A stretch of DNA of 64,000 bases, taken from NCBI GenBank assembly GCA_949297805.1, contig CASFTG010000002.1:141871-205870 (forward strand). Direction: 5' to 3'. Below are positions 1-64,000 of this stretch, one piece after another. This stretch comes from an uncultured bacterium (GTDB lineage Bacteria; Bacillota_I; Bacilli_A; RFN20; CAG-826). Made by a program: the position numbers and the translations under genes. Below the pieces are notes generated by a model, which ran no database searches, was not told the origin of the DNA, and was given only the letters and a program-made list of their open reading frames with translations. Position 1 is the first letter of the stretch; each line of letters opens with the position of its first letter.

Positions 1-80
1 GGGTCTAAGTCCCAAAGCTTCTTGGCTAAGGCGGCTTTGACGTAATCCGGCTTCTTGAGAATCAATTTGATGTCAATCAT
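1..80 (-). CDS. serS: Serine--tRNA ligase, N-terminal fragment
   Basis: The first 26 codons of a minus-strand gene that runs off the left edge of the window. The translation begins MIDIKLILKKPDYVKAALAK, matching the usual opening of bacterial seryl-tRNA synthetase (M-[LI]-D-I-K-x-I-x-x-x-P-x-x-V), which begins the tRNA-binding coiled-coil arm. A good Shine-Dalgarno (GGAAGGAG) lies just upstream. The start overlaps the end of the glycosyltransferase gene by 8 bp, suggesting translational coupling. serS lies not far beyond gyrA in staphylococci and bacilli, which supports the call. Only the N-terminus is visible, so the catalytic class II motifs cannot be checked. Confidence 0.7.
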   Translation of the reverse strand, partial: MIDIKLILKKPDYVKAALAKKLWDLD

Positions 81-1077
81 GGTTTTCTCCTTCCAAAAGG
101 GATGAGTAATAGGCGGCTAGGTTGGCGGCTTGCTTAGAGACGCTTAAGGTCTTGGCGAAGCTCGCCGCCGGCATTATAGTCTCGTTCGCTTCGCCTGCGT
201 AAAGTTTCTCTAGATACTTCACCGCTTCCTCGACGTTCGAATAGGATAAATAGAGGTCATCCCAATCCGACAACCTCTTTAAGGCGTTCGGCCCGACCGC
301 GACGACTTGGGCAGACGAGGCGAAGGCTTCCGCCGTCCCGATGAAGTCAGGGGCGGGATCGGTAATAAGATAGGCTGAGGAATGGGCTAACAACGAACGG
401 AAGAGATCACCGCTGTTGAGGCGATACACCCGGCAATTCGCCGGAGCGGTCGCGCAAGCCAAACTATAGGACAGGCTGCCTTGATGCCGAGGAGCCCCGA
501 AAAAGAAGAACCGGACCTCCGGCAGCCGTCTCGCGATCTCATAAAGGGTTTTGACTCCCTTCAAGTTTTTATAGGATCCAAGGGTTAAGCAAACCTTGTC
601 TTCCGGCTTGATGGCGAAGTAACGAAGTCCAGCATTAAGTTCGCTTTCAGGCTCCGAGTAGAGATAGCTGAATAGCGATGGCCGCAGCACCTCGACCCGC
701 GAAGAGAGACCGATTTCCGCACAAAAGGCTTTCACTTTTTTCGAAGGGACGAGAATCAGGTCAGCGGATTCAAGGAATCGCCGGCTTTTCTTCGGCAGGA
801 TTATCGACCCATCATCTTTGACTTTGAGCAGCCGTGCATCCGGGTCATGCTCGCAATAGAAGGCCGAGACGACGGTCTTGACGCCGACTTCCTTTAAGTC
901 GCGGAGCTTGGCCTCGTCGCGAGTTGAGATAAAGTGGGCAATGTCCGGCTTAGATAAGGGGCTATCGACCCAGGCGATCCCCGCCTTCTCACAGAGGGCC
1001 TTGATCGTTTTCCTCAGTCTCGCCCCCTCGAATACCTCAAGGCAAGGAGAGGGCGAGTAGTGAACGAGGACTTTCAT
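73..1077 (-). CDS. Putative GT4-type glycosyltransferase
   Basis: A 334-residue protein with the two-domain GT-B layout. The N-terminal Rossmann half contains LVPSKKVK followed by a V-x-V-L-R-P-S segment, the usual acceptor-side signature. The C-terminal half has a glycine-rich strand (CLTLGSYKNLKG), then RLPEVRFFFFGAP, and a weak GT4-like acidic/EA region (GTAEAFASSAQVVAVG). The classical E-x7-E pair is partly degenerate, so donor and acceptor cannot be assigned. No membrane segment or signal peptide is seen. The start codon overlaps the gyrA stop (TAATG) and the stop overlaps serS, so it is in the gyrA transcript. Possible roles are glycolipid or envelope glycan synthesis (inference). Confidence 0.65.
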   Translation of the reverse strand: MKVLVHYSPSPCLEVFEGARLRKTIKALCEKAGIAWVDSPLSKPDIAHFISTRDEAKLRDLKEVGVKTVVSAFYCEHDPDARLLKVKDDGSIILPKKSRRFLESADLILVPSKKVKAFCAEIGLSSRVEVLRPSLFSYLYSEPESELNAGLRYFAIKPEDKVCLTLGSYKNLKGVKTLYEIARRLPEVRFFFFGAPRHQGSLSYSLACATAPANCRVYRLNSGDLFRSLLAHSSAYLITDPAPDFIGTAEAFASSAQVVAVGPNALKRLSDWDDLYLSYSNVEEAVKYLEKLYAGEANETIMPAASFAKTLSVSKQAANLAAYYSSLLEGENHD

Positions 1078-3788
1078 TAATCGTCGAGTTTATCCGGGGT
1101 GACGACCGGTTCTTCCGCTTGGACTTCCGGTTCCGTCGCTTCCTCTTCGTTTAGATCGGCCTCATCCTCTTCCGTTTCATCGGAATGAGGGATGATGGCG
1201 ATCGAGGCGACTTTGGTCCGGTCATCGACCGCGATGATCTTGACGCCTTGGGTATTACGCCCGGCGATCTTGATCTCGGTGATCGGGGTCCGGATGACGA
1301 TGCCGGATTGGGTGACGACCAGGAGGTCCTCGTCGCCATTGACCGCCCGGACGGCACAGAGGTCGCCGGTCTTGGAAGTGGTCTTGATGGTGATGACGCC
1401 CTTAGCCCCACGAGAGGTGAGTCGGTAACCGTCATAAGTCCTGGTTGAGCCGTCTTCCATCGTGATTTCGGTATCTTTGGCATAAGAGATCTTGCCATAG
1501 CCGTGGGTGGTCAAGACCAAGATCTTGTCGCCTTCTAGCGAGGAAGTGGCACCGACGATTTCCGAGCCTCCATCAAGGTTCATGCCCTTGACGCCAGCCG
1601 CGGTCCGACCCATGTCACGGACTTCGTCTTCGTTGAAGGAGCAGAGCTTCCCATTGCTCGAAGCCAAGGAGATGATGGCGGTCCCGTCGGTCCGCTTGAC
1701 ATCGAAGAGGTCATCGCCTTCCTTTAAGCCGACGGCAATCTTGCCGTTGGTATTGATCGAAGCAAATTGCTTCAAAGAAGTCCGCTTGACGATGCCGTGT
1801 TTAGAGACGAAGAGGAGATAGTTGTTCTCGGGGTAGTCGTCGCAGGAAACGATGGCCACGACCTTCTCATCCTTATCGAGGTTGAGGAAGTTCTGGGCCG
1901 GCATCCCTTTGCCAACCCGCCCGGAATCAGGAATCTGGTAGCCCCGTAACCGGTAAACCCGGCCAAAGGACGAGAAGAAGAGAATATCGGTATGGGTCTT
2001 GGTATGAACGATGAGTTTGACGATGTCGCCGCCAACCGTCTTCATGCCGGTGATGCCGCGTCCGCCGCGATGCTGGGCGGAGAAGGTATCGTCATCGACC
2101 CGTTTGATATAACCGTTCTTGGTCAAGGCGATGATGATGTTCTTCTGCGGGATCAAATCCTCGTTTTCAATATCGGCCGCCTCATCAGAGATTTCGGTCA
2201 GCCGCTTGTCGCCGAACTTGTCTTTGATTTCAGTAAGTTCCTTGATCATCAAATCGACGAGGTTGTCGCGCGAGGAGAGGAGGCGGTTGTATTCGGCGAT
2301 GTTGGCTTCGAGTTTTTCCTTCTCGGCCAAGAGCTTATCCTGCTCGATGCCCTGCAACCGGCGGAGTGTCATAGCCAAGATCGCCTGGCATTGGGCCTCG
2401 CTTAAGCCAAAGGCCTCATTCAAGCGCTCGGTCGACTCAGCATCATCTTTAGAAGAACGGATGATGGCGATGACCTGATCGATGTTGTCATGGGCCAAAA
2501 TCAAGCCGACGACGATGTGGTGCCGATCGGTGTCTTTCTTTAAAAGGAAGCGAGTTCTGCGGGTTAAAACCTTAACTTGGAAGTCGGAGTAGTCTTTGAG
2601 AATCGCGGTGATCGGCAAGGTTTTCGGCTCGCCGTTCTCTAAGCAGAGATTGATGATGCCGAAGTTGGTTTGAAGGTCGGTGTGCTTCAGCAAGTTATTG
2701 GCCACGACCTCGGGAATGCAGTCTTTCCGGATCTCGATGACGACCCGGATGCCTTCCTTATTCGATTCGTCGCGGACATCGGTGATGCCGTCGATGACCT
2801 TATCGCGGACCAAGGTCCCGATCTGTTGGACCATATTGGCCTTATTGACTTGATAAGGAACCTCGGTGACGACGATCCGGGACTTGCCGTTCTCCATCTC
2901 CTCGATATGGTATTTCGAGCGGATGGTGATGGTCCCGGTGCCGGTCTGGTAGGCGTCAAGAATACCTTGCCGGCCCAAGATGATGCCACCGGTCGGGAAA
3001 TCCGGACCCGGTAAGTAGTTCTGCATGATCTCAGCCGGGGTCAGCTCAGGGTTTTTGGAGATGGCGATGACGGCATCGATGGCCTCACCCAAATTATGGG
3101 GCGCCATGTTGGTCGCCATGCCGACCGCGATGCCTTGCGAACCATTAACCAATAAGTTAGGGAAGCGGGAAGGCAAGACCTCCGGCTCGGTTTCCGAACC
3201 ATCGTAGTTATCGACGAAATCGACGGTGTCGCAGTTGATGTCGCGGACCATCTCGAGGGAGAGTTTGTTCATCCTCGCCTCGGTATAACGCATAGCCGCG
3301 GCTTCGTCGCCGTCGATCGAGCCGAAGTTGCCGTGCCCATCGACTAGAGGGTAACGGAGGGAGAAAGGCTGGGCCAAGCGGACGAGGGTGCCATAAAGGG
3401 CGGAGTCGCCGTGGGGGTGATATTTACCCATGACGTCGCCGACGATACGGGCGCATTTCTTATAGGGGGAGGTCGGGTACATCCCCATCTCGTTCATGCC
3501 GAAGATAATCCGGCGCTGAACCGGCTTGAAACCATCGCGGACATCGGGGATGGCCCGGGAGACGATGACCGACATCGAATAGTCGAGGAAGGCGGTCCGA
3601 ACCTCGTCGGTGACATCCCGGTCGGTCAGGCCCGGGATGATGCCGGAGATGGCGGCTTCCTGCCCGAACATGGCATCGGCCGATTGCATCCCTTCCATCG
3701 ATCCTTTATGGACCGGGGCGGACGATTCGGCGTTTTCCTCAGGCTTTTCTTCGCCTTCAGGAGCGATTTTCTTTTCGTCGTTATCCAT
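1077..3788 (-). CDS. gyrA: DNA gyrase subunit A
   Basis: 903-residue breakage-reunion subunit of gyrase, which with GyrB introduces negative supercoils. An acidic extension of about 55 residues precedes the conserved core ([20 protein letters not shown]). The catalytic tyrosine is in [10 protein letters not shown] (Tyr168). The beta-propeller C-terminal domain carries the GyrA box as QHRGGRG rather than Q[RK]RGGRG. In the quinolone-resistance-determining region, [13 protein letters not shown] has Ser at the E. coli Ser83 position but Gly133 at the Asp87 position, where susceptible bacteria have Asp or Glu. The last ~30 residues are acidic and probably disordered. It follows gyrB by 14 bp and overlaps the next gene. 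Family assignment is certain; drug phenotype is not shown. Confidence 0.98.
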
Positions 3789-3802
3789 TGCTTATTCCTC
3801 CA

Positions 3803-6913
<3,111 letters not shown>

Positions 6914-6917
<4 letters not shown>

Positions 6918-7144
6918 GCTTCGATTAGGTAAGCGTTCCCCTCAATCGCGATGAGGTCGCCTGGGCGGAGCTTTCGGCCGCGCCGATTCTCCTTCTCCCC
7001 GTTGACTTCGATTTCATGGGTCGCCAAATATTCCTTCGCTTCACCGCCAAAGCCAATGATGGAAACGAACTTCAGCAGTTGGCCCAAGGTGATGTACTCG
7101 GTGTGGATGCGAACGGATTGCGGCGTGGTTTTTCCCATGCTCAT
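6914..7144 (-). CDS. yaaA: S4-domain RNA-binding protein YaaA
   Basis: 76-residue small basic protein consisting of one S4 RNA-binding fold (ITLGQLLKFVSIIGFGGEAK then a beta segment with IEVNGEKENRRGRKLRPGD). It matches the YaaA family found between dnaN and recF in Firmicutes, whose role is thought to relate to the ribosome but is not settled. The start could be this ATG or the one two codons later; neither has a strong Shine-Dalgarno. A terminator hairpin lies only ~20 nt upstream, so expression may depend on readthrough from dnaN or on a very short leader. Confidence 0.88.
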
Positions 7145-7151
7145 AGTTTAC

Positions 7152-7190
7152 TACTACGTAGTAAAAAGCGGTAGAGTTTTCTACCGCTAT
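7152..7190 (-). terminator. Rho-independent terminator after dnaN, plus 12-bp palindrome
   Basis: An 8-bp perfect stem (AGCGGTAG / CTACCGCT, 7167-7188) with a 6-nt loop is followed on the minus strand by five T residues. It would end the dnaA-dnaN transcript just before yaaA. In the other direction the T-run (ATTTTT) is weaker, so partial bidirectional activity is possible. Immediately downstream on the minus strand, at 7152-7163, is a perfect 12-bp palindrome TACTACGTAGTA ending 8 bp before the yaaA start. Confidence 0.75.
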
Positions 7191-7220
7191 TTTTGATTAT
7201 TTTTATCGATGGCCGCTAGA

Positions 7221-8342
7221 TTAATAAACGTGGAGGGGCGTGATGAGCTCAACCGAGGTGTCATCGCTGGGGCTCCGCACGATAAAGGGGCGGCTTTCGG
7301 TCTGGAAGCAAAGCTCGATATCCTCGCTCCGGAGGGCTTTGATGGCATCGCTTACGAGCAACGAATTGATAGCGACTTCCATCCTTTCGCCGGTGTAGCG
7401 GAAGTTGTTGATTTCCTCGTTGGCCGAACCTTTCTCCCGGTTCTTGATCGAGAGTTCGATCTTCTCGTCCGACATCAGAAGTTTTATCGCGTTATCCCGG
7501 GCGTTGGATAAGACCGAAACCCGTTCGATAGCCGAGAGGAACTCCTGCGAGTTGACTTGAAGGACGTAGTTGAAGACCTTCGGGAAAGCAGCCGAGAGGT
7601 TGGGGTAGTTGCCAGGGATGAGGCGGGAGGAGACGATGGTATTATCAAAGCTGAAGAGGGCTTGCTTATCGGAGATGGAGATGTCGATGTTCTTTGCCCC
7701 TTCGAACAAGCCGACGATGTCCAGCAGGCTCTTGGCCGGGATGTTAACCGTTAGATCCAATTCCGAGTCGACTTTGATCTTTTTGGTCGCGACCCGGGCG
7801 GAATCGGTGGCGATGGCCGAGAGGGTTCCGTCGCGGAGAGTCAGGTTGATAGCGGTCAGAATCGCGTCCTGAGCGGTTTTGGCGGCCGCATGGGCGCATT
7901 GTTCGACCAAGGAGACGAAATCACTACGCTTAACCCCGAAGGCTTTGCCAACGGCCTCGAGGATGATATCGGGGTATTCGTCGGCCGAGATGCAATTGAG
8001 CTTATAGCCGGTCCGGTTATCGCCGATTTTGGCGACCGAGTTGTCGATAACGTCAAAGGAGACGGTTTCACCCACCATCTTCCGAACGCCTTCGGTGAGG
8101 GTGTAGGCATTAACCAGGGTCGCCCCTTGCTGATAATTGGTGATGATGGGCTTATCGCCGATCATATAAGGAACGGTGGAGCGGACGGTGATCTCTCCGT
8201 TGGTTCCGGTAACCTCCAAGCCTTTCTCCGTCAAATCCAATTTGACGTTGTCGAGGATCGGCATCGGATTCTTGGAGGAGATAGCCTTCGATGCGCTGAG
8301 CAGGGCCTTAAGGAATTGGTTTCGGTCGATATTGAGTCTCAT
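7221..8342 (-). CDS. dnaN: DNA polymerase III beta subunit (sliding clamp)
   Basis: 373-residue clamp that tethers the replicative polymerase to DNA. The opening MRLNIDRNQFLKALLSASKAISSKNPMP and the end (SPSDDTSVELITPLHVY) are typical of Firmicutes DnaN. Three repeated domains of about 120 residues fit the length. AGGGAG lies just upstream of the ATG. It is downstream of dnaA across the AT-rich half of oriC. A terminator follows the gene. Confidence 0.97.
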   Translation of the reverse strand: MRLNIDRNQFLKALLSASKAISSKNPMPILDNVKLDLTEKGLEVTGTNGEITVRSTVPYMIGDKPIITNYQQGATLVNAYTLTEGVRKMVGETVSFDVIDNSVAKIGDNRTGYKLNCISADEYPDIILEAVGKAFGVKRSDFVSLVEQCAHAAAKTAQDAILTAINLTLRDGTLSAIATDSARVATKKIKVDSELDLTVNIPAKSLLDIVGLFEGAKNIDISISDKQALFSFDNTIVSSRLIPGNYPNLSAAFPKVFNYVLQVNSQEFLSAIERVSVLSNARDNAIKLLMSDEKIELSIKNREKGSANEEINNFRYTGERMEVAINSLLVSDAIKALRSEDIELCFQTESRPFIVRSPSDDTSVELITPLHVY

Positions 8343-8504
8343 GGGGTCTCCCTAATTAATTCTTCGTCTTAATTTTTAAATTATTTTTTTAATAACAATA
8401 ATAAGGGCGGTGGAAACTGTGGATAACTTACGCTTTCGGCAGCAACGCAATGATACCATAGAAACGGCTTTCCGGAAACTTTTATTTTTATAAAATAAAT
8501 ATCC
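8343..8504. other. oriC, dnaA-dnaN half: unwinding region with DnaA boxes
   Basis: This 160-bp gap holds a very AT-rich stretch (8355-8404). It abuts a GC clamp (GGGCGG, 8405-8410) and two side-by-side DnaA boxes on the minus strand: GTTTCCACC (8409-8417, imperfect) and TTATCCACA (8418-8426, perfect). Between clamp and AT-rich DNA is AATAACAATAATAA, a run of 3-nt repeats matching the DnaA-trio pattern (3'-[G/A]AN-5'). Box, clamp, trio, AT-rich DNA is the arrangement of the B. subtilis basal unwinding element, which also lies between dnaA and dnaN. A second AT-rich patch is at 8480-8503. Assigning unwinding here is inference from this layout. Confidence 0.75.
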
Positions 8505-9872
8505 TTAGCTTAGACGCCTTTTTAACTCGGAAATGGCGATGGCCATATCGGGGTCAGTTTTCAACGAGTTTTCCACTTTCTTTACACCGTTAATCACCGT
8601 CGCATGGTCTTTGCCCCCGAACGCCTCCCCGATTTTCGAGAACGGGGCGTCTAATAAATCCCTTATTAGATACATAGCGATGTGGCGGGCCATCGAGATG
8701 CGAGCGATGCGGATCTTTCCCGTCAACTGAGAAGGGGTTAGCGAATAGAAATCGGCGACCTTAGCAATGATCTTCTCCTCGGTTAGGGGCGATTTGTCTT
8801 CCTTAGCCCCCGAGAGGCTCTTTAAGGCCTTTTCGGCCGAATCCATCGTGATGTGTTTGGTCGGGTTGAGGTTGATGGTGCAGAAGAGCAGGCGGTTTAA
8901 CGCCCCTTCGAGTTCCCGGACGTTCTTAGAGAATTTGGAGGCAATAAAGGTGATGACCTCATCGTCAAAATCGGCGGGGTCAAGCCCGTTGGCCTCGATT
9001 TTCATCTTCAATATCCGGACCGCGGTGTCGACATCGGGCCGCTGAATCGGAAGAACCAGCCCTTGGGTAAAACGGGTCCGAAGCCGCTCGTCGAGGCCAT
9101 CGAGCCGTTCTGGCGGCTGGTCGCTGGTCATGACGATTTGCCGTCCTTTGTTGACCAAAGCTTGGAAGACAACGAAGAACATCTCCATCGTTTTCTTCTT
9201 GCCAACGATGTACTGGATATCGTCAATCAAAAAGACATCGACTTGGTCACGGAAGTATTTGGCCAACGAGTTATCTTCTTTGGAGCCGGTGGCATATTGG
9301 ACGTATTCGTCGACAAAGTCGGAAGCAGAAATGCACAGAATCCGCATCGAAGGGTATTTCTCTTTGATCGAGTTGCCGATGGCGTGGAGCAAATGAGTCT
9401 TGCCAAGGCCGGATTCACTATAGAGCAACAAGGGGTTAAACATCCGCCCTGGAGTGGATGCAATCATTACCGAAGCCTGAAAAGGTTCGTTATTTGACGA
9501 GCCAACGACGAAATTATCAAAGGTGAAATTCGGATTGAGATAGGCTTCCGGAAAGAAACTCGGTTCCTTTTTCGCCTCGATCTTATCCTCGGCCACATCC
9601 TCGGCAGAAAGGAAGGTTAGGTTGAAATCCGTGCCGGTTATGTCATCGATGAATGACTTCAAATCGGCCGCGTAACTGCTTTCGATGACCTTGGCCGCCA
9701 GTTTTGTCGAAACGACGATTTTGATTTGGCTTCCTTCGACTGAAAGGATCTTTGAACCAGCAAAAAAAGTGTCAATGATACGTTGACCGTCGGGTTCAGA
9801 AGAAAGCTTTTGGGTCATCTTGGCCATCGCGGCCGACCATATTTCTTCCAGTTGGGTTATTGTCTCGTTCAT
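8505..9872 (-). CDS. dnaA: Chromosomal replication initiator protein DnaA
   Basis: 455-residue AAA+ initiator. Domain I occupies roughly residues 1-80. The AAA+ core has Walker A in SESGLGKTHLLHAIG and Walker B in VFLIDDIQYI. The C-terminal helix-turn-helix signature, ISMARHIAMYLIRDLL then GGKDHATVINGVKKVE, binds DnaA boxes. An in-frame ATG exists at 9998, but the ATG at 9872 gives the usual length and opening (MNETITQLEEIWS) and lies just downstream of a good promoter at 9889-9917, so the longer reading is unlikely. The Shine-Dalgarno is weak. A DnaA box at 9940-9948 sits just behind the promoter, consistent with autoregulation. Confidence 0.97.
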   Translation of the reverse strand: MNETITQLEEIWSAAMAKMTQKLSSEPDGQRIIDTFFAGSKILSVEGSQIKIVVSTKLAAKVIESSYAADLKSFIDDITGTDFNLTFLSAEDVAEDKIEAKKEPSFFPEAYLNPNFTFDNFVVGSSNNEPFQASVMIASTPGRMFNPLLLYSESGLGKTHLLHAIGNSIKEKYPSMRILCISASDFVDEYVQYATGSKEDNSLAKYFRDQVDVFLIDDIQYIVGKKKTMEMFFVVFQALVNKGRQIVMTSDQPPERLDGLDERLRTRFTQGLVLPIQRPDVDTAVRILKMKIEANGLDPADFDDEVITFIASKFSKNVRELEGALNRLLFCTINLNPTKHITMDSAEKALKSLSGAKEDKSPLTEEKIIAKVADFYSLTPSQLTGKIRIARISMARHIAMYLIRDLLDAPFSKIGEAFGGKDHATVINGVKKVENSLKTDPDMAIAISELKRRLS

Positions 9873-9888
9873 GGTTTTGTCCGCTAAG

Positions 9889-9917
9889 AATTTACCCGTC
9901 TTGCGCACGCGAATCAA
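9889..9917 (-). promoter_or_regulatory. Predicted dnaA promoter
   Basis: On the minus strand: -35 TTGATT (9912-9917), a 17-bp spacer and -10 TAAATT (9889-9894), placing transcription start about 9 nt before the dnaA ATG at 9872. A TTATTCACA DnaA box lies 23 bp upstream of the -35. The match is 4/6 at each hexamer with ideal spacing. Confidence 0.55.
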
Positions 9918-9939
9918 GGGAAGGGAGGTAAAAATTGAA

Positions 9940-10213
9940 TTATTCACAATGAGCCAAACGAAAACAGGCTGTTTATCGGTATTTTTAAAGTTTTCCACTT
10001 TTCCACAAAATGGTCTAACTGTGAATAACTTTTACGCTAAAAAACCGGTGGAAAACCACTGTTTTTGACAAGTTATTCACAATAGAATGTCAAAAAACTT
10101 TGTAGAAGATATCGAATAAAATCAGTTTTATTCTCCGTTTTCCACCGAATTTATCCACAAGGCATGTTGAAAACTTTTAAAACAAGAGTTTTCCACCAAC
10201 GAATTGTTGATAA
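9940..10213. other. oriC, DnaA-box cluster upstream of dnaA
   Basis: The divergent dnaA-rpmH gap has no gene but is dense in DnaA boxes. TTATTCACA occurs at 9940-9948 (+), 10020-10028 (-) and 10073-10081 (+). TTATCCACA occurs at 10151-10159 (+), and TTATCAACA at 10205-10213 (-). A second recurring motif, TTTTCCAC, occurs at 9991, 9999, 10138 and 10189 (+) and at 10047-10055 (-). Gene orientation diverges from this point, as expected for a bidirectional origin. Together with the dnaA-dnaN gap this makes a bipartite oriC like that of B. subtilis. Confidence 0.88.
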
Positions 10214-10255
10214 CTTTTTGTCTGTTTTTGCCGGTTCGCATACGTGCGCGATTTA

Positions 10256-10287
10256 TTGTTGCCCGCCGGTGGGCTAATCCGTATAAT
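10256..10287 (+). promoter_or_regulatory. Predicted rpmH-rnpA-yidC-jag promoter
   Basis: A perfect -10 TATAAT is at 10282-10287. The best upstream -35-like hexamer, TTGTTG (10256-10261), is 20 bp away, longer than ideal. The sequence GCCC...GGGC (10261-10274) between them is an imperfect inverted repeat that could be an operator. Transcription would start about 25 nt before the rpmH ATG, leaving room for its AAAGGAG Shine-Dalgarno. Confidence 0.5.
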
Positions 10288-10318
10288 GCCCCTTGCATTA
10301 CGTCAAAGGAGACCGTTT

Positions 10319-10453
10319 ATGAAGAAAACCTATCAGCCTTCGAAAAAGAAACATGCCAATAAAGCTGGCTTCCGGGCCCGTATGGCGACCGCGACTGGCC
10401 GTGCCGTTTTGGCTCGCCGCCGCGCCAAAGGCCGCGCTAAAATCGCTGACTAA
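10319..10453 (+). CDS. rpmH: Ribosomal protein bL34
   Basis: 44-residue ribosomal protein of the large subunit, basic throughout ([20 protein letters not shown], ending [10 protein letters not shown]). The length is exactly that of bacterial bL34. The ATG at 10319 has an AAAGGAG Shine-Dalgarno at proper spacing; upstream in-frame starts would reach into the oriC region and are rejected. It opens the plus-strand arm leaving the origin, followed 5 bp later by rnpA, the standard rpmH-rnpA pair. Confidence 0.97.
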
Positions 10454-10458
10454 TCGGA

Positions 10459-10800
10459 ATGAAACGGCTTAATCGCGTTAAGGCCCACCAAGAATTCGAC
10501 CGGATCATCCGCAACGGATCCAAGATCAAGACGAAGAACTTCAGCCTTAGCTATTTGCCCGCTTCTCCCGATCAGAAATTCACCCGAATCGGCATCGCCG
10601 TCGGCAAGTCCAACGGCGGCGCCGTCACCCGCGTCAAGGAGAAAAGGCAAGTCCGAGCGATGCTAGCCAAACGGAACGATTACTCGCTCCCGATCGATCT
10701 AATCATCGTCATCCGCCCCTGCTACTCGATTGAGGCGTATGAGGCAAACGAGGAAGAACTGAACGCTTCCTTGGACCAGATAAGGGAAAAGCTCAATTGA
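10459..10800 (+). CDS. rnpA: Ribonuclease P protein component
   Basis: 113-residue protein cofactor of RNase P, which trims the 5' leader of pre-tRNAs. It opens MKRLNRVKAHQEFDRII and carries the family signature region RIGIAVGKSNGGAVTRVKEK followed by RQVR, an RNR-motif variant. The stop TGA overlaps the TTG start of yidC (TTGA), indicating translational coupling and showing that TGA is used as a stop here. Only a weak CGGA precedes its own ATG. Confidence 0.95.
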   Translation: MKRLNRVKAHQEFDRIIRNGSKIKTKNFSLSYLPASPDQKFTRIGIAVGKSNGGAVTRVKEKRQVRAMLAKRNDYSLPIDLIIVIRPCYSIEAYEANEEELNASLDQIREKLN

Positions 10801-12494
10801 AACACAATAAAAAGACCAAATTGCTTGGATTCGGCGCCCTCCTCCTCGGTGGGGTGTTGCTTTCAAGCTGCACCGCGAACTTCTGCAACGCCGAAGACAA
10901 AGCTCACATGGCTTACCCCTATGAGCAGGGCGTTACCATCTATGTCGATAAGGAAGACTATGACGCCGTCAGAACTGACGAGAACCTTTCGAAATTAATA
11001 ATCGAGGAAGAGGAAAGGGGCATCGCTGGCCCCGCTTTCGTCGATGGCGAAGGCAATCCTTTAAACGAAAACATCTACAAATACGTCCCTTATGAACTTG
11101 GAGCCGAAGGCCAGATCACCTTCACCGCCTCCAAAGCCAAAGGGCTGTTGCAGCCGAGCGTCATCGATTCGGCTTTTAGCTCTGGCTATGCCATCCCCAG
11201 CGTTGAATACTGGGCCTCTATCGATGATTTCGTTCTTAACGCCGCGACTTTCCTTTCGGAGAATCCGACCGCGGTCTATTCCCCGACCGCCGAAGGCCGG
11301 AACAAAGCCTCGGCTGATTACATCGCCTCTTTGACCGTTGAGGACATCAATCCTTACGTTGAACCGGATGAATATGATGCCGAAGGCAATCTTTCCGACC
11401 CCAACCCCGACAGCATCCTCCGGAATTATGGCTATGTGAAATTTTCCGGCGAATCCGGCGAGTTCATGGGCTATTACAATCAATGGGCCAACATCCTTTA
11501 TGGCTCCGATGAACCGGGGCTCGGGATGGATAATTGCCCGACCCAGGATTTCCTCTCCGCTTATCAGAACGCGGTTCTTAACCAAGTGAATGCCAATCGG
11601 TCCTGCATCGCGACCCAGGACGGCCTATTCGGCCATTATGGGGCCCATAAGGACTGGGAGGTCGATATCTCCAAGAAGTCTTGGGGCTATGCCTGGGGGT
11701 TAGGCTTCCTTGAAGGCTTGCTCGTCTACCCGGTTTCCTGGCTGGTCGACACCTTCGCCTATTCCTTCGACCCGTTATTAAGCGGCGTCGGGCAGATTGG
11801 GGCCTTAATCCTCGTTACGATCATCGTCCGTGGTCTTTTGCTCCTTATCACTTTCCCGACTACCATGGACACCCAGAAGATGCAGGCACTGCAACCGGAA
11901 TTAGCCAAATTGCAGGCCAAATACCCGAATTCCAACACCAACCAGGCCGAGAAAGCCCGGATGGCGCAGGAGCAGATGGCCTTATACAAGCGACATAAGA
12001 TCCACCCCTTCCGCCAAATTCTGGTATTGATCATTCAATTCCCGGTCTTCATCTGCGTCTGGTCCGGCTTGCAAGGCTCGGCCGCCCTTTCTTCGGGCGC
12101 GGTCTTGAACCTTAACCTATCAGACACCATCTCCTCGATATTGTTCGATGTTTCGGCCCCCTATTGGTATTACAATACGACTGGTTGGTGGACGGCTTTG
12201 ATTCTCTTTATCCTTATGGCCGCCATTCAGATCATGTCGATGCTCTTGCCGCGCATCATCCAAAAGATCCAACTGAAAAAACAGCCGAAACTCGGCAAGA
12301 ACCCGGCGGCGACCTCCCAGCAGAAGCAGATGAAATGGGTTTCCATCTTCATCATGGGCTTCACTATCTTGATGGGTTTCTTCCTGCCGTCGGCGATGGC
12401 CGTTTACTGGTTGATCGGTGGTCTTATCTCCATCGCTCAAACCGGCATCACCCAGCTAGTTATGGCGAAAGCCAGGAAAAAGAGGACTAAATAA
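10797..12494 (+). CDS. yidC: Membrane protein insertase YidC, lipoprotein form with large external domain
   Basis: 565-residue YidC/Oxa1 insertase starting at TTG. Residues 1-25 form a lipoprotein signal with lipobox LSSC (Cys25). Residues ~26-294 form a hydrophilic, presumably extracytoplasmic region. The Oxa1 core follows: a hydrophobic helix with the groove arginine (VTIIVRGLLLLITFP), the cytoplasmic hairpin (MDTQKMQALQPELAKLQAKY), HPFRQILVLIIQFPVFICVW, and two or three further membrane helices ending in a basic tail. Firmicutes YidC/SpoIIIJ proteins are usually ~260-300 residues with almost no external domain, so the extra ~270 residues are unusual. It is in the rpmH-rnpA-yidC-jag operon. 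Confidence 0.93.
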   Translation: MKHNKKTKLLGFGALLLGGVLLSSCTANFCNAEDKAHMAYPYEQGVTIYVDKEDYDAVRTDENLSKLIIEEEERGIAGPAFVDGEGNPLNENIYKYVPYELGAEGQITFTASKAKGLLQPSVIDSAFSSGYAIPSVEYWASIDDFVLNAATFLSENPTAVYSPTAEGRNKASADYIASLTVEDINPYVEPDEYDAEGNLSDPNPDSILRNYGYVKFSGESGEFMGYYNQWANILYGSDEPGLGMDNCPTQDFLSAYQNAVLNQVNANRSCIATQDGLFGHYGAHKDWEVDISKKSWGYAWGLGFLEGLLVYPVSWLVDTFAYSFDPLLSGVGQIGALILVTIIVRGLLLLITFPTTMDTQKMQALQPELAKLQAKYPNSNTNQAEKARMAQEQMALYKRHKIHPFRQILVLIIQFPVFICVWSGLQGSAALSSGAVLNLNLSDTISSILFDVSAPYWYYNTTGWWTALILFILMAAIQIMSMLLPRIIQKIQLKKQPKLGKNPAATSQQKQMKWVSIFIMGFTILMGFFLPSAMAVYWLIGGLISIAQTGITQLVMAKARKKRTK

Positions 12495-13114
12495 TGAAGG
12501 AATTCACCGCGAAAACCGTTGAAGAAGCCGTTGCCGAAGCCTGCCAGGCCCTCGGCGTCAAAGAGACCGCCTTGGTCTATGGGGTCAAGGAAGAAAAGAA
12601 AGGGTTGTTCAAGAAAAGCGCGACCATCGAGGTTTATGAAATCGAAGATGCGGCCGCTTATATCGAAGAATACCTCCGCAATGCCTTGAAGGCGTTAGGC
12701 GTCGAAGCCACCACCGAATCGGTCATCGAGGAAGATGTGATCAAGGTCACTATCGATTCGCCCCGCAACCCCATTATCATCGGCAAGAACGGCAAGACCC
12801 TTCAAGCCCTCAACGAGATTGCCAAGGTTGCCCTCTCGACCAAATTCCGCCACCGCTATAGAGTCGTCCTCGACGTCGGCGGCTACAAGGAAGACCGTTA
12901 TGCCCGCATCGCGCGGATCGCCCGCCGGGTGGCCCATGACGTCGTCCGGAGCCATGTCGATGTCTCGCTCGACCCGATGACCCCCGATGAGCGGCGGGTC
13001 GTCCACAACACCCTCTCCAATTACCGTGGCGTCAAAACCGAGTCCTTTGGGGAAGGTCCTAATCGGGCCGTTCACATCGAATACGTCCCCGATGAGGAAG
13101 GGGAGGAAAAATAA
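12494..13114 (+). CDS. jag: RNA-binding protein Jag/KhpB (Jag-N, KH, R3H)
   Basis: 206-residue RNA-binding protein. The Jag-N domain (residues ~1-50) opens MKEFTAKTVEEAVAEACQ and includes the KKGLFKK turn. A KH domain has the GxxG-type loop IIIGKNGKTLQAL, and an R3H domain ends the protein (RIARRVAHDVVRSHVDVSLD and MTPDERRVVHNTL). Homologues (KhpB/EloR) regulate cell elongation and division together with KhpA. The ATG overlaps the yidC stop (TAATG). A terminator follows directly. Confidence 0.93.
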   Translation: MKEFTAKTVEEAVAEACQALGVKETALVYGVKEEKKGLFKKSATIEVYEIEDAAAYIEEYLRNALKALGVEATTESVIEEDVIKVTIDSPRNPIIIGKNGKTLQALNEIAKVALSTKFRHRYRVVLDVGGYKEDRYARIARIARRVAHDVVRSHVDVSLDPMTPDERRVVHNTLSNYRGVKTESFGEGPNRAVHIEYVPDEEGEEK

Positions 13115-13120
13115 ATTCCC

Positions 13121-13144
13121 GGCCGTCGTCATGACGGCCTTTTG
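13121..13144 (+). terminator. Terminator after jag
   Basis: A 7-bp stem GGCCGTC / GACGGCC with loop GTCAT is followed by TTTT. It ends the rpmH-jag operon only 7 nt before the mnmE ATG, so mnmE expression must come from readthrough or a very close start site. Confidence 0.75.
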
Positions 13145-13150
13145 CTATCC

Positions 13151-14476
13151 ATGGAGACGATTATTGCCTTAGCCACCGCGCCACTAAAAAGCGCTTTGGC
13201 TTTGATCCGAGTATCCGGAGATGATTCTTTTGCGATTTCTTCGCAATTATTTTCGAAATCGTTGCAAAACATTGATAAGCCAACGCTAAAACACGGGACA
13301 ATCTCTGATAACGGCAAGGTTATCGATGATGTAGTTTTGCTGTGTTATCCGGCTGAGAAATCGATGACTGGCGAACCGGTTGTCGAGGTTTCCTGCCATG
13401 GCTCGATGCTTATCGCCAATCAGATAATCAACGCCTTTTTGAGTCGAGGGGCTCGTTATGCCAAACCAGGGGAATTCACCATGCGGGCCTTCCTCAACGG
13501 CAAGATGGATCTCATCGAAGCCGAGGCGGTCAATGATTTGATTAACGCTTCGACCGAGGCGGCCAAAGAGCTCTCACTCAAATCATTGAATGGCCAAGCC
13601 TCCTCGCTGTTCGTTCCTGTCAAAGAGCGTATTGCCTCCTTGCTTGCGCTGCTTGAAACCAACATCGACTTCCCGGAATATGAAGATATCGAACAAGCTT
13701 CTTTCGCGGAGGTCGTCAAAGAATGCGACTCCATCATGACGGAGCTTTCTTCCTTGATTAAGCAAGGCGAAGAAGGGCGCATCGTCAAAGAAGGCGTCAA
13801 GATCGCTATCCTTGGAGAGCCAAACGTCGGCAAATCCTCAATCCTCAATGCCCTTTTAGGTGAGGATAAAGCCATTGTGACCGCGATTCCTGGCACGACT
13901 AGGGATATTGTCGAGGGTGAGCTTTCCATCAAAGGAATCCCCATTAAATTGCTTGATACGGCGGGTATCCGGGAATCGAGCGACGAGGTGGAACGGATCG
14001 GTATTGATAAATCGCTTCAAGCCAAGGACAACGCCGATCTTGTTGTCGTGGTCTTGGACGCCTCCGCCGCCCCGAACAAGAAAGACCAAGAGCTATTGGA
14101 TAGCTGCGACCCCAATAAAACCATCGTCGTCTACAACAAAGCCGATTTGTCGGATGTCAAGGACGATGGAAAGATCTATATCTCAGCCAAGCAAAAAGAA
14201 GTCGAGCCCTTAAAGAAGGCCATCTTGAACCATCTGCATTTAAGTGATTCCTCTTTCTTGACCCCGTCTTTATCCAACGACCGGCAGTTAGGCTTACTTC
14301 GGAAGATCTACGCCTCCTTGGAACAAGCCAAAGCCGATGCAGAGAAGGAAATTGGAATCGACCTCGTGTCGTCTTCCCTTTTGGACGCTTATAACCAATC
14401 GCGGGAATTGCTTGGTTTGGACCCGACGCTTGATTTGACCGACGAGATCTTCTCCCGCTTCTGCGTAGGAAAATAA
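13151..14476 (+). CDS. mnmE: tRNA modification GTPase MnmE
   Basis: 441-residue GTPase that with MnmG installs the carboxymethylaminomethyl group on U34 of certain tRNAs. The N-terminal folate-binding domain opens METIIALATAPLKSALALIRVSG. The G domain has GEPNVGKSS (G1), IPGTTRDI (G2), DTAGIR (G3) and YNKADL (G4). The C-terminal FCVGK is the family's conserved cysteine motif (usually FCIGK). I choose the ATG at 13151 because the TTG at 13142 lies inside the preceding terminator. No Shine-Dalgarno is visible. tatD follows after 2 bp. Confidence 0.96.
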   Translation: METIIALATAPLKSALALIRVSGDDSFAISSQLFSKSLQNIDKPTLKHGTISDNGKVIDDVVLLCYPAEKSMTGEPVVEVSCHGSMLIANQIINAFLSRGARYAKPGEFTMRAFLNGKMDLIEAEAVNDLINASTEAAKELSLKSLNGQASSLFVPVKERIASLLALLETNIDFPEYEDIEQASFAEVVKECDSIMTELSSLIKQGEEGRIVKEGVKIAILGEPNVGKSSILNALLGEDKAIVTAIPGTTRDIVEGELSIKGIPIKLLDTAGIRESSDEVERIGIDKSLQAKDNADLVVVVLDASAAPNKKDQELLDSCDPNKTIVVYNKADLSDVKDDGKIYISAKQKEVEPLKKAILNHLHLSDSSFLTPSLSNDRQLGLLRKIYASLEQAKADAEKEIGIDLVSSSLLDAYNQSRELLGLDPTLDLTDEIFSRFCVGK

Positions 14477-14478
14477 CC

Positions 14479-15255
14479 ATGTTCTATCTTGATTCCCATT
14501 GCCATTTAAACGATAAGCGGCTTTATCCGGTGGCTGACCAAGTGATTGAAAAAGCCTTCGCCGCCGAGGTCAAAGCCCTTTTGGTCATCGGCTGGGATTT
14601 GGAATCATCCCGTCGGGCGGTTGAGATCGCTTCCAGACACGACGGGGTCTATGCCGCGGTTGGGTTCCAACCAGAAAACCTCGATACCATCAGCGATACC
14701 GCCTTAAAAGAAATCGCTGATTTGGCTAAAAATCCGAAGGTCATCGCCATCGGGGAAATCGGCCTTGATTACTATTGGCAATCCGACGAAGCAACGAAAG
14801 CCAAACAAAAAGAATGGTTTAGGAAGCAATTAGAATTGGCTGCCCAATTGGATTTGCCGGTCAGCATCCATGCTCGGGACGCCGTTCAAGACGTCTATGA
14901 CGTCCTAAAAGAAGTGGAGGTCCCGAAGAAAGGCGTTCTCCATTGCTATTCCGGCTCGGCGGAGATGCTAAATGAATTCGCGAAACTTGGTTATTACTTT
15001 GGCTTTGATGGCCCGCTGACTTATAAGAATGCCAAAGAACCAAAAAGGAGTTGTTTAGCCTGTCCGTTAGACCGATTACTTTCGGAGACTGATTCCCCCT
15101 ACTTGCCGCCGGTCCCCCACCGTGGAGAAACTAACTACCCCTCTTATATTCCGTTGATCGTCGCGGAAATGGCGAAAATCCATCAAGAAAGCGAAGAAAC
15201 CATCGCTAAAGCGATTAAGGATAATTTCGAAAGATTGTTCCACGTGAAACTATGA
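14479..15255 (+). CDS. tatD: TatD-family metal-dependent deoxyribonuclease
   Basis: 258-residue TIM-barrel hydrolase. The metal ligands are visible: DSHCHLND (HxH) near the start, the Glu of GEIGLDYYW, then SIHARDA, LHCYSGS and the late ETDSPYL aspartate. TatD proteins are 3'-5' DNases implicated in DNA repair and D-aminoacyl-tRNA turnover. Its place before rnmV and rsmA is the standard Firmicutes order. The stop overlaps the rnmV start (ATGA). Confidence 0.94.
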   Translation: MFYLDSHCHLNDKRLYPVADQVIEKAFAAEVKALLVIGWDLESSRRAVEIASRHDGVYAAVGFQPENLDTISDTALKEIADLAKNPKVIAIGEIGLDYYWQSDEATKAKQKEWFRKQLELAAQLDLPVSIHARDAVQDVYDVLKEVEVPKKGVLHCYSGSAEMLNEFAKLGYYFGFDGPLTYKNAKEPKRSCLACPLDRLLSETDSPYLPPVPHRGETNYPSYIPLIVAEMAKIHQESEETIAKAIKDNFERLFHVKL

Positions 15256-15794
15256 AGAAGACCCCGTTTCCGGCCATACTTGTTGTCGAAGGCGCTTCGG
15301 ACAAGGCGTTAATCGCGTCTTTTCTCGATTGTGAGATCGTGACGGTCAATGGCTCGGCTGTTTCACGTGAAACTTTAGAATATCTTCAAGAGGCGGCCAA
15401 AACTCGGCCGATCGTTATCCTGACCGACCCGGATTATCCAGGGAAGCGGATACGCGACCTTATCGCTAATGCCGTTCCAAGCGCTAAACACGCCTTCATA
15501 CCGAAGGAAAAGGCCATTAAGCATCATAAGGTTGGGGTGGCGGAATCAGATAAGGCCACCATCATGCGAGCGTTGGAAAATTTAGTTCCAGCCTCCGCCA
15601 TTTCTAAAAGCGACCTAACCTATGCTGATTTATTGGAGTTGCGCCTCGTCGGCCCTGATTCCGAGGCCAGACGAGCAGAAATCGAGTCAAGGCTACATCT
15701 AGGCTATGGCAACGGCAAAACGCTGCTCAGACGGCTGAAAGCCTGCGGTTATACCAAAGAACGGATCAAGGAGGCTCTTGATGGATCGAAGTAA
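15252..15794 (+). CDS. rnmV: Ribonuclease M5
   Basis: 180-residue TOPRIM nuclease that matures 5S rRNA in Gram-positive bacteria. The TOPRIM motifs are clear: the catalytic Glu in FPAILVVEGASDK and the DxD motif in LTDPDYPGKRIR. A further conserved basic block is IPKEKAIKHHKVGVAES. It overlaps tatD by 4 bp and rsmA by 14 bp, so all three are translationally coupled. Confidence 0.95.
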   Translation: MKKTPFPAILVVEGASDKALIASFLDCEIVTVNGSAVSRETLEYLQEAAKTRPIVILTDPDYPGKRIRDLIANAVPSAKHAFIPKEKAIKHHKVGVAESDKATIMRALENLVPASAISKSDLTYADLLELRLVGPDSEARRAEIESRLHLGYGNGKTLLRRLKACGYTKERIKEALDGSK

Positions 15795-16590
15795 ATATTT
15801 TGCTCGTATCGCTGAATACAAACTTTTGGCCAAGAAGGAGGTCGGCCAGAACTTCCTGATCGATTCGGACGTCGCCTCCCGCATTGTTTCTTTGCTCGAT
15901 ATCCAGCCCACCGATAAAGTACTGGAGATCGGCTGCGGCGCCGGCTCGCTTAGTTATTTCTTGGCCGAGCAAACCGCCGAGACTGACCTAATCGATATCG
16001 ACGAAGGGCTATTGGCTAAACTGAGGGAGGATTTCATCGATTGCTCACACCTCCACATCCAGCAAGGCAACGCGATGAAATTCGATTACGAACCTTATAC
16101 CAAGATCGTCGGGAATCTCCCTTACTACATCACTTCCGGAATCATTGAACGAGTGCTTATGTGGGGAAAGAATTGTTCGAAATTCGTCTTCATGGTCCAG
16201 AAGGAAGCGGCTGACCGGCTGCTTGCCAAACCCAATACCAAAGATTATTCGCCCCTTAGCATCTTGCTTCGCCTACTGACGGTTCCGAAAGTAGAATTCA
16301 AAGTCCCACGAACCTGTTTCGCCCCGGCTCCCCACATTGACTCGGCGGTCATTATCCTTAACCGAAACAAGCTCGATCAAGAAAAAGCCCTCAAAGCTTA
16401 CAAAATAGCCAGCATTTGCTTTCAAAAGCGGCGCAAAACCTTGACCAACAATCTGGAATCGGTCGTTAAAGATAAAACGAAGCTGCAGCAAATTCTCACT
16501 AAAAACGGCCTCAGCCCTACCGCTCGGGCTGAGCAATTATCACCTGAACAATATTTATCGCTCACTGAAGAGGAAATTCTTGTAGAATAA
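15781..16590 (+). CDS. rsmA: 16S rRNA dimethyladenosine transferase (KsgA/RsmA)
   Basis: 269-residue SAM-dependent enzyme that dimethylates two adjacent adenosines near the 3' end of 16S rRNA. Motifs in order: KKEVGQNFLIDSDVA, the SAM loop LEIGCGAGSLSYFLA, and the catalytic NLPYYITSGII. The C-terminal domain has RTCFAPAPHIDSAV. AAGGAGG with ideal spacing points to the ATG at 15781 rather than the TTG one codon earlier. It overlaps rnmV and is followed by ispE after 9 bp. Confidence 0.96.
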   Translation: MDRSKYFARIAEYKLLAKKEVGQNFLIDSDVASRIVSLLDIQPTDKVLEIGCGAGSLSYFLAEQTAETDLIDIDEGLLAKLREDFIDCSHLHIQQGNAMKFDYEPYTKIVGNLPYYITSGIIERVLMWGKNCSKFVFMVQKEAADRLLAKPNTKDYSPLSILLRLLTVPKVEFKVPRTCFAPAPHIDSAVIILNRNKLDQEKALKAYKIASICFQKRRKTLTNNLESVVKDKTKLQQILTKNGLSPTARAEQLSPEQYLSLTEEEILVE

Positions 16591-16599
16591 TCGTACATT

Positions 16600-17445
16600 A
16601 TGGATATCAAATCCTACGCGAAGATCAATGTCTCGCTCCGTGTCCTCGGGAAGAAAGAGGACGGATATCACAACCTGGAGATGGTCAATCTCCCCATCGA
16701 ACTCCACGACGTCATTTCCGTTGATAAATTAGGTGGCAATGATACCTACATCATCTGCGATGACCTGCGGCTTATGGGGTTGAAAACCAACCTTTGTCAG
16801 AAAGCGGTTGAGGCGATGCGGAATCGTTTCCATTTCAAGGAAAACTTCATGATTCACATCCATAAGGAAATCCCTTTTGCCGCTGGGCTAGGCGGAGGCT
16901 CTTCCAACGCTGCCTCCGTCATGCTGGCGATCAACTCTTTGCTTAAGCTCAATGCCACCAAGGAGGAATTAGCGGAAATCGGTCGTCCTTTAGGGGCGGA
17001 CATCCCCTTCTTCTTTTACTTAAAGCCTGCCAAGGTCAGCGGTATAGGCGAAGTCATTGAGCCAATTAAATGCGCTCACCCCTACTATTGTCTCTTGGTT
17101 AAACCCGAGAAGGGGCTTTCGACCAAAGATGTCTTCGCCGCCTCCGATTCTTTTGAGCCCAAACGCATCGATACCCAAGGGACAATTAATGCTTTAGCCG
17201 ATGGCGATGATGCCCTGTTGGCCCTGTCGCTTGGTAACGACTTAATGCCGGCCGCCGTGAGCTTATTGCCGGAAGTCGGGGAAATCTATTCCTCTTTGAT
17301 GAAAGATGGCTTTGGAATTTGCCAAATGTCAGGCTCAGGATCGACGGTTTACGCCCTTTCGACCAACTTGAAGAAGTGCAAGGAAGCCGAGAAGAAATAC
17401 AGTAAGCTCGGTTATATAACCATTTTGACGAAAACGCTTTTATAA
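16600..17445 (+). CDS. ispE: 4-diphosphocytidyl-2-C-methyl-D-erythritol kinase
   Basis: 281-residue GHMP kinase of the non-mevalonate isoprenoid pathway, phosphorylating CDP-methylerythritol. Motif 1 is SYAKINVSLRVLGKKEDGYH; the ATP loop is IPFAAGLGGGSSNAASVM; the third motif is QMSGSGSTVYAL. Its presence indicates that this organism makes isoprenoids by the MEP route. No Shine-Dalgarno precedes the ATG; a -10-like TAGAAT lies at 16583-16588. glmU follows after 11 bp. Confidence 0.95.
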   Translation: MDIKSYAKINVSLRVLGKKEDGYHNLEMVNLPIELHDVISVDKLGGNDTYIICDDLRLMGLKTNLCQKAVEAMRNRFHFKENFMIHIHKEIPFAAGLGGGSSNAASVMLAINSLLKLNATKEELAEIGRPLGADIPFFFYLKPAKVSGIGEVIEPIKCAHPYYCLLVKPEKGLSTKDVFAASDSFEPKRIDTQGTINALADGDDALLALSLGNDLMPAAVSLLPEVGEIYSSLMKDGFGICQMSGSGSTVYALSTNLKKCKEAEKKYSKLGYITILTKTLL

Positions 17446-17456
17446 AGGAGTATCCC

Positions 17457-18854
17457 ATGAACAAATTCGCGATTATTTTAGCCGCTGGCAAAGGAACCCG
17501 GATGAAGAGCCTTCGGAGCGATGTCTCCAAGGTCTCGTTCCCGATTCTTGGCCGCCCGATGGTCCGTTATGTCCTAGAGGCTTTGAAACCTTTGGGGATG
17601 GATGAGATCGTCACCGTCGTCGGTTTCGGCGGGGAGATGACCAAATCCGCGGTTGAGAATTCTTCCGAAGTCGTCTGGCAAAAAGAACAAAAAGGCACTG
17701 GCCATGCGGTTATGATGGCCTCCCCGATCCTCGAAGGAAAAGAAGGCATGACCATCATCTGCTGCGGGGATACCCCGTTGCTGACCGACAAGACTTTGTC
17801 GGCTTTGCTTTCTAGCCACGAGACCAACCATAACGATTTGACCATCCTCACCTCGATTCTCGATCATCCGCAAGGCTATGGGCGAATCGTTAAAAAGCAC
17901 GGCCGGGTCGAAAGAATCGTTGAACAAAAGGATTGCACTCCCAAAGAGGCGGAGATTAAAGAAGTCAACGCTGGCGTCTACGTCTTCGATAACGCCGAAC
18001 TCTTTAAGGATCTTAAGAAATTGACGCCAAATAACGCGGCTGGTGAATACTACCTCACCGATGTTATCGCGATGTTTGTTGAAGCCGGCAAAAAAGTCTC
18101 GACTTTCTCGGTCGCCGACGTGAATGAAACAATGGGCGTAAATGACCGTTATCAACTTTCAAAGGCCGCGAAAATCATTCGGCATCGGATTAATAAAGCT
18201 TTGATGTTGTCGGGTGTTTCTATTGAAGATCCTGATACCACCTACATTTCGCCGAACTCGGTTGTTGGTCAGGATACAATCGTCCGCCCAAACACCTATA
18301 TTCTCGACCATTCTAAGGTTGGTTCGGGTAACGTCATTGGGCCCAATACCTATATCGAACGTTCGGAAATCGGCGATGACAATATCATCGATTCCTGCCA
18401 CCTAACCGATGTGAAAATCGGGAATAAAACTACTCTTGGCCCCTATTTCCGGGCTCGGAAGAACGTTGTTATCAAGGATGGTGCCCACGTTGGTAACTTC
18501 AATGAATTCAAAAACATCGAATTTGGCGAAGGGAGCAAATGTGCCCACCTCTCTTATTTAGGCGATGCAACCATTGGCAAAGAAGTTAATATCGGCTGTG
18601 GCTCGATCATTGCTAATTACGATGGCGTTAATAAGTTCTCCTCGACCGTTGGTGACCACGCATTCATTGGTTCCGGCACAATCCTCGTCTCCCCCGTTAA
18701 CGTTGGCGAGAACGGCTTTACCGCCGCCGGATCAACCATCAATCACGATGTCCCGGCTCACGATATGGCCATCGCAAGGGCTCGGCAGGAGAACAAAGAA
18801 GGCTATGCTGATGTGTTCCATGCCAAGGCTATGGATAAGAAGGAAAACAAGTAA
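17457..18854 (+). CDS. glmU: Bifunctional GlmU: UDP-GlcNAc pyrophosphorylase / GlcN-1-P acetyltransferase
   Basis: 465-residue enzyme making UDP-N-acetylglucosamine for peptidoglycan. The N-terminal uridylyltransferase has ILAAGKGTRMKS, KVSFPILGRPMV, the QKGTGHAVM block and NAGVYVFD. The C-terminal half is a left-handed beta-helix of hexapeptide repeats with the acetyltransferase site (RARKNVVIKDGAHVGNF, LSYLGDATIGKEVNIGCG). AAGGAG lies upstream of the ATG. It is the last recognised gene of the run; a small unknown gene follows 3 bp later. Confidence 0.97.
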   Translation: MNKFAIILAAGKGTRMKSLRSDVSKVSFPILGRPMVRYVLEALKPLGMDEIVTVVGFGGEMTKSAVENSSEVVWQKEQKGTGHAVMMASPILEGKEGMTIICCGDTPLLTDKTLSALLSSHETNHNDLTILTSILDHPQGYGRIVKKHGRVERIVEQKDCTPKEAEIKEVNAGVYVFDNAELFKDLKKLTPNNAAGEYYLTDVIAMFVEAGKKVSTFSVADVNETMGVNDRYQLSKAAKIIRHRINKALMLSGVSIEDPDTTYISPNSVVGQDTIVRPNTYILDHSKVGSGNVIGPNTYIERSEIGDDNIIDSCHLTDVKIGNKTTLGPYFRARKNVVIKDGAHVGNFNEFKNIEFGEGSKCAHLSYLGDATIGKEVNIGCGSIIANYDGVNKFSSTVGDHAFIGSGTILVSPVNVGENGFTAAGSTINHDVPAHDMAIARARQENKEGYADVFHAKAMDKKENK

Positions 18855-18857
18855 GCC

Positions 18858-19112
18858 ATGTTGGTAACTGAGTGCTACGGCAAAAATATCTACCTTGGCG
18901 ACCAGTTGGTAGGCTATGTATCTCGTCTTCCTGACGGTGATTCCGAGTGGTATATCGCCGGAAAGAAGGCTGCTCGCATGACTAGCGATGGCAAAATTCT
19001 GATCAGCGGAAAACCAGTCGGTTACATCGACGACTATGGTGACATCTACATCAATGGTCAGAAGCGGGGCGAGCTTGGTCCTGACAGCGACCTAATGTTG
19101 ACATCGTTATAA
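18858..19112 (+). CDS. Small beta-repeat protein of unknown function
   Basis: 84-residue protein not confidently assigned. It consists of short beta-hairpin-like units with recurring glycine and aspartate turns (YLGDQLVGYVS, YIAGKKAARMTSDGKILI, SGKPVGYIDDYGDIYI, NGQKRGEL). This pattern resembles the small '4-fold beta flower' type proteins, but that is a by-eye guess. There is no signal peptide or membrane segment. The ATG is 3 bp after the glmU stop, with AAGGA within the glmU end, so it is probably co-transcribed. A terminator follows at once. Confidence 0.65.
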   Translation: MLVTECYGKNIYLGDQLVGYVSRLPDGDSEWYIAGKKAARMTSDGKILISGKPVGYIDDYGDIYINGQKRGELGPDSDLMLTSL

Positions 19113-19122
19113 ATTGTGATTG

Positions 19123-19146
19123 CCGCCTAGTGATAGGCGGTTTTCT
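19123..19146 (+). terminator. Terminator ending the mnmE-glmU region
   Basis: A 7-bp stem CCGCCTA / TAGGCGG with a GTGA tetraloop is followed by TTTTCTTT. Confidence 0.85.
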
Positions 19147-19926
19147 TTATGCCTTAAGGCGAAGAAAAGGTTAGGAAACCTTTTCGGAAATGCTTACTTT
19201 GACTTGGCTGCTCAAATGGTAACGAGATTAATGGGAGCGCAACCAACGATTTACATTATCATTCAATATATAAGTAAGATAATTAGATATTATCGACTAA
19301 ATCTTTGAGTGATAAAGTATAATGAGTGCAGGATAAGAGAGCATGATAAAGAAGAATTGATAATGAAAAACCTTTGAAAATATATGTAAAAACAAATCAA
19401 CATTTCCAACATTAACCTTCTTATCTTTGCTCACTCCCAAAGGGTGCATTGTTTATATGTCGCCAGCCATATTTACTTTAATTTACACTCTATAATGGCG
19501 GGGCAAGTCGCTCACCAAGTTCGTTTTTTGGCAATCTCTTTCGGTTTGTTTAATGACAGGTTAGATAAAAAACAACTATTCTGCTTATTATTGATGTATA
19601 TTTACTTATATATAAGAACCTCAAATAATGAATTCGAAGAATATTAGTTATTATCGATAGTATTTTTACAATGTAGGATTAACGATATCTCAATACCGTT
19701 TAACTACCAACAAAACAGCAGTTAAATGCTATTTTTTAGTTTGGTTTAAGAAATACTTTACTATTCGCTCAACCGGTTATCTTCTTGCTTGCTTAGAAGC
19801 GCGCCCCTCACCCTTTATTGTTTCTGGCCGCCAGAGACTTATAACGCCTTCTACGTGCGTTTCTTTATTTCCTGTGGTAATTTGCTGGTCGAACTCTAAA
19901 ACGCTTCATTTAGGCCTATTTATCGA
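19147..19926. other. AT-rich intergenic region without a convincing gene
   Basis: About 780 bp, visibly richer in A and T than the genes on either side. Open frames here are short (62 and 67 codons), lack Shine-Dalgarno sequences and look random. Visible landmarks are a perfect 10-bp palindrome GCCTTAAGGC (19151-19160), a 9-bp inverted repeat GAAAAGGTT / AACCTTTTC (19164-19185) and an isolated perfect TATAAT (19491-19496) without a good -35. It could hold an unrecognised RNA, a decayed gene or an acquired fragment; I see no tRNA, SRP RNA, tmRNA or IS signature. Confidence 0.5.
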
Positions 19927-19928
19927 TG

Positions 19929-19960
19929 AAAAAAGCCGCCTCCGATGAAAGAGACGGCTT
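19929..19960 (-). terminator. Terminator after ppdK
   Basis: On the minus strand a 10-bp stem (AAGCCGTCTC / GAGGCGGCTT, one G-U pair) with an 8-nt loop is followed by a run of six T residues, 20 nt past the ppdK stop. Confidence 0.85.
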
Positions 19961-19980
19961 TGGTGTCAACTAGCTAAGAA

Positions 19981-22641
19981 TTACTTCTTGGCCGCTTGAC
20001 GCTCGTGGGTAATGGACGCCTGAGCGGCGGCTAACCGAGCGAGCGGGACACGGAACGGCGAGCAGGAGACGTAGTCGAGGCCGACCGCATCATAGAACAT
20101 GATGGAAGCCGGATCGCCACCAGTCTCACCGCAGACGCCAACAAGGAGGTCCGGGCGGGTCGCACGGCCACGCTCGACCGCGATCTTGATGAGTTCGCCA
20201 ACGCCCTCGACGTCAACGGTCTGGAACGGATCGAACTCGTAGATCTTCTTGTCGTAGTAGTATTGGAGGAAGGCGCCAGCATCATCGCGGGAGAAGCCCA
20301 TGGTGAGCTGAGTGAGGTCGTTGGTCCCGAAGGAGAAGAATTCGGCCTCTTTGGCAACGTTGCCAGCCTGGAGGGCGCCTCTCGGGACTTCGATCATGGT
20401 GCCGACATGGTAATGGAGCTTCTTGCCTTCCTTCTCCATTTCCTTTTCGACCGCTTCGACGACGACGTTCTTGGCGAACTTGAATTCCTTCAATTCACCG
20501 GTGAGCGGGATCATGATTTCCGGCTCGACGTCCTTGCCAAGGTCCTTGCTGGCCTTGATGGCAGCCTGGATGATGGCGGTCGCCTGCATACGGTAGATTT
20601 CCGGATAAGCGACGCAGAGACGGACACCACGGAAGCCCATCATCGGGTTGGCCTGATGGAGCTGGTTGATCCGGTCGCGGACTTTCTGCTCGGAAACATT
20701 GAGTTTTTCAGCCAAATCTTTGATGTTCTTGGCATCATCGATGGTCGGGAGGAACTCGTGTAGAGGTGGATCGAGGAGACGGATGCAGACCATATCGTCG
20801 GGTGCGGACATGTACATCTTATAGAAGTCATCGACCTGATACGGACGAATCCGTTCAAGCGCGGCTTCGCGCTGCTCGGTGGTCTCAGAGAGAATCATCG
20901 AACGCATATTGAGGATCCGGTCGTCGGCGAAGAACATACGTTCAGTCCGGCAGAGACCGATACCTTCGGCGCCGAACTTGTGAGCATTATCCGCATCAAG
21001 CGGGGTGTTGCAGTTGGCGCGGATCTTGAGCCGGCGATACTTGTCGGCCCAGCCCATGAGACGGCCGAAGTTGCCGCCGAGGTCAGCCGGGATCATGGCG
21101 ATTTCGCCATCGTAGACATAACCGGTCGAGCCATCGACGGAGACGACGTCGCCATCGTGGTAGACCTTGTCGCCGATGGTCATGGTGCGGGCGGTTTCAT
21201 CGATGATAGCATCGGTGCAGCCGGCGACGCAGCATTTGCCCATCGAACGGGCGACGACCGCGGCGTGGGAGGTCATGCCGCCACGAGCGGTGATGATAGC
21301 TTCGGAGTTGACCATGCCGATGATGTCTTCCGGCGAGGTCTCAGCCCGGCAGAGAACGACTTTGACGCCGGCATCGTGCTTTTCTTTGCATTCATCGGCG
21401 TCGAAGACGAGGCGGCCAGTGCCAGCACCCGGGGAGGCCGGGAGCCCTTTGAGGACCGGGGTGTGCTTCTTGAGATCGGCCGGATCGAAGGTCGGGTGGA
21501 GGAGGTCGTTGAGACGAGCCGGCTCGACGCGGAGGCAGGCTTCCTTCTCATCGATCAAGCCTTCATCGACGAGGTCGCAGGCGATCTGGAGGGCGGCCCG
21601 GGCGGTACGCTTGCCGTTACGGGCCTGGAGGAAATAGAGCTTGCCTTTCTCGATGGTGTACTCCATATCCTGCATATCATGGAAATAATTTTCCATGCGT
21701 TTGATGGTGGCGATGAATTCTTCGTAGACTTCCGGCATGCGCCTCTTCAACTCATCGATGTGAAGCGGGGTGCGGATGCCAGCGACGACGTCTTCGCCTT
21801 GGGCGTTCGGGAGGAATTCGGCGTAGATCTTCTTCTCGCCGGTGGACGGGTCACGGGAGAACGCGACGCCGGTGCCCGAATCTTCGCCCATGTTGCCGAA
21901 GACCATGGTCTGGACGTTGACGGCGGTGCCCCATTCGTAGGGGATGCCGTTCATCTGACGATAGACGTTGGCCCGGGGGTTGTCCCAGCTGCGGAAGACG
22001 GCGGCGACCGCCTCTTTGAGTTGGACATACGGATCGGCCGGGAAGTCTTCGCCGAAGGTCTTCTTGTAGTAAGCCTTGTATTCTTTGACGAGCTCTTTGA
22101 GCTGATCGGTGGTGACTTCGGTATCAAGTTTGTAGCCGTGGTCTTCTTTGATCTTGTCGAGCATGGCGTCCATATCGGTCCGCGGATGCCCTTTAGCGAT
22201 GTTGGTGAACATCAAGATGAAGCGACGATAGGAGTCCCAAGCGAAACGCTCGTTGCCGGTCGCTTCGGCGAGTTCGACGACGGTCTTGTCGTTCAAGCCA
22301 AGGTTGAGGATGGTGTCCATCATGCCCGGCATGGAGACGCGAGCGCCCGAACGGACGGAGACGAGGAGAGGGGTTCCTTTTCCGCCGCCGAAGGCTTTGT
22401 TGTTGATCTTCTCGACGTCGTGGACGTGGGCGACGACGTCTTCCCACACGGAATCAGGAATCTTCTTCCCGGATTCATAGTAGAGGTTGCAGGCTTCGGT
22501 CGTGATCGTGAAGCCTTGGGGGATGTTGACCCCGGCGGCGGTCATTTCGACTAGACCTTTGCCCTTCCCACCAAGAAGCTCTTTGCCTAAATTGGCCTCA
22601 TGGGCTTCTTTGAAGGAATAAACGTACTTCTTTTCTGCCAT
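19981..22641 (-). CDS. ppdK: Pyruvate, phosphate dikinase
   Basis: 886-residue enzyme interconverting pyruvate, ATP and Pi with PEP, AMP and PPi. The ATP-grasp half opens with KKYVYSFKEAHEANLGKELL and has the glycine-rich GGKGKGLVEM. The swivelling phosphohistidine domain has TARGGMTSHAAVVARSMGK (the phosphorylated His). The PEP-binding TIM barrel has GLCRTERMFF, MIPLTGELKE, SFGTNDLTQL and the catalytic-Cys motif GVCGETGGDP. Length fits bacterial PPDKs (~875-890). AGGAGG precedes the ATG. It is divergent from the sugar kinase across a 172-bp gap containing an inverted repeat. It suggests PPi-linked glycolysis, as in many anaerobes (inference). Confidence 0.98.
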   Translation of the reverse strand: MAEKKYVYSFKEAHEANLGKELLGGKGKGLVEMTAAGVNIPQGFTITTEACNLYYESGKKIPDSVWEDVVAHVHDVEKINNKAFGGGKGTPLLVSVRSGARVSMPGMMDTILNLGLNDKTVVELAEATGNERFAWDSYRRFILMFTNIAKGHPRTDMDAMLDKIKEDHGYKLDTEVTTDQLKELVKEYKAYYKKTFGEDFPADPYVQLKEAVAAVFRSWDNPRANVYRQMNGIPYEWGTAVNVQTMVFGNMGEDSGTGVAFSRDPSTGEKKIYAEFLPNAQGEDVVAGIRTPLHIDELKRRMPEVYEEFIATIKRMENYFHDMQDMEYTIEKGKLYFLQARNGKRTARAALQIACDLVDEGLIDEKEACLRVEPARLNDLLHPTFDPADLKKHTPVLKGLPASPGAGTGRLVFDADECKEKHDAGVKVVLCRAETSPEDIIGMVNSEAIITARGGMTSHAAVVARSMGKCCVAGCTDAIIDETARTMTIGDKVYHDGDVVSVDGSTGYVYDGEIAMIPADLGGNFGRLMGWADKYRRLKIRANCNTPLDADNAHKFGAEGIGLCRTERMFFADDRILNMRSMILSETTEQREAALERIRPYQVDDFYKMYMSAPDDMVCIRLLDPPLHEFLPTIDDAKNIKDLAEKLNVSEQKVRDRINQLHQANPMMGFRGVRLCVAYPEIYRMQATAIIQAAIKASKDLGKDVEPEIMIPLTGELKEFKFAKNVVVEAVEKEMEKEGKKLHYHVGTMIEVPRGALQAGNVAKEAEFFSFGTNDLTQLTMGFSRDDAGAFLQYYYDKKIYEFDPFQTVDVEGVGELIKIAVERGRATRPDLLVGVCGETGGDPASIMFYDAVGLDYVSCSPFRVPLARLAAAQASITHERQAAKK

Positions 22642-22702
22642 TTTTTCCTCCTAATGACATTTATGGGTAGTTAACCCAGCGAAAAGATTTTATCACACCG
22701 CC

Positions 22703-22721
22703 TCTTATTCTTAGAATAAGA
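22703..22721. promoter_or_regulatory. Candidate operator between ppdK and FGGY kinase
   Basis: A perfect inverted repeat with 9-bp arms TCTTATTCT / AGAATAAGA around a single central T, in the divergent gap ~60 bp from the ppdK start. A -10-like GATAAAAT for ppdK lies just downstream of it on the minus strand, so a bound protein could block the ppdK promoter. No adjacent regulator is dedicated to it; the TetR gene at 24383 is the nearest. Confidence 0.4.
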
Positions 22722-22813
22722 AAATGGCACTGGAAAGCAATCGTCGTCCTTACCGCCACAACTTATGGCATTTATTCCGGCCATTTGGCATAAAATAGGC
22801 AAGCACGACTCCT

Positions 22814-24379
22814 ATGAAGCACACTCCATTGATACTGACCATCGACTTCGGGACCCAATCGGTCCGGACCTCGCTCTTCGACTCGACCGGCTCTTGCTTA
22901 GCCAGCGAGAAAGAGGAATACGATCCCCCGTATTTCTCTTCCAAGCCTGGCTATGCTGAACAGACCCCGGATTACTATTATGAATGTCTATGCCGTTGCA
23001 CCCATCGGCTCGCCGATAAGAACCCGGAACTCCTTGAAGACGTCAAAGGGGTGACTATGACTTGCTTCCGCGACACCGCGGTCTTGCTGGATAAGGACAA
23101 GAAAATCGCCCGTCCAGCCATCCTTTGGCTCGATCAACGTTATGCCCATAACAAGCGGAAATTGCCTTGGCATTCCCGTTTCCTTTTCCGCTTCGTCCAT
23201 ATGACTGAAACAGTCAACATGAACATGCGCCGGACGATGGCCAATTGGTATCAGGAAAACGAACCCGAGAATTGGGCTAAGGCCGATAAATACGTCGCCA
23301 TCTCGACTTACTTCCTTTATCGCCTCACCGGCGAACTGGTCGATACGCCATCCAATTACACCGGGCATTACCCGCTTAATTACCGGAAGCAGCAGTTCTA
23401 TAAAAAGCCGGAGACCAACCTTAAAGGTCAGATCTTTGGCGTCCGTAAGGATCAACTTTGTGAACTGCGACCCGCCGGATCGAAACTCGGCGTTATTAAT
23501 GAACAGGCCGCGAAGGAAACCGGACTCCCAGCCGGCTTATACGTCTATGCCGCCGGGTCGGATAAATCCTGTGAGACCTTAGGCTCGGGGGTCTACGATT
23601 CCTCCTTGGCTTCCTTATCTTATGGCACCGCCTGTTCCTTGGAGACCATCACCAAGAAATACATCGAGCCATACCCCTTCTTACCATGCTACCCTAGCGT
23701 GCAAAACGGATATTTTAACTTGGATTTGCAGGTTTATCGGGGTTATTGGACCATCAATTGGTTCTTAAAGGAATTCGGGGCCATGAACATCAACGACATG
23801 GTCATCGAGATCGTCGACCCGGAAGAATATGATAAACGGCTTTCGGAGATCGCCCCGGGTTCAGACGGACTGATGCTTCAGCCTTATTGGGGGAGCCAGC
23901 TTGAGAAACCCTGCGTCAAAGGCTCGATCATCGGTTTCTCCGACAGCACCACCAAATTCCACGTCTACAAAGCCTTGGTCGAAGGCATCGCCTATGAGTT
24001 AAGGATGGGGATGGAACGGTTTGAAAAGAAGCTCCACCGGAAGTTCGACGCCATCCGCATCGCCGGTGGGGGATCGAAATCCGCGGCGGTATGCCAGGTG
24101 ACGGCCGACGTCTTTGGCAAACCGGTCGTTCGGGTTCAGACCAACGAGACCTCTTCTTTAGGAGCGGCAATCGCCGGCTTCTTGGCCATTGGAGTTTATA
24201 AGGACACCAAAACCGCGGTCGAGAATATGGTCCATGTCAGCGAGACCTTCTATCCGGATAAAGAAAAGCACGCCATTTACGACGAGCTTTTCTATGGTGC
24301 ATACACCAAGTTATATAAACGTTTACGGAAGACCTACAAGTTCCTGTTTAACTGGACATTGAAGGACCGGGGCGAATAG
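22814..24379 (+). CDS. FGGY-family carbohydrate kinase
   Basis: 521-residue sugar kinase of the FGGY family (xylulokinase, glycerol kinase and relatives). The first ATP-phosphate loop is PLILTIDFGTQSVRTSLFDS, followed by ILWLDQR, the second-domain AGSDKSCETLGSGVYDSSLA, and the C-terminal RIAGGGSKSAAVCQVTADVF with NETSSLGAAIAGF. The substrate cannot be read from the sequence; xylulose- or ribulose-like kinases are possible. No transporter or isomerase gene is adjacent, so it stands alone. It ends 3 bp before the convergent tetR stop. The Shine-Dalgarno is weak. Confidence 0.88.
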   Translation: MKHTPLILTIDFGTQSVRTSLFDSTGSCLASEKEEYDPPYFSSKPGYAEQTPDYYYECLCRCTHRLADKNPELLEDVKGVTMTCFRDTAVLLDKDKKIARPAILWLDQRYAHNKRKLPWHSRFLFRFVHMTETVNMNMRRTMANWYQENEPENWAKADKYVAISTYFLYRLTGELVDTPSNYTGHYPLNYRKQQFYKKPETNLKGQIFGVRKDQLCELRPAGSKLGVINEQAAKETGLPAGLYVYAAGSDKSCETLGSGVYDSSLASLSYGTACSLETITKKYIEPYPFLPCYPSVQNGYFNLDLQVYRGYWTINWFLKEFGAMNINDMVIEIVDPEEYDKRLSEIAPGSDGLMLQPYWGSQLEKPCVKGSIIGFSDSTTKFHVYKALVEGIAYELRMGMERFEKKLHRKFDAIRIAGGGSKSAAVCQVTADVFGKPVVRVQTNETSSLGAAIAGFLAIGVYKDTKTAVENMVHVSETFYPDKEKHAIYDELFYGAYTKLYKRLRKTYKFLFNWTLKDRGE

Positions 24380-24382
24380 GAA

Positions 24383-25003
24383 TCAGCAATCAATCTCGCT
24401 GATGGGTTTCTTCATCAGCATCCCGAAGAGGACATCCCCGGAGGTGAACTTCTTTTCCGAACGAGGCGCGCAGGCTAAGCGGAGTTCGGTCTCGACCATC
24501 AAGGCGATGCAGCGGGCGATTTCCGCCGGGTTGCCGGCGATGGCGTTGCCTTCTTCCTGCGATTTGGCGATCAAACTTTCCAAAGCCGAGGAGAGATCAT
24601 ACTTCTTGGCTTTTTCATATATTTCGTAAGGAAGCCCTTTGGCTTGATAAGCGCGAACGCAAATGGAGCCGGCGTATAAGGTCCGGATATCGGCGTTACG
24701 GAATTTATCATAGGATTGGCAGATCATCTTGACTCCGGCGGTTCCGCCTTTGGCTAGAGCTTCTTCTAACGGAGGGATGGCGCTGGTGGCCTCAATCATC
24801 TCGTTCCAGACGGCGGCGAAGACGTCCTCCTTCGATTCGAAGTAATGATAAAAGAGTCCGTGGGAGCACCGGCTGGAGTTGGTGATATCGTCGATGGCGA
24901 CGGCATTGAACCCTTTGATGGCGAAGATTTTTAGCGACGTTTCAAGGAGCTTGGTTCTCCGTTTGTCTTTGACGGCTTGGTTCTGTTCGGGCGATCGCGG
25001 CAT
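24383..25003 (-). CDS. TetR-family transcriptional regulator
   Basis: 206-residue regulator. The N-terminal HTH is classic TetR: RTKLLETSLKIFAIKGFNAV, IDDITNSSRCSHGLFYHYF, ESKEDVFAAVW. The C-terminal ligand domain (roughly 80-206) is helical and not recognisable. AGGAGG precedes the ATG. It is divergent from the flavodoxin gene at 25280 across 276 bp, so that gene and itself are the likely targets; an inverted repeat at 25256-25273 is a candidate site. The effector is unknown. Confidence 0.9.
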   Translation of the reverse strand: MPRSPEQNQAVKDKRRTKLLETSLKIFAIKGFNAVAIDDITNSSRCSHGLFYHYFESKEDVFAAVWNEMIEATSAIPPLEEALAKGGTAGVKMICQSYDKFRNADIRTLYAGSICVRAYQAKGLPYEIYEKAKKYDLSSALESLIAKSQEEGNAIAGNPAEIARCIALMVETELRLACAPRSEKKFTSGDVLFGMLMKKPISEIDC

Positions 25004-25255
25004 GTTATAAACCTCCTGATGTCAATATACTTTTGATCTCACCCTTTATCATATTCCAACCGATACGGAAATCAACCGGGTTTTTAACAAGAGGCAAATA
25101 TGGAAACAAACGTAAAACGGGTTTTTCTTTTTCCCGTGCTTTGCTCAAATAAAGCAATCTCTTTTGGCAAATTCGGATTTATTGACGTAAATCACCGCAA
25201 ATGAATCATTTCTTGGAGTGTTCTCCCGGTTGAAGTCCGAGGATAAAAGGATGTC

Positions 25256-25273
25256 AGGATATGGTAATATCCT
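25256..25273. promoter_or_regulatory. Candidate operator/promoter in front of the flavodoxin gene
   Basis: Inverted repeat with 7-bp arms AGGATAT / ATATCCT and a GGTA spacer. It contains a -10-like TAATAT (25265-25270) ending 9 nt before the flavodoxin ATG. With no Shine-Dalgarno in those nucleotides, the transcript could be leaderless. The rest of the 276-bp tetR-flavodoxin gap shows only a weak 5-bp hairpin near 25118. Confidence 0.4.
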
Positions 25274-25279
25274 CTCACT

Positions 25280-25819
25280 ATGAAAACTTTGGTCCTTTAC
25301 ACTTCTCACACCGGCTCGACGAAACGTTATGCCGAGAATCTGGCCTCGGCCCTTAACGCCGACATTTTTCCTTTAAAGAAATTCAAATGGAAGAACATCG
25401 ATGACTACGGCCTCATCATCTATGGGGGCTGGGTGCAAGGAGGCAAAATCAAAGGGGTTTCCGACTTCTTGGCCCATTACGACGACTTAGAATCTAAGAA
25501 CGTCATCATTTTCTCCTCCGGCATGGTCGTCCCGTCTAAGGAAGGGCGGGCGGTCATCATCGATGCCAACATTCTCGATATCTACCACGTCCGTTATTAT
25601 CAGCTCCGGGGCTCGTTCGACATCAATAAGCTCAACTTCCTCCAACGGGCAATGATCCGGATGTACTTTAGGCAGATCGAGGAGGACCCGAATGCCAACA
25701 TCGGCTACAAGAACCTATTGGAATTCCTCGACGAACCGCTGGATTATTATGACCGGGAAGGCGTCGATAAGATCTTGGCCATTTCCCATAAGATTCTAGC
25801 GGGGGAAGGCGACAAGTGA
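25280..25819 (+). CDS. Flavodoxin-domain protein
   Basis: 179-residue protein with an N-terminal flavodoxin fold. The FMN phosphate-binding loop is visible in MKTLVLYTSHTGSTKRYAEN, followed by DDYGLIIYGGWVQGGKIKG, which fits the second FMN loop. Similar domains occur in HemG-type protoporphyrinogen oxidases and stand-alone flavodoxins; the exact reaction is unknown. The last ~60 residues are helical. The gene is divergent from tetR and its stop overlaps the GTG start of pth. No Shine-Dalgarno is seen. Confidence 0.8.
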   Translation: MKTLVLYTSHTGSTKRYAENLASALNADIFPLKKFKWKNIDDYGLIIYGGWVQGGKIKGVSDFLAHYDDLESKNVIIFSSGMVVPSKEGRAVIIDANILDIYHVRYYQLRGSFDINKLNFLQRAMIRMYFRQIEEDPNANIGYKNLLEFLDEPLDYYDREGVDKILAISHKILAGEGDK

Positions 25820-26373
25820 AATTGATTGTCGGGCTTGGCAACCCCGGCTCCCAATACGAGGGGACCAGGCATAATATGGGTTTTGAGGCCCTTGATATCT
25901 TTGCCGACATGTGCCGGGTCGACTTTGACAAAAACGGGTTCAAAGGTACTTTCGCCTTGGTCAATAACCCCTCTTTGCCGGATAAGGTGATTTTGCTTAA
26001 GCCCGAGACCTTCATGAACCTTTCGGGGGAATCGGTCCAGCCGTTGATGGCGTTCTATAAAATCGATATCGCTGACTTAGTCGTGGTTTATGATGACATG
26101 GCTTTAGAGCCGGGCGTCATCCGTTTAAGGCCCTCTGGTTCCAGCGGTTCCCATAAGGGAATGCAGAATATCATCGACCGGCTCGGCAGCAACCAGATCA
26201 AGCGGATTCGCATCGGCATCGGTGAGCCTCCCCATGGCGGGGCCGATTTCGTTTTGTCTAAACCTCGGGGTGAGGAGAAAGCCAAACTCGACCAAGCCAA
26301 GGAAGAGGCGGCTCTCGCCATCCGCGATTACCTTCTGCATGACTTCGCCTACGCGATGAACCACCATAATTAG
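25816..26373 (+). CDS. pth: Peptidyl-tRNA hydrolase
   Basis: 185-residue enzyme that recycles peptidyl-tRNAs released prematurely from ribosomes. Conserved blocks: KLIVGLGNPGSQYEGTRHNM (catalytic His), KPETFMNLSGESV, VVYDDMALEPGVIRLRPSG and SHKGMQNI. Translation starts at GTG overlapping the preceding stop (GTGA). The pth-mfd order is that of Bacillus. Confidence 0.96.
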   Translation: MKLIVGLGNPGSQYEGTRHNMGFEALDIFADMCRVDFDKNGFKGTFALVNNPSLPDKVILLKPETFMNLSGESVQPLMAFYKIDIADLVVVYDDMALEPGVIRLRPSGSSGSHKGMQNIIDRLGSNQIKRIRIGIGEPPHGGADFVLSKPRGEEKAKLDQAKEEAALAIRDYLLHDFAYAMNHHN

Positions 26374-26390
26374 TAATAAGGAGCAAGGGT

Positions 26391-29300
26391 ACGGAACTCC
26401 TCGATCGGATCAAAACCTTAGAGGTCTATAAGAAACTCCGGCTGGGCCGGGGCCGTTTCGTCGTGGAGGAGACGCTTGGGGTGGGGCTGCTCTTCGCCGC
26501 CTTATATAAGGAAAAGCCGGCCGACTATGCCTTGTTAGCCTCCAATCAATACAACGCCCAACGGCTTTATGAGTTCTTACTCAATTTCCTAAGCGAGGAC
26601 GAAGTGGTCTTCTTCCCGGCCGATGAATTGCTGCGAGCCGAGTCGCTTTCCTCTTCGAGGGAACTATTGTCCCAACGGCTTTATGGACTCCACCAATTGC
26701 TCTCGCCCCAAAAGAAAATATTAGTCACCCATCCAAGCGCCGCCCTCCGCTTCTTACCTGATCCTAAGCGGTTCGCCGAGGAGACGACCTTGGTCAAGAA
26801 AGGGGCGACTCTCGATCTTGGCCAGTTGAAGAAACGGCTGGTCAACTTAGGGTATGAGGGGGTCAATAAGGTCGATCACTCCCTCCAGTTTGCCTCTCGC
26901 GGCGATATCCTCGACGTTTATACCGTCGCTTATCCGGACCCGGTTCGGATTGAGTTTTGGGGCGACGAGGTCGATTCAATCCGGACCTTCAATCCCCAGA
27001 CGCAGGAGTCGAAGCAGGAGTTGAATGAATGCTCGATCCTGCCCGCCACCGACATCTTCCTTAACGAGATAGAACTTTCCCAGGTTGAGAAGGAGATCGA
27101 TATTCGGGTCGCCCAAGCCGAAAATCTGATCGCTCCGGAGCTATTGGATACATTGAAGGCCGCGGCCTTCGATGCCAAAACCCGCCTCGCTGACCATGAT
27201 TATCGTCCGGGGTTATATAAGTATTTTGGCCTGCTGAAACCCATTCATTCGGTGCTGGAATATTTTCGGCCCGAATTGGTGTATCTATGCAATTCCGACG
27301 CTTTTTCCTCGGCGGTCGCAATGTTGACCAAGGAAGCGAATTCCTATCTAACCGACCTGCTTTTGCAGGGATTATGCCTTCCTTCCGTTCATCAATACAT
27401 TTCATTTTATGAAGCGATTCCGTCTACTTCCCATCTAGTCAAAGGCGAGGCTTTTTCCACCAAGCCGGATGATTTGGTCTTTCAAGCCCATAAGATCGCC
27501 ATCACGGGCAAATCCCTCTCGGCTATTCTCCCGACCGTCCAAAGTTATCTTTCGACCAACGAGAAGATCGTCCTCTGCCTAAGCGAGCCCCATCAAGAGA
27601 AGACCGTCAAGGATTTCTTGACCGACGGGAAAATTGGTTTTGAAGATGTCGAAGGGTTGTCTCTTCCTGCAGGGAGGGTTGGCTTCTCTCGTCATGGCTT
27701 AAGTGAAGGTTTTGAGGTCCCAAGCCTTGGTGTCGCTTATTTATCGGCGAACGAACTGTTTGGCCGCCGAATCGTTAATTCCCGCTTCACCTCGAGATTC
27801 AAAGAAGCGACCATCCTCCGTTCTTACGAAGATCTGCGCCCTGGCGATTACGTGGTTCATGAATATAACGGCATTGGCCAATTCATCGATGTCCAAACCA
27901 TCGAGATCGATGGGGTCCATCGCGATTTCCTCCATATCGCTTACGCCAATAACGAATACCTTTACGTCCCCTTGGAACAGTTCCGCCTCGTTCGGAAATA
28001 TGCTGGGCGGGAAGGGGCGGCTCCTAAACTCTCCAGCCTTTCGAGCAAGGAATGGGAGAAGAAGAAAAAGAAGATCAAGAGCCGAATCAACGAATTAGCC
28101 GATCGACTCATCGCCCTTTATGGGGCCCGGGCCCAGCAGCGGGGCTTTGCCTTCGGACCTGATGATGAGTTGCAACGGCAATTCGAAGAGGAATTCCCTT
28201 ACCAATTGACCGATGATCAGCAAAAAGCGGTCGATGCCATCAAGGCCGACATGGAGAAGCCGGAGATTATGGATCGCCTCATCTGCGGCGATGTCGGGTT
28301 TGGCAAAACCGAAGTGGCGTTTCGGGCCGCTTTCAAAGCCATCGATAACGGCAAACAGGTGGCCTTGCTTTGCCCAACGACCTTATTGGCAAGGCAACAT
28401 TATGAAGTGGCTTTGGAACGGTTCTCTTCTTTCGGCGTCCATATTGCTTTATTTTCCCGACTCGTCCCCGAAGCGACCCAAAAGGCCAACCTCAAGCTGA
28501 TTCAGGAAGGGAAGATCGATTTAATTATCGGGACCCATCGTCTTCTATCCAAGGATTTCAAATTCCATGACTTAGGTTTGCTCATCGTCGATGAGGAGCA
28601 GCGGTTCGGGGTCGAGCAGAAGGAATGGATAAAAGAGAAAAAGAAAGAGGTCGACGTTTTGACCTTAAGTGCCACCCCGATCCCCCGGACCCTTCAGATG
28701 TCTTTGGTCGGGATCCGCCCGATGTCGGAGATCAACACCGCCCCCTCCTCAAGAATGCCGATTCAAACCTATGTCACTCCCTTCTCCCCCTCGGTCGTCG
28801 ATGAATTGATCGCCAGGGAACTAGCCCGCGGGGGGCAGGTTTTCTACGTCCAGAATAAAGTCATGTCGATTTATGCGACCGCCCACAAGATCGCGGCTCG
28901 AAATCCCCAAGCCCAGGTTGGGGTGGTCCACGGGCAGATGGACAAAGAGGAGATCGAATCGGTCATGGCCGATTTCTATGACGGCAAGCTCAACGTTTTG
29001 GTTTGCACCTCGATCGTCGAGAACGGGATCGATATCCCCAACGCCAATATGATCATCGTTGAGGATGCCGACACCTTTGGCTTGTCTCAACTTTATCAGA
29101 TCAAAGGCCGGGTCGGCCGGGGACAAAGGATCGCCTATGCCTATTTGATGTATCGGCCGAAAAAGAACATGAACGAGGACGCCAAGAAACGGCTCCAGGC
29201 TATTCAGGAATTCACCGAACTTGGCTCGGGCTATAAGATTGCCCAGCGGGATCTGATGATTCGCGGGGCTGGGGATATCCTTGGTCCTGAACAAGCCGGC

Positions 29301-29861
29301 TTCATCGATTCGGTCGGCTTAGACCTTTATCTTAAGATGCTTAATGAAGCGGTCACCGAAAAGAAAAACGGCAAAGAGGAAGAGCCACCGAAGCCGAAAA
29401 AACTATTCGACGTTGACGCCTATATCCCCAAAGAATACGCGAATAAATCGGATAAGATCGAGCTTTATCAAGAACTCGAAGAAATCAAAACCGAGGCGGA
29501 GTTGAACGCCTTTGAGAAGAAGCTTCGCGACATCTATGGCCGCTTGCCAGAAGAGGTGAAACTGCTCATCATCAAAGCCCGGGTCGATATCCTTTCCGAA
29601 TCGATTGAGTTTGAATCGGTCAAGGAAGACCATGATTTGATCTTCGTTACCTTGTCTAACGAGTTCGCCGCCATCTCTGGCATCGGGAACGACCTCTTCA
29701 ATCTGCTAGTTCCTTATCTTAGCAGCCTCTCGGTTTCCTATTCGAACAAGAAACTGGTTATTCGGCTGAAGAAAGGGAAGGGCGATGATTGGCTGAAGAC
29801 CTTAGAGAAAGTGCTTCGGGTCTGCATCAAGGCCTATGAGTCGCGGGTCGGCTCCAAATAA
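26391..29861 (+). CDS. mfd: Transcription-repair coupling factor Mfd
   Basis: A ~1156-residue translocase that removes stalled RNA polymerase and recruits excision repair. The UvrB-like N-terminal half is followed by the RNAP-interacting domain (RPGDYVVHEYNGIGQF), the RecG-like motor (CGDVGFGKTEVAFRAAFK; DEEQRFGVEQ; TLSATPIPRTLQM; GRVGRGQRIAYAYLMY) and the TRCF C-terminal domain. The first standard in-frame start is a GTG at 26463 with no Shine-Dalgarno. Reading upstream gives TELLDRIKTLEVYKKLRLGR, natural Mfd N-terminal sequence, back to an ACG at 26391 with AAGGAG at 7-nt spacing. I therefore propose an ACG start, or an ATG lost by mutation or error. Confidence 0.95.
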   Translation, partial: TELLDRIKTLEVYKKLRLGRGRFVVEETLGVGLLFAALYKEKPADYALLASNQYNAQRLYEFLLNFLSEDEVVFFPADELLRAESLSSSRELLSQRLYGLHQLLSPQKKILVTHPSAALRFLPDPKRFAEETTLVKKGATLDLGQLKKRLVNLGYEGVNKVDHSLQFASRGDILDVYTVAYPDPVRIEFWGDEVDSIRTFNPQTQESKQELNECSILPATDIFLNEIELSQVEKEIDIRVAQAENLIAPELLDTLKAAAFDAKTRLADHDYRPGLYKYFGLLKPIHSVLEYFRPELVYLCNSDAFSSAVAMLTKEANSYLTDLLLQGLCLPSVHQYISFYEAIPSTSHLVKGEAFSTKPDDLVFQAHKIAITGKSLSAILPTVQSYLSTNEKIVLCLSEPHQEKTVKDFLTDGKIGFEDVEGLSLPAGRVGFSRHGLSEGFEVPSLGVAYLSANELFGRRIVNSRFTSRFKEATILRSYEDLRPGDYVVHEYNGIGQFIDVQTIEIDGVHRDFLHIAYANNEYLYVPLEQFRLVRKYAGREGAAPKLSSLSSKEWEKKKKKIKSRINELADRLIALYGARAQQRGFAFGPDDELQRQFEEEFPYQLTDDQQKAVDAIKADMEKPEIMDRLICGDVGFGKTEVAFRAAFKAIDNGKQVALLCPTTLLARQHYEVALERFSSFGVHIALFSRLVPEATQKANLKLIQEGKIDLIIGTHRLLSKDFKFHDLGLLIVDEEQRFGVEQKEWIKEKKKEVDVLTLSATPIPRTLQMSLVGIRPMSEINTAPSSRMPIQTYVTPFSPSVVDELIARELARGGQVFYVQNKVMSIYATAHKIAARNPQAQVGVVHGQMDKEEIESVMADFYDGKLNVLVCTSIVENGIDIPNANMIIVEDADTFGLSQLYQIKGRVGRGQRIAYAYLMYRPKKNMNEDAKKRLQAIQEFTELGSGYKIAQRDLMIRGAGDILGPEQAGFIDSVGLDLYLKMLNEAVTEKKNGKEEEPPKPKKLFDVDAYIPKEYANKSDKIELYQELEEIKTEAELNAFEKKLRDIYGRLPEEVKLLIIKARVDILSESIEFESVKEDHDLIFVTLSNEFAAISGIGNDLFNLLVPYLSSLSVSYSNKKLVIRLKKGKGDDWLKTLEKVLRVCIKAYESRVGSK

Positions 29862-29977
29862 ACGTGTTTCTTTCGTTTTATCCGCCTTTTGCAAAGAATT
29901 CGAATCTATTCCTAAACTTTTTTCTGCTTTTTTCGGAATAACTGCCTACATATTTAGTGAAGGGGACCACAACAACC

Positions 29978-30008
29978 TTCCCTTTTACTAAAGGGAATGT
30001 GGTACACT
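29978..30008 (+). promoter_or_regulatory. Hairpin and -10 element before rqcP
   Basis: A perfect 8-bp inverted repeat TTCCCTTT / AAAGGGAA (29978-29997) is followed by -10-like TACACT (30003-30008), 7 nt before the rqcP ATG. The hairpin lacks a T-run, so it is more likely an operator than the mfd terminator. No Shine-Dalgarno is present. Confidence 0.35.
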
Positions 30009-30015
30009 TATTCCG

Positions 30016-30291
30016 ATGCGGATCGACAAGTTTCTTAAGGTCAGCCGTTTGATCAAACGACGGGAACTCGCCAAGCAGCTTTGCGAGGCGGGCGACATCC
30101 TGATCAACGGCAAACCCGCCAAACCCAGTTCAGAAGTGGAGGAGGGGCAGCGTCTCTACCTCAGCATCGGCCGTCATCGGATCGAAGTCGAAGTGAAGAT
30201 GGTCCGGCCCTATGCGTCTAAAGAACAGGCGGAAGCGATGTTCACGATCCTAAGCGATGAGATCGCAAAAGAGGAGGAATCCCATGCTTGA
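30016..30291 (+). CDS. rqcP: S4-domain ribosome-quality-control protein RqcP
   Basis: 91-residue S4 RNA-binding protein (MRIDKFLKVSRLIKRRELAK, then CEAGDILINGKPAKPSSEV). It matches the YabO/RqcP (Hsp15-like) family, which binds stalled 50S-peptidyl-tRNA and supports C-terminal alanine tailing by RqcH. Its position between mfd and tilS is that of yabO in B. subtilis, though the sporulation genes and divIC of that locus are missing. The stop overlaps tilS by 8 bp. Confidence 0.9.
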   Translation: MRIDKFLKVSRLIKRRELAKQLCEAGDILINGKPAKPSSEVEEGQRLYLSIGRHRIEVEVKMVRPYASKEQAEAMFTILSDEIAKEEESHA

Positions 30292-31540
30292 TTACAAATT
30301 CGAGAAAAACGCCACTTACCTAGTGGCCGGGACCTATGGCCCGGATTCGATGGCCCTTATCGACATGCTCACTCACGAGCAAGGACGGATCATCGTCTGC
30401 GCGGTCAATTACCACAAGTTCGCCGAGTCCAACGCCGACTTCTCTTCGCTCCAGTTCTATTGCGAAGCCAAGAAGATCGAATTCCGGGGGCTCGATACCG
30501 ATGATTTGCCAGCGGACAAGAAATACGTTGAAGGGGCCGATTTCAAAGATTGGGCCCGCGACGTCCGTTATTCTTTCTTCAAGGAAATCTATGACAAAGA
30601 GAAGGCCTCAGCCCTCTTCTTGGCCCACCAGCAAGACGATTTGATCGAGACTTATTTGCTTCAGAAACAACGGAAAGCCCACGTCGCCCATTATGGGTTA
30701 GCTTCGGTCGCGACGGTCGACGGGATGATTGTCGTCCGCCCTTTGCTTAACTTCTCTCGGCAGGACTTACTTGATTACAACGCCGAGCACCGGGTCCCTT
30801 ATTCGGCCTCTGATGCCACTTTCCAAGATCAATACATCCGGAATCCGATCCGGCGGGACATCATCTCGAAGCTCAGCGAGATCGACCGCGACAACATCCT
30901 CAATGAGATGCGGGCCGCGAATGATGAGACCTTCGGCTTGGTCAAGAACATGACCACCAAGATTGAAGAGGGCGAGGAACTCGATATCCGCGGGCTCATC
31001 GCTTTGCCGCACGACGAATTCGCCGCCACCTTGGTCAAGTTCGTCTCTAAGACCGATTCGGCGGTCAACCTCAAGGCCGAGGACATCGCCGGCATCCGGA
31101 AGATGTGCTTAGCCCCCCAGCCGAATTTGACTTATAAGCTTTCCCCGACTACCTTCGTCATCAAGGAATATGACGTCATCACCATCGGCCATGACCCCGA
31201 TGAGCTTCCCTATTGCGTCACCCTCGATAAGCCCGGCGTCCTCGATACCGATGCTTTCTACCTTGATTTCTCAATGGGAGCGGAAGACCGGAATATCCAT
31301 GCGGACGATTATCCTTTGACCATCCGTTCGGTCTTGCCGGCCGATACCTATGTCGTCCACGGGTTCCTTGAACCGGTCCGCCGACTCTATTCGGTTTGGA
31401 AGATGCCGTTGGCCTTAAGGGCCATTTGGCCGGTCTTCCTCAACAAGGATGGCAAGATCATCTACGTACCGACTTATAAGGCCGATTTCCGCGAGTACCA
31501 TACTTCGGTCCTCCGCATCAAATTTGCCGAAAAGAAATAA
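30284..31540 (+). CDS. tilS: tRNA(Ile)-lysidine synthase-like protein TilS, atypical PP-loop
   Basis: 418-residue protein of the N-type ATP pyrophosphatase (PP-loop) family, expected to convert C34 of tRNA(Ile2) to lysidine. The PP-loop, normally SGGxDS, reads TYGPDS at residues 17-22 (within VAGTYGPDSMALIDML). HQQDDLIETYLLQKQ matches the conserved HxxDDxxET block, RPLLNFSRQDL the next, and QDQYIRNPIRR the RNxxR motif. The late C-terminal substrate domain is present. GAGGAGG precedes the ATG at 30284. Position between rqcP and ftsH is standard. The altered loop raises doubt about ATP binding, though the catalytic Asp and Ser remain. Confidence 0.85.
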   Translation: MLDYKFEKNATYLVAGTYGPDSMALIDMLTHEQGRIIVCAVNYHKFAESNADFSSLQFYCEAKKIEFRGLDTDDLPADKKYVEGADFKDWARDVRYSFFKEIYDKEKASALFLAHQQDDLIETYLLQKQRKAHVAHYGLASVATVDGMIVVRPLLNFSRQDLLDYNAEHRVPYSASDATFQDQYIRNPIRRDIISKLSEIDRDNILNEMRAANDETFGLVKNMTTKIEEGEELDIRGLIALPHDEFAATLVKFVSKTDSAVNLKAEDIAGIRKMCLAPQPNLTYKLSPTTFVIKEYDVITIGHDPDELPYCVTLDKPGVLDTDAFYLDFSMGAEDRNIHADDYPLTIRSVLPADTYVVHGFLEPVRRLYSVWKMPLALRAIWPVFLNKDGKIIYVPTYKADFREYHTSVLRIKFAEKK

Positions 31541-31556
31541 AAAAGACGCATATATT

Positions 31557-31584
31557 TTGACAACGCGTCCTGATGTAGTAACTT
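31557..31584 (+). promoter_or_regulatory. Predicted ftsH promoter
   Basis: A perfect -35 TTGACA (31557-31562), 16-bp spacer and -10 TAACTT (31579-31584). Transcription would start ~38 nt before the ftsH ATG, with TAAGGAG as Shine-Dalgarno. A small ACGTC / GACGT hairpin is in the leader. Confidence 0.6.
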
Positions 31585-31628
31585 TGCCTTACGTCCTCAA
31601 GACGTCCTACCATCTTTAAGGAGACAAC

Positions 31629-33818
31629 ATGAACGACGGACCTGCACCACAAAAACGAAGCGCCTTCTCGGTGATTCTCCCATATATTCTCATGATCGCG
31701 ACGGTCGGCCTTTTCATCTGGCTCATTGTCTCTAGCTCGGTCGGCAAACCGGTCGAATGGGCCCGGAGTCAGATCGATGACAATGTCGGCTACTCCTTGG
31801 TCATTGATAACGAAACTGGCAAGCTGGAAGGTCAACTCAACCATGAGGCGGCCGAGTACCGCGTCTATGCGGTCGAGGTGACCCAAGGCTATAAAGCCGT
31901 CTCCGTCACCGGCGGCTATGTCGATGCGAATAATCGCTTTGGCACCTTCACCGTCCGGATTGAAGAGGAAGCCTGGTCTGGCGATGGCACTGGTTTTGAA
32001 TACATCAATGCCGATGGCGTCAAAGGCGAGCACGCCTATTACAGCGCCATCTTCCAATCCTGCGTCGAATACGTCGAAGCCCACCCAATTCAAGGCGTTA
32101 ACGCCTACTACCGGGTCCTCGATGGCTTTGAGGTGTCCTGGTGGGATTCCTGGGGCCCGACCATCGTGATGCTGGTCATCACCGTCCTATTGGCCTTCTG
32201 GATTCTCTCCCGGCTCAACAAGTCAGTCTCGGGAATGAACAACTCCGCTTTCTCCTTCAATAAGTCGCCGGCGCGGAAAGCCAACAGCAAAGTCCGCTTC
32301 TCCGATGTGGCTGGCTGCGACGAGGAAAAGGCCGAGATGGTCGAACTCGTTGAATATCTCAAAGACCCGCATAAATATTCCAAATTCGGGGCGCGTTTAC
32401 CCAAAGGCGTCCTCCTGATCGGTCCTCCGGGCACCGGCAAGACCTTGCTCGCGAAAGCGGTCGCCGGGGAAGCGGGCGTCCCCTTCTATTCCATTTCCGG
32501 CTCGGATTTCGTCGAGATGTACGTCGGCGTCGGCGCCGGCCGGGTCCGCGATTTGTTCCGCCGGGCCAAAGAGACCGCCCCTTGCCTTATCTTCATCGAT
32601 GAAATCGACGCGGTCGGCCGTCAAAGAGGCGCGGGCCTCGGTGGGGGCAACGACGAACGCGAACAGACCCTTAACCAATTGTTGGTCGAAATGGATGGCT
32701 TTGAAGCCAACTCGGGCATCTTAGTCATCGCTGCGACCAACCGGGATGACGTCCTTGATCCGGCGCTTCGCCGGGCGGGCCGTTTCGACCGGACCATCAC
32801 CGTCTCCTTGCCGGATAAAGCCGGCCGGGAAGCGATCTTCAAAGTCCATGCCAAGAACAAGGTCTTAGCTAGCGACGTCGACTTCGCCGCCTTGGCCAAA
32901 CGGACCGTTGGTTTCTCGGGCGCCGATATCGACAACGTTTTGAACGAAGCCGCCATTCTGGCCGTTCGGGAGAATAAACCCGCGATCGACCTCTCGGATA
33001 TCGATGAGGCGATTGACCGCCGCATCTCCGGTCCGGCCAAATCGAGTCGCTCGATGTCGGAACAGGAACGGAAGGAAGTGGCTTACCATGAAGCCGGCCA
33101 TGCCGTCATTGGCATCAACCTGCCTTATTCCGATAAGGTTCAGAAGATCACCATCATCCCCCGTGGCAACACCGGAGGCCATGTCTTGATGACCCCGGAG
33201 GACGATCGGTTCCTTCTCACTAAGAACGAGCTCATCGCCCGGATCACCGGCTTGCTCGGTGGGCGAACTTCGGAAGAAATCTTCTTCCAAGACGTCACCA
33301 CCGGGGCGAGCAACGATATCGAGCAGGCCACTAGATTGGCCCGGCTTATGGTCACCGAGTTCGGCATGTCCGACCTTGGCCCGATCCAATACGAAAAGGA
33401 TACCGGTTCGGTCTTCTTGGGCCGCGATTACAACTCGACCCAGCGGAACTTCTCGACCCAGATCGCCTTCGAGATCGACAAGGCGGTCCGCCGGATCATC
33501 GAGGAGGCCCACGAGAAAGCCCGCGAGCTCTTACTCAAGTATAAGGATCAGGTCGTCTTGATCGCCGAGACCTTGCTGGAGAAAGAGACCATCACCGCCG
33601 AGGAGATCGAATACCTCTGCGCTCACGGGACTTTGCCGCCCAAACCGGAGCCGAAGCCGATTGAACCGGCGACCCCGGCGGAAGAGACTCCGTTGATTCC
33701 ACCTTCGCCGACCGCTAAGCCGGCTGAGGAGAAGTCGACGGAAGATAAGCCCTCGGAGGAGAAACCGGCTGACAAGCCTTCGGACGATCATAACCCCGAA
33801 GGCGGTCACCAAGCCTAA
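31629..33818 (+). CDS. ftsH: ATP-dependent zinc metalloprotease FtsH
   Basis: 729-residue membrane-anchored AAA protease for membrane-protein quality control. TM1 is at ~15-40 ([20 protein letters not shown]), an extracytoplasmic stretch follows, and TM2 is near ~178 ([15 protein letters not shown]). The AAA domain has [27 protein letters not shown] and RRAGRFDR. The zinc protease motif is HEAGHAVIG. The last ~60 residues are a Pro/Glu/Lys-rich, probably disordered tail. TAAGGAG precedes the ATG. The tilS-ftsH order matches Bacillus. Confidence 0.97.
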
Positions 33819-33826
33819 TTCAATAA

Positions 33827-33853
33827 ACCGTCTAGACCTCTAGGCGGTTTTCT
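33827..33853 (+). terminator. Terminator after ftsH
   Basis: A 10-bp stem ACCGTCTAGA / TCTAGGCGGT (one G-U pair) with a 2-nt apex runs into TTTTC. Confidence 0.75.
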
Positions 33854-33870
33854 ATATCAAGGAGAAAAAG

Positions 33871-34485
33871 ATGAAAGCCTTATTAATCAATGGTTCCCCG
33901 CGGTTAAATGGGAACACCGCCCTTGCCTTAGAGGAGGTTAAGAAAGCCCTTGAGGCGGAAGGAGTCGAAGTCAAAGTCCTGAACATCGGCCACCTCCCGA
34001 TCCGGGGTTGCCTCGCCTGCGGGCATTGCCATAAAACCGGGCAATGTGCCATCCCCGATGTTGTTAATGAGACACGACAAGACTTTATTGAGGCCGACGC
34101 CATCATCGTCGGGAGCCCGGTCTATTTCGCGATGGCGAACGGAACTGTGCTCAGCTATCTGCAACGGATGTTCTATTCGACCAAAGCCGATTGGAACCAC
34201 AAGGTTGGGGCTGGCATCGCCGTTGCCAGAAGGGCTGGGACGGTCTCGACCTTCGATCAGTTGAATAAGTTCTTCTCGATTAAGGGGATGAGCATCGCCA
34301 CCTCGACCTATTGGAATGATGTCTTCGGCGGGACGCCGGGGGAAGCAAGCCAAGACGAGGAAGGGCTGCAGACCATGCGGAACCTTGCCTATCACGTCGT
34401 TTTCTTAATGAAAGCTATTGCTAAGCAAAAGGCTGAAACCCCGTTAGTAAACGAAGGCGGGGCCCATACCAATTTCATTCGTTAA
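33871..34485 (+). CDS. NAD(P)H-dependent FMN reductase / iron-sulfur flavoprotein-like
   Basis: 204-residue flavodoxin-fold protein. The FMN-binding start is MKALLINGSPRLNGNTALAL, and GSPVYFAMANGTVLSYLQR fits the second flavin loop. Between them GCLACGHCHKTGQC supplies four cysteines in the CxxCxxC-type arrangement of iron-sulfur flavoproteins, so it may carry a 4Fe-4S cluster as well as FMN. A likely role is redox or quinone/nitro reduction; the substrate is unknown. AAGGAG precedes the ATG. It faces the ABC exporter genes across a shared terminator. Confidence 0.85.
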   Translation: MKALLINGSPRLNGNTALALEEVKKALEAEGVEVKVLNIGHLPIRGCLACGHCHKTGQCAIPDVVNETRQDFIEADAIIVGSPVYFAMANGTVLSYLQRMFYSTKADWNHKVGAGIAVARRAGTVSTFDQLNKFFSIKGMSIATSTYWNDVFGGTPGEASQDEEGLQTMRNLAYHVVFLMKAIAKQKAETPLVNEGGAHTNFIR

Positions 34486-34512
34486 AGCTGCAGAACTCCA
34501 TTCAATGTTTAA

Positions 34513-34541
34513 AAAAGGCTTCCAAATTATGGGAAGCCTTT
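34513..34541. terminator. Bidirectional terminator
   Basis: A 7-bp stem GGCTTCC / GGAAGCC with A-run before and T-run after, between convergent genes (FMN reductase and ABC exporter). It can serve both strands. Confidence 0.85.
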
Positions 34542-34545
34542 TCGC

Positions 34546-36357
34546 TTATTCGAACGAGAATTGCGAGTTATACAAGGAGGCGTAGAACCCGTTTTGAGCC
34601 ATCAAGGATTCATGGGTCCCTTGCTCGACGATGTTGCCATCGCGCATGACGAGGATCAGGTCGGCGTTCTTGATGGTCGAGAGGCGATGGGCGATGACGA
34701 AGGAGGTTCGCCCCTTAGTCAGGTTATCCATCGCTTCCTGGATCAATTCCTCGGTCCGAGTATCGACGTTGGAAGTCGCCTCATCGAGGATCAATAACGG
34801 GGCTTTCCGGACCATGGCTCGGGCAATGGTCATCAATTGCTTTTGACCGGCCGAGATCGAGCCAGCGTTTTCGAGGTGGCAACCGAACTTGCCCGGAAGA
34901 GTCCGGATGAAGTGGTAGATGTTGGCCTCCTTGGCGATTTTCTTCAGCTCGTCATCACTGATACGAGGGCTATTGTAGATGAGGTTATCGCGCATTGTCC
35001 CATCGAACACCCAGGTGTCCTGGAGGACCATGCCGAAGATATCGTGGATTTCCTCGCGGCTCATGTCCTTAGTTGAGATGCCATCGATCAGGATATCGCC
35101 GGAGTTGATTTCGTAGAACCGCATTAAGAGGTTGACCATCGTGGTCTTGCCAGCCCCGGTTGGGCCGACGATGGCGACTTTCGAGCCGGGCTTTATCTTA
35201 GCTGAGAAGTCGTGGATGATTTCCCGCGTCTCATCATAAGAGAAGCAGACATGGCGGAACTCGACTTCGCCTTTGACCTTGACCCGGCCATCCTCATCGA
35301 CTGGGAAGTAACGTTTCTTGTTGGATTCGTCGGACATTTCTTTTTCTTCTAAGAAATCAAAGACCCGTTTGGAGGCGGCGGTCGTGGTCTGCAAGGTGTT
35401 CATGGCTTGGGCGATCTGGGTCATCGGTTGCTGGAAGAGGCGGACGTAGACCAAGAAGGCGGCGATGGTGCCAAAGCCGACCCCGGTTTTCGGGCCTGAG
35501 GCGATCAATAGGCCTCCGACGACCAAGACGGCGATGTAAGCGAAGTAGGAAATGAAACTCATCAACGGCTGCATCAAGCCGCCGAAGAACTGGGCCCGGA
35601 ACATGGTGGCCCCAAGGGTTTGGTTCTTCTCCTCAAAGGCCCCGTTTTCCCGGTCATCGGCATTGAAGAGTTTAATGACCAATTGGCCAGAGAACTTCTC
35701 CTCGACCGCCCCGTTGACGATGCCGATCTGCTCTTGGCGTTTTAAGAACTGCGGCATGGCGAGCTTCATGATCATCAAGATGAACAGGAGCATCAACGGG
35801 ATGGAGATCAAGGCCGTCAAGGCCATCTGCCAAGAGGTGGCGAACATCCCGATCAACGAGCCAATCAGCATGAAGATGGCCTGCATGAGCATCGAGATGG
35901 TCTGATCGAGCGATTGAGCGATCGAGTCGACGTCGTTGGTGACCCGGGAGAGGATGTCCCCAATCTGGCGGGAATCAAAATAGGATAAGGGGATGACGTT
36001 GATCTTCTCGACGATCGATTTCCGGAGGCTATTGGCATATTTTTGAGTGACCCCGGTAAGCAGGAAAGCTGAGGCGTAATTGAGGAGGGCGGTCGCGATG
36101 TAGAATCCGCCTAGCGTTAAGCCAAGGCGGAGGATCTTGTCCATGTCGATTGCCTGCTTGCCGGCGTTATCGGCGATTTCATCGGTTAGCTGTTTCAGTA
36201 TCTGCGGGGCGTAGATCGATAAGACAACGGCGGCTAAAACGCAGAGGGCGGAGACCAGGATGGCCCAAAGGAAGTTCTTTGAGGACCCAAGGATCCGCCG
36301 GAGGGCTTTGGCCATCTCCTGCCGGGAGACTTTCTCGTGGGCGTGTGAATGCTTCAT
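34546..36357 (-). CDS. ABC exporter half-transporter (catalytic-Glu subunit)
   Basis: 603-residue type I ABC exporter: an N-terminal six-helix membrane domain (first helix ~ NFLWAILVSALCVLAAVVLSI) and a C-terminal nucleotide-binding domain with Walker A GPTGAGKTTMV and Walker B LLILDEATSNVD with the catalytic Glu. Its signature is SAGQ instead of SGGQ. Paired with the gene at 36354, whose Walker B has Asp for Glu and whose signature is normal, it forms the typical asymmetric heterodimer with one degenerate site (as in TM287/288 or BmrCD). It overlaps that gene by 4 bp (ATGA). The substrate is unknown; drug or lipid export is common in the family. Confidence 0.92.
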   Translation of the reverse strand: MKHSHAHEKVSRQEMAKALRRILGSSKNFLWAILVSALCVLAAVVLSIYAPQILKQLTDEIADNAGKQAIDMDKILRLGLTLGGFYIATALLNYASAFLLTGVTQKYANSLRKSIVEKINVIPLSYFDSRQIGDILSRVTNDVDSIAQSLDQTISMLMQAIFMLIGSLIGMFATSWQMALTALISIPLMLLFILMIMKLAMPQFLKRQEQIGIVNGAVEEKFSGQLVIKLFNADDRENGAFEEKNQTLGATMFRAQFFGGLMQPLMSFISYFAYIAVLVVGGLLIASGPKTGVGFGTIAAFLVYVRLFQQPMTQIAQAMNTLQTTTAASKRVFDFLEEKEMSDESNKKRYFPVDEDGRVKVKGEVEFRHVCFSYDETREIIHDFSAKIKPGSKVAIVGPTGAGKTTMVNLLMRFYEINSGDILIDGISTKDMSREEIHDIFGMVLQDTWVFDGTMRDNLIYNSPRISDDELKKIAKEANIYHFIRTLPGKFGCHLENAGSISAGQKQLMTIARAMVRKAPLLILDEATSNVDTRTEELIQEAMDNLTKGRTSFVIAHRLSTIKNADLILVMRDGNIVEQGTHESLMAQNGFYASLYNSQFSFE

Positions 36358-38222
36358 AATCCGAGTTCCTCCTTGCTAAGCTGCGACAAGGCGATGTCGC
36401 GGTAAGTGGGGCAATCCTTTAGTAACTGCTGATGGGTGCCCATGCCGACCGCTTTCCCTTCGTCGAGGACGATGATGAGGTCGGCGTCCATGATGGTGCC
36501 GATCCGTTGGGCGACGATGACCCGGGTAGCCCCGTGGGAATGTTCTTTGATATTGGTTCGGACTTGAAGGTCGGTCTTGAAGTCGAGGGCGGAAAATGAG
36601 TCGTCAAACACATAGATCTCCGGGTCGGTCGCGACGGCCCGGGCGATGCAAAGCCGTTGTCGTTGCCCGCCGGAGACGTTGGTCCCGCCTTGGGCGATGG
36701 GGGCGTCGAATTTCCCTTCCATCTCCTCGATGAAGGGGGTGGCGCAGGCGACGTCGGCCGCCTCTTTCATCTTCTCGTCGCTAAGGTCGTCTTCCCCGAA
36801 TTTGATATTCGATTTGATGGTGCCGGAGAAAAGCAGGCCGCGTTGGGGGACGAAGCCGATTCGAGAACGAAGGTCTTTTTGACTCATCTGCCGTACATTG
36901 ACCCCGTCGACCTTAACCGTGCCTTCGCTGACGTCATAAAGCCTCGCGATCATGTTGACCAAGGTTGATTTGCCGCATCCGGTGGCGCCAATGATGGCGA
37001 TGACGTCGCCTTTGTTGGCCTTGAAGTTGATGTTGGTTAAGACGTTCTCCTCCCCGTCGGGATAATGGAAGGAGACGTGGTCGAATTCGATGGTGCCGAG
37101 CCGCTTGGGACAAATGGGATCGGTCGGGTCTTTGATCGAAGGCTCGGTCTCGAGGACTTCGTTGATCCGCTTGGCTGAAACCGAGGCCCGGGGCCACATG
37201 ACGAACATCATCAGCAACATCATGAAGGCCATGATGATCTGGGTCGCCAGCATGGTGAAGCTCGAGACGTCGGCGTAGGTGATCTCGGCCGCGTTGATCA
37301 AGGAGGCGCCTAGCCAATAGATGGCCAAGGTGATGCCGTCCATGATGATGACCATGATTGGGGATAAAAGGCCCATGACTCGGCCGGTGAAGAGGTTGAG
37401 CTTGGTTAAGTCGTCATTGGCTTTCTTGAACTTCTCTTCCTGATAGCCCTCGGCGTTATAGGCATGGACGACCCGGATGCCGCTTAGGTTCTCGCGGGTG
37501 ATGCCATTGATCCGGTCGATATAGCGCTGGCTGACTTTGAACTTCGGCAAGACGACGATCATGATGGCAAAGAGGCCGATGAGCAAGGCCACGACCGCGA
37601 CCGCGACGGCGGCGGTGAGCTGCCAGGAGGCCGATTCGATTTTGCAGATGGCCCAGATGGCGGTCACTGGGGCGGCGAACACCATCCGCATCATCAATAG
37701 CATGGTCATTTGGACCTGCTCGATGTCATTGGTCGAGCGGGTGACCAAGGAGGCGGTGGAGAACTTGTTGATCTCCTGCAAAGAGAACTGGGAGATTTTC
37801 GAGTTGAGGTCGCTCCGAGCCGAGGTGGCGAAATGGGCGGCGATGGCCGAGGCCAAAACCGAGATGATGGCTTGGATGATGGCACTGGAGGCGGTAACCA
37901 ATAGCATCATTCCACCGTTGAACCAAATATCGCCCGTTGAGGCATTGGCGATATTGGCCACCATGGGCGCAAGGTCAGGATTAATTGATTCGATAACGCT
38001 TAAAAGGGCGTCCCACGAGCCAAAGGAATTGTAAATAGTCATGAATTCCTTCCCTAATTGGCTCGGGTCTGTCTGATAGGACAAGTAGGTGATGGATGTG
38101 ATGATGTCGGCCATATAGTCGACCATCATCATAGTGCACCAGACCTGCATGATGGTCAGGCCGACGATCACCACCAGGAATACCCAATCGATATTCCGGA
38201 AACGCTTGAACATTTTTAGCAT
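36354..38222 (-). CDS. ABC exporter half-transporter (degenerate Walker B subunit)
   Basis: 622-residue half-transporter, first gene of the pair. The membrane domain runs over residues ~10-330 (first helix WVFLVVIVGLTIMQVWCTMMM) with an enlarged external loop after helix 1. The nucleotide-binding domain has Walker A GATGCGKSTLVNM, signature NVSGGQRQRLCIARA and Walker B IYVFDDSFSALD, where the catalytic Glu is Asp. Together with the downstream gene this makes a heterodimer with one hydrolytic site. GGAGG precedes the ATG. No regulator is adjacent, unlike the paralogous pair at 40338-44103. Confidence 0.92.
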   Translation of the reverse strand: MLKMFKRFRNIDWVFLVVIVGLTIMQVWCTMMMVDYMADIITSITYLSYQTDPSQLGKEFMTIYNSFGSWDALLSVIESINPDLAPMVANIANASTGDIWFNGGMMLLVTASSAIIQAIISVLASAIAAHFATSARSDLNSKISQFSLQEINKFSTASLVTRSTNDIEQVQMTMLLMMRMVFAAPVTAIWAICKIESASWQLTAAVAVAVVALLIGLFAIMIVVLPKFKVSQRYIDRINGITRENLSGIRVVHAYNAEGYQEEKFKKANDDLTKLNLFTGRVMGLLSPIMVIIMDGITLAIYWLGASLINAAEITYADVSSFTMLATQIIMAFMMLLMMFVMWPRASVSAKRINEVLETEPSIKDPTDPICPKRLGTIEFDHVSFHYPDGEENVLTNINFKANKGDVIAIIGATGCGKSTLVNMIARLYDVSEGTVKVDGVNVRQMSQKDLRSRIGFVPQRGLLFSGTIKSNIKFGEDDLSDEKMKEAADVACATPFIEEMEGKFDAPIAQGGTNVSGGQRQRLCIARAVATDPEIYVFDDSFSALDFKTDLQVRTNIKEHSHGATRVIVAQRIGTIMDADLIIVLDEGKAVGMGTHQQLLKDCPTYRDIALSQLSKEELGL

Positions 38223-38369
38223 TCGGACACCTCCTTGAAACGTGCAGCCTTTATTTATGGTATTTGCCGAAGTTTAAAGCAAGAGGGAAATCCCCCATAT
38301 TTTTACACGTGTTTTGGTTTCGGCAAATTTGGATAGCCAAGGAACAGGAAATGAAGGATAATCGCCGCG

Positions 38370-39350
38370 ATGAAAATTGGCGATATTGAGATTAAGGGCC
38401 ACGTGGTCTTGGGCCCGATGGCCGGAGTCACGACCTTAGCCTACCGGGAATTCATGAAAGGATTTGGGGTTGGACTCTCTTATTCGGAGATGATTTCCGA
38501 CTGCGGTCTTTTCTACGGCAACAAGAAGACCTTGGATTACGCCGCGACCTCGACCATCGATCGGCCGGTGGGGCTGCAGCTATTCGGCTTCGACGCGAAC
38601 AACTCTGTCAAGGCGGTCAAAATTTTAGAAGAAAATGCCGATTACGATATCCTCGATCTGAACTTCGGCTGCCCGGTGACCAAAGTGGTTAAAACCGGAG
38701 CCGGCTCGGCTTGGATGAAACGCCCGCTGGAGATGGAGGAATATACCAAGGCGGTGGTGCAAGCCAGTTCCAAACCGGTGACTGCCAAGATTCGGCTCGG
38801 TTGGGATGAGGATTCAATCAATGTCTTCGAAGTGGCGAAGCGGCTTGAAAGGGCGGGGGTTGCCGCCTTGACTGTCCATTGCCGGACCCGGGCCCAAGGC
38901 TATTCCGGGACCGCCCGTTATGAAGCTATCGCCGGGCTGAAGGAAACTCTTTCGATCCCTCTTATCGTCTCGGGCGATATCTATACCCCTTTAGATGCGA
39001 AGAAAGCGGTTGACATTACCAAGGCCGATGCGGTCATGGTTGCTAGAGGCGGGGTGGGGCATCCTTATTTGGTCACCCAAATCAATGAATACCTAGATAA
39101 TGGGGTTTTGCTGGATAATCCGTCATTAAAGACGCAAATCGGCTATGCTTTGGACTTTGCCAATCGGCTTATCGCTTATAAAGGCGAATATATCGCCGTT
39201 AATGAGTTGCGAGGATTAATCCCGCATTTCCTGTCAGGATTTAAGGGATATAAGGCGATCCGCAACAACATCGCCATGCACGTTAAGACCAAAGAGGATC
39301 TCTTCGCTATCCTCAACGGCTTGCTTTTGAGGACTGGGAATGAGGACTGA
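38370..39350 (+). CDS. dus: tRNA-dihydrouridine synthase
   Basis: 326-residue FMN-dependent TIM-barrel enzyme reducing uridine to dihydrouridine in tRNA D-loops. Motifs: VVLGPMAGVTTLAYREF, QLFGFDA, LNFGCPVTKVVKTGAGSA (catalytic Cys), KIRLGWDED, VHCRTRAQGYSG and VMVARGGVGHPYL, typical of the DusB branch. There is no Shine-Dalgarno; GATAAT (38357-38362) is 7 nt before the ATG, so a leaderless transcript is possible. The stop overlaps the next gene by 11 bp. Confidence 0.94.
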   Translation: MKIGDIEIKGHVVLGPMAGVTTLAYREFMKGFGVGLSYSEMISDCGLFYGNKKTLDYAATSTIDRPVGLQLFGFDANNSVKAVKILEENADYDILDLNFGCPVTKVVKTGAGSAWMKRPLEMEEYTKAVVQASSKPVTAKIRLGWDEDSINVFEVAKRLERAGVAALTVHCRTRAQGYSGTARYEAIAGLKETLSIPLIVSGDIYTPLDAKKAVDITKADAVMVARGGVGHPYLVTQINEYLDNGVLLDNPSLKTQIGYALDFANRLIAYKGEYIAVNELRGLIPHFLSGFKGYKAIRNNIAMHVKTKEDLFAILNGLLLRTGNED

Positions 39351-39822
39351 GCACGGCTTCCCTTCTTTCTTTTACAAGGAGTCATCGATCCTGATTCTCG
39401 GTTCTTTCCCCTCAGTCAAATCGCGGGAGGAGAACTTTTATTATGCGAACAAGACCAACCGTTTTTGGAAAGTGCTGTCCGGCGTCTTCAACGAAATTGA
39501 ACCGCTGAGTCTGAAAGAGAAGAAAACTTTTCTTGTTCGCCATCACATCGCCTTATCCGATTCAATTTATGCCTGCGATATCAAAGGCAGCGCCGATTCT
39601 TCCATTGCCAACGGTATCCCGATGGACTTAGGCGAAATCTTCGAGACGGCCAATATCCGTAAGGTCATCTTTAATGGGAAGGCGGCGGAACGCTGCTACT
39701 ATGCTTATCAAAAAGAACGGAAGGGAATCGTCTTTTTGACCTGTCCCTCGACTTCGGCTGCCAATGCCACTTGGCGGTTGCCGGAGCTTATCGAAGCTTA
39801 TTGCTCGGCCTTGACCGAATGA
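39340..39822 (+). CDS. Hypoxanthine/uracil DNA glycosylase-like protein (UDG superfamily)
   Basis: 160-residue single-domain protein resembling family 6 (hypoxanthine-DNA) glycosylases of the UDG superfamily. The first motif is LILGSFPSVKSREENFYYAN followed by NRFWK, and the C-terminal catalytic-loop motif is CPSTSAANA. It would excise deaminated bases such as hypoxanthine. Length matches the family (~160-170). It is translationally coupled to dus by overlap. Activity is inferred from motif resemblance only. Confidence 0.82.
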   Translation: MRTEHGFPSFFYKESSILILGSFPSVKSREENFYYANKTNRFWKVLSGVFNEIEPLSLKEKKTFLVRHHIALSDSIYACDIKGSADSSIANGIPMDLGEIFETANIRKVIFNGKAAERCYYAYQKERKGIVFLTCPSTSAANATWRLPELIEAYCSALTE

Positions 39823-39870
39823 AAAGGCTTTCAAGCAAAAAATCCTTGCCTTCGTTTTCGAAATGGTTTA

Positions 39871-39892
39871 AATAGTTCGCTGCCGAACTATT
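39871..39892. promoter_or_regulatory. Candidate MarR operator
   Basis: A perfect inverted repeat with 9-bp arms AATAGTTCG / CGAACTATT and a CTGC spacer, ending on the base before the marR ATG. Size and position fit an autoregulatory MarR site controlling the marR-ABC-ABC operon. It leaves no room for a Shine-Dalgarno. Confidence 0.6.
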
Positions 39893-40336
39893 ATGGATGA
39901 GAATGTCTTAATCAGAAAACAGTTGATGCTTGCCCAACGGGCCCTCCGGCGCGAGTTCGAGCTGAATTTCGCGCCCCGGATGTCGATCCCCTTGTCTTCG
40001 TTGGAAGGGATGGTCTTCATGTTCATGTGCGAATCGGGCGCGGAATCGGCTTCCGAAGCCATCGCCGAGTTCAATCTCAACAAGTCGACCCTCTCGGAAA
40101 CCTTCTTCGCTCTGGAGAAGAAGGGGTTGATCGAATCCTTCACCTCGGACGAGGACAAGCGGAAGAAACGGCTTGTCATCACCGAGAAGGGGTGGCGCTT
40201 CTTCGATGAGCAGCGTCACATCGATGAGGACTATGAAAAGAAAGTCGCCTCCGTCCTCGGCGGGGAGAGCAAGCGGGAAGAACTTCTCTCCTTATTGGAA
40301 AAACTAACTAATGCCCTCGGGGCGGAAAGGAAATGA
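39893..40336 (+). CDS. MarR-family transcriptional regulator
   Basis: 147-residue winged-helix regulator. The recognition region is EAIAEFNLNKSTLSETFFAL followed by EKKGLIESF, and the wing contains TSDEDKRKKRLVITEKGWRF, all typical of MarR. It heads an operon with two ABC exporter genes starting 1 bp after its stop, the common arrangement for drug- or stress-induced exporters. A 22-bp inverted repeat directly precedes its ATG. The inducing ligand is unknown. Confidence 0.92.
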   Translation: MDENVLIRKQLMLAQRALRREFELNFAPRMSIPLSSLEGMVFMFMCESGAESASEAIAEFNLNKSTLSETFFALEKKGLIESFTSDEDKRKKRLVITEKGWRFFDEQRHIDEDYEKKVASVLGGESKREELLSLLEKLTNALGAERK

Positions 40337-40337
40337 T

Positions 40338-42194
40338 ATGCCAAGCAAAGAAGAGCAAATGGTAATCGACGCCGTTAACAAACGGAACGAAGAAGAAATT
40401 GCCCGGCTGAAGAACATGCATATCTTCAAGACCCTTTTGACTTACATGAAAGGGTATTGGAAATATGTTTTCCTCGCCTGGATCTGCGTCGCGATCGAAG
40501 TCGTCTGCGAAGTCTTGATCCCGTTCATGAGCCAATACGTCATCAACATCATCCAGCCGGAACCGCCGGCGGTTATGACGACCAATGACGTCCCCTCTTT
40601 ATTAATGTACTGTGGCATCATGGTGGCGATGGCCATCGTCTCCTGCATCGGGGGTATTCTCGCCGGCTATTTCGCCGCGATCGCCTCCTCTAACTTCGGC
40701 CGGAAGCTTCGCCAGGCGATGTATTACAATATCCAGAGCTTCTCCTTCTCTAACATCGACAAGTTCTCGACCGCCTCGCTCATCACCCGGCTTACCACCG
40801 ACTGCACCAACGTCACCTTCTCGGTCCAAGCCATTGTCCGGATGGTGGTCCGAGCCCCCTTCATGATGGTGTTCGCCGTTATTATGGCCGCCATCACCTC
40901 TTGGCAATTGTCCTTGGTCTTCCTTGGCGCCATCCCGGTCCTTGGCTTTGTTTTGTTCTTCATCTCGATCAAAGTCCATCCGACCTTCGTCAAGGTGTTC
41001 AACACTTACGATGACCTCAATGCTTCGGTCCAGGAGAATTTGACCGGTATCCGGGTTGTCAAGTCCTTTGGCCGCGAGCAATTCGAGAACGAGAAGTTCG
41101 GCCGGGTCTCCTATTTCATCTATAAGACCTTCCTCCATGCCGAGCGGATTCTTGCCGTCAACTCACCTTTCATGCAGTTGTCGGTTTATACCTGCATGCT
41201 CATCATCTCTTACTTCGGGGCGGCCATGATCGTCGCCTCCGGCAACGCCCCGACTGGTTTCAACACCGGCTCCCTCACCTCGCTTATTAGCTACGTCATG
41301 CAGATCCTGATGGCCCTTAACTTCGTCTCGATGGTGTTCGTCATGGTCACCATTGCCCGGAACTCGGCCGAGCGAATCACCGAGGTCATCAATGAGAAGC
41401 CGAACCTGACCTCAAAGGAAAACGCCTTAACCGAAGTCAAAGACGGTTCGGTCGACTTCGACCACGTCCACTTCCGTTATTCGGATAAGGCCAGCAAAGA
41501 CGTCTTAAACGATATTAACCTCCATATCCCCTCGGGGGCGACGGTGGGGATCATCGGGGCCACCGGTTCCTCCAAATCGACCCTCGTCTCCTTGATTGCT
41601 CGGCTTTACGATGCTACTAGCGGCACCGTCAAAGTCGGTGGGGTTGATGTCCGGGAATACGACCTCCCGACCATTCGCGACGCGGTGGCGGTCGTCTTGC
41701 AGAAGAACGTCCTCTTCACCGGGACCATCCGGAGCAACCTCCTTTGGGGGAAAGAGGATGCGACCGATGAGGAAATCAAACACGCTTGCCACCTAGCGTG
41801 CGCCGATGAATTTATCGAGAAGTTCCCTCAGAAATACGATTCCCCGATCGTCGAAGGCGGGACCAACGTCTCCGGCGGGCAGAAGCAACGGCTTTGCATC
41901 GCCCGAGCCTTACTCAAATCGCCGAAGATCCTCATCCTCGATGACTCGACTTCGGCCGTCGATACTAGGACCGACGCTTTGATCCGCGAATCTTTCAAAA
42001 ACGAGATCCCCGACGTGACCAAGTTCATCATCGCCCAGCGGATCCTCTCGATTAAGGATTGCGACATCATCCTCTTATTAGACGATGGCAAGATCATCGC
42101 CCAAGGGACTAACGACGAGTTGATGGAAAGCTCGCCGGTTTATAAAGAAATATACGAAACCCAACTCGGCGGAGGTGACTTCGATGAGCAATAA
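40338..42194 (+). CDS. ABC exporter half-transporter, MarR-linked (degenerate Walker B subunit)
   Basis: 618-residue half-transporter. The membrane domain begins near residue 30 (GYWKYVFLAWICVAIEVVCE); the nucleotide-binding domain has Walker A GATGSSKSTLVS, signature NVSGGQKQRLCIARA and Walker B ILILDDSTSAVD with Asp in place of the catalytic Glu. I use the ATG at 40338 (AAGGA upstream) rather than an in-frame ATG at 40311 inside marR. It overlaps the next gene by 11 bp and forms a heterodimer with it. It is a paralogue of the gene at 36354. Confidence 0.93.
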   Translation: MPSKEEQMVIDAVNKRNEEEIARLKNMHIFKTLLTYMKGYWKYVFLAWICVAIEVVCEVLIPFMSQYVINIIQPEPPAVMTTNDVPSLLMYCGIMVAMAIVSCIGGILAGYFAAIASSNFGRKLRQAMYYNIQSFSFSNIDKFSTASLITRLTTDCTNVTFSVQAIVRMVVRAPFMMVFAVIMAAITSWQLSLVFLGAIPVLGFVLFFISIKVHPTFVKVFNTYDDLNASVQENLTGIRVVKSFGREQFENEKFGRVSYFIYKTFLHAERILAVNSPFMQLSVYTCMLIISYFGAAMIVASGNAPTGFNTGSLTSLISYVMQILMALNFVSMVFVMVTIARNSAERITEVINEKPNLTSKENALTEVKDGSVDFDHVHFRYSDKASKDVLNDINLHIPSGATVGIIGATGSSKSTLVSLIARLYDATSGTVKVGGVDVREYDLPTIRDAVAVVLQKNVLFTGTIRSNLLWGKEDATDEEIKHACHLACADEFIEKFPQKYDSPIVEGGTNVSGGQKQRLCIARALLKSPKILILDDSTSAVDTRTDALIRESFKNEIPDVTKFIIAQRILSIKDCDIILLLDDGKIIAQGTNDELMESSPVYKEIYETQLGGGDFDEQ

Positions 42195-44103
42195 GCAGCA
42201 GCCCCAGCGGGCCAAACTCTCTTTGGGACGGTCGTTCTCGATCTTCGGCCGCCTCTTCAAGCGAATCTTCTTCTATTCGCCGGCTTTGTTCGTCTTAGCC
42301 GTCTTCGCCATCATCATCTCCTCGGCCGCCGGGGTCATCGGTTCCTTGTTCACTGGCAATATCTTGGTCGACGAGATTATCGTTCCGATGATCGAAGGAA
42401 CCCAGCCGACCTTCCTTGGGTTACCGACCGATTTGACGACCGCCATCATCGTCATGGCCGTCATCTATGGCTTCGGGGTCATCTTCTCCTTCGTCTATCA
42501 GATCGTCGTCTCCCAAATCGGACAAGGGTCGCAGAAGATTATCCGCGACGAGCTTTTCTCCCATATGGAGAGCCTGCCCCTTTCTTACTTCGACACCCGG
42601 ACCCACGGCGACATCATGTCGATTTACACCAACGACATTGATACCTTAAGGGAACTGGTCTCCCGGGTCTTGCCGATGGTCCTTCAGTCCTTGGTCACCA
42701 TGATCTGTGCTCTGACGGCTATGCTCTATAGTTCCTGGGCTTTGACCTTGGTCGTCCTCTTCTTCTTTGTTGTTATCTTGGTCACCGTCTTCTTGGTTTC
42801 GGGCCGCTCGGCCTCCTTCTTCATCAACCAGCAGCAATGCCTTGGCAAAACCAATGGCTATATCGAGGAGATGATCGCCGGGCAGAAGGTCATCAAGGTC
42901 TTCACCCATGAGAAGCAGGCTAAGGAAGGGTTCGATGAACTTAACGATGAGCTTTGCCTCTATGCGACCAAAGCCCAGCGGTTCTCCAATATCCTGGGCC
43001 CGATCACCAATAACCTTGGCAACCTTCAATATGTCGTCTTAGCCCTTATCGGTGGCTTGATGATCGCTTATGACTTTGGTTCGGTCTCAGCCGGCACCAT
43101 CATCGCCTTCTTAGGGCTCGGCCGTTCCTTCGTCATGCCGATCGGCAATTTGTCGATGCAGTTGAATTTGTTCATCACCGCCATGGCTGGGGCCGAACGG
43201 ATCTTCGAACTCATCGATCAGCCGAGCGAGGTCGATAATGGCTATGTCCAGCTCGTCTATGCCTTAGAAGGGCCGAATGGCGAGCCGGTCAAATCCGAGA
43301 CCCGGACTGGCAAGTGGGCTTGGGAGCATCCCCATACCGATGGTTCCCCGACCACCTATACCTGGCTAAAGGGCAAGATCAATATGTACGACGTCGACTT
43401 CGCCTATGTTCCCGGCAAGACCGTCCTCCACGACATCACCCTCTATGCCGAACCGGGGCAGAAGGTCGCCTTCGTCGGTCCGACTGGGGCCGGGAAGACC
43501 ACCATCACCAACTTGCTTAACCGGTTTTATGACATTGAAGACGGGAAGATCCGCTTCGACGACATCAACATCAATAAGATCAAGAAGCGTGACCTCCGTC
43601 GGGCTCTTGGCATGGTCTTGCAGGAGACCGCCCTCTTCACCGGGACCGTCAAGGAGAACATCCGTTATGGCAACCCGGAAGCGACCGATGAACAGGTCAT
43701 CGAGGCGGCCAAACTAGCCAATGCCCATAATTTCATCGAGATGCTTCCCAACGGGTATGACACCGTCCTTTATGGGGCGGGGGCCGGCTTGTCCCAGGGC
43801 CAACGGCAGCTCATTTCCATTGCCCGGGCCGCCTGCGCCAACCCGCCGGTCCTCATCCTCGACGAGGCCACTTCCTCGATTGACTCCCGGACTGAGAAAC
43901 TGGTCCAGCAAGGGATGGATGCCATCATGAAGGGCCGGACCGTCTTCGTCATCGCCCACCGTCTCTCGACCATTCAGAATAGCGACGTCATCATGGTCCT
44001 CCAGGATGGCCGCATCATCGAGCGGGGCAACCACGAGTCCTTGCTCGAGCAGAAGGGCAAGTACTACCAGCTCTATACCGGTGGTCAAGCCAAGAAGGCT
44101 TAA
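42184..44103 (+). CDS. ABC exporter half-transporter, MarR-linked (catalytic-Glu subunit)
   Basis: 639-residue half-transporter. The first helix lies near residues 24-45 (FFYSPALFVLAVFAIIISSA). The nucleotide-binding domain has Walker A GPTGAGKTTITN, the altered signature LSQGQRQ and Walker B VLILDEATSSID with the catalytic Glu, complementary to the upstream subunit. A ~40-residue insertion (GPNGEPVKSETRTGKWAWEH region) separates membrane and ATPase domains. GGAGG with 8-nt spacing supports ATG 42184 over a GTG at 42175. It is a paralogue of the gene at 34546. Confidence 0.93.
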   Translation: MSNKQQPQRAKLSLGRSFSIFGRLFKRIFFYSPALFVLAVFAIIISSAAGVIGSLFTGNILVDEIIVPMIEGTQPTFLGLPTDLTTAIIVMAVIYGFGVIFSFVYQIVVSQIGQGSQKIIRDELFSHMESLPLSYFDTRTHGDIMSIYTNDIDTLRELVSRVLPMVLQSLVTMICALTAMLYSSWALTLVVLFFFVVILVTVFLVSGRSASFFINQQQCLGKTNGYIEEMIAGQKVIKVFTHEKQAKEGFDELNDELCLYATKAQRFSNILGPITNNLGNLQYVVLALIGGLMIAYDFGSVSAGTIIAFLGLGRSFVMPIGNLSMQLNLFITAMAGAERIFELIDQPSEVDNGYVQLVYALEGPNGEPVKSETRTGKWAWEHPHTDGSPTTYTWLKGKINMYDVDFAYVPGKTVLHDITLYAEPGQKVAFVGPTGAGKTTITNLLNRFYDIEDGKIRFDDININKIKKRDLRRALGMVLQETALFTGTVKENIRYGNPEATDEQVIEAAKLANAHNFIEMLPNGYDTVLYGAGAGLSQGQRQLISIARAACANPPVLILDEATSSIDSRTEKLVQQGMDAIMKGRTVFVIAHRLSTIQNSDVIMVLQDGRIIERGNHESLLEQKGKYYQLYTGGQAKKA

Positions 44104-44111
44104 GACCCTTG

Positions 44112-44141
44112 GGCCGTTCCAATCTCGGGACGGCCTTTTTT
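44112..44141 (+). terminator. Terminator after the MarR-ABC operon
   Basis: A 9-bp stem GGCCGTTCC / GGGACGGCC (one G-U pair) with a 6-nt loop and six T residues. Confidence 0.85.
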
Positions 44142-44158
44142 ACTGGCTTTAAGGGGCA

Positions 44159-44175
44159 TATACTTTCCCCGAGGT
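44159..44175 (+). promoter_or_regulatory. glyA -10 element and Shine-Dalgarno
   Basis: A -10 TATACT (44159-44164) lies just after the terminator; transcription would start near 44171, giving a ~10-nt leader consisting of little more than the GAGGT ribosome site. No clear -35. This fixes the glyA start at 44181, since the in-frame ATG at 44109 lies upstream of the terminator. Confidence 0.5.
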
Positions 44176-44180
44176 CAACT

Positions 44181-45416
44181 ATGGATAGACAAATTGAGAG
44201 ATTATTGGCTAAGGAAACTAAACGGCAGAACGGGGGCATTGAGCTTATCGCCTCAGAAAATTATCCTTCGAAGGAAACCCGTTCCGTCTGCGGTTCCATC
44301 GCCATCGCCAAATACGCCGAAGGATATCCCGGCAAGCGTTATTACGGGGGTTGTGAGAACATCGATGCCATCGAAAGGCTGGCTCAGGAACGGGCGAAGA
44401 AACTATTCGGCTGCGTTTATGCCAACGTTCAGCCCCATTCCGGGTCCCAAGCCAATTTCGCCGCCTATAAAGCGTTATTGAACCTTGGAGATCGGATCCT
44501 TTCCCTTCGGCTCAATGACGGGGGCCATTTGACCCATGGGTCGCCGGTGTCGTTTTCCTCGAAGTTATATGACTTTCATTTCTACGATTTAGGGGAGGAT
44601 GGAAGGCTAGACTACGACCTCATCGCCCGTCGGCTCGACGAGGTTAATCCCCATTTGTTTTTAGCCGGCTATTCAGCCTATCCCTATGAGATTGATTTCC
44701 GGAAGCTCCAGGAAGTCATCAATGCCCATAATCTCCATAGCGACGTCCATACCTACTTCATGGTCGATATGGCTCATATCGCCGGGATAATCGCGGCGAA
44801 ATTAACGCAAAACCCAATCGATTATGCCGATATCGTGACCAGCACCACCCATAAGACCTTGCGGGGCCCGCGGGGCGGTTTGATCCTTTCTAACCGTTTG
44901 GATTTGGCCAAGAAGATCGACTCCGCCATCTTCCCTTATGCCCAAGGGGGACCGTTAGAGAACATCATCGCCGGCAAGGCGGTGGCTTTTAAGGAAGCCG
45001 CCTCGCCGAAGTTCGTTTCCTACATGAAGAAAGTGTTGGATAACACCAAGGCCTGCAATGACGAATTGGCCCGGCGGGGCGCCAAAGTCTCGGGCACGGA
45101 AAACCATCTTTTTCTCCTCGATGTTCTCACCTCCTTTGGAATCGATGGCAAGACCGCCCAAGCCGAACTCGAAAGCATCGGGATCACCGCCAACAAGAAT
45201 ACGATCCACGGGGAGACCTTGCCCCCATCGAGAGCCTCTGGGATCCGAATTGGCTTCGCCGCCGCGACGACTCGGGGCTGCAGCCGGCCACAAGCCATCG
45301 AGATTGCCGATCTTATCTACGATTGCTTAACCGGGGCGAAACCGAAATCGGTCTTAAAGGCGAAAGTGGCCTCGATTGTTAAACGCTGGAAAGACGTGAA
45401 CGACCTCACCTTCTAA
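44181..45416 (+). CDS. glyA: Serine hydroxymethyltransferase
   Basis: 411-residue PLP enzyme converting serine and tetrahydrofolate to glycine and methylene-THF. Motifs: GIELIASENYPSKETRSVCG, EGYPGKRYYGGCENID, the PLP contact region PHSGSQANFAAY, HLTHGSPVSF, and the Schiff-base lysine in STTHKTLRGPRGG. Length matches bacterial GlyA. It stands alone between its own promoter and lysS. Confidence 0.97.
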   Translation: MDRQIERLLAKETKRQNGGIELIASENYPSKETRSVCGSIAIAKYAEGYPGKRYYGGCENIDAIERLAQERAKKLFGCVYANVQPHSGSQANFAAYKALLNLGDRILSLRLNDGGHLTHGSPVSFSSKLYDFHFYDLGEDGRLDYDLIARRLDEVNPHLFLAGYSAYPYEIDFRKLQEVINAHNLHSDVHTYFMVDMAHIAGIIAAKLTQNPIDYADIVTSTTHKTLRGPRGGLILSNRLDLAKKIDSAIFPYAQGGPLENIIAGKAVAFKEAASPKFVSYMKKVLDNTKACNDELARRGAKVSGTENHLFLLDVLTSFGIDGKTAQAELESIGITANKNTIHGETLPPSRASGIRIGFAAATTRGCSRPQAIEIADLIYDCLTGAKPKSVLKAKVASIVKRWKDVNDLTF

Positions 45417-45606
45417 CCGCCTTGGCTTTTGAGGCATTGAAGGGCGGAATTGATCGCGACCGGGAACCGATTTTCCTTCCTATCACCCCCTTAATGAATA
45501 TGTAGCTGGCAAAGGCTGATTTATCACTAAGAAAATGAACAAAAGCCCCTCTTTCTTTTAATAAAAAGAACAGGTAAGATGGGGCACGCTGCCGGAGGGT
45601 ATGACT

Positions 45607-47091
45607 ATGGAAGAAAAATTGAACGACCAAGAACAAGTTAGGTTTGACAAATTAGCCAAATACAAAGAACTCGGAGTCGATCCTTTCGGCAAGAAGTATG
45701 AATGGACCGATCAGATTCGCGACCTGCGGAAGCAGTATGGCGAGATGACCGCCGAAGAATTGGCGGAGAAGAACGTCCACTGCAACGTCGCGGGGCGCTT
45801 GATGGCTATCCGCCGGATGGGTAAGGCTAGCTTTGTTAACATCAAAGACGAGTACGGCTCAATCCAAGCTTGGATTGGCATCAACGTCATCGGGGAACAC
45901 GATTACGCTGTTTTCAAATTGGCTGACCTCGGCGATATCGTCGGGCTCGAAGGGACCTTGATGAAGTCCCGGACCGGCGAACTCACCATCCACGTTGAGC
46001 ACTACACCCATATCACCAAATGCCTGAAACCCTTGCCGGAGAAATTCCATGGGCTCACCGATACCGAGGATCGTTATCGCCGGCGTTATCTCGATATGAT
46101 CGTTAATGACGATTCGCGGAAGATCGCTTTGACTAGGCCCGCCATCGTCAAGGAGATCCGGCGTTATTGCGATGACCTTGGCTTCGTTGAGGTCGAGACC
46201 CCGGTCCTCTCGCCCATCGCCGGTGGGGCCTCGGCTCGGCCTTTCATTACCCATCATAATGCCTTAGACAAAGACTTCTACCTCCGGATCGCCACTGAGC
46301 TGAACCTCAAGAAGGCGATGATCGGCGGCATCGACCGGGTCTATGAAATCGGCCGGATCTTCCGAAACGAAGGCATCGATACCCGGCATAACCCGGAATT
46401 CACCACCATCGAGCTTTACCAAGCCTATGGCGACCTGCAGGATATGCGTCACTGGGTTGAAGGGTTATTCAAATCTATCGCCGATAAGGTAATCGGCTCC
46501 GACGTCGTCACCTGGGGTGAGCGGACCATCGATTTCTCCAAGCCCTTCGGCTGGGTTTCGATGACCAATGCCATCAAAGAGAAAACCGGCATCGACTTCA
46601 CCAAGGAAATGAGCTTCGAGGAAGCGGTGGCTTTAGCCAAAGAGCACCATGTCGAACTGGAGAAGAGCTGGAATTCGGTTGGCTACATCATCCAAGCTTT
46701 CTTCGATGAATTCGTTGAGAAGGACCTCATCCAGCCGACCTTCATTCATACTTATCCGATCGAGGTCTCGCCTTTGACCAAGAAGACTGACGATCCTCGC
46801 TTCGTCGATCGGTTCGAGCTCTTCATCGGCGGTTTCGAATTCGGCAACGCCTACACCGAGCTTAACGATCCCTTCGATCAGAAAGAACGGTTCGAGGCTC
46901 AACTGGCCGCGAAGAACCGGGGCGATGAAGAAGCTAACGACATCGACTTCTCTTTCCTTGACGCCATGCGTTACGGCATGCCGCCGGCCGGGGGCATCGG
47001 GGTTGGTATTGACCGCCTTTGCATGCTTTTCACCAATACCCAGAACATCCGGGAAGTCCTCTTGTTCCCGACGATGAAGGACGAGAAGTAA
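45607..47091 (+). CDS. lysS: Lysine--tRNA ligase (class II)
   Basis: 494-residue LysRS. The OB-fold anticodon domain (~55-150) includes VAGRLMAIRRMGKASFVNIK. Class II motif 2 is FRNEGIDTRHNPEFTTIELY and motif 3 is GGIGVGIDRLCMLFTN. GGAGG sits 8 nt before the ATG at 45607; the ATG at 45601 is too close to it. A -10-like TAAGAT is at 45575-45580. No T-box or other leader structure is evident in the 190-bp gap after glyA. Confidence 0.97.
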   Translation: MEEKLNDQEQVRFDKLAKYKELGVDPFGKKYEWTDQIRDLRKQYGEMTAEELAEKNVHCNVAGRLMAIRRMGKASFVNIKDEYGSIQAWIGINVIGEHDYAVFKLADLGDIVGLEGTLMKSRTGELTIHVEHYTHITKCLKPLPEKFHGLTDTEDRYRRRYLDMIVNDDSRKIALTRPAIVKEIRRYCDDLGFVEVETPVLSPIAGGASARPFITHHNALDKDFYLRIATELNLKKAMIGGIDRVYEIGRIFRNEGIDTRHNPEFTTIELYQAYGDLQDMRHWVEGLFKSIADKVIGSDVVTWGERTIDFSKPFGWVSMTNAIKEKTGIDFTKEMSFEEAVALAKEHHVELEKSWNSVGYIIQAFFDEFVEKDLIQPTFIHTYPIEVSPLTKKTDDPRFVDRFELFIGGFEFGNAYTELNDPFDQKERFEAQLAAKNRGDEEANDIDFSFLDAMRYGMPPAGGIGVGIDRLCMLFTNTQNIREVLLFPTMKDEK

Positions 47092-47095
47092 ACTT

Positions 47096-47126
47096 AAGCC
47101 GGCTTATCCGGCTTTTATTTTTTCGT
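47096..47126 (+). terminator. Terminator after lysS
   Basis: Stem AAGCCGG / CCGGCTT with a 5-nt loop, followed by TTATTTTTT. Confidence 0.9.
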
Positions 47127-47268
47127 TAGGCTTTTGCGGTCTTCCCTTTCAATTTGCATACTTAATTTGCGAGGTTTGGAAAATAGTTAGTGATTCTTTT
47201 CAATTTGAAGGCTACATATTCAGTATCGGAGGTGAGGACGAGACGGGAGTTTGGCTGGTGGAAATTGA

Positions 47269-47297
47269 TTGAACTAACCCCTAAACCCCCTTATAAT
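47269..47297 (+). promoter_or_regulatory. Predicted rpsF-ssb-rpsR promoter
   Basis: -35 TTGAAC (47269-47274), a 17-bp spacer and a perfect -10 TATAAT (47292-47297). Transcription would start near 47304, ~90 nt before rpsF. The region from 47127 to here holds no gene. Confidence 0.75.
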
Positions 47298-47300
47298 TGC

Positions 47301-47393
47301 GTTCGCCCTTTTGAAGGAAAAGGGCACACGCTTCTATGGTCGCATGGAGACATCCAAGGCGATCCTTAGACCGAAACTAGGAGGTGCAAAACA
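47301..47393 (+). promoter_or_regulatory. rpsF leader: 5' hairpin and possible S6:S18 autoregulatory site
   Basis: The leader begins with a perfect 8-bp hairpin GCCCTTTT / AAAAGGGC (47305-47325), extended by GCGT / ACGC. Just before the start, CCTTAG (47364-47369) can pair with CTAGG (47377-47381) around a loop containing CCG, overlapping the AGGAGG ribosome site. A CCG presented in a small stem-loop near the rpsF start is the known recognition feature of S6:S18 autoregulation in many bacteria. The match is by eye. Confidence 0.45.
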
Positions 47394-47681
47394 ATGGGAA
47401 AGTACGAAATCATGTACATCCTCTCCGCTGGGCTTGATGAAGCCGCCCGCAACGCGGAGATGGAGAAAGTCCATGGCATCCTGACCGCCAACAAGGCGAC
47501 CATCCGGAATGTCAATGCCTGGGGCGTCCGCGAATTTGCCTATCCGATCAAAAAGCAAACCAAGGGTTTCTACGTCGTGCTCAAAGTCACGGCCGATGCC
47601 GCTTGCCTGAAAGAATTTGATCGGGTCTGCAAACTCGACAACCAAGTCATCCGTTTCCTCATCACCGTCGATAAAGACTAA
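47394..47681 (+). CDS. rpsF: Ribosomal protein bS6
   Basis: 95-residue small-subunit protein that binds with bS18 to the 16S platform. It opens MGKYEIMYILSAGLDE and has the conserved GVREFAYPIKKQTKGFYVVL and DNQVIRFLITVDKD. AGGAGG precedes the ATG. It heads the classic rpsF-ssb-rpsR operon. Confidence 0.97.
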   Translation: MGKYEIMYILSAGLDEAARNAEMEKVHGILTANKATIRNVNAWGVREFAYPIKKQTKGFYVVLKVTADAACLKEFDRVCKLDNQVIRFLITVDKD

Positions 47682-47705
47682 AGAACAAACAGGAGGACTT
47701 AATTT

Positions 47706-48170
47706 ATGGTCAATAACGTTGTGCTCGTCGGCCGCTTAACCCGCGACCCCGAGACCCGCCGGACCTCAAACGGGACCGCGGTGGCTTCCTTCACCATCGC
47801 CGTCGATGATTCCCGTCGGGGCCCAAACGGAGAAAAAGTCACCATCTTCATGCCGGTTTCCGTCTTCGGGAAATCCGCTGACACCGTCGTCAAGTTCACT
47901 AAGAAAGGGAGCTTGGTCGGGGTCATCGGCCGCTTAACCCAACGGAAATACGTCCGCCGGACCGACAACGTCGAGGTCACCTCGACCGAAGTCGTCGCCA
48001 ATCAGGTGGAATTCATGGAGCCAAAGGATAAAAACGTCTCCGATTCCGGCTATGTGAGCGATGCTCCGACCAACGCTGGCCCGTCCTCGCAAGTTCAAGA
48101 TGACGTTTCCGAAGGGAAGAACCTTGATTCCCTCGACCTCGATTTGGCCGAGGACAACCTCCCCTTCTAA
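47706..48170 (+). CDS. ssb: Single-stranded DNA-binding protein
   Basis: 154-residue SSB: an N-terminal OB fold (MVNNVVLVGRLTRDPETRRT; GTAVASFTIAVDDS; GSLVGVIGRLTQRKY), a disordered linker and the acidic tail ending DNLPF, equivalent to the protein-docking DDDIPF tip. A GGAGG lies 8 nt upstream. Second gene of the rpsF operon. Confidence 0.97.
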   Translation: MVNNVVLVGRLTRDPETRRTSNGTAVASFTIAVDDSRRGPNGEKVTIFMPVSVFGKSADTVVKFTKKGSLVGVIGRLTQRKYVRRTDNVEVTSTEVVANQVEFMEPKDKNVSDSGYVSDAPTNAGPSSQVQDDVSEGKNLDSLDLDLAEDNLPF

Positions 48171-48201
48171 TTAGCAAAAAAGAAAGAAAGGACCTACCTC
48201 A

Positions 48202-48426
48202 ATGGCTTATAAGAAAATCCGTTCGCGCCGGAAGGTCTGCTACTTCAAGAAGAACAAGATCAAATACGTCGACTACAAAGACGTTGAGACCCTTCAGAAG
48301 TTCATCTCGCCTGATGGCAAGATCACTCCGCGCGCCATGACCGGCACCAGCGCCAAGTATCAACGGCAACTGGCCACCGCGATCAAGAATGCCCGCTTCA
48401 TGGGCCTTCTCACCCAAGTCAAGTAA
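48202..48426 (+). CDS. rpsR: Ribosomal protein bS18
   Basis: 74-residue basic protein of the 30S platform. The family core is visible: [18 protein letters not shown], then [20 protein letters not shown] and [11 protein letters not shown]. Third gene of the rpsF operon, with GAAAGGA upstream and a terminator downstream. Confidence 0.97.
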
Positions 48427-48477
48427 TCGCGCTTAATACTAAGGAACCTATCTTCCTTGGTTAAATGATTTACATCC

Positions 48478-48507
48478 AAAGGACTCCCGACTCGGGGGTC
48501 CTTTTTT
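48478..48507 (+). terminator. Terminator after rpsR
   Basis: An 11-bp stem (AAGGACTCCCG / CGGGGGTCCTT, one G-U pair) with a short loop, ending in six T residues. It separates the rpsF operon from the ESCRT-like operon. Confidence 0.9.
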
Positions 48508-48568
48508 GCGTATATTTCCTTGTTTTTCCAAATATTCCGCGGTTCAAGACACAAGAGACTTGATGAAG

Positions 48569-48613
48569 TTGACGTCAAAATCTTTTGCCCCCTTAATCAT
48601 GTGCGCTTAAAAT
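48569..48613 (+). promoter_or_regulatory. Predicted promoter and palindrome of the ESCRT-like operon
   Basis: -35 TTGCCC (48585-48590), 17-bp spacer, -10 TAAAAT (48608-48613), starting transcription ~20 nt before the ATG at 48642. A perfect 10-bp palindrome TTGACGTCAA (48569-48578) ends 6 bp upstream of the -35 and may bind an activator or repressor. No other promoter is obvious until after the lipoprotein gene, so eight kilobases may depend on this one. Confidence 0.5.
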
Positions 48614-48641
48614 GAGTCAGTTATCAAAGGACTGGAAAACT

Positions 48642-49728
48642 ATGGCCAAGAAAGACGTCTACACCCTCAACAACGGCGATCTCTCGATCAACGATCTCAA
48701 AAAACGCGATTTGAAGAATCTGACGGAAATCAAGTTTGCCGGGGACAACGACGCTTTGTTCTGGCGCTTCTCGGCCGACATCCTGAACCCCAAGGCGGAA
48801 GTGATCGTCGACGACACCCATGAGGTTGTCTTCGTCAAGGATGGCATGCTGCTTGGCGTGTTCGAGGGGGGGGCGTTATCCAGTCTTCGACTACAAGAAG
48901 GGGCTCTTCGGAGCTAAGAAGGTCGGGGCTTGCACCGTTGACCTTCTCTTCATCTCCAAGACCGCGCGTTTAAACGTTAAGTGGGGCACCACCTCGCCTT
49001 TTGCTTTCCGCGACGAACTGACGGATATTCTGGTTCACGTCCGGGCTTTCGGCGAATTCGAGGTCCGGGTCCAGAACTCGAAGAAGTTCTATACCGAGTT
49101 AGTCGGGGCCGATAAGAATTTCACTATCGAGGATTTGCAACGCCGCCTTATGCAGCGGCTCCTTTCCTTCATTGAGCCGAGCGTTTATCGGAAGCTGAAA
49201 GAAAAACACATTCCTTTCGAGGACATCGCCATCTATAAGCTGGACATCGCCGACGCCCTCAAAAAGCAATTGGGCGAGATCTTTGCTTCCGACTATGGAT
49301 TGGAAGTCTGCTCCTTTACTTTTGGCCAGATTTCTCCGAGCGAAGAGGAAATCGAGATGCTGGAGGCCAAGCGGAAGGAGATAAAAGGCAACGAGCAATA
49401 TAAGAAAGACGCGAAGGAAATCGCCGCCGAGCTCGAAAGGCTTGATGACAAGAATTTCGAACGGAAAAAGATCCTCCATTCGTTGAAGGCCGAAGATAGC
49501 GAAAAATACTATGACGTCTTGAAGACGCTGGGTTGGCCCGATGGCGAAAAGCCGGAGCCGAGGAAGACGATGGTTTGCCCGGTTTGCCATGCCAAATACG
49601 GGGCCGATGTCAAGTTCTGCCCCAATGACGGGGCGAAGCTATTCGAGGACGGGATTTGTCCGTCTTGCCACAAAAAGGTTCCGGAAGGGGCGGCTTTCTG
49701 CCCCTATTGCGGACATAAGCTTGGCTAA
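48642..49728 (+). pseudogene. SPFH-domain protein with C-terminal zinc ribbons (YdjI-like), frameshifted at a G8 tract
   Basis: Two frames together encode a ~361-residue protein. Frame 1 (from ATG 48642, AAAGGA upstream) gives the N-terminus through EVVFVKDGMLLGVFEGG; after eight G residues at 48866-48873 the sense continues in another frame as RYPVFDYKKGLFGAKKVGA. Seven G residues would restore one frame. The family is the stomatin/prohibitin-like SPFH group with C-terminal zinc ribbons (B. subtilis YdjI type): LVHVRAFGEFEVRVQNSKKF is the SPFH core, and CPVC, CPND, CPSC and CPYC pairs end the protein. YdjI-type proteins recruit PspA to membranes, fitting the ESCRT-like neighbours. Alternatives: assembly error, true decay, phase variation or programmed shifting. 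Confidence 0.8.
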
Positions 49729-49751
49729 TTGGCTAATAGGAGGTCATGACC

Positions 49752-50117
49752 ATGTTTTTCCGAAACAAGAATTCCCATTATAAAGAAGAGATTAAATCGC
49801 GGAACCGAATTGGGGAGATAACCGCCTCAATCAACGTGCTTCTTGATCAAGTCAAAGGAAAGGATGACAAAACCTACGCTGAGCTGCAGAAGTTCGGCGA
49901 GGAAATCAATGGTCTTTTCCCACGGGCCGATGCCGAGAAAGAGGAAAAGAAAATCAAGAATGCCCTTGAGGACCTTTCGATTGAAATCAATCGGTCGATC
50001 AAGAAGGAGGATTTCGCCTCCGATAAATTGGCCTCAGCCCTCGAAGAGGTCAGCTTAACCATATCCAAGAGGAAATACATGGCCACTTCTTACTCGACCA
50101 AAGAGGAGAAGTTCTGA
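49752..50117 (+). CDS. Small helical protein in ESCRT-like operon
   Basis: 121-residue protein with no family I can name. It is almost entirely helical and charged (YKEEIKSRNRIGEITASINV; EKEEKKIKNALEDLSIEINR; FASDKLASALEEVSLTISKR), without signal peptide or membrane segment. AGGAGG has 8-nt spacing to this ATG; an ATG at 49746 is too close. Its stop overlaps the next start (TGATG). Size and helical pattern would suit an accessory or truncated ESCRT-III-like subunit or an adaptor, but this is inference from context. Confidence 0.7.
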   Translation: MFFRNKNSHYKEEIKSRNRIGEITASINVLLDQVKGKDDKTYAELQKFGEEINGLFPRADAEKEEKKIKNALEDLSIEINRSIKKEDFASDKLASALEEVSLTISKRKYMATSYSTKEEKF

Positions 50118-50701
50118 TGTGGCCGTTCCGAAAAAACCGTTATAAGAAGCTCAAGCGCGAGGAAGTGGTGGAAGCCATCATCGAGCTCGATAATCGCGAA
50201 GAGGCTTTGGAAAAGGAAATCGCCGAGTCAGCCGCTAAGGAAAAGGCGTTGCTCGCCAAAGGGCGGCAAGAGGCCAACCGCGATATCCGGCTGCTCTACG
50301 CAAAGAAAATCGAAGCCGGCAAGAAAGAACGGCAGGATCTGCTGCAACGTTCCCTTTACCTCTTGTATAACCTTCAGCTATTGAAGAAACTCAAAAGCGC
50401 CATCGATGACAAGGAATTCATCCAAGCGACCTCGGACGTTTCCCTCATCGACCTTTTAGCCGATCAGAAGAACTTAGCCAAGTTCCTCAATGGGGCTTTG
50501 CAGACCAAGGTCAAAGCCGAGGACATCATGACCAGCGCCGATGACGTCTTCAAGGAAGTGAGTGAAAGCTATGCCCCGAACGAGAAAATCTACGGGGTCA
50601 ACGAATCGGACGACCAATTGCTGGCCATGTTCGAAGAAGCCGAGGATGAACCAAGCCTCAATAAAGAGGAAGAAGGAGGGAACACCGATGTCGATCTTTA
50701 A
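50117..50701 (+). CDS. Coiled-coil ESCRT-III-like protein, first copy
   Basis: 194-residue cytosolic protein. A basic start (MWPFRKNRYKKLKREEVVEA) leads into a long charged helical hairpin (residues ~15-110, EALEKEIAESAAKEKALLAK then YLLYNLQLLKKLKSAIDDKE), then a helix (IMTSADDVFKEVSESYA) and a strongly acidic tail with DDQLLAMFEEAEDE. A basic amphipathic N-terminus, long alpha1-alpha2 hairpin and acidic C-terminus with an MIT-interacting-type helix is the ESCRT-III (Snf7/CHMP) plan. It overlaps the next gene by 14 bp. Sequence identity to known members is low, so the call rests on architecture and the adjacent Vps4-like gene; PspA-type or unrelated coiled coil are alternatives. Confidence 0.6.
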   Translation: MWPFRKNRYKKLKREEVVEAIIELDNREEALEKEIAESAAKEKALLAKGRQEANRDIRLLYAKKIEAGKKERQDLLQRSLYLLYNLQLLKKLKSAIDDKEFIQATSDVSLIDLLADQKNLAKFLNGALQTKVKAEDIMTSADDVFKEVSESYAPNEKIYGVNESDDQLLAMFEEAEDEPSLNKEEEGGNTDVDL

Positions 50702-51269
50702 GTCGAAGGAAGAGAAAGAGTTTGAGAAGAAACTTGTCCTGAAGCGGACCATCGCCGAGATGGGCAAGCAGCTCAAGAAACTCGAAGAACAGAAGGACTT
50801 TTATCTAGAGAAGGCCAAAGAAGCCAAACTCCATGGCCTTGGCAATGAGCTTTCCCTCGCCGTTTCGGCTTTGAAAAGCGCCATGTCCCAGGAAAAGCGC
50901 ATCCGGGAGATGAAGATCAATTTCGAGATCATGGTCTCCTTAAAGGACATGCTCAAGACCACTTCGGAGTTCCTTAATGGCATGGCGTCCTTATCGAAGG
51001 ACATGGTCAAACTGACTGACGATAAGCAATTCGCCGAGGTGTCGAAGCAATTCAGCTTAGCCATGCATAGCGCCGAGAAACAGCAGGAACGGATGGAGAT
51101 CTTCTTGGAGAATTCCAAGGATTCCTTCTCTTCCGTCTCCGACAAAGGCGACGTCACGACCAAAGACATCATGTCCTTGGTCAACGAGGGCTTAGGGCAA
51201 GACGGCCCGACTGACGAGGTGGATACCACCCTCGCGGAAATCGAAAGCAAACTGCAGAAAAATGGATGA
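50688..51269 (+). CDS. ESCRT-III/Snf7-like protein, second copy
   Basis: 193-residue protein opening MSIFKSKEEKEFEKKLVLKR. Residues ~10-75 form a helical hairpin with KEAKLHGLGNELSLAVSALK and MSQEKRIREMKINFEIMVSL. A CHMP1/2-like segment follows (LKTTSEFLNGMASLSKDMVK; FAEVSKQFSLAMHSAEKQQE; RMEIFLENSKDSF), then an acidic linker and a terminal helix DTTLAEIESKLQK. That helix resembles the MIM1 motif ((D/E)xxLxxRLxxL[KR]) by which eukaryotic ESCRT-III proteins bind the Vps4 MIT domain. AAGGAGG precedes the ATG. It overlaps the ATPase gene by 8 bp. Of the three small proteins this is the most convincing ESCRT-III relative; structure prediction would settle it. Confidence 0.7.
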   Translation: MSIFKSKEEKEFEKKLVLKRTIAEMGKQLKKLEEQKDFYLEKAKEAKLHGLGNELSLAVSALKSAMSQEKRIREMKINFEIMVSLKDMLKTTSEFLNGMASLSKDMVKLTDDKQFAEVSKQFSLAMHSAEKQQERMEIFLENSKDSFSSVSDKGDVTTKDIMSLVNEGLGQDGPTDEVDTTLAEIESKLQKNG

Positions 51270-52644
51270 CGCTTTCTTGATGGAGAAATACGACCACTAT
51301 TTTCGCCTGGCCAAACAAAGCGAGGCGAAAGGTAATGTCGAATCGGCCAAAAGGAATTATTACCTAGCGGCCAAAGAACTCCTTTTAGCGAGCAAAAACG
51401 CGACGCCTGAACTCAAAAAAGCCCGCATAAGTAAAGCCAATCGATTAAATCGCTACGCTGATGAGCTCAGCATCCCCCATCGGCAGAGACCGGCTTCTCC
51501 GGCTTCGGAAGACGGAGACTCCAAACCTTTTCAATGCATGGCGGCGCCTGACGTTTCCTTTGACGATATCGTCGGGCTCGAAGAAGCCAAACGCGAGATC
51601 AAGGTCGCGATGATTTACCCGCTTCTATACCCTGAGAAGTATCAACTCTATCGCAAATCCAGCGGCGGGGGCATTTTGCTTTATGGCCCGCCGGGGACTG
51701 GGAAGACGATGCTGGCTAAAGCCGTCGCCCATGAAGTCCAGGCCAAATTCTATTTAGTCCGCTCCTCCGATATCGTCTCCAAATGGGTTGGGGAATCGGA
51801 GAAGAACATCGCCGCCCTTTTCTCTTCGATTGGGAAAGAGGAGCGCAGCATCATCTTCATTGATGAGATGGATACCCTTTTCGCCTCTAGGGGGCAGGAT
51901 ATCCATAACGATCGCCGGGTCAACGAGTTCCTACAGCAAATCGATGGCTTCACCGGCAAGAATCCTAACCTGTTGCTGTTGGGTTCGACAAATAAGCCGT
52001 GGAGCATCGACAATGCCGCCCTCCGGAGCGGGCGCTTTTCCACGAAAATCTATATCCGCTTGCCCAATTTCATCGAACGCCGGGCGATGTTCGAGCGGAA
52101 TCTATCCGGCCTGCCGATTGGCGACGACGTCGATCTTGACCGGCTCGCCAGCCTTACCAATAACTTCTCCGGGGCCGATATCGCCTTGGTCTGCGACAAG
52201 GCTAAGGAACGCCCCCTCCTCGCTTCCTTCTCCTCCGACGTCGTCATCAATGTCATGATGGACGACTTCCTTAAGGAAATCCATGAGGTGCGGCAGCACA
52301 TTGACCTATCCGATATCCGCCGTTACGAAAAATACGCCGGGGTTCAAAGCGTGGAGCTTGAGGGCGATTCGTTGGATGAAATCGTCGTCCAAAACAAGAT
52401 ATTTGAGTATGAAGAGGGCCGCCAATACCAATTGGAATTCAAACTCAGCGGCATCCACAACCAAGTCTATTTGTCGGTTGCCGGTCGAAGGGTCAACATG
52501 ACCAAGAACGCCAACCATTACGTAAGCGACCCCTTCTTATTGGAAAAGCCCGGACGTTATCAAGTCGATGTCTTTGATAAGACCTGGATCGGGTCATTCC
52601 TGATCGAGGCCAAGCCAATCAATAAAACGGAGGTTAATCCATGA
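51262..52644 (+). CDS. Vps4/CdvC-like MIT-AAA ATPase
   Basis: 460-residue protein. Residues ~3-70 form a three-helix MIT-like domain (YFRLAKQSEAKGNVESAKRN; KKARISKANRLNRYADEL). A linker leads to a meiotic-clade AAA core: VSFDDIVGLEEAKREIK, Walker A GPPGTGKT (142-149), pore loop SKWVGESEKNI (Trp175), Walker B IIFIDEMD, sensor 1 in GSTNKPWSIDNAALRSGRF and KIYIRLPNFIERRAMF, all as in Vps4. FLKEIHEVRQHIDLSDIRRY then EKYAG matches the Vps4 C-terminal helix. About 95 extra residues (365-460) form a beta-rich domain not found in Vps4. Vps4 disassembles ESCRT-III filaments; the upstream neighbours would be its substrates (inference). It shares ATGA with the TIR gene. Confidence 0.88.
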   Translation: MDDAFLMEKYDHYFRLAKQSEAKGNVESAKRNYYLAAKELLLASKNATPELKKARISKANRLNRYADELSIPHRQRPASPASEDGDSKPFQCMAAPDVSFDDIVGLEEAKREIKVAMIYPLLYPEKYQLYRKSSGGGILLYGPPGTGKTMLAKAVAHEVQAKFYLVRSSDIVSKWVGESEKNIAALFSSIGKEERSIIFIDEMDTLFASRGQDIHNDRRVNEFLQQIDGFTGKNPNLLLLGSTNKPWSIDNAALRSGRFSTKIYIRLPNFIERRAMFERNLSGLPIGDDVDLDRLASLTNNFSGADIALVCDKAKERPLLASFSSDVVINVMMDDFLKEIHEVRQHIDLSDIRRYEKYAGVQSVELEGDSLDEIVVQNKIFEYEEGRQYQLEFKLSGIHNQVYLSVAGRRVNMTKNANHYVSDPFLLEKPGRYQVDVFDKTWIGSFLIEAKPINKTEVNP

Positions 52645-55600
52645 GCGACAATATTACTCGCTGCAGCCATTGCGGCGCCGCCCTTGATTTAACGAAGGCA
52701 AGCAATGGTTTTGTCCGTTGCGACTATTGCCAATCGGTCAATCCGGTCCTTGACTGCGGCGAAGAGGGCAGCAACCTCCTCAACGTCATTTACAAACGGC
52801 GGAACGAACTGAAGTTCGACGAATGCGAGGATACGATCGATTCTTGGCTTCCCAAGCTGAAAGCCGACCCCAAAGACAATGCCAGCTTGTTGGCTGAGCT
52901 TTATTTCCAAAAGTTCCTCTGTGGCTATGGCATCATCTACGTCGACGAAGACGGCAATTCGACCGAAAAGCCAACCCTCAACCGCCTTTCCGAACGGAGT
53001 TGCTTCGATGACTCCAATTTCCAGGAGGCGATGAAATACGCGAACGCCAACCAAAAGGACAGTTACGAGCAAGCCGTCCAGGAAATCGACGACATCCGCA
53101 AATTAGCCTGCGAGAAGCTTTCGACCGAGGAACCTTATGATGTCTTCCTTTCTTTGAAGGTCAAAACCTTGGATGGCAAAGGCTATACCGTCGATAACCA
53201 ACGGGCTAAAGAGATTTACGATCAACTGACTGCCGCCGGTTACCGGGTTTTCTATTCTGAGGTGACGCTGAAGCAAAAGGTCGGGGCGGAATATGAGCCG
53301 ATCATCTACCATGCTTTATCGACCGCCTCGGTGTTCTTATTGCTTTGCACCGACGATGTCGACAACATCCTTCAACCCTGGGTTCAAAACGAATGGTCGC
53401 GTTATCTTAAGCGGGTGCAGGAAAGCAAAGACGACTTGGCCCTTATCCCGGTCATCACCGATAAGGTTGATATCTCGGCCCTTCCGGCCAAACTCAAGAA
53501 ATTCCAGGCTTTGAAATACGATCCCCAGTTCTGGCCGTCGCTAGAGAAGATTCTGCGCACCACCATCAAGCGGAACGTCGGTTTCACCGCTAAGAAAAAG
53601 GAAGTCAAAATCGATATTAAGCCGATTCAGGTCGTGGAGAAGAAAATCGAGAAGACGGTTTTCGGCGGCAAGAAAGAGAAGATCGTCATCCCGGCTAACG
53701 ACGAGACCCGGCTTAAGCGCATCCTAGGTGAGATGTCCTCGATGGTTTCGGCCAAAAATCAGCGCAAGAAGAAAAAGGCGGCCCGTTATCGAGAACAATC
53801 GCTAAACGACCTCCAAACCTTATTAAAGGCCAATGACCGTTATTACCTCGCTTACTGGATCCTGTATCTCTTGCTTAATGGCATCGCCAATGAGGGCAAA
53901 CTATCCGAAACGTCTTTTAACTTGACCGCCAATGATTTGTCTGCCCTTGATAAGTGCTTTGCCTTGGCGCCGCAGGAATTCGTCGAGGAGAAGTTGAGCT
54001 TGCTCCGCAAGCAGTTCGACAATTCAATCACCGATGATACTTTCGCCTCGGCTCTGCCTTTATATGAGTTCCTCCTTAAATACGTCAATGAGAAGGGCGA
54101 GATTGAACTGGCCTATAACTTCGAGAACGCCGTGGCTCAGCATATTTCGGAGAGTCGCGACAAGAAGCCGAAGAACCTTGAATCCTCGGTTGATAAGGTC
54201 AGCGAGGCCGTCTATGGCGTTTTGACCAAAGGCGGGACCGAAAGGGTTGTTTCCTATTACGACCACCTTGCGACCGCTTACCGGAATGTCGGGAACTTCG
54301 CGGCTTCGGGGCAATACGTGAAGAAGGCCTTGGAATTATTCGAGGCCGATCCGACAGCTTTGTGGAACCAACTCCTCAACAAATACAAAATCTCCGGCAA
54401 CGAGAATCTGGCAAAATTGCTGAAAAACCCCCGCGAGGTGTATTTGACCATTGAGAAGATGCTCAAAGGCGGTTACCGGATTGAGAACCTGCACCAGAAC
54501 CGGCAGAACTACGTCACCCGGATCATCAACCTCTGCATCAATTATCTTAAGCTCAACGCCAAGAGCTCCTATCTTCTTTTCAAAGAAGTGGTTCAAGTCA
54601 TCCCCAATGCCAAGGAATACATGGATGACGAGGAATTCAACGAGTACTTTTACCAAATCGTCAGCGATTACGCCACCCGGAACCTTTGGGTTGGGCGGTA
54701 TAAGGAAGCCCGCGAATTCGCGGAGCTTTTGATTGCCAATAACCTCCAGACCCCCGAAACGTATTGGATCTTGCTCAAAGCGGGCTTGAAGAAGCCGACC
54801 AATTTCGATCTTTTGATGATCGATGAGAATCACGATTTCCAAATGGACAAGTCGAAGACCGATTACGATAACATCATTGCCGCCAGCCAAGCCTATGACG
54901 AGGCTAATTTCGGCAAGGGAAAGGGCAAATCGAAAGCCGTTTCCTGGTCGGCGGTCAACGACGATTTCCATGCGTTGTGGGATCGAATCGCCACCGAACG
55001 CCGAAGCATCCGTTCCCAGTTCGTCAAAACGCTTAAGGAAGCCAAGAAATATTTCCTCACTGTCTTCGACGGTGGGGAAAGCGAATCGGTCCAATATCTT
55101 TCCTCTTTGGTCAACAAAAGCACCGACGACTTGCTCACGGCCTTAAGCAGTATCCGGAGCGAGTACTATGGCAAGGCCAATTCCTTTGGCGATTCGCTGA
55201 GCGAGTCGAAACGGAGCAGCCGGAAAAAGAGCGTTGACTCGAAATACAAGAAGAAGCAATTTGTCTCGCTGCGGAATTCGAAATTCAGTCCCAATATCGC
55301 CTTCTTCACTTTATTCGCGCTCGCGGCCCCTTTGATGTTTCTACTATTAAGTTATTTCAACGTTAATGTTGGGATGGCTAACGCCTATATCAGTTTGTTT
55401 GTCGTCATTCCGCTAGGGTTGTTTTGGACTATCGCCTATAAAAAGGCGTATGGAGACAAACTGCCGCTTGTCCGGAAGCTATTCCCGTTGCTTGCCACGG
55501 CCGTTTTCGCCGCTTTGCCGTTCCTTCTTTTCCAAGAAAGCCTCATGGAGAGGACAAAGTTTGTCTTGGTCGAGTATCTGCCGATGATTGCCAGTATTCT

Positions 55601-55775
55601 CTTGGGGCTCGTTTACCTGTTTGAGAACCACGGGGTGCTGGCCTTCCGCAGCCGGCTTAATTCGATCCTCGCCATAATCGGCATCGCCGGTTCAATCGCT
55701 TTGACCTATGTTTTCCGGCTTGATCCCGATTCCTATTACTCTTTGCTCTACAATTTCCATTTCCCAGGATTATAA
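52641..55775 (+). CDS. Zinc-ribbon / TIR-domain / polytopic membrane protein
   Basis: 1044-residue protein. An N-terminal zinc ribbon has Cys8/Cys11 and Cys27/Cys30. A TIR domain spans ~165-310: YDVFLSLKVKTLDGKGYTVD, IYDQLTAAGYRVFYSEVTLK, ASVFLLLCTDD, and QPWVQNEWSRYL with Glu251 in the W-V-x-x-E context of the SARM1 catalytic glutamate. Residues ~330-870 are helical, in part TPR-like (HLATAYRNVGNFAASGQYVK, KALELFEADPTALWNQLL). Five hydrophobic helices end the protein (FFTLFALAAPLMFLLLSYF; ISLFVVIPLGLFWTIAY; LFPLLATAVFAALPFLLF; two more). Bacterial TIR domains commonly hydrolyse NAD+ in immunity; a protein-interaction role is the alternative. GGAGG precedes the ATG. Confidence 0.85.
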   Translation: MSDNITRCSHCGAALDLTKASNGFVRCDYCQSVNPVLDCGEEGSNLLNVIYKRRNELKFDECEDTIDSWLPKLKADPKDNASLLAELYFQKFLCGYGIIYVDEDGNSTEKPTLNRLSERSCFDDSNFQEAMKYANANQKDSYEQAVQEIDDIRKLACEKLSTEEPYDVFLSLKVKTLDGKGYTVDNQRAKEIYDQLTAAGYRVFYSEVTLKQKVGAEYEPIIYHALSTASVFLLLCTDDVDNILQPWVQNEWSRYLKRVQESKDDLALIPVITDKVDISALPAKLKKFQALKYDPQFWPSLEKILRTTIKRNVGFTAKKKEVKIDIKPIQVVEKKIEKTVFGGKKEKIVIPANDETRLKRILGEMSSMVSAKNQRKKKKAARYREQSLNDLQTLLKANDRYYLAYWILYLLLNGIANEGKLSETSFNLTANDLSALDKCFALAPQEFVEEKLSLLRKQFDNSITDDTFASALPLYEFLLKYVNEKGEIELAYNFENAVAQHISESRDKKPKNLESSVDKVSEAVYGVLTKGGTERVVSYYDHLATAYRNVGNFAASGQYVKKALELFEADPTALWNQLLNKYKISGNENLAKLLKNPREVYLTIEKMLKGGYRIENLHQNRQNYVTRIINLCINYLKLNAKSSYLLFKEVVQVIPNAKEYMDDEEFNEYFYQIVSDYATRNLWVGRYKEAREFAELLIANNLQTPETYWILLKAGLKKPTNFDLLMIDENHDFQMDKSKTDYDNIIAASQAYDEANFGKGKGKSKAVSWSAVNDDFHALWDRIATERRSIRSQFVKTLKEAKKYFLTVFDGGESESVQYLSSLVNKSTDDLLTALSSIRSEYYGKANSFGDSLSESKRSSRKKSVDSKYKKKQFVSLRNSKFSPNIAFFTLFALAAPLMFLLLSYFNVNVGMANAYISLFVVIPLGLFWTIAYKKAYGDKLPLVRKLFPLLATAVFAALPFLLFQESLMERTKFVLVEYLPMIASILLGLVYLFENHGVLAFRSRLNSILAIIGIAGSIALTYVFRLDPDSYYSLLYNFHFPGL

Positions 55776-55787
55776 GGAGGACCGACC

Positions 55788-57581
55788 ATGAAAAAATCAC
55801 TCTATCTTTGCTTTTCCCTCCTATCGTTAGGCATCTTCGCTTGCTCCCAAACCTACGAATGCGATGGCGTCGACATTACGGATATCGTTAGGTATGCCAG
55901 CGACTCCCGTTATTTCTTCGGATTCGACGGCTGGGCTAACGTCTATCCCAATCTTCAAACCACCGGCGTGACCCTTGAGGGCTATCGATTCCCTGAATAC
56001 AACGGCGTTAACTACGCTCGGCTTTGCTACAAGGTCGACGGATCGACGACCGACATCTACCGGATCAAAGCCTCCAACGGTTCATATGTCCTCAATAATT
56101 CCAATGTGTTTGAGAAAATCATGATGGTGCCGACGACCACCAACCCAATCCATATTTACGATGATATGCCTTTGGCGGCGATCGATACCGGCAATAGTTA
56201 TTCCCTTTTTACCTCGACCGGAACCTATCTGGGCGTGGAGATAGACAATTTGGACGATGTCTCGTGCAGCTTTTCCGATGATCTCGTCTATGCCCATGTA
56301 ATCAATCGGAAAAACCCCGGCTTCGAGAACGACATCTTCTTAAGCAACTCCAGCGACTACGAAAACGGCGGTGGTTTTAACAACCTATACTTATTGAAGA
56401 AGACCTCTTCGAGCAGCAGCACCCATTGGCCCGAAGCCGTCGTGACCGACGATTATCTTCTCTATCGTTTCTCTTCCGAAATCGGAAACAGCGGCTTCGT
56501 CTATTACCGAGACGGGAAGATCAGCTACTATTCCGTTGCCGGCGCCACCCCCGACCAATATGAGGTTCTGAGCGAAGATTGCTTCTCGAAGGATATGTTG
56601 GGCTATGAGAACCTTCATTATCTCGTTTTGCCCGCAAAAGCGGCCCTTTCGGTCATCTTAACTGGCTACGATGCGGCCGCGAACGTTCAGCGGACCGAGA
56701 TCTTTGTCCTAAAAGACAATGGCAAAACCTCGACGGCCTCCTACATGCCGATCTATTTTGACGAGGATGCCGTGGTCGATTATCACTATGGCAAGGTTCC
56801 AAGCTTCTTCTATTCGACTCAGGCCATCGCCTATTCTTCCTTCCCTGGGTACAAATTGAATGGCCAGGGCGAGGTCGACAAGACAAAAGAAGTGACCTTC
56901 ACGGTTTCCGAGGACGGGAAGATCGGCTATCTTGAAGATTCCCAAGACTCGGATTCCGAACTTTCAATCGATGACATTGATAACTTATACGCCATCGAGC
57001 CCGATCAGCACGACGCGATGCTGGGAGTCGATGAGGACAGCGGGAAGGCCATGCTATTTTATTTCGAACGGCAGAAGACCCATTTGCTCAAATCCCCGAC
57101 CATGATTTATCAAAGCGCCGTCATCGATGATTTCGATGAAATCGTGATCAATAGCAGCTCCAATTTTGCCTTTAAGACCAAGGATGGCAAGTATCGTTAT
57201 TGCTCTGGTGACGCTTCCGATTTATTGGAGAATAAATATCTGGGTGTGACCCGTTTCAGCACCAATGGCTCCAACCGATTGAGAAATATCGCCCGGGCGG
57301 TTGAAAACGCTGTCGGGGACTTCTATGTCCAGGGATATGACAATTACACCTTCCGCGGCGAATTCATCGATGCCTTCAATATCTGCTCCTTGATGATTGA
57401 TAACGACAACAAGGTCTATACCTATATGACCTTAGCCAATAAGAAGAAGCCCCTTCAGCTTCCAACCGACCATGGAGCGGTCCGGACGTTGGACTTTATT
57501 ACCCGGTTGAACCTTGGCTGGTTCCAATTCAAGGTGACCTATCTTGATGGCACCAGCGATTATTTATCCGTTCATCCGTAA
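55788..57581 (+). CDS. Large predicted lipoprotein, unknown function
   Basis: 597-residue protein with a lipoprotein signal peptide (MKKSLYLCFSLLSLGIFACS; Cys19, with Phe at -2, slightly atypical). The mature part is rich in beta strands, aromatic residues and Asp/Ser turns with loosely repeating units (DDYLLYRFSSEIGNSGFVYY; DGKISYYSVAG; NLYAIEPDQHDAML), suggestive of a beta-propeller, though no family is recognised. AAGGAGG precedes the ATG, 12 bp after the TIR gene. As the only secreted member of the operon it could sense the envelope or cell exterior (inference). No clear terminator follows. Confidence 0.75.
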   Translation: MKKSLYLCFSLLSLGIFACSQTYECDGVDITDIVRYASDSRYFFGFDGWANVYPNLQTTGVTLEGYRFPEYNGVNYARLCYKVDGSTTDIYRIKASNGSYVLNNSNVFEKIMMVPTTTNPIHIYDDMPLAAIDTGNSYSLFTSTGTYLGVEIDNLDDVSCSFSDDLVYAHVINRKNPGFENDIFLSNSSDYENGGGFNNLYLLKKTSSSSSTHWPEAVVTDDYLLYRFSSEIGNSGFVYYRDGKISYYSVAGATPDQYEVLSEDCFSKDMLGYENLHYLVLPAKAALSVILTGYDAAANVQRTEIFVLKDNGKTSTASYMPIYFDEDAVVDYHYGKVPSFFYSTQAIAYSSFPGYKLNGQGEVDKTKEVTFTVSEDGKIGYLEDSQDSDSELSIDDIDNLYAIEPDQHDAMLGVDEDSGKAMLFYFERQKTHLLKSPTMIYQSAVIDDFDEIVINSSSNFAFKTKDGKYRYCSGDASDLLENKYLGVTRFSTNGSNRLRNIARAVENAVGDFYVQGYDNYTFRGEFIDAFNICSLMIDNDNKVYTYMTLANKKKPLQLPTDHGAVRTLDFITRLNLGWFQFKVTYLDGTSDYLSVHP

Positions 57582-57687
57582 CCGTTTTCGATAGGCAATT
57601 CGTTCGAGCGAGCGACAAACCAGCGTTGTTCGGCTGTTTTCGGCTATGATTCTTTGATCTTTCACGAGAAATACTTATCGATTTAAC

Positions 57688-57722
57688 TGTCACAAAATCA
57701 AAATTTTTTAGAGTTTGTGACA
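57688..57722. promoter_or_regulatory. Widely spaced inverted repeat before the ATPase pseudogene
   Basis: Perfect 9-bp arms TGTCACAAA (57688-57696) and TTTGTGACA (57714-57722) separated by 17 bp of AT-rich DNA, followed by -10-like TATTAT (57733-57738). It could be an operator or a long-loop hairpin. Confidence 0.35.
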
Positions 57723-57759
57723 CATAAAGCCGGTATTATGGTGCCAAAGGGTTCCAATT

Positions 57760-58905
57760 ATGACGTTGATTAAGCGTGAACGATATCTAGAAAAGATCCG
57801 AAGATTCTATGATTCGAATCTGATAAAGGTCTTAACCGGCGTTCGCCGTTGTGGCAAAAGCGTCCTCCTTTCCCAAATCCAAGCCGAACTCTTCGATTGG
57901 GGAGTTCCGGCCGACCATGTCATTTACCTGAACCTTGAGGGCGCGGCTTATGCCAAGATCTGACGTTTCGATCAACTTAACGATTTTTTGCTAAGTAAAA
58001 TGACCGAAGAGGATAAGTACTATGTTTTCCTCGATGAAATCCAACATATTATCCAGTTTGAAAAGGTCTTGGCTTCCCTTAAGGTGACTCAGAATATCTC
58101 CCTCTTCGTCACCGGCAGCAATTCCAACCTTCTTTCGGGCTATTTAGCGACGTTGCTGGTTGGAAGGTGCAAAGAGTTCCGGATCTTCCCCTTCAGCTAT
58201 AGCGAATTCCTTGCCTACTACTCGGCGAACAACCTTTCCTTACCTGAAAAACCCTTTCAGGATTACCTCCGGTTCGGTGGCATGCCCCAAAGATTCGATT
58301 ACGACAACGAAGAGGACATAAAGGATTATCTCCATTCTATCTTTTATGGCATCGTCGATAAGGACATATGCGGAAGCCGTTCGAAAATCGACCGGGAATC
58401 GTTATTGACGGTTTCCAAATACGTTATTAGTAACACCTCTAAGGAGTTTTCGGCCCAAAAGGTAGCCGATTTCTATAATGCCGCGAATCCCGACAAAATA
58501 TATTCAAAGACGGTCTATCGATATTTGGAGAAACTAGAACAGGCGCGTCTGATTACCCGTATTCATCGTTATGATGTCGCCGGTAAACGGACTCTTTGCC
58601 ATATCGAGAGGCAATTCGCCGTCGATAATGGTTTTATCTTAGCCTGCGCTGATTCCAATCAAGTAAGCGCAGCCCTTGCTTTGGAGAACCTGATATTCAA
58701 CGAATTGCTCTATCGCGGCTATGAGGTGAAAATCGGGAAAACCTATAAAGGCGAGATCGATTTCGTTGCCATGAAAGGCGGCAAGAAGTGCTTTATCCAG
58801 GTTGCCTATTACCTTTTGAACGACGAGGTCATCCAACGGGAAATTGGAGCCTTTGATTCGGTTCGTGACTCGTCTCCCAAGTTCGTCTTAAGCCTCGATG
58901 ACTAG
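57760..58905 (+). pseudogene. ATP-binding protein of the AAA_14/DUF4143 type, interrupted by an in-frame stop
   Basis: The reading frame encodes a ~380-residue ATPase of the kind with an N-terminal P-loop domain and C-terminal DUF4143 domain. Walker A is LTGVRRCGKSVLLSQIQ, Walker B YYVFLDEIQHI, then LFVTGSNSNLLSG, PFSYSEFLAYYS and the late nuclease-like EVKIGKTYKGEIDFVAMKGG. A single TGA at 57961-57963 interrupts the otherwise open frame after YLNLEGAAYAKI; the same frame continues as RFDQLNDFLLSKMTEE. Since TGA is a normal stop here, this is a nonsense mutation (or rare readthrough, or sequence error). These ATPases are widespread in Bacteroidota and Firmicutes with unclear function. Confidence 0.85.
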
Positions 58906-59098
58906 ATATGTCTAAAGACGGCATAACCCATTTAAACATCGAGAAATGGCTGACGGGCAAAGTCGATCTGATGCTCTCTTAACTTTCATAAACTCGCTCT
59001 TATTTTGAATTTGTAACACTTAAGGCATTTTGCTGCGGCCCCATCGGATGGCTGATGCCGCGGATGAAATTCAGCTTTCAACCTTTAAGCTCGGCTTT

Positions 59099-59160
59099 TG
59101 GTCGAAGGAAAACCAACATTCCACGTTTCGTGGAATGTTTTCCCATTTAACTTTTCGACC
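59099..59160. repeat. Nested inverted repeat / strong hairpin
   Basis: A perfect 11-bp stem AACATTCCACG / CGTGGAATGTT (59115-59139) with a TTT loop lies within an outer pair GGTCGAA / TTCGACC. The 3' side runs into TTTTCCC. It is in the 275-bp gap before the XRE gene, ~40 bp from its start, and may be a terminator, a regulator binding site or a leader structure. The rest of that gap shows no gene. Confidence 0.6.
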
Positions 59161-59174
59161 ACTTCATTAAACTT

Positions 59175-60170
59175 ATGGCCATGGACAACATCGCGATTGG
59201 CAATTACTTAATCAAGCTCCGGGAGAAAGCCGGCTATACCCAGACGGAAGTCGGGAACTTAATAGGAGTCAGCAACAAGACCATCTCCAAATGGGAATGT
59301 GGGGATGGCCTTCCTAATTACGATTCTCTTTTGGCTTTGGCCTCCTTGTATCATGTCTCGGTCGACGAGATATTGCAGGCCGGCGCCAGTGAACGGAAGA
59401 TCGAAGCTCCGAAATCCAAGGAGATGCCAATCGGCTATTTAGCGATGGAGATCATCGCCGTGGCGGTCATGGGGCTATTCGGGATATTGTTCCTATCCTT
59501 AGGCTCGATCATCGATGTCCGGGTTTCCTTCGCCTTATCCCTTATATCCTTGGCGGCCGGCCTCTCGCTCCATTTGGTGGCGCTGCGGCTATATGGCTAT
59601 GCCGAGGGTCGAATCAAGATGTTGGAAGCCTTTAACCACGGTTTGATCTTCCTGACCTTCATTGATGTCATGACCTGCTTCTCCACTGTATGGGGCTGGG
59701 GCATAGGCGGCTCCCTGACCATCGGGGTTGATCTATTGCTTATTTCTTTCTTCTTGATGGGAATGGTTCCGGCTGGGTTGATCGCCGGCTTATTCGCCTA
59801 CGGGTTCAGCAAAGGCAATTCCTTCGGGGAGAACGTTTCGGAGTACGGCCGGTTCGTCATCGGGGGCTTTCTAGCCGGTACCGCCATCCTTCTATTGGTC
59901 CTCCTTATTCCTTTCTTTCAATATGGAAGGAATGGGGCGGGAATCTATTCCCTCATCGTCTTGCTCGTCGCCATTGCCGGCTCCGTCCTTTGCTTTATTA
60001 AGGACGCCTTCTTCGATTATCTTTTCAGCCTCTTGCTCTTCCTTCTTTGCTTCATCGGCATCTTCGTCACCCAATATAACTGGGCCTTCTATGCGTCTGG
60101 TTTCATCTTGGCTACCATTGAGGCAGCCACCTTATTCGGGCTGCGGTTCCTTTCAAAAATCGGCCGTTGA
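59175..60170 (+). CDS. Membrane-bound XRE-family regulator
   Basis: 331-residue protein with an N-terminal XRE helix-turn-helix (residues ~8-65: LIKLREKAGYTQTEVGNLIG, NKTISKWECGDGLPNYDSLL) followed by about eight hydrophobic helices (GYLAMEIIAVAVMGLFGILF; GGFLAGTAILLLVLLIPFFQ; FDYLFSLLLFLLCFIGIFVT among them). DNA-binding proteins fused to polytopic membrane domains are known in Firmicutes and are thought to sense the membrane. The start may instead be the ATG at 59181; a -10-like TAAACT (59168-59173) would make that one leaderless. No Shine-Dalgarno is seen. A terminator follows. Confidence 0.85.
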   Translation: MAMDNIAIGNYLIKLREKAGYTQTEVGNLIGVSNKTISKWECGDGLPNYDSLLALASLYHVSVDEILQAGASERKIEAPKSKEMPIGYLAMEIIAVAVMGLFGILFLSLGSIIDVRVSFALSLISLAAGLSLHLVALRLYGYAEGRIKMLEAFNHGLIFLTFIDVMTCFSTVWGWGIGGSLTIGVDLLLISFFLMGMVPAGLIAGLFAYGFSKGNSFGENVSEYGRFVIGGFLAGTAILLLVLLIPFFQYGRNGAGIYSLIVLLVAIAGSVLCFIKDAFFDYLFSLLLFLLCFIGIFVTQYNWAFYASGFILATIEAATLFGLRFLSKIGR

Positions 60171-60192
60171 TCGTAATTTTCCAAGCTATACA

Positions 60193-60228
60193 AACTTGTC
60201 CTGTAAACATTATAAGGACAAGTTTTTT
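60193..60228 (+). terminator. Terminator after the XRE gene
   Basis: A perfect 9-bp stem AACTTGTCC / GGACAAGTT with a 14-nt loop and a run of six T residues. Confidence 0.75.
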
Positions 60229-60291
60229 GTTACGAAAGATAAATACAGTGTGCTAGTATCATTTGAGGGGGGAGTGGTTGGGAAACCTTAT

Positions 60292-60810
60292 ATGAAAATA
60301 CTTGATGAAAACGGTTTGCTGCTCTGCGCTTATCAAGGGAATATCTTCGAGGCTTCGGTCGAACTTCCCTGCTCCTCGAAGGTCTTTCTTCGCCGCTTCA
60401 TCTATTCTAAATGGACGTGGGATGAGTTTGATCGGAACGATTCCGACTTTTTGACCCTGCAACCGATCGATTGCTTTAAGGCTATCGAAAGACAATATGG
60501 TCCGTTCTATTATGGAAAAGTGAAGTATTCCCCTTTGGCGATGCATTGGTTGGGTTATGTTACCCACGCCATCTCCGTTAATTTCAAACTCACCACTCGG
60601 GAAGTTAATTGTTTCTTTCCATTCAACGAAGTTATTGAGCATTTTTACACATATCAGTTCTTCAGTGTCGAGATGGCGATTGAACGGTTGATGGAGGAGT
60701 GGGGATATACCCCAAAGGACTTCGACATCAATGAACGGTTTAAGAAAGCCTATCGGGAACGGATGATCGCCTTAGGCATCTTCAAGCCGGTTGATTCGAG
60801 TAAGAAATAA
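60292..60810 (+). CDS. Hypothetical protein
   Basis: 172-residue protein (from this ATG) that I do not recognise. It is rich in aromatic residues and mixed alpha/beta in appearance (MKILDENGLLLCAYQGNIFE; FLRRFIYSKWTWDEFDRND; IERQYGPFYYGKVKYSPLAM), ending in a basic helix (INERFKKAYRERMIALGIFK). No signal peptide or membrane helix. The start is uncertain: the frame is open further upstream, a GTG at 60274 or 60250 is possible, and the purine-rich GAGGGGGGAG (60265-60274) is too far from the ATG. A -10-like TAGTAT lies at 60254-60259. Confidence 0.6.
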   Translation: MKILDENGLLLCAYQGNIFEASVELPCSSKVFLRRFIYSKWTWDEFDRNDSDFLTLQPIDCFKAIERQYGPFYYGKVKYSPLAMHWLGYVTHAISVNFKLTTREVNCFFPFNEVIEHFYTYQFFSVEMAIERLMEEWGYTPKDFDINERFKKAYRERMIALGIFKPVDSSKK

Positions 60811-60932
60811 CGCAAATCCTCAACGATTTATCCGATATTGGAAATAGGTGGAATAAACGACAAAGATAAGGTTGTTAAGCCTAGTCGAGGTGAGGATAAT
60901 AGCCTGACGGGAATATATCCCTGAGGTCGATT

Positions 60933-63656
60933 ATGAAGACATCCACCAAACTCCTGCTGGCCATCTTCGGCTTAACTGGATTAAGCGGCGCCGCTTTATC
61001 GGCGGTTTCCATGAAGGAGGCGGTGGATCCGGAAGCCATCACCCCGGTCGATGCCGCGGCCTCGGCTTGGGCTGGACTCGATTACACTTCTTATGGCAAA
61101 GACTTCCAAATGGATCTCGAGGACCTGATCTATGCCTCTGGTCATAAGACCATCAGCTATAAACAGAATAACGAGGTCTTAAAGAAATCTGACGCCTCTC
61201 CAATTAAATCCGGTGCGGTCGTCCCGTTTTATCGTTCGGACGATGACTATACGACTAGTTTTAACAAAGAGCATACCTGGCCTAATTCCCGGGGAACTGG
61301 AGAGTCGGGCCCTGGGGCTGATCCGCATATGCTGCGCCCGACCATCAGCAGCGAGAACTCTTCCCGCGGAAATGATTTCTATGGCCCGGACGGGAACCGG
61401 CAATGGGACCCTGGTAGCTTAGGCTTTGAAGGGGCGAGAGGGGAAGCCGCCCGGATTATCTTCTATGTCGCCACCCGTTATTACGAACGGAATCTAGTCC
61501 TGTCGAATAACCCCAACGACAACTGGAACTCCATAAAATCGATGGGGACCTTGAAATACCTCGTCCAGTGGAACAATCAATATCCGGTCACCGACACTGA
61601 AAGACGGCGGAATGACTATCTCGAACAAGCCGGCTTTGGTCGGAATCCATTCATTGATAATCCGGATTTAATCAATTACATCTATGATGTCAATGGCTAT
61701 AGGAAGACCCCTTATCAAGGAGGTGGGACGGCTGGCGACGGCGTTTATATCACCCTTTCTCCTTCGGCACTTTCTTTGCCTGTCGGGGAGGAAGAAACCT
61801 TCACTGTCACCGTCTCGGGGGCCGAAGCAGATACCCTCAAAGTCTATTCCTACGATACTTCGGTCGCGACCGTGACCCCCGTCTCGGACACTGAATACCG
61901 CGTAAGCGCCGTCGGCAAAGGAAAAACCTCGATCTTTGTCTCCTCCTATGAGGACGCAAGCGCCACCGCGACCTGTTCGGTCGAAGTCTATGACCCGAGC
62001 GAGCCGGTCGAAGGCGATTCCGAGATTGAATTGACCGCCTCTAGTATGAATCTCGGCCAATACAGTAAGGAAGATGCCAGCGTTGAAATCGGCGGCGTTC
62101 CGTTTGGGTACAAGATGGCTGGTAACTTCGACGGTGGAAAAACCATTCAGATGAAGAGAGACGAGGGGTCGATCTGGAACGAAGCCAACAATGGCCGGAT
62201 TGTCTCGATTGAGATTGCCTACGACAAAGGCGGCGAATCAGTTGAGTGTTATTTTGGTGATTCGCTTAAGCCGACAACTGGGAAAGTCAGCCCGATTGAT
62301 GCTAATGGCGTTTCTGTTTATAAACCCAAAGGCGAAGAGAGCTATTTCTATCTGAAAAATACCAGCAAGAGCGTCGCTAACCTCGATTACATCAAGATCA
62401 ATTTCGCGGCCAAAGAAGATAAGCCGGCCGTCGAATCGGTTTCCTTATCCCCGTCGGCTTTGTCCTTAAAGGTCGGAGAGAAGGGCAATCTGACTGCTTC
62501 TATTTCCCCGGCGAATGCTGATAAGACCCTAACTTGGACTAGTTCCGACGAACGGGTGGCGACGGTGGAAGGCAATGGCTTAGTGACCGGCGTCTCGGCT
62601 GGAACGGCGACGATAACCGCCACTGCGGCGAACGGAAACAAAGACCAAGCGACTATCAACGTCGAAGGCATTATCAAGCCAACCGAAGTTCGTTTATCCC
62701 CAGCGAACCTCGAACTGGACATCGGGGATGATTACTTATTGGAGACCACTGTTCTTCCCAAAGAGGCTGAACAATCGGTTACCTATACCTCCAGCAATAA
62801 CGAAGTCGCCAGCGTTTCCGCCTCTGGCTTAGTCCAAGCCCACGCCTCTGGGACCGTCACCATCACCGCTACCTCGACCGCCGATCCGTGCCTTTCCGCC
62901 TCGATCAATGTCACGGTCAAAGGCCCGGTGGAATCTTATGAAATCCAGCTGCCTTCGGCTTCCCTTTCTTTAAAACCCAACGAAAGCGTTTATTTCCCGG
63001 TTGAGGTCACCCCGGAAAACGCCGTGCTTAAGGTAGAAGCCGATCATCCAGAAGTCGCTTATTTTGCCGAGAACCGGATCTATTCTTCCTCCGCTGGCCA
63101 ATCACTTATTGCCTTCGCCATCGAAGGGACCGATTGCGCAGCCTCTTGCTTAGTCACGGTTGAGGAGCCGATCGATGAGGAACCGGATGAACCCGACACC
63201 CCGGATGTTCCTGATACCCCGGATGAGCCGGAAGATAAAGAAGTCGAGGTCTCGGCTTTCGATATTCAGTTCAGGGGAATTGGAATCAGCAAAGGCGGTG
63301 ACACCTTGGTTCTTAAGGCTGGCGCTTCCGCGACCTTCGAGCTCGCCAAACCCCATAACCGGATTGGACTCCATAGTTCCGCCCCGTTGAAATTGTCGAA
63401 TGGCGCGGAAAGCAGCCAATTAGTTGAACAGGAATATAGCCTCGATGATGGTTACTATATCTATGAGGCGACCGATTGCCGTTACTTCAAGATTGAGAAC
63501 CTCGGGTCGGAGGAAATTACGGTCGATGCCATCACCTTTTATGATGACCAGAAAGCCGGATGTGCTGGCTCCATCGCCGGTTCGGTCGGGGCGGCTTCTA
63601 TTGCCTTCCTCGGTCTATCGGCCGTATTCTTTGTCCGGAAGAAAAAATATGCTTAA
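60933..63656 (+). CDS. Surface-anchored endonuclease I with bacterial Ig-like (Big_2) domains
   Basis: 907-residue secreted protein. A signal peptide (MKTSTKLLLAIFGLTGLSGA) leads to an endonuclease I domain (~50-250): NKEHTWPNSRG with the catalytic His, GPGADPHMLRPT and RGNDFYGPDGNRQWDPG. Three Big_2-type modules follow, at about 270-355, 495-585 and 590-670 (LSPSALSLPVGEEETFTVTV; LSPSALSLKVGEKGNLTASI; LSPANLELDIGDDYLLETTV), with another beta domain at ~370-490. A Pro/Asp/Glu-rich spacer precedes the C-terminal membrane anchor (SIAFLGLSAVFFVRKKKYA). There is no LPXTG motif. Extracellular DNases of this type scavenge nucleotides or degrade biofilm DNA. TGAGGT precedes the ATG. Confidence 0.88.
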   Translation: MKTSTKLLLAIFGLTGLSGAALSAVSMKEAVDPEAITPVDAAASAWAGLDYTSYGKDFQMDLEDLIYASGHKTISYKQNNEVLKKSDASPIKSGAVVPFYRSDDDYTTSFNKEHTWPNSRGTGESGPGADPHMLRPTISSENSSRGNDFYGPDGNRQWDPGSLGFEGARGEAARIIFYVATRYYERNLVLSNNPNDNWNSIKSMGTLKYLVQWNNQYPVTDTERRRNDYLEQAGFGRNPFIDNPDLINYIYDVNGYRKTPYQGGGTAGDGVYITLSPSALSLPVGEEETFTVTVSGAEADTLKVYSYDTSVATVTPVSDTEYRVSAVGKGKTSIFVSSYEDASATATCSVEVYDPSEPVEGDSEIELTASSMNLGQYSKEDASVEIGGVPFGYKMAGNFDGGKTIQMKRDEGSIWNEANNGRIVSIEIAYDKGGESVECYFGDSLKPTTGKVSPIDANGVSVYKPKGEESYFYLKNTSKSVANLDYIKINFAAKEDKPAVESVSLSPSALSLKVGEKGNLTASISPANADKTLTWTSSDERVATVEGNGLVTGVSAGTATITATAANGNKDQATINVEGIIKPTEVRLSPANLELDIGDDYLLETTVLPKEAEQSVTYTSSNNEVASVSASGLVQAHASGTVTITATSTADPCLSASINVTVKGPVESYEIQLPSASLSLKPNESVYFPVEVTPENAVLKVEADHPEVAYFAENRIYSSSAGQSLIAFAIEGTDCAASCLVTVEEPIDEEPDEPDTPDVPDTPDEPEDKEVEVSAFDIQFRGIGISKGGDTLVLKAGASATFELAKPHNRIGLHSSAPLKLSNGAESSQLVEQEYSLDDGYYIYEATDCRYFKIENLGSEEITVDAITFYDDQKAGCAGSIAGSVGAASIAFLGLSAVFFVRKKKYA

Positions 63657-63783
63657 TGCTTTGTTAGCCACTTCGACCATCATCGGCATCATCGCCGTCA
63701 TCGCGGTCATCGCCATCACTATCGCCGTCTGCTTCTATATTCTTTCGCCCCATGACAATGGGGGAAACAAGAAAGACGAATAG
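63649..63783 (+). CDS. Tiny single-span membrane protein
   Basis: 44-residue protein: MLNALLATST, one long hydrophobic helix (IIGIIAVIAVIAITIAVCFY) and a short polar tail ending NGGNKKDE. Its ATG overlaps the end of the endonuclease gene by 8 bp, suggesting translational coupling, and a terminator follows. It may assist export or anchoring of the nuclease, but nothing in the sequence shows this. Confidence 0.6.
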   Translation: MLNALLATSTIIGIIAVIAVIAITIAVCFYILSPHDNGGNKKDE

Positions 63784-63791
63784 AATTTATG

Positions 63792-63822
63792 GCCCTGCCG
63801 GTTGAAGGCAGGGCATTTCTTT
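63792..63822 (+). terminator. Terminator after the endonuclease operon
   Basis: A perfect 8-bp stem GCCCTGCC / GGCAGGGC with a 7-nt loop, followed by TTTCTTT. Confidence 0.8.
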
Positions 63823-63862
63823 GCTTGATATAGGGCATTGTCTGGGCTGAAAATAAACTGCT

Positions 63863-64000
63863 ATGAAAAAACTACCGTTGTTTATCGCAAGCTTGACCCT
63901 CGGACTGGGAATGCTGGGGGTAGGCGTCGCCTCTTATGTCTCCGTTACCCCGGAGCCCGTCCTCGCTTGGAGCGGGACCCAAACCTCGACCGAGGGCAAC
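63863..64000 (+). CDS. Secreted protein, N-terminal fragment
   Basis: The first 46 codons of a gene cut off by the window end. The translation starts MKKLPLFIASLTLGLGMLGV and continues with a probable signal-peptidase region, then SVTPEPVLAWSGTQTSTEGN. The signal peptide suggests another exported or surface protein next to the nuclease; the function cannot be read. No good Shine-Dalgarno is seen; TAAACT is at 63854-63859. Confidence 0.65.
   Translation, partial: MKKLPLFIASLTLGLGMLGVGVASYVSVTPEPVLAWSGTQTSTEGN

Follow-up and report, generated by a model that had tools for sequence, protein, structure and literature searches.

ESCRT-III proteins and the ATPase Vps4 reshape and mend membranes in archaea and human cells, and the eukaryotic ESCRT system has roles in membrane repair and immunity. 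Bacteria have, to our knowledge, been thought to lack a Vps4 partner. In Bacillus subtilis, PspA, a homologue of ESCRT-III, requires YdjI for its recruitment to the membrane (PMC8581546). In archaea, the company of a kinase and a phosphatase is described for many ESCRT loci and represents the layout of their main clade (PMC10936438, available part). Bacterial Vps4-like proteins and Snf7/PspA-AAA associations were reported by Ravi and co-workers (PMC11237479, available part).

The window, meaning the whole 64,000-nt stretch of DNA that was analysed and to which all coordinates refer, carried a seven-gene operon that could be compared with each of these systems. The locus on the Thermococcus peptonophilus plasmid NZ_CP014751.1 was similar in that its ESCRT-III gene adjoins a Vps4 gene, and the two products align over nearly the full length of p4 and of the ATPase of the operon. 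However, that locus contains a kinase and a phosphatase and no SPFH protein among its seven proteins tested, whereas the bacterial loci contain SPFH, p3, and zinc-ribbon/TIR, BrxL, or protease partners. In the archaeal Meth_adaptin ESCRT, Vps4 likewise occurs with an SPFH protein having a coiled coil and a zinc ribbon, as given in the available part of PMC10936438; in contrast, the window operon produced no adaptin-appendage, GOLD, or ProX matches in Pfam, the archaeal side being compared by its description. The PspA-YdjG-YdjH-YdjI system of B. subtilis shares a YdjI-like SPFH/zinc-ribbon protein and a protein of the ESCRT-III superfamily (PMC8581546; PMC11237479, available parts), but the window operon combines a Vps4-like ATPase with a protein of the Snf7 type, and no PspA family appeared, up to E 1, in the Pfam matches of window p2, p3, and p4.

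The set described by Ravi and co-workers also includes AAA proteins of the Vps4 kind in bacteria and ESCRT-III superfamily genes near AAA ATPases. Unlike the present locus, however, its Vps4 transfers have snf7 replaced by a TPR/6TM gene, and the partner of PspA/Snf7 is a two-AAA protein accompanied by ABC, permease, PBPB, and OmpA genes; SPFH, TIR, BrxL, and a MIT-like single-AAA protein with a Snf7-type partner do not appear in the available part of that description (PMC11237479). A likeness to BREX was provided by BrxL, which was encoded on the ATPase strand in 11 of 55 relative loci, but no BrxL or other BREX family was found in the window operon by Pfam (best 25 of 42 families for the ATPase). 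A BREX system for the window was rejected on these Pfam results for all seven products, and no other BREX gene was named in the flanks of eight BrxL-type loci at E up to 1e-10. A literature search found no description of this gene set, while bacterial AAA/Snf7 associations of other make-up have been reported (PMC11237479, available part).

The ORF map placed the genes for the SPFH protein, p2, p3, p4, the ATPase, the TIR protein, and the lipoprotein consecutively on the forward strand (Table 1). Overlaps of 1 base (p2/p3), 14 bases (p3/p4), 8 bases (p4/ATPase), and 4 bases (ATPase/TIR protein) were observed, and gaps of 17 and 12 bases separated SPFH from p2 and the TIR protein from the lipoprotein, respectively, which agrees with the initial annotation of seven genes overlapping or a few bases apart. 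Band_7_1 with zinc ribbons, AAA, and TIR_2 were all matched above the Pfam cut-offs, and the proposed YdjI-like SPFH/zinc-ribbon protein was thereby supported. The gene itself, annotated from 48642, did not form a single open frame in this assembly: it was split over two frames (ORFs 48612-48917 and 48820-49728) and the shift fell within a stretch of G residues near 48866. It was intact in relatives, where L023 had one 385-aa ORF. Likely relatives of p2, which occupy the corresponding position in other loci, frequently had a hydrophobic N-terminal segment, and homologues of the lipoprotein were present in L023 and L024. No RNA families or tRNAs were found in the window. Promoter-like sites were not above those of shuffled sequences (5 vs 8.5); terminator-like sites were (25 vs 12.5), and were scattered over both strands, mostly within genes.

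Table 1. Features of the operon and of its surroundings in window coordinates
Feature	Coordinates	Strand	Basis
Stretch missing from same-genus genome G122	48429..59118	.	genome comparison
SPFH (Band_7_1) and double zinc-ribbon protein, YdjI-like	48642..49728	+	Pfam, ORFs
p2, small helical protein, 123 aa	49746..50117	+	ORF
p3, ESCRT-III-like helical protein (predicted), 194 aa	50117..50701	+	predicted fold
p4, ESCRT-III (Snf7-type) protein, 193 aa from ATG at 50688	50688..51269	+	homology via family
p4 C-terminal helix, residues 176-192, MIM1-like, candidate MIT-binding tail	51213..51263	+	model, alignment
Vps4/CdvC-like ATPase, 460 aa	51262..52644	+	Pfam, NCBIfam, trees
MIT-like N-terminal domain, about residues 1-69	51262..51468	+	profile matches below cut-off
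AAA core, lid, Vps4_C-like end, residues 94-360	51541..52341	+	profile matches
ATPase C-terminal extension, about residues 370-460	52369..52641	+	alignment
1044-aa protein with zinc ribbon, TIR, helical/TPR-like part, and hydrophobic segments at the C-terminus	52641..55775	+	Pfam, prediction
TIR domain, residues 166-291; glutamate at 251 in WVQNEW	53136..53513	+	TIR_2 match
Large predicted lipoprotein, 597 aa	55788..57581	+	lipobox-like N-terminus, by eye

An archaeal ESCRT locus that also encodes Vps4 contains an ESCRT-III protein to which the p4 proteins are homologous over nearly their full length. The search of 72,556 plasmid records with p4 of locus L042 returned a single match (E 6e-7), the Thermococcus peptonophilus plasmid gene, which lies in one run with genes for a Ser/Thr kinase, a Vps4_C ATPase (7.7e-9), and a PP2C phosphatase. 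A p4 alignment, consisting of the window protein and 40 of the 52 p4 hits (12 near-duplicates or badly trimmed starts were left out), was used for comparison with this protein. The p4 profile matched it over positions 3-188 of 195 at E 9.3e-13 with a search space assumed to be one million, and BLASTP matched all 41 members but none of the 41 reversed sequences. Window p4 itself shared 29% identity over 154 columns (E 2e-8, single comparison) and had no match of E 1 or better among the plasmid records; its archaeal link is made through its relatives and the pairwise comparison. The Pfam Snf7 cut-off was passed by p4 of L027 (34.0 vs 27.3 bits) and by p4 in 1 of 17 related genomes, and Snf7 was matched at E up to 1 by 4 of 41 members. 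Window p4 had no Snf7 match in the Pfam search and was missed by the genome-wide Snf7 search, and the Thermococcus ESCRT-III protein also lies under this cut-off. In profile-profile comparisons, neither p4 nor p3 could be linked to divergent TACK-type archaeal ESCRT-III, and searches of PDB sequences with the two profiles did not return CHMP proteins.

The AlphaFold2 model of p4 (mean pLDDT 71.5) contained helices at residues 7-48, 52-109, 112-146, 158-169, and 176-192, forming a long helical hairpin, further helices, and a C-terminal helix as in ESCRT-III. Foldseek matched it to a CHMP2A-CHMP3 chain at prob 0.99 and to BAR proteins as well; the best 50 matches listed included 5 ESCRT-III chains, about half were BAR-type, and many were coiled-coil scaffolds. 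Neither the p4 nor the p3 model had a Foldseek match at E 0.001 or better. A chance coiled coil was rejected for p4 by its conserved synteny and its homology to archaeal ESCRT-III, and the ESCRT-III identity proposed earlier was supported for p4, also by L027. The C-terminal amphipathic helix was conserved across the p4 family and aligned with the archaeal ESCRT-III tail, but it was without the arginine usual in the MIM1 consensus; the proposed MIM-like C-terminus corresponds to a conserved amphipathic helix and not to a perfect motif.

The second small protein, p3, is predicted to be ESCRT-III-like by fold only, and the corresponding claim found no support in sequence comparison. ESCRT-III superfamily chains made up 38 of the 50 PDB matches listed for its model, including ranks 1 to 14. 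The p3 alignment of 42 rows (the window protein, 33 of 50 loci, and 8 further proteins) revealed conserved stretches, namely an N-terminal MWPF and a C-terminal IYG and LLxMFE. Snf7 was absent among the best 25 of 30 families matched by these 42 members, and Thermococcus ESCRT-III was not matched. Two other proteins of the Thermococcus locus, of 198 and 201 aa, gave weak matches (12 and 2 from the 42 rows, best E 0.10), and in the control a match of E 5.9 to another protein was obtained with one reversed p3. Against the plasmid records, p3 of L042 had no match and p3 of L032 had one insignificant match.

The closest named family of the ATPase is CdvC/Vps4. The best NCBIfam model was CdvC (E 1.7e-63, residues 6-358), scoring 214.8 bits under a cut-off of 650, and Vps4_C was detected at E up to 0.1 in 31 of the 35 members of the ATPase alignment (window and 34 of 55 loci), with a best value of 2.3e-6. 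In the first tree, the ATPases grouped with archaeal Vps4 and apart from Cdc48 and FtsH (UFBoot 91). A second tree, to which the Thermococcus sequence was added and from which two near-identical sequences were removed, gave the joint Vps4 clade a reduced SH-aLRT/UFBoot support of 67.5/82 and the bacterial ATPase group alone 97.9/94; both trees were built without eukaryotic Vps4, katanin, and spastin. The grouping with archaeal Vps4 therefore has moderate support, and the expected Vps4/CdvC-like ATPase could be recognised. Its gene adjoins the ESCRT-III genes in the window and in the relative loci, and its C-terminal extension occurred in long-ATPase loci and was missing from short-ATPase loci. 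The MIT identity of the N-domain is predicted: in an alignment of the window and 30 of 55 loci, MIT was the most frequent family (7 of 31 members, best 1.8e-6; runner-up 4 of 31), but no member exceeded the Pfam cut-off, including the window protein (E 0.0016). Profile-profile comparison with archaeal MIT was weak (E 0.011, probability 4), and the PDB sequence search returned the chitin synthase 1 chain 2mpk, presumably a MIT domain, at E 0.13.

The TIR protein predicted beside the ESCRT-like genes was confirmed by a TIR_2 match of 39.9 bits against a cut-off of 28, and it carried the expected glutamate, E251, whose counterpart is catalytic in TIR NADases. The protein is predicted to span the membrane. 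The TIR pattern fitted 16 of 22 large proteins examined, a number that is no independent measure of conservation since the pattern contains the glutamate itself; those outside it were the proteins of L029, L036, L044, and L028 and two of L123. In type C, the most numerous subtype with 32 loci, the glutamate was lost in L044 (alignment) and L042 (by eye), so an NADase output cannot be general.

Conservation of the gene set, which some uncultured bacteria carry, was evaluated in 55 relative loci. Window proteins alone as queries detected SPFH in 50, p3 in 50, and p4 in 52 of them, and SPFH, p3, and p4 preceded the ATPase in this order, all on one strand, in each of the 47 loci having at least 3.5 kb upstream of the ATPase, using profiles built from these same 55 loci, the window-protein search being the independent one. 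Both results indicate co-occurrence beyond chance, as the initial annotation had anticipated. The system was not seen in the neighbourhoods L179 and L180 of the AAA relatives L006 and L008. Partners varied by locus and included TIR genes, which lay between p4 and the ATPase in some loci, BrxL, trypsin-like proteases (9 of 55 loci), or ABC exporters accompanied by a large zinc-ribbon protein. The BrxL of L024 exceeded the NCBIfam cut-off; BrxL occurred in 9 of 17 genomes, in every one of which a match fell within the locus, and was absent from G214.

Together, these results marginally favour an envelope-surveillance machine with a bacterial ESCRT-III/Vps4 core, an SPFH protein, and a TIR protein. 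The SPFH protein would likely mark a membrane site at which p3 and p4 would polymerise into filaments, and the ATPase is predicted to bind and extract p4 by its C-terminal helix. The TIR protein would likely relay an alarm, and this output would consume NAD+ in proteins that retain the TIR glutamate. Depending on the subtype, a common remodelling core would act through BrxL, the trypsin-like protease, or the ABC pair. By precedent, damage may be sensed by either the lipoprotein or the outer portion of the large protein.

TIR genes, BrxL, and trypsin-like genes are known from defence systems, and an anti-phage or abortive-infection function, in which ESCRT-III/SPFH senses phage membrane injury and TIR, BrxL, or protease likely kills or disables the cell, may be considered, although we regard it as rather unlikely. 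Such a function would suit these partners and the sporadic presence of the system, found in 10 of 196 genomes of the order (G136, G092, and G018 apparently carry the contigs of L023, L024, and L025, and this count overlaps that of the loci) and, within the family of G223, in 5 of 147 genomes, including one weak case. It would also suit the empty site of same-genus G122, where 373 bases separate the end of a gene taken from its sequence to be rpsR from an HTH gene. However, the proposed link to defence islands is not supported so far: at E up to 1e-10, PADLOC models revealed no clear defence island in the window (35 of 37 listed ORFs; mad3 matched 5 genes and 14 other models one each) or in the flanks of the eight BrxL-type loci (56 of 57 listed ORFs; mad3 and MzaA matched 2 each, ten others one each). 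No copies were found in 50,697 phage records or in the IMG/VR scan, and vertical descent is suggested for type C, where 23 to 26 of 32 loci had some flanking genes in common. Separately, window genes with PDC-S01 (1.5e-91), QatD, and mad3 matches were observed.

The neighbours kept by this commonest subtype, together with its glutamate-free TIR-like regions in L044 and L042, would fit constitutive envelope maintenance, vesicle formation, or division aid without alarm output, the TIR-like part being a mere scaffold. Archaeal ESCRT systems that act in division and vesicle formation are a precedent (PMC10936438, available part). This, too, seems improbable to us to a similar degree, as the system is missing from most sampled relatives and is thus not essential, most of the large proteins examined fit the glutamate-containing TIR pattern, and the BrxL or protease partners suggest an output. 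SPFH proteins often partner AAA proteases, and the trypsin-like genes, the many coiled-coil scaffolds matched by p4, and the moderate support of the Vps4 clade would be compatible with membrane protein quality control by an AAA unfoldase, an SPFH platform, and a protease, with p3 and p4 as adaptors that form no filaments. Two results argue against it, namely that the p4 family is homologous to an archaeal ESCRT-III protein whose gene neighbours Vps4 and that CdvC is the best family of the ATPase, and we consider it very unlikely.

Beyond the envelope-surveillance machine favoured above, a broader proposal may tentatively be made, which we hold to be possible yet doubtful: an ESCRT-III/Vps4 machine shared with euryarchaea would have spread in bacteria and been made into a membrane-immune device of SPFH-seeded, Vps4-recycled filaments with exchangeable outputs (TIR NADase, BrxL, or trypsin-like protease). 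If true, the device would give bacteria an equivalent of what eukaryotic ESCRT does in membrane repair and immunity. The locus ties ESCRT-III remodelling to SPFH scaffolds and TIR signalling in a compact protein set that is open to reconstitution, and a bacterial locus with ESCRT-III and a Vps4-like ATPase lets one ask whether ATP-driven membrane remodelling predates the split of the domains or was transferred between them.

The seven + strand genes that the initial annotation had joined into an operon could be confirmed as ORFs of the window, and among the encoded proteins the Pfam cut-offs were exceeded for AAA, for TIR and for SPFH together with its zinc ribbons. The SPFH gene, however, was spread over two frames in this assembly, with the change inside a run of eight G. 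A single 385-aa ORF encodes SPFH in the close relative L023, whose ATPase is 90% identical to that of the window. SPFH homologues listed from the protein database reached 92% identity and a length of 361 aa; the window's own copy was not among them. The frame change may represent an assembly error, a real mutation or a switchable tract. Directly 3' of the operon lies an ATPase gene, presumably of the DUF4143 kind, that is interrupted by a stop and so falls into two pieces. At the relative locus L126, an HTH gene directly follows the lipoprotein gene.

Coordinates of features in the window and in loci of other genomes or records
Feature	Location	Positions	Strand
Operon, seven genes	window	48612-57581	+
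G-run with SPFH frame change	window	48864-48873	
Two-piece ATPase gene	window	57760-58905	
Stretch replaced in G122	window	48429-59118	
Divergent p4/ATPase locus	L181	5523-9627	
Two proteins resembling p3 N-terminally by eye	L182	5017-6218	
Larger ATPase ORF	L026	2364-4550	
Larger ATPase ORF	L123	7391-9463	
Larger ATPase ORF	L125	2293-4692	

Relative loci were collected by scanning genome contigs with the ATPase, and the best 80 of 306 relatives were considered. Of these, 55 (L023-L077) showed ATPase similarity beyond the AAA core or were cut by a contig end, while 25 (L078-L102) were AAA proteins of archaeal or other kind that lacked the remaining operon genes. With the window proteins as queries, SPFH and the small helical proteins p3 and p4 were found in 50, 50 and 52 of the 55 loci, respectively. 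Profile search revealed the order SPFH, p3, p4 on the strand of the ATPase in all 47 loci with at least 3.5 kb upstream, bearing out co-occurrence, which the initial annotation had named as a check. Carriers among the listed relatives were uncultured Bacilli, Clostridia and Christensenellaceae, Candidatus Coproplasma and Caccovivens and, in a single case, Gastranaerophilales; animal guts are suggested as the source by several of the isolate names. Homologues at E up to 0.001 numbered 429 for p3 and 681 for p4. Within the window's order, p4 and the ATPase were retained even in the divergent relatives L123, L127 and L181, and the SPFH gene in the first two. The very divergent L181 has, one after another, genes for a p4-like protein, for a protein of 544 aa weakly similar to the ATPase profile, for the ATPase and for a trypsin-like protein.

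Sequence comparison identifies p4 as an ESCRT-III protein. The strongest evidence arose from a mobility test: of 72,556 plasmid records, p4 of the relative locus L042 matched just one, from the archaeon Thermococcus peptonophilus (WP_062390961.1; 24.8% identity over 76%, E 6e-7). The matched protein has a below-cut-off Snf7 match (E 0.00042), and upstream of it lie a Ser/Thr kinase, an ATPase with an above-cut-off Vps4 C-terminal domain and a PP2C phosphatase; this plasmid locus also pairs ESCRT-III with a Vps4-type ATPase, but with a kinase and phosphatase of its own. The p4 profile aligned with the archaeal protein over positions 3 to 188 of 195 (E 9.3e-13, assuming a search space of one million sequences), and BLASTP matched it with 41/41 p4 alignment members against 0/41 reversed controls. 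Window p4 was 29% identical to it pairwise and gave no match against the whole plasmid collection. The Pfam Snf7 cut-off was exceeded by p4 of L027. As the initial annotation had proposed for two of the small helical proteins, the AlphaFold2 model of p4 displayed the ESCRT-III helix plan, ending in a C-terminal helix. In the same Thermococcus locus (L182), two proteins (198 and 201 aa) have a p3-like N-terminal plan by eye, with weak similarity (best E 0.10).

The operon ATPase is Vps4-like, in agreement with the annotated Vps4/CdvC resemblance. Its best NCBIfam model was archaeal CdvC (E 1.7e-63, residues 6 to 358), ahead of CDC48, at a score far under the CdvC cut-off, and Vps4_C was found in 31/35 members (E up to 0.1). 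A tree of 59 AAA domains grouped the bacterial domains with archaeal Vps4, apart from Cdc48, FtsH and others (UFBoot 91); with Thermococcus added (58 domains), the joint group received SH-aLRT 67.5/UFBoot 82, and the grouping is moderately supported. The bacterial clade also takes in the L006 and L008 proteins, neither part of this system. The N-domain appears MIT-like: MIT was matched by 7/31 members, the most of any family (next: 4), with a best E of 1.8e-6 and 0.0016 for the window protein, but the Pfam cut-off was exceeded in none of the N-domains searched. Four of five archaeal MIT domains matched the N-domain better (E 0.00015 to 0.028) than every reversed control (best 0.09), while the fifth was worse (0.35). 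Larger ATPase ORFs of ~690 to 800 aa, a Vps4-like core with extra sequence, occur in L026, L123 and L125.

Partner genes differ between loci, while SPFH-p3-p4-ATPase is constant. Type A includes BrxL in 11/55 loci (L024, L025, L027, L028, L031, L034, L063, L067, L072, L073, L074); seven of these carry a labelled zinc-ribbon/TIR protein and L028 a TIR_2 match. BrxL was present in 9/17 genomes searched, each with a match inside the locus and one with extra copies. No BREX partner genes were named in the flanks of eight BrxL loci, and BrxL beside this operon possibly has a role outside BREX. The window operon is type A without BrxL and with the lipoprotein. The 8 well-covered loci of type B have a short ATPase preceded by one or two zinc-ribbon/TIR proteins, and in 5/8 a trypsin-like gene comes after it. 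In type C (32 loci within L035-L077), the zinc-ribbon protein is large (~1250 aa) and frequently contains three hydrophobic segments; in most loci its gene is followed by two ABC exporter genes, which may belong to the system. The large protein of L044 aligns in its N-terminal part with the window TIR protein, with the TIR glutamate replaced; that of L042 contains a GLUG match and did not align significantly, its glutamate being likewise replaced by eye.

Carriage was sporadic in the groups surveyed, with p4 in 10/196 genomes of the window's order and the system in 5/147 genomes (one weakly) of the family of G223, the host of L042. Because the same-genus genome G122 has 373 bases between rpsR and an HTH gene at the corresponding site, the operon is an accessory insertion in the window's genus. 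Some type C neighbour genes were common to 23 to 26 of 32 loci, others to 1 to 8, and the former indicate that the system was largely inherited with its surroundings in that lineage. No copies were found in the phage records searched or by an IMG/VR scan. The suggested enrichment in defence islands was not recovered, as no clear island was seen in the flanks scanned (35 window genes and eight BrxL loci). One of the 35, outside the operon, matches the PADLOC candidate PDC-S01 (1.5e-91) and may be a housekeeping paralogue.

No description of such an operon was found among the papers listed in searches of mostly open-access literature. A 2023 review (PMC7615534) states that bacteria have no clear Vps4 homologue, Makarova 2024 makes the like statement for many ESCRT components, and Liu 2021 (PMC8281802) leaves open which ATPase would serve PspA/Vipp1. 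The nearest prior report is Ravi 2024 (PMC11237479), with Vps4-like ATPases transferred into bacteria, snf7 displaced, and PspA/Snf7-AAA associations of a composition unlike the present operon; its CesT/Tir is a chaperone family distinct from the TIR domain. That prior report weakens any claim to complete novelty.

Homology, gene order and domains form the established basis for a mechanism. The SPFH protein may mark the place on the membrane at which p3 and p4 would polymerise, much as YdjI acts for PspA in B. subtilis (PMC8581546); the ATPase would bind the conserved C-terminal helix of p4 and extract subunits. An outside signal could be reported by the zinc-ribbon/TIR protein, for which membrane segments are predicted, and by the lipoprotein or GLUG part. 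NAD+ cleavage would be a likely output where the TIR glutamate is kept, with BrxL or the protease as possible alternatives. A core for surveillance and remodelling, with immunity as an option, is the preferred reading, since SPFH-p3-p4-ATPase is retained across loci that differ in their partners and in the presence of the TIR glutamate.
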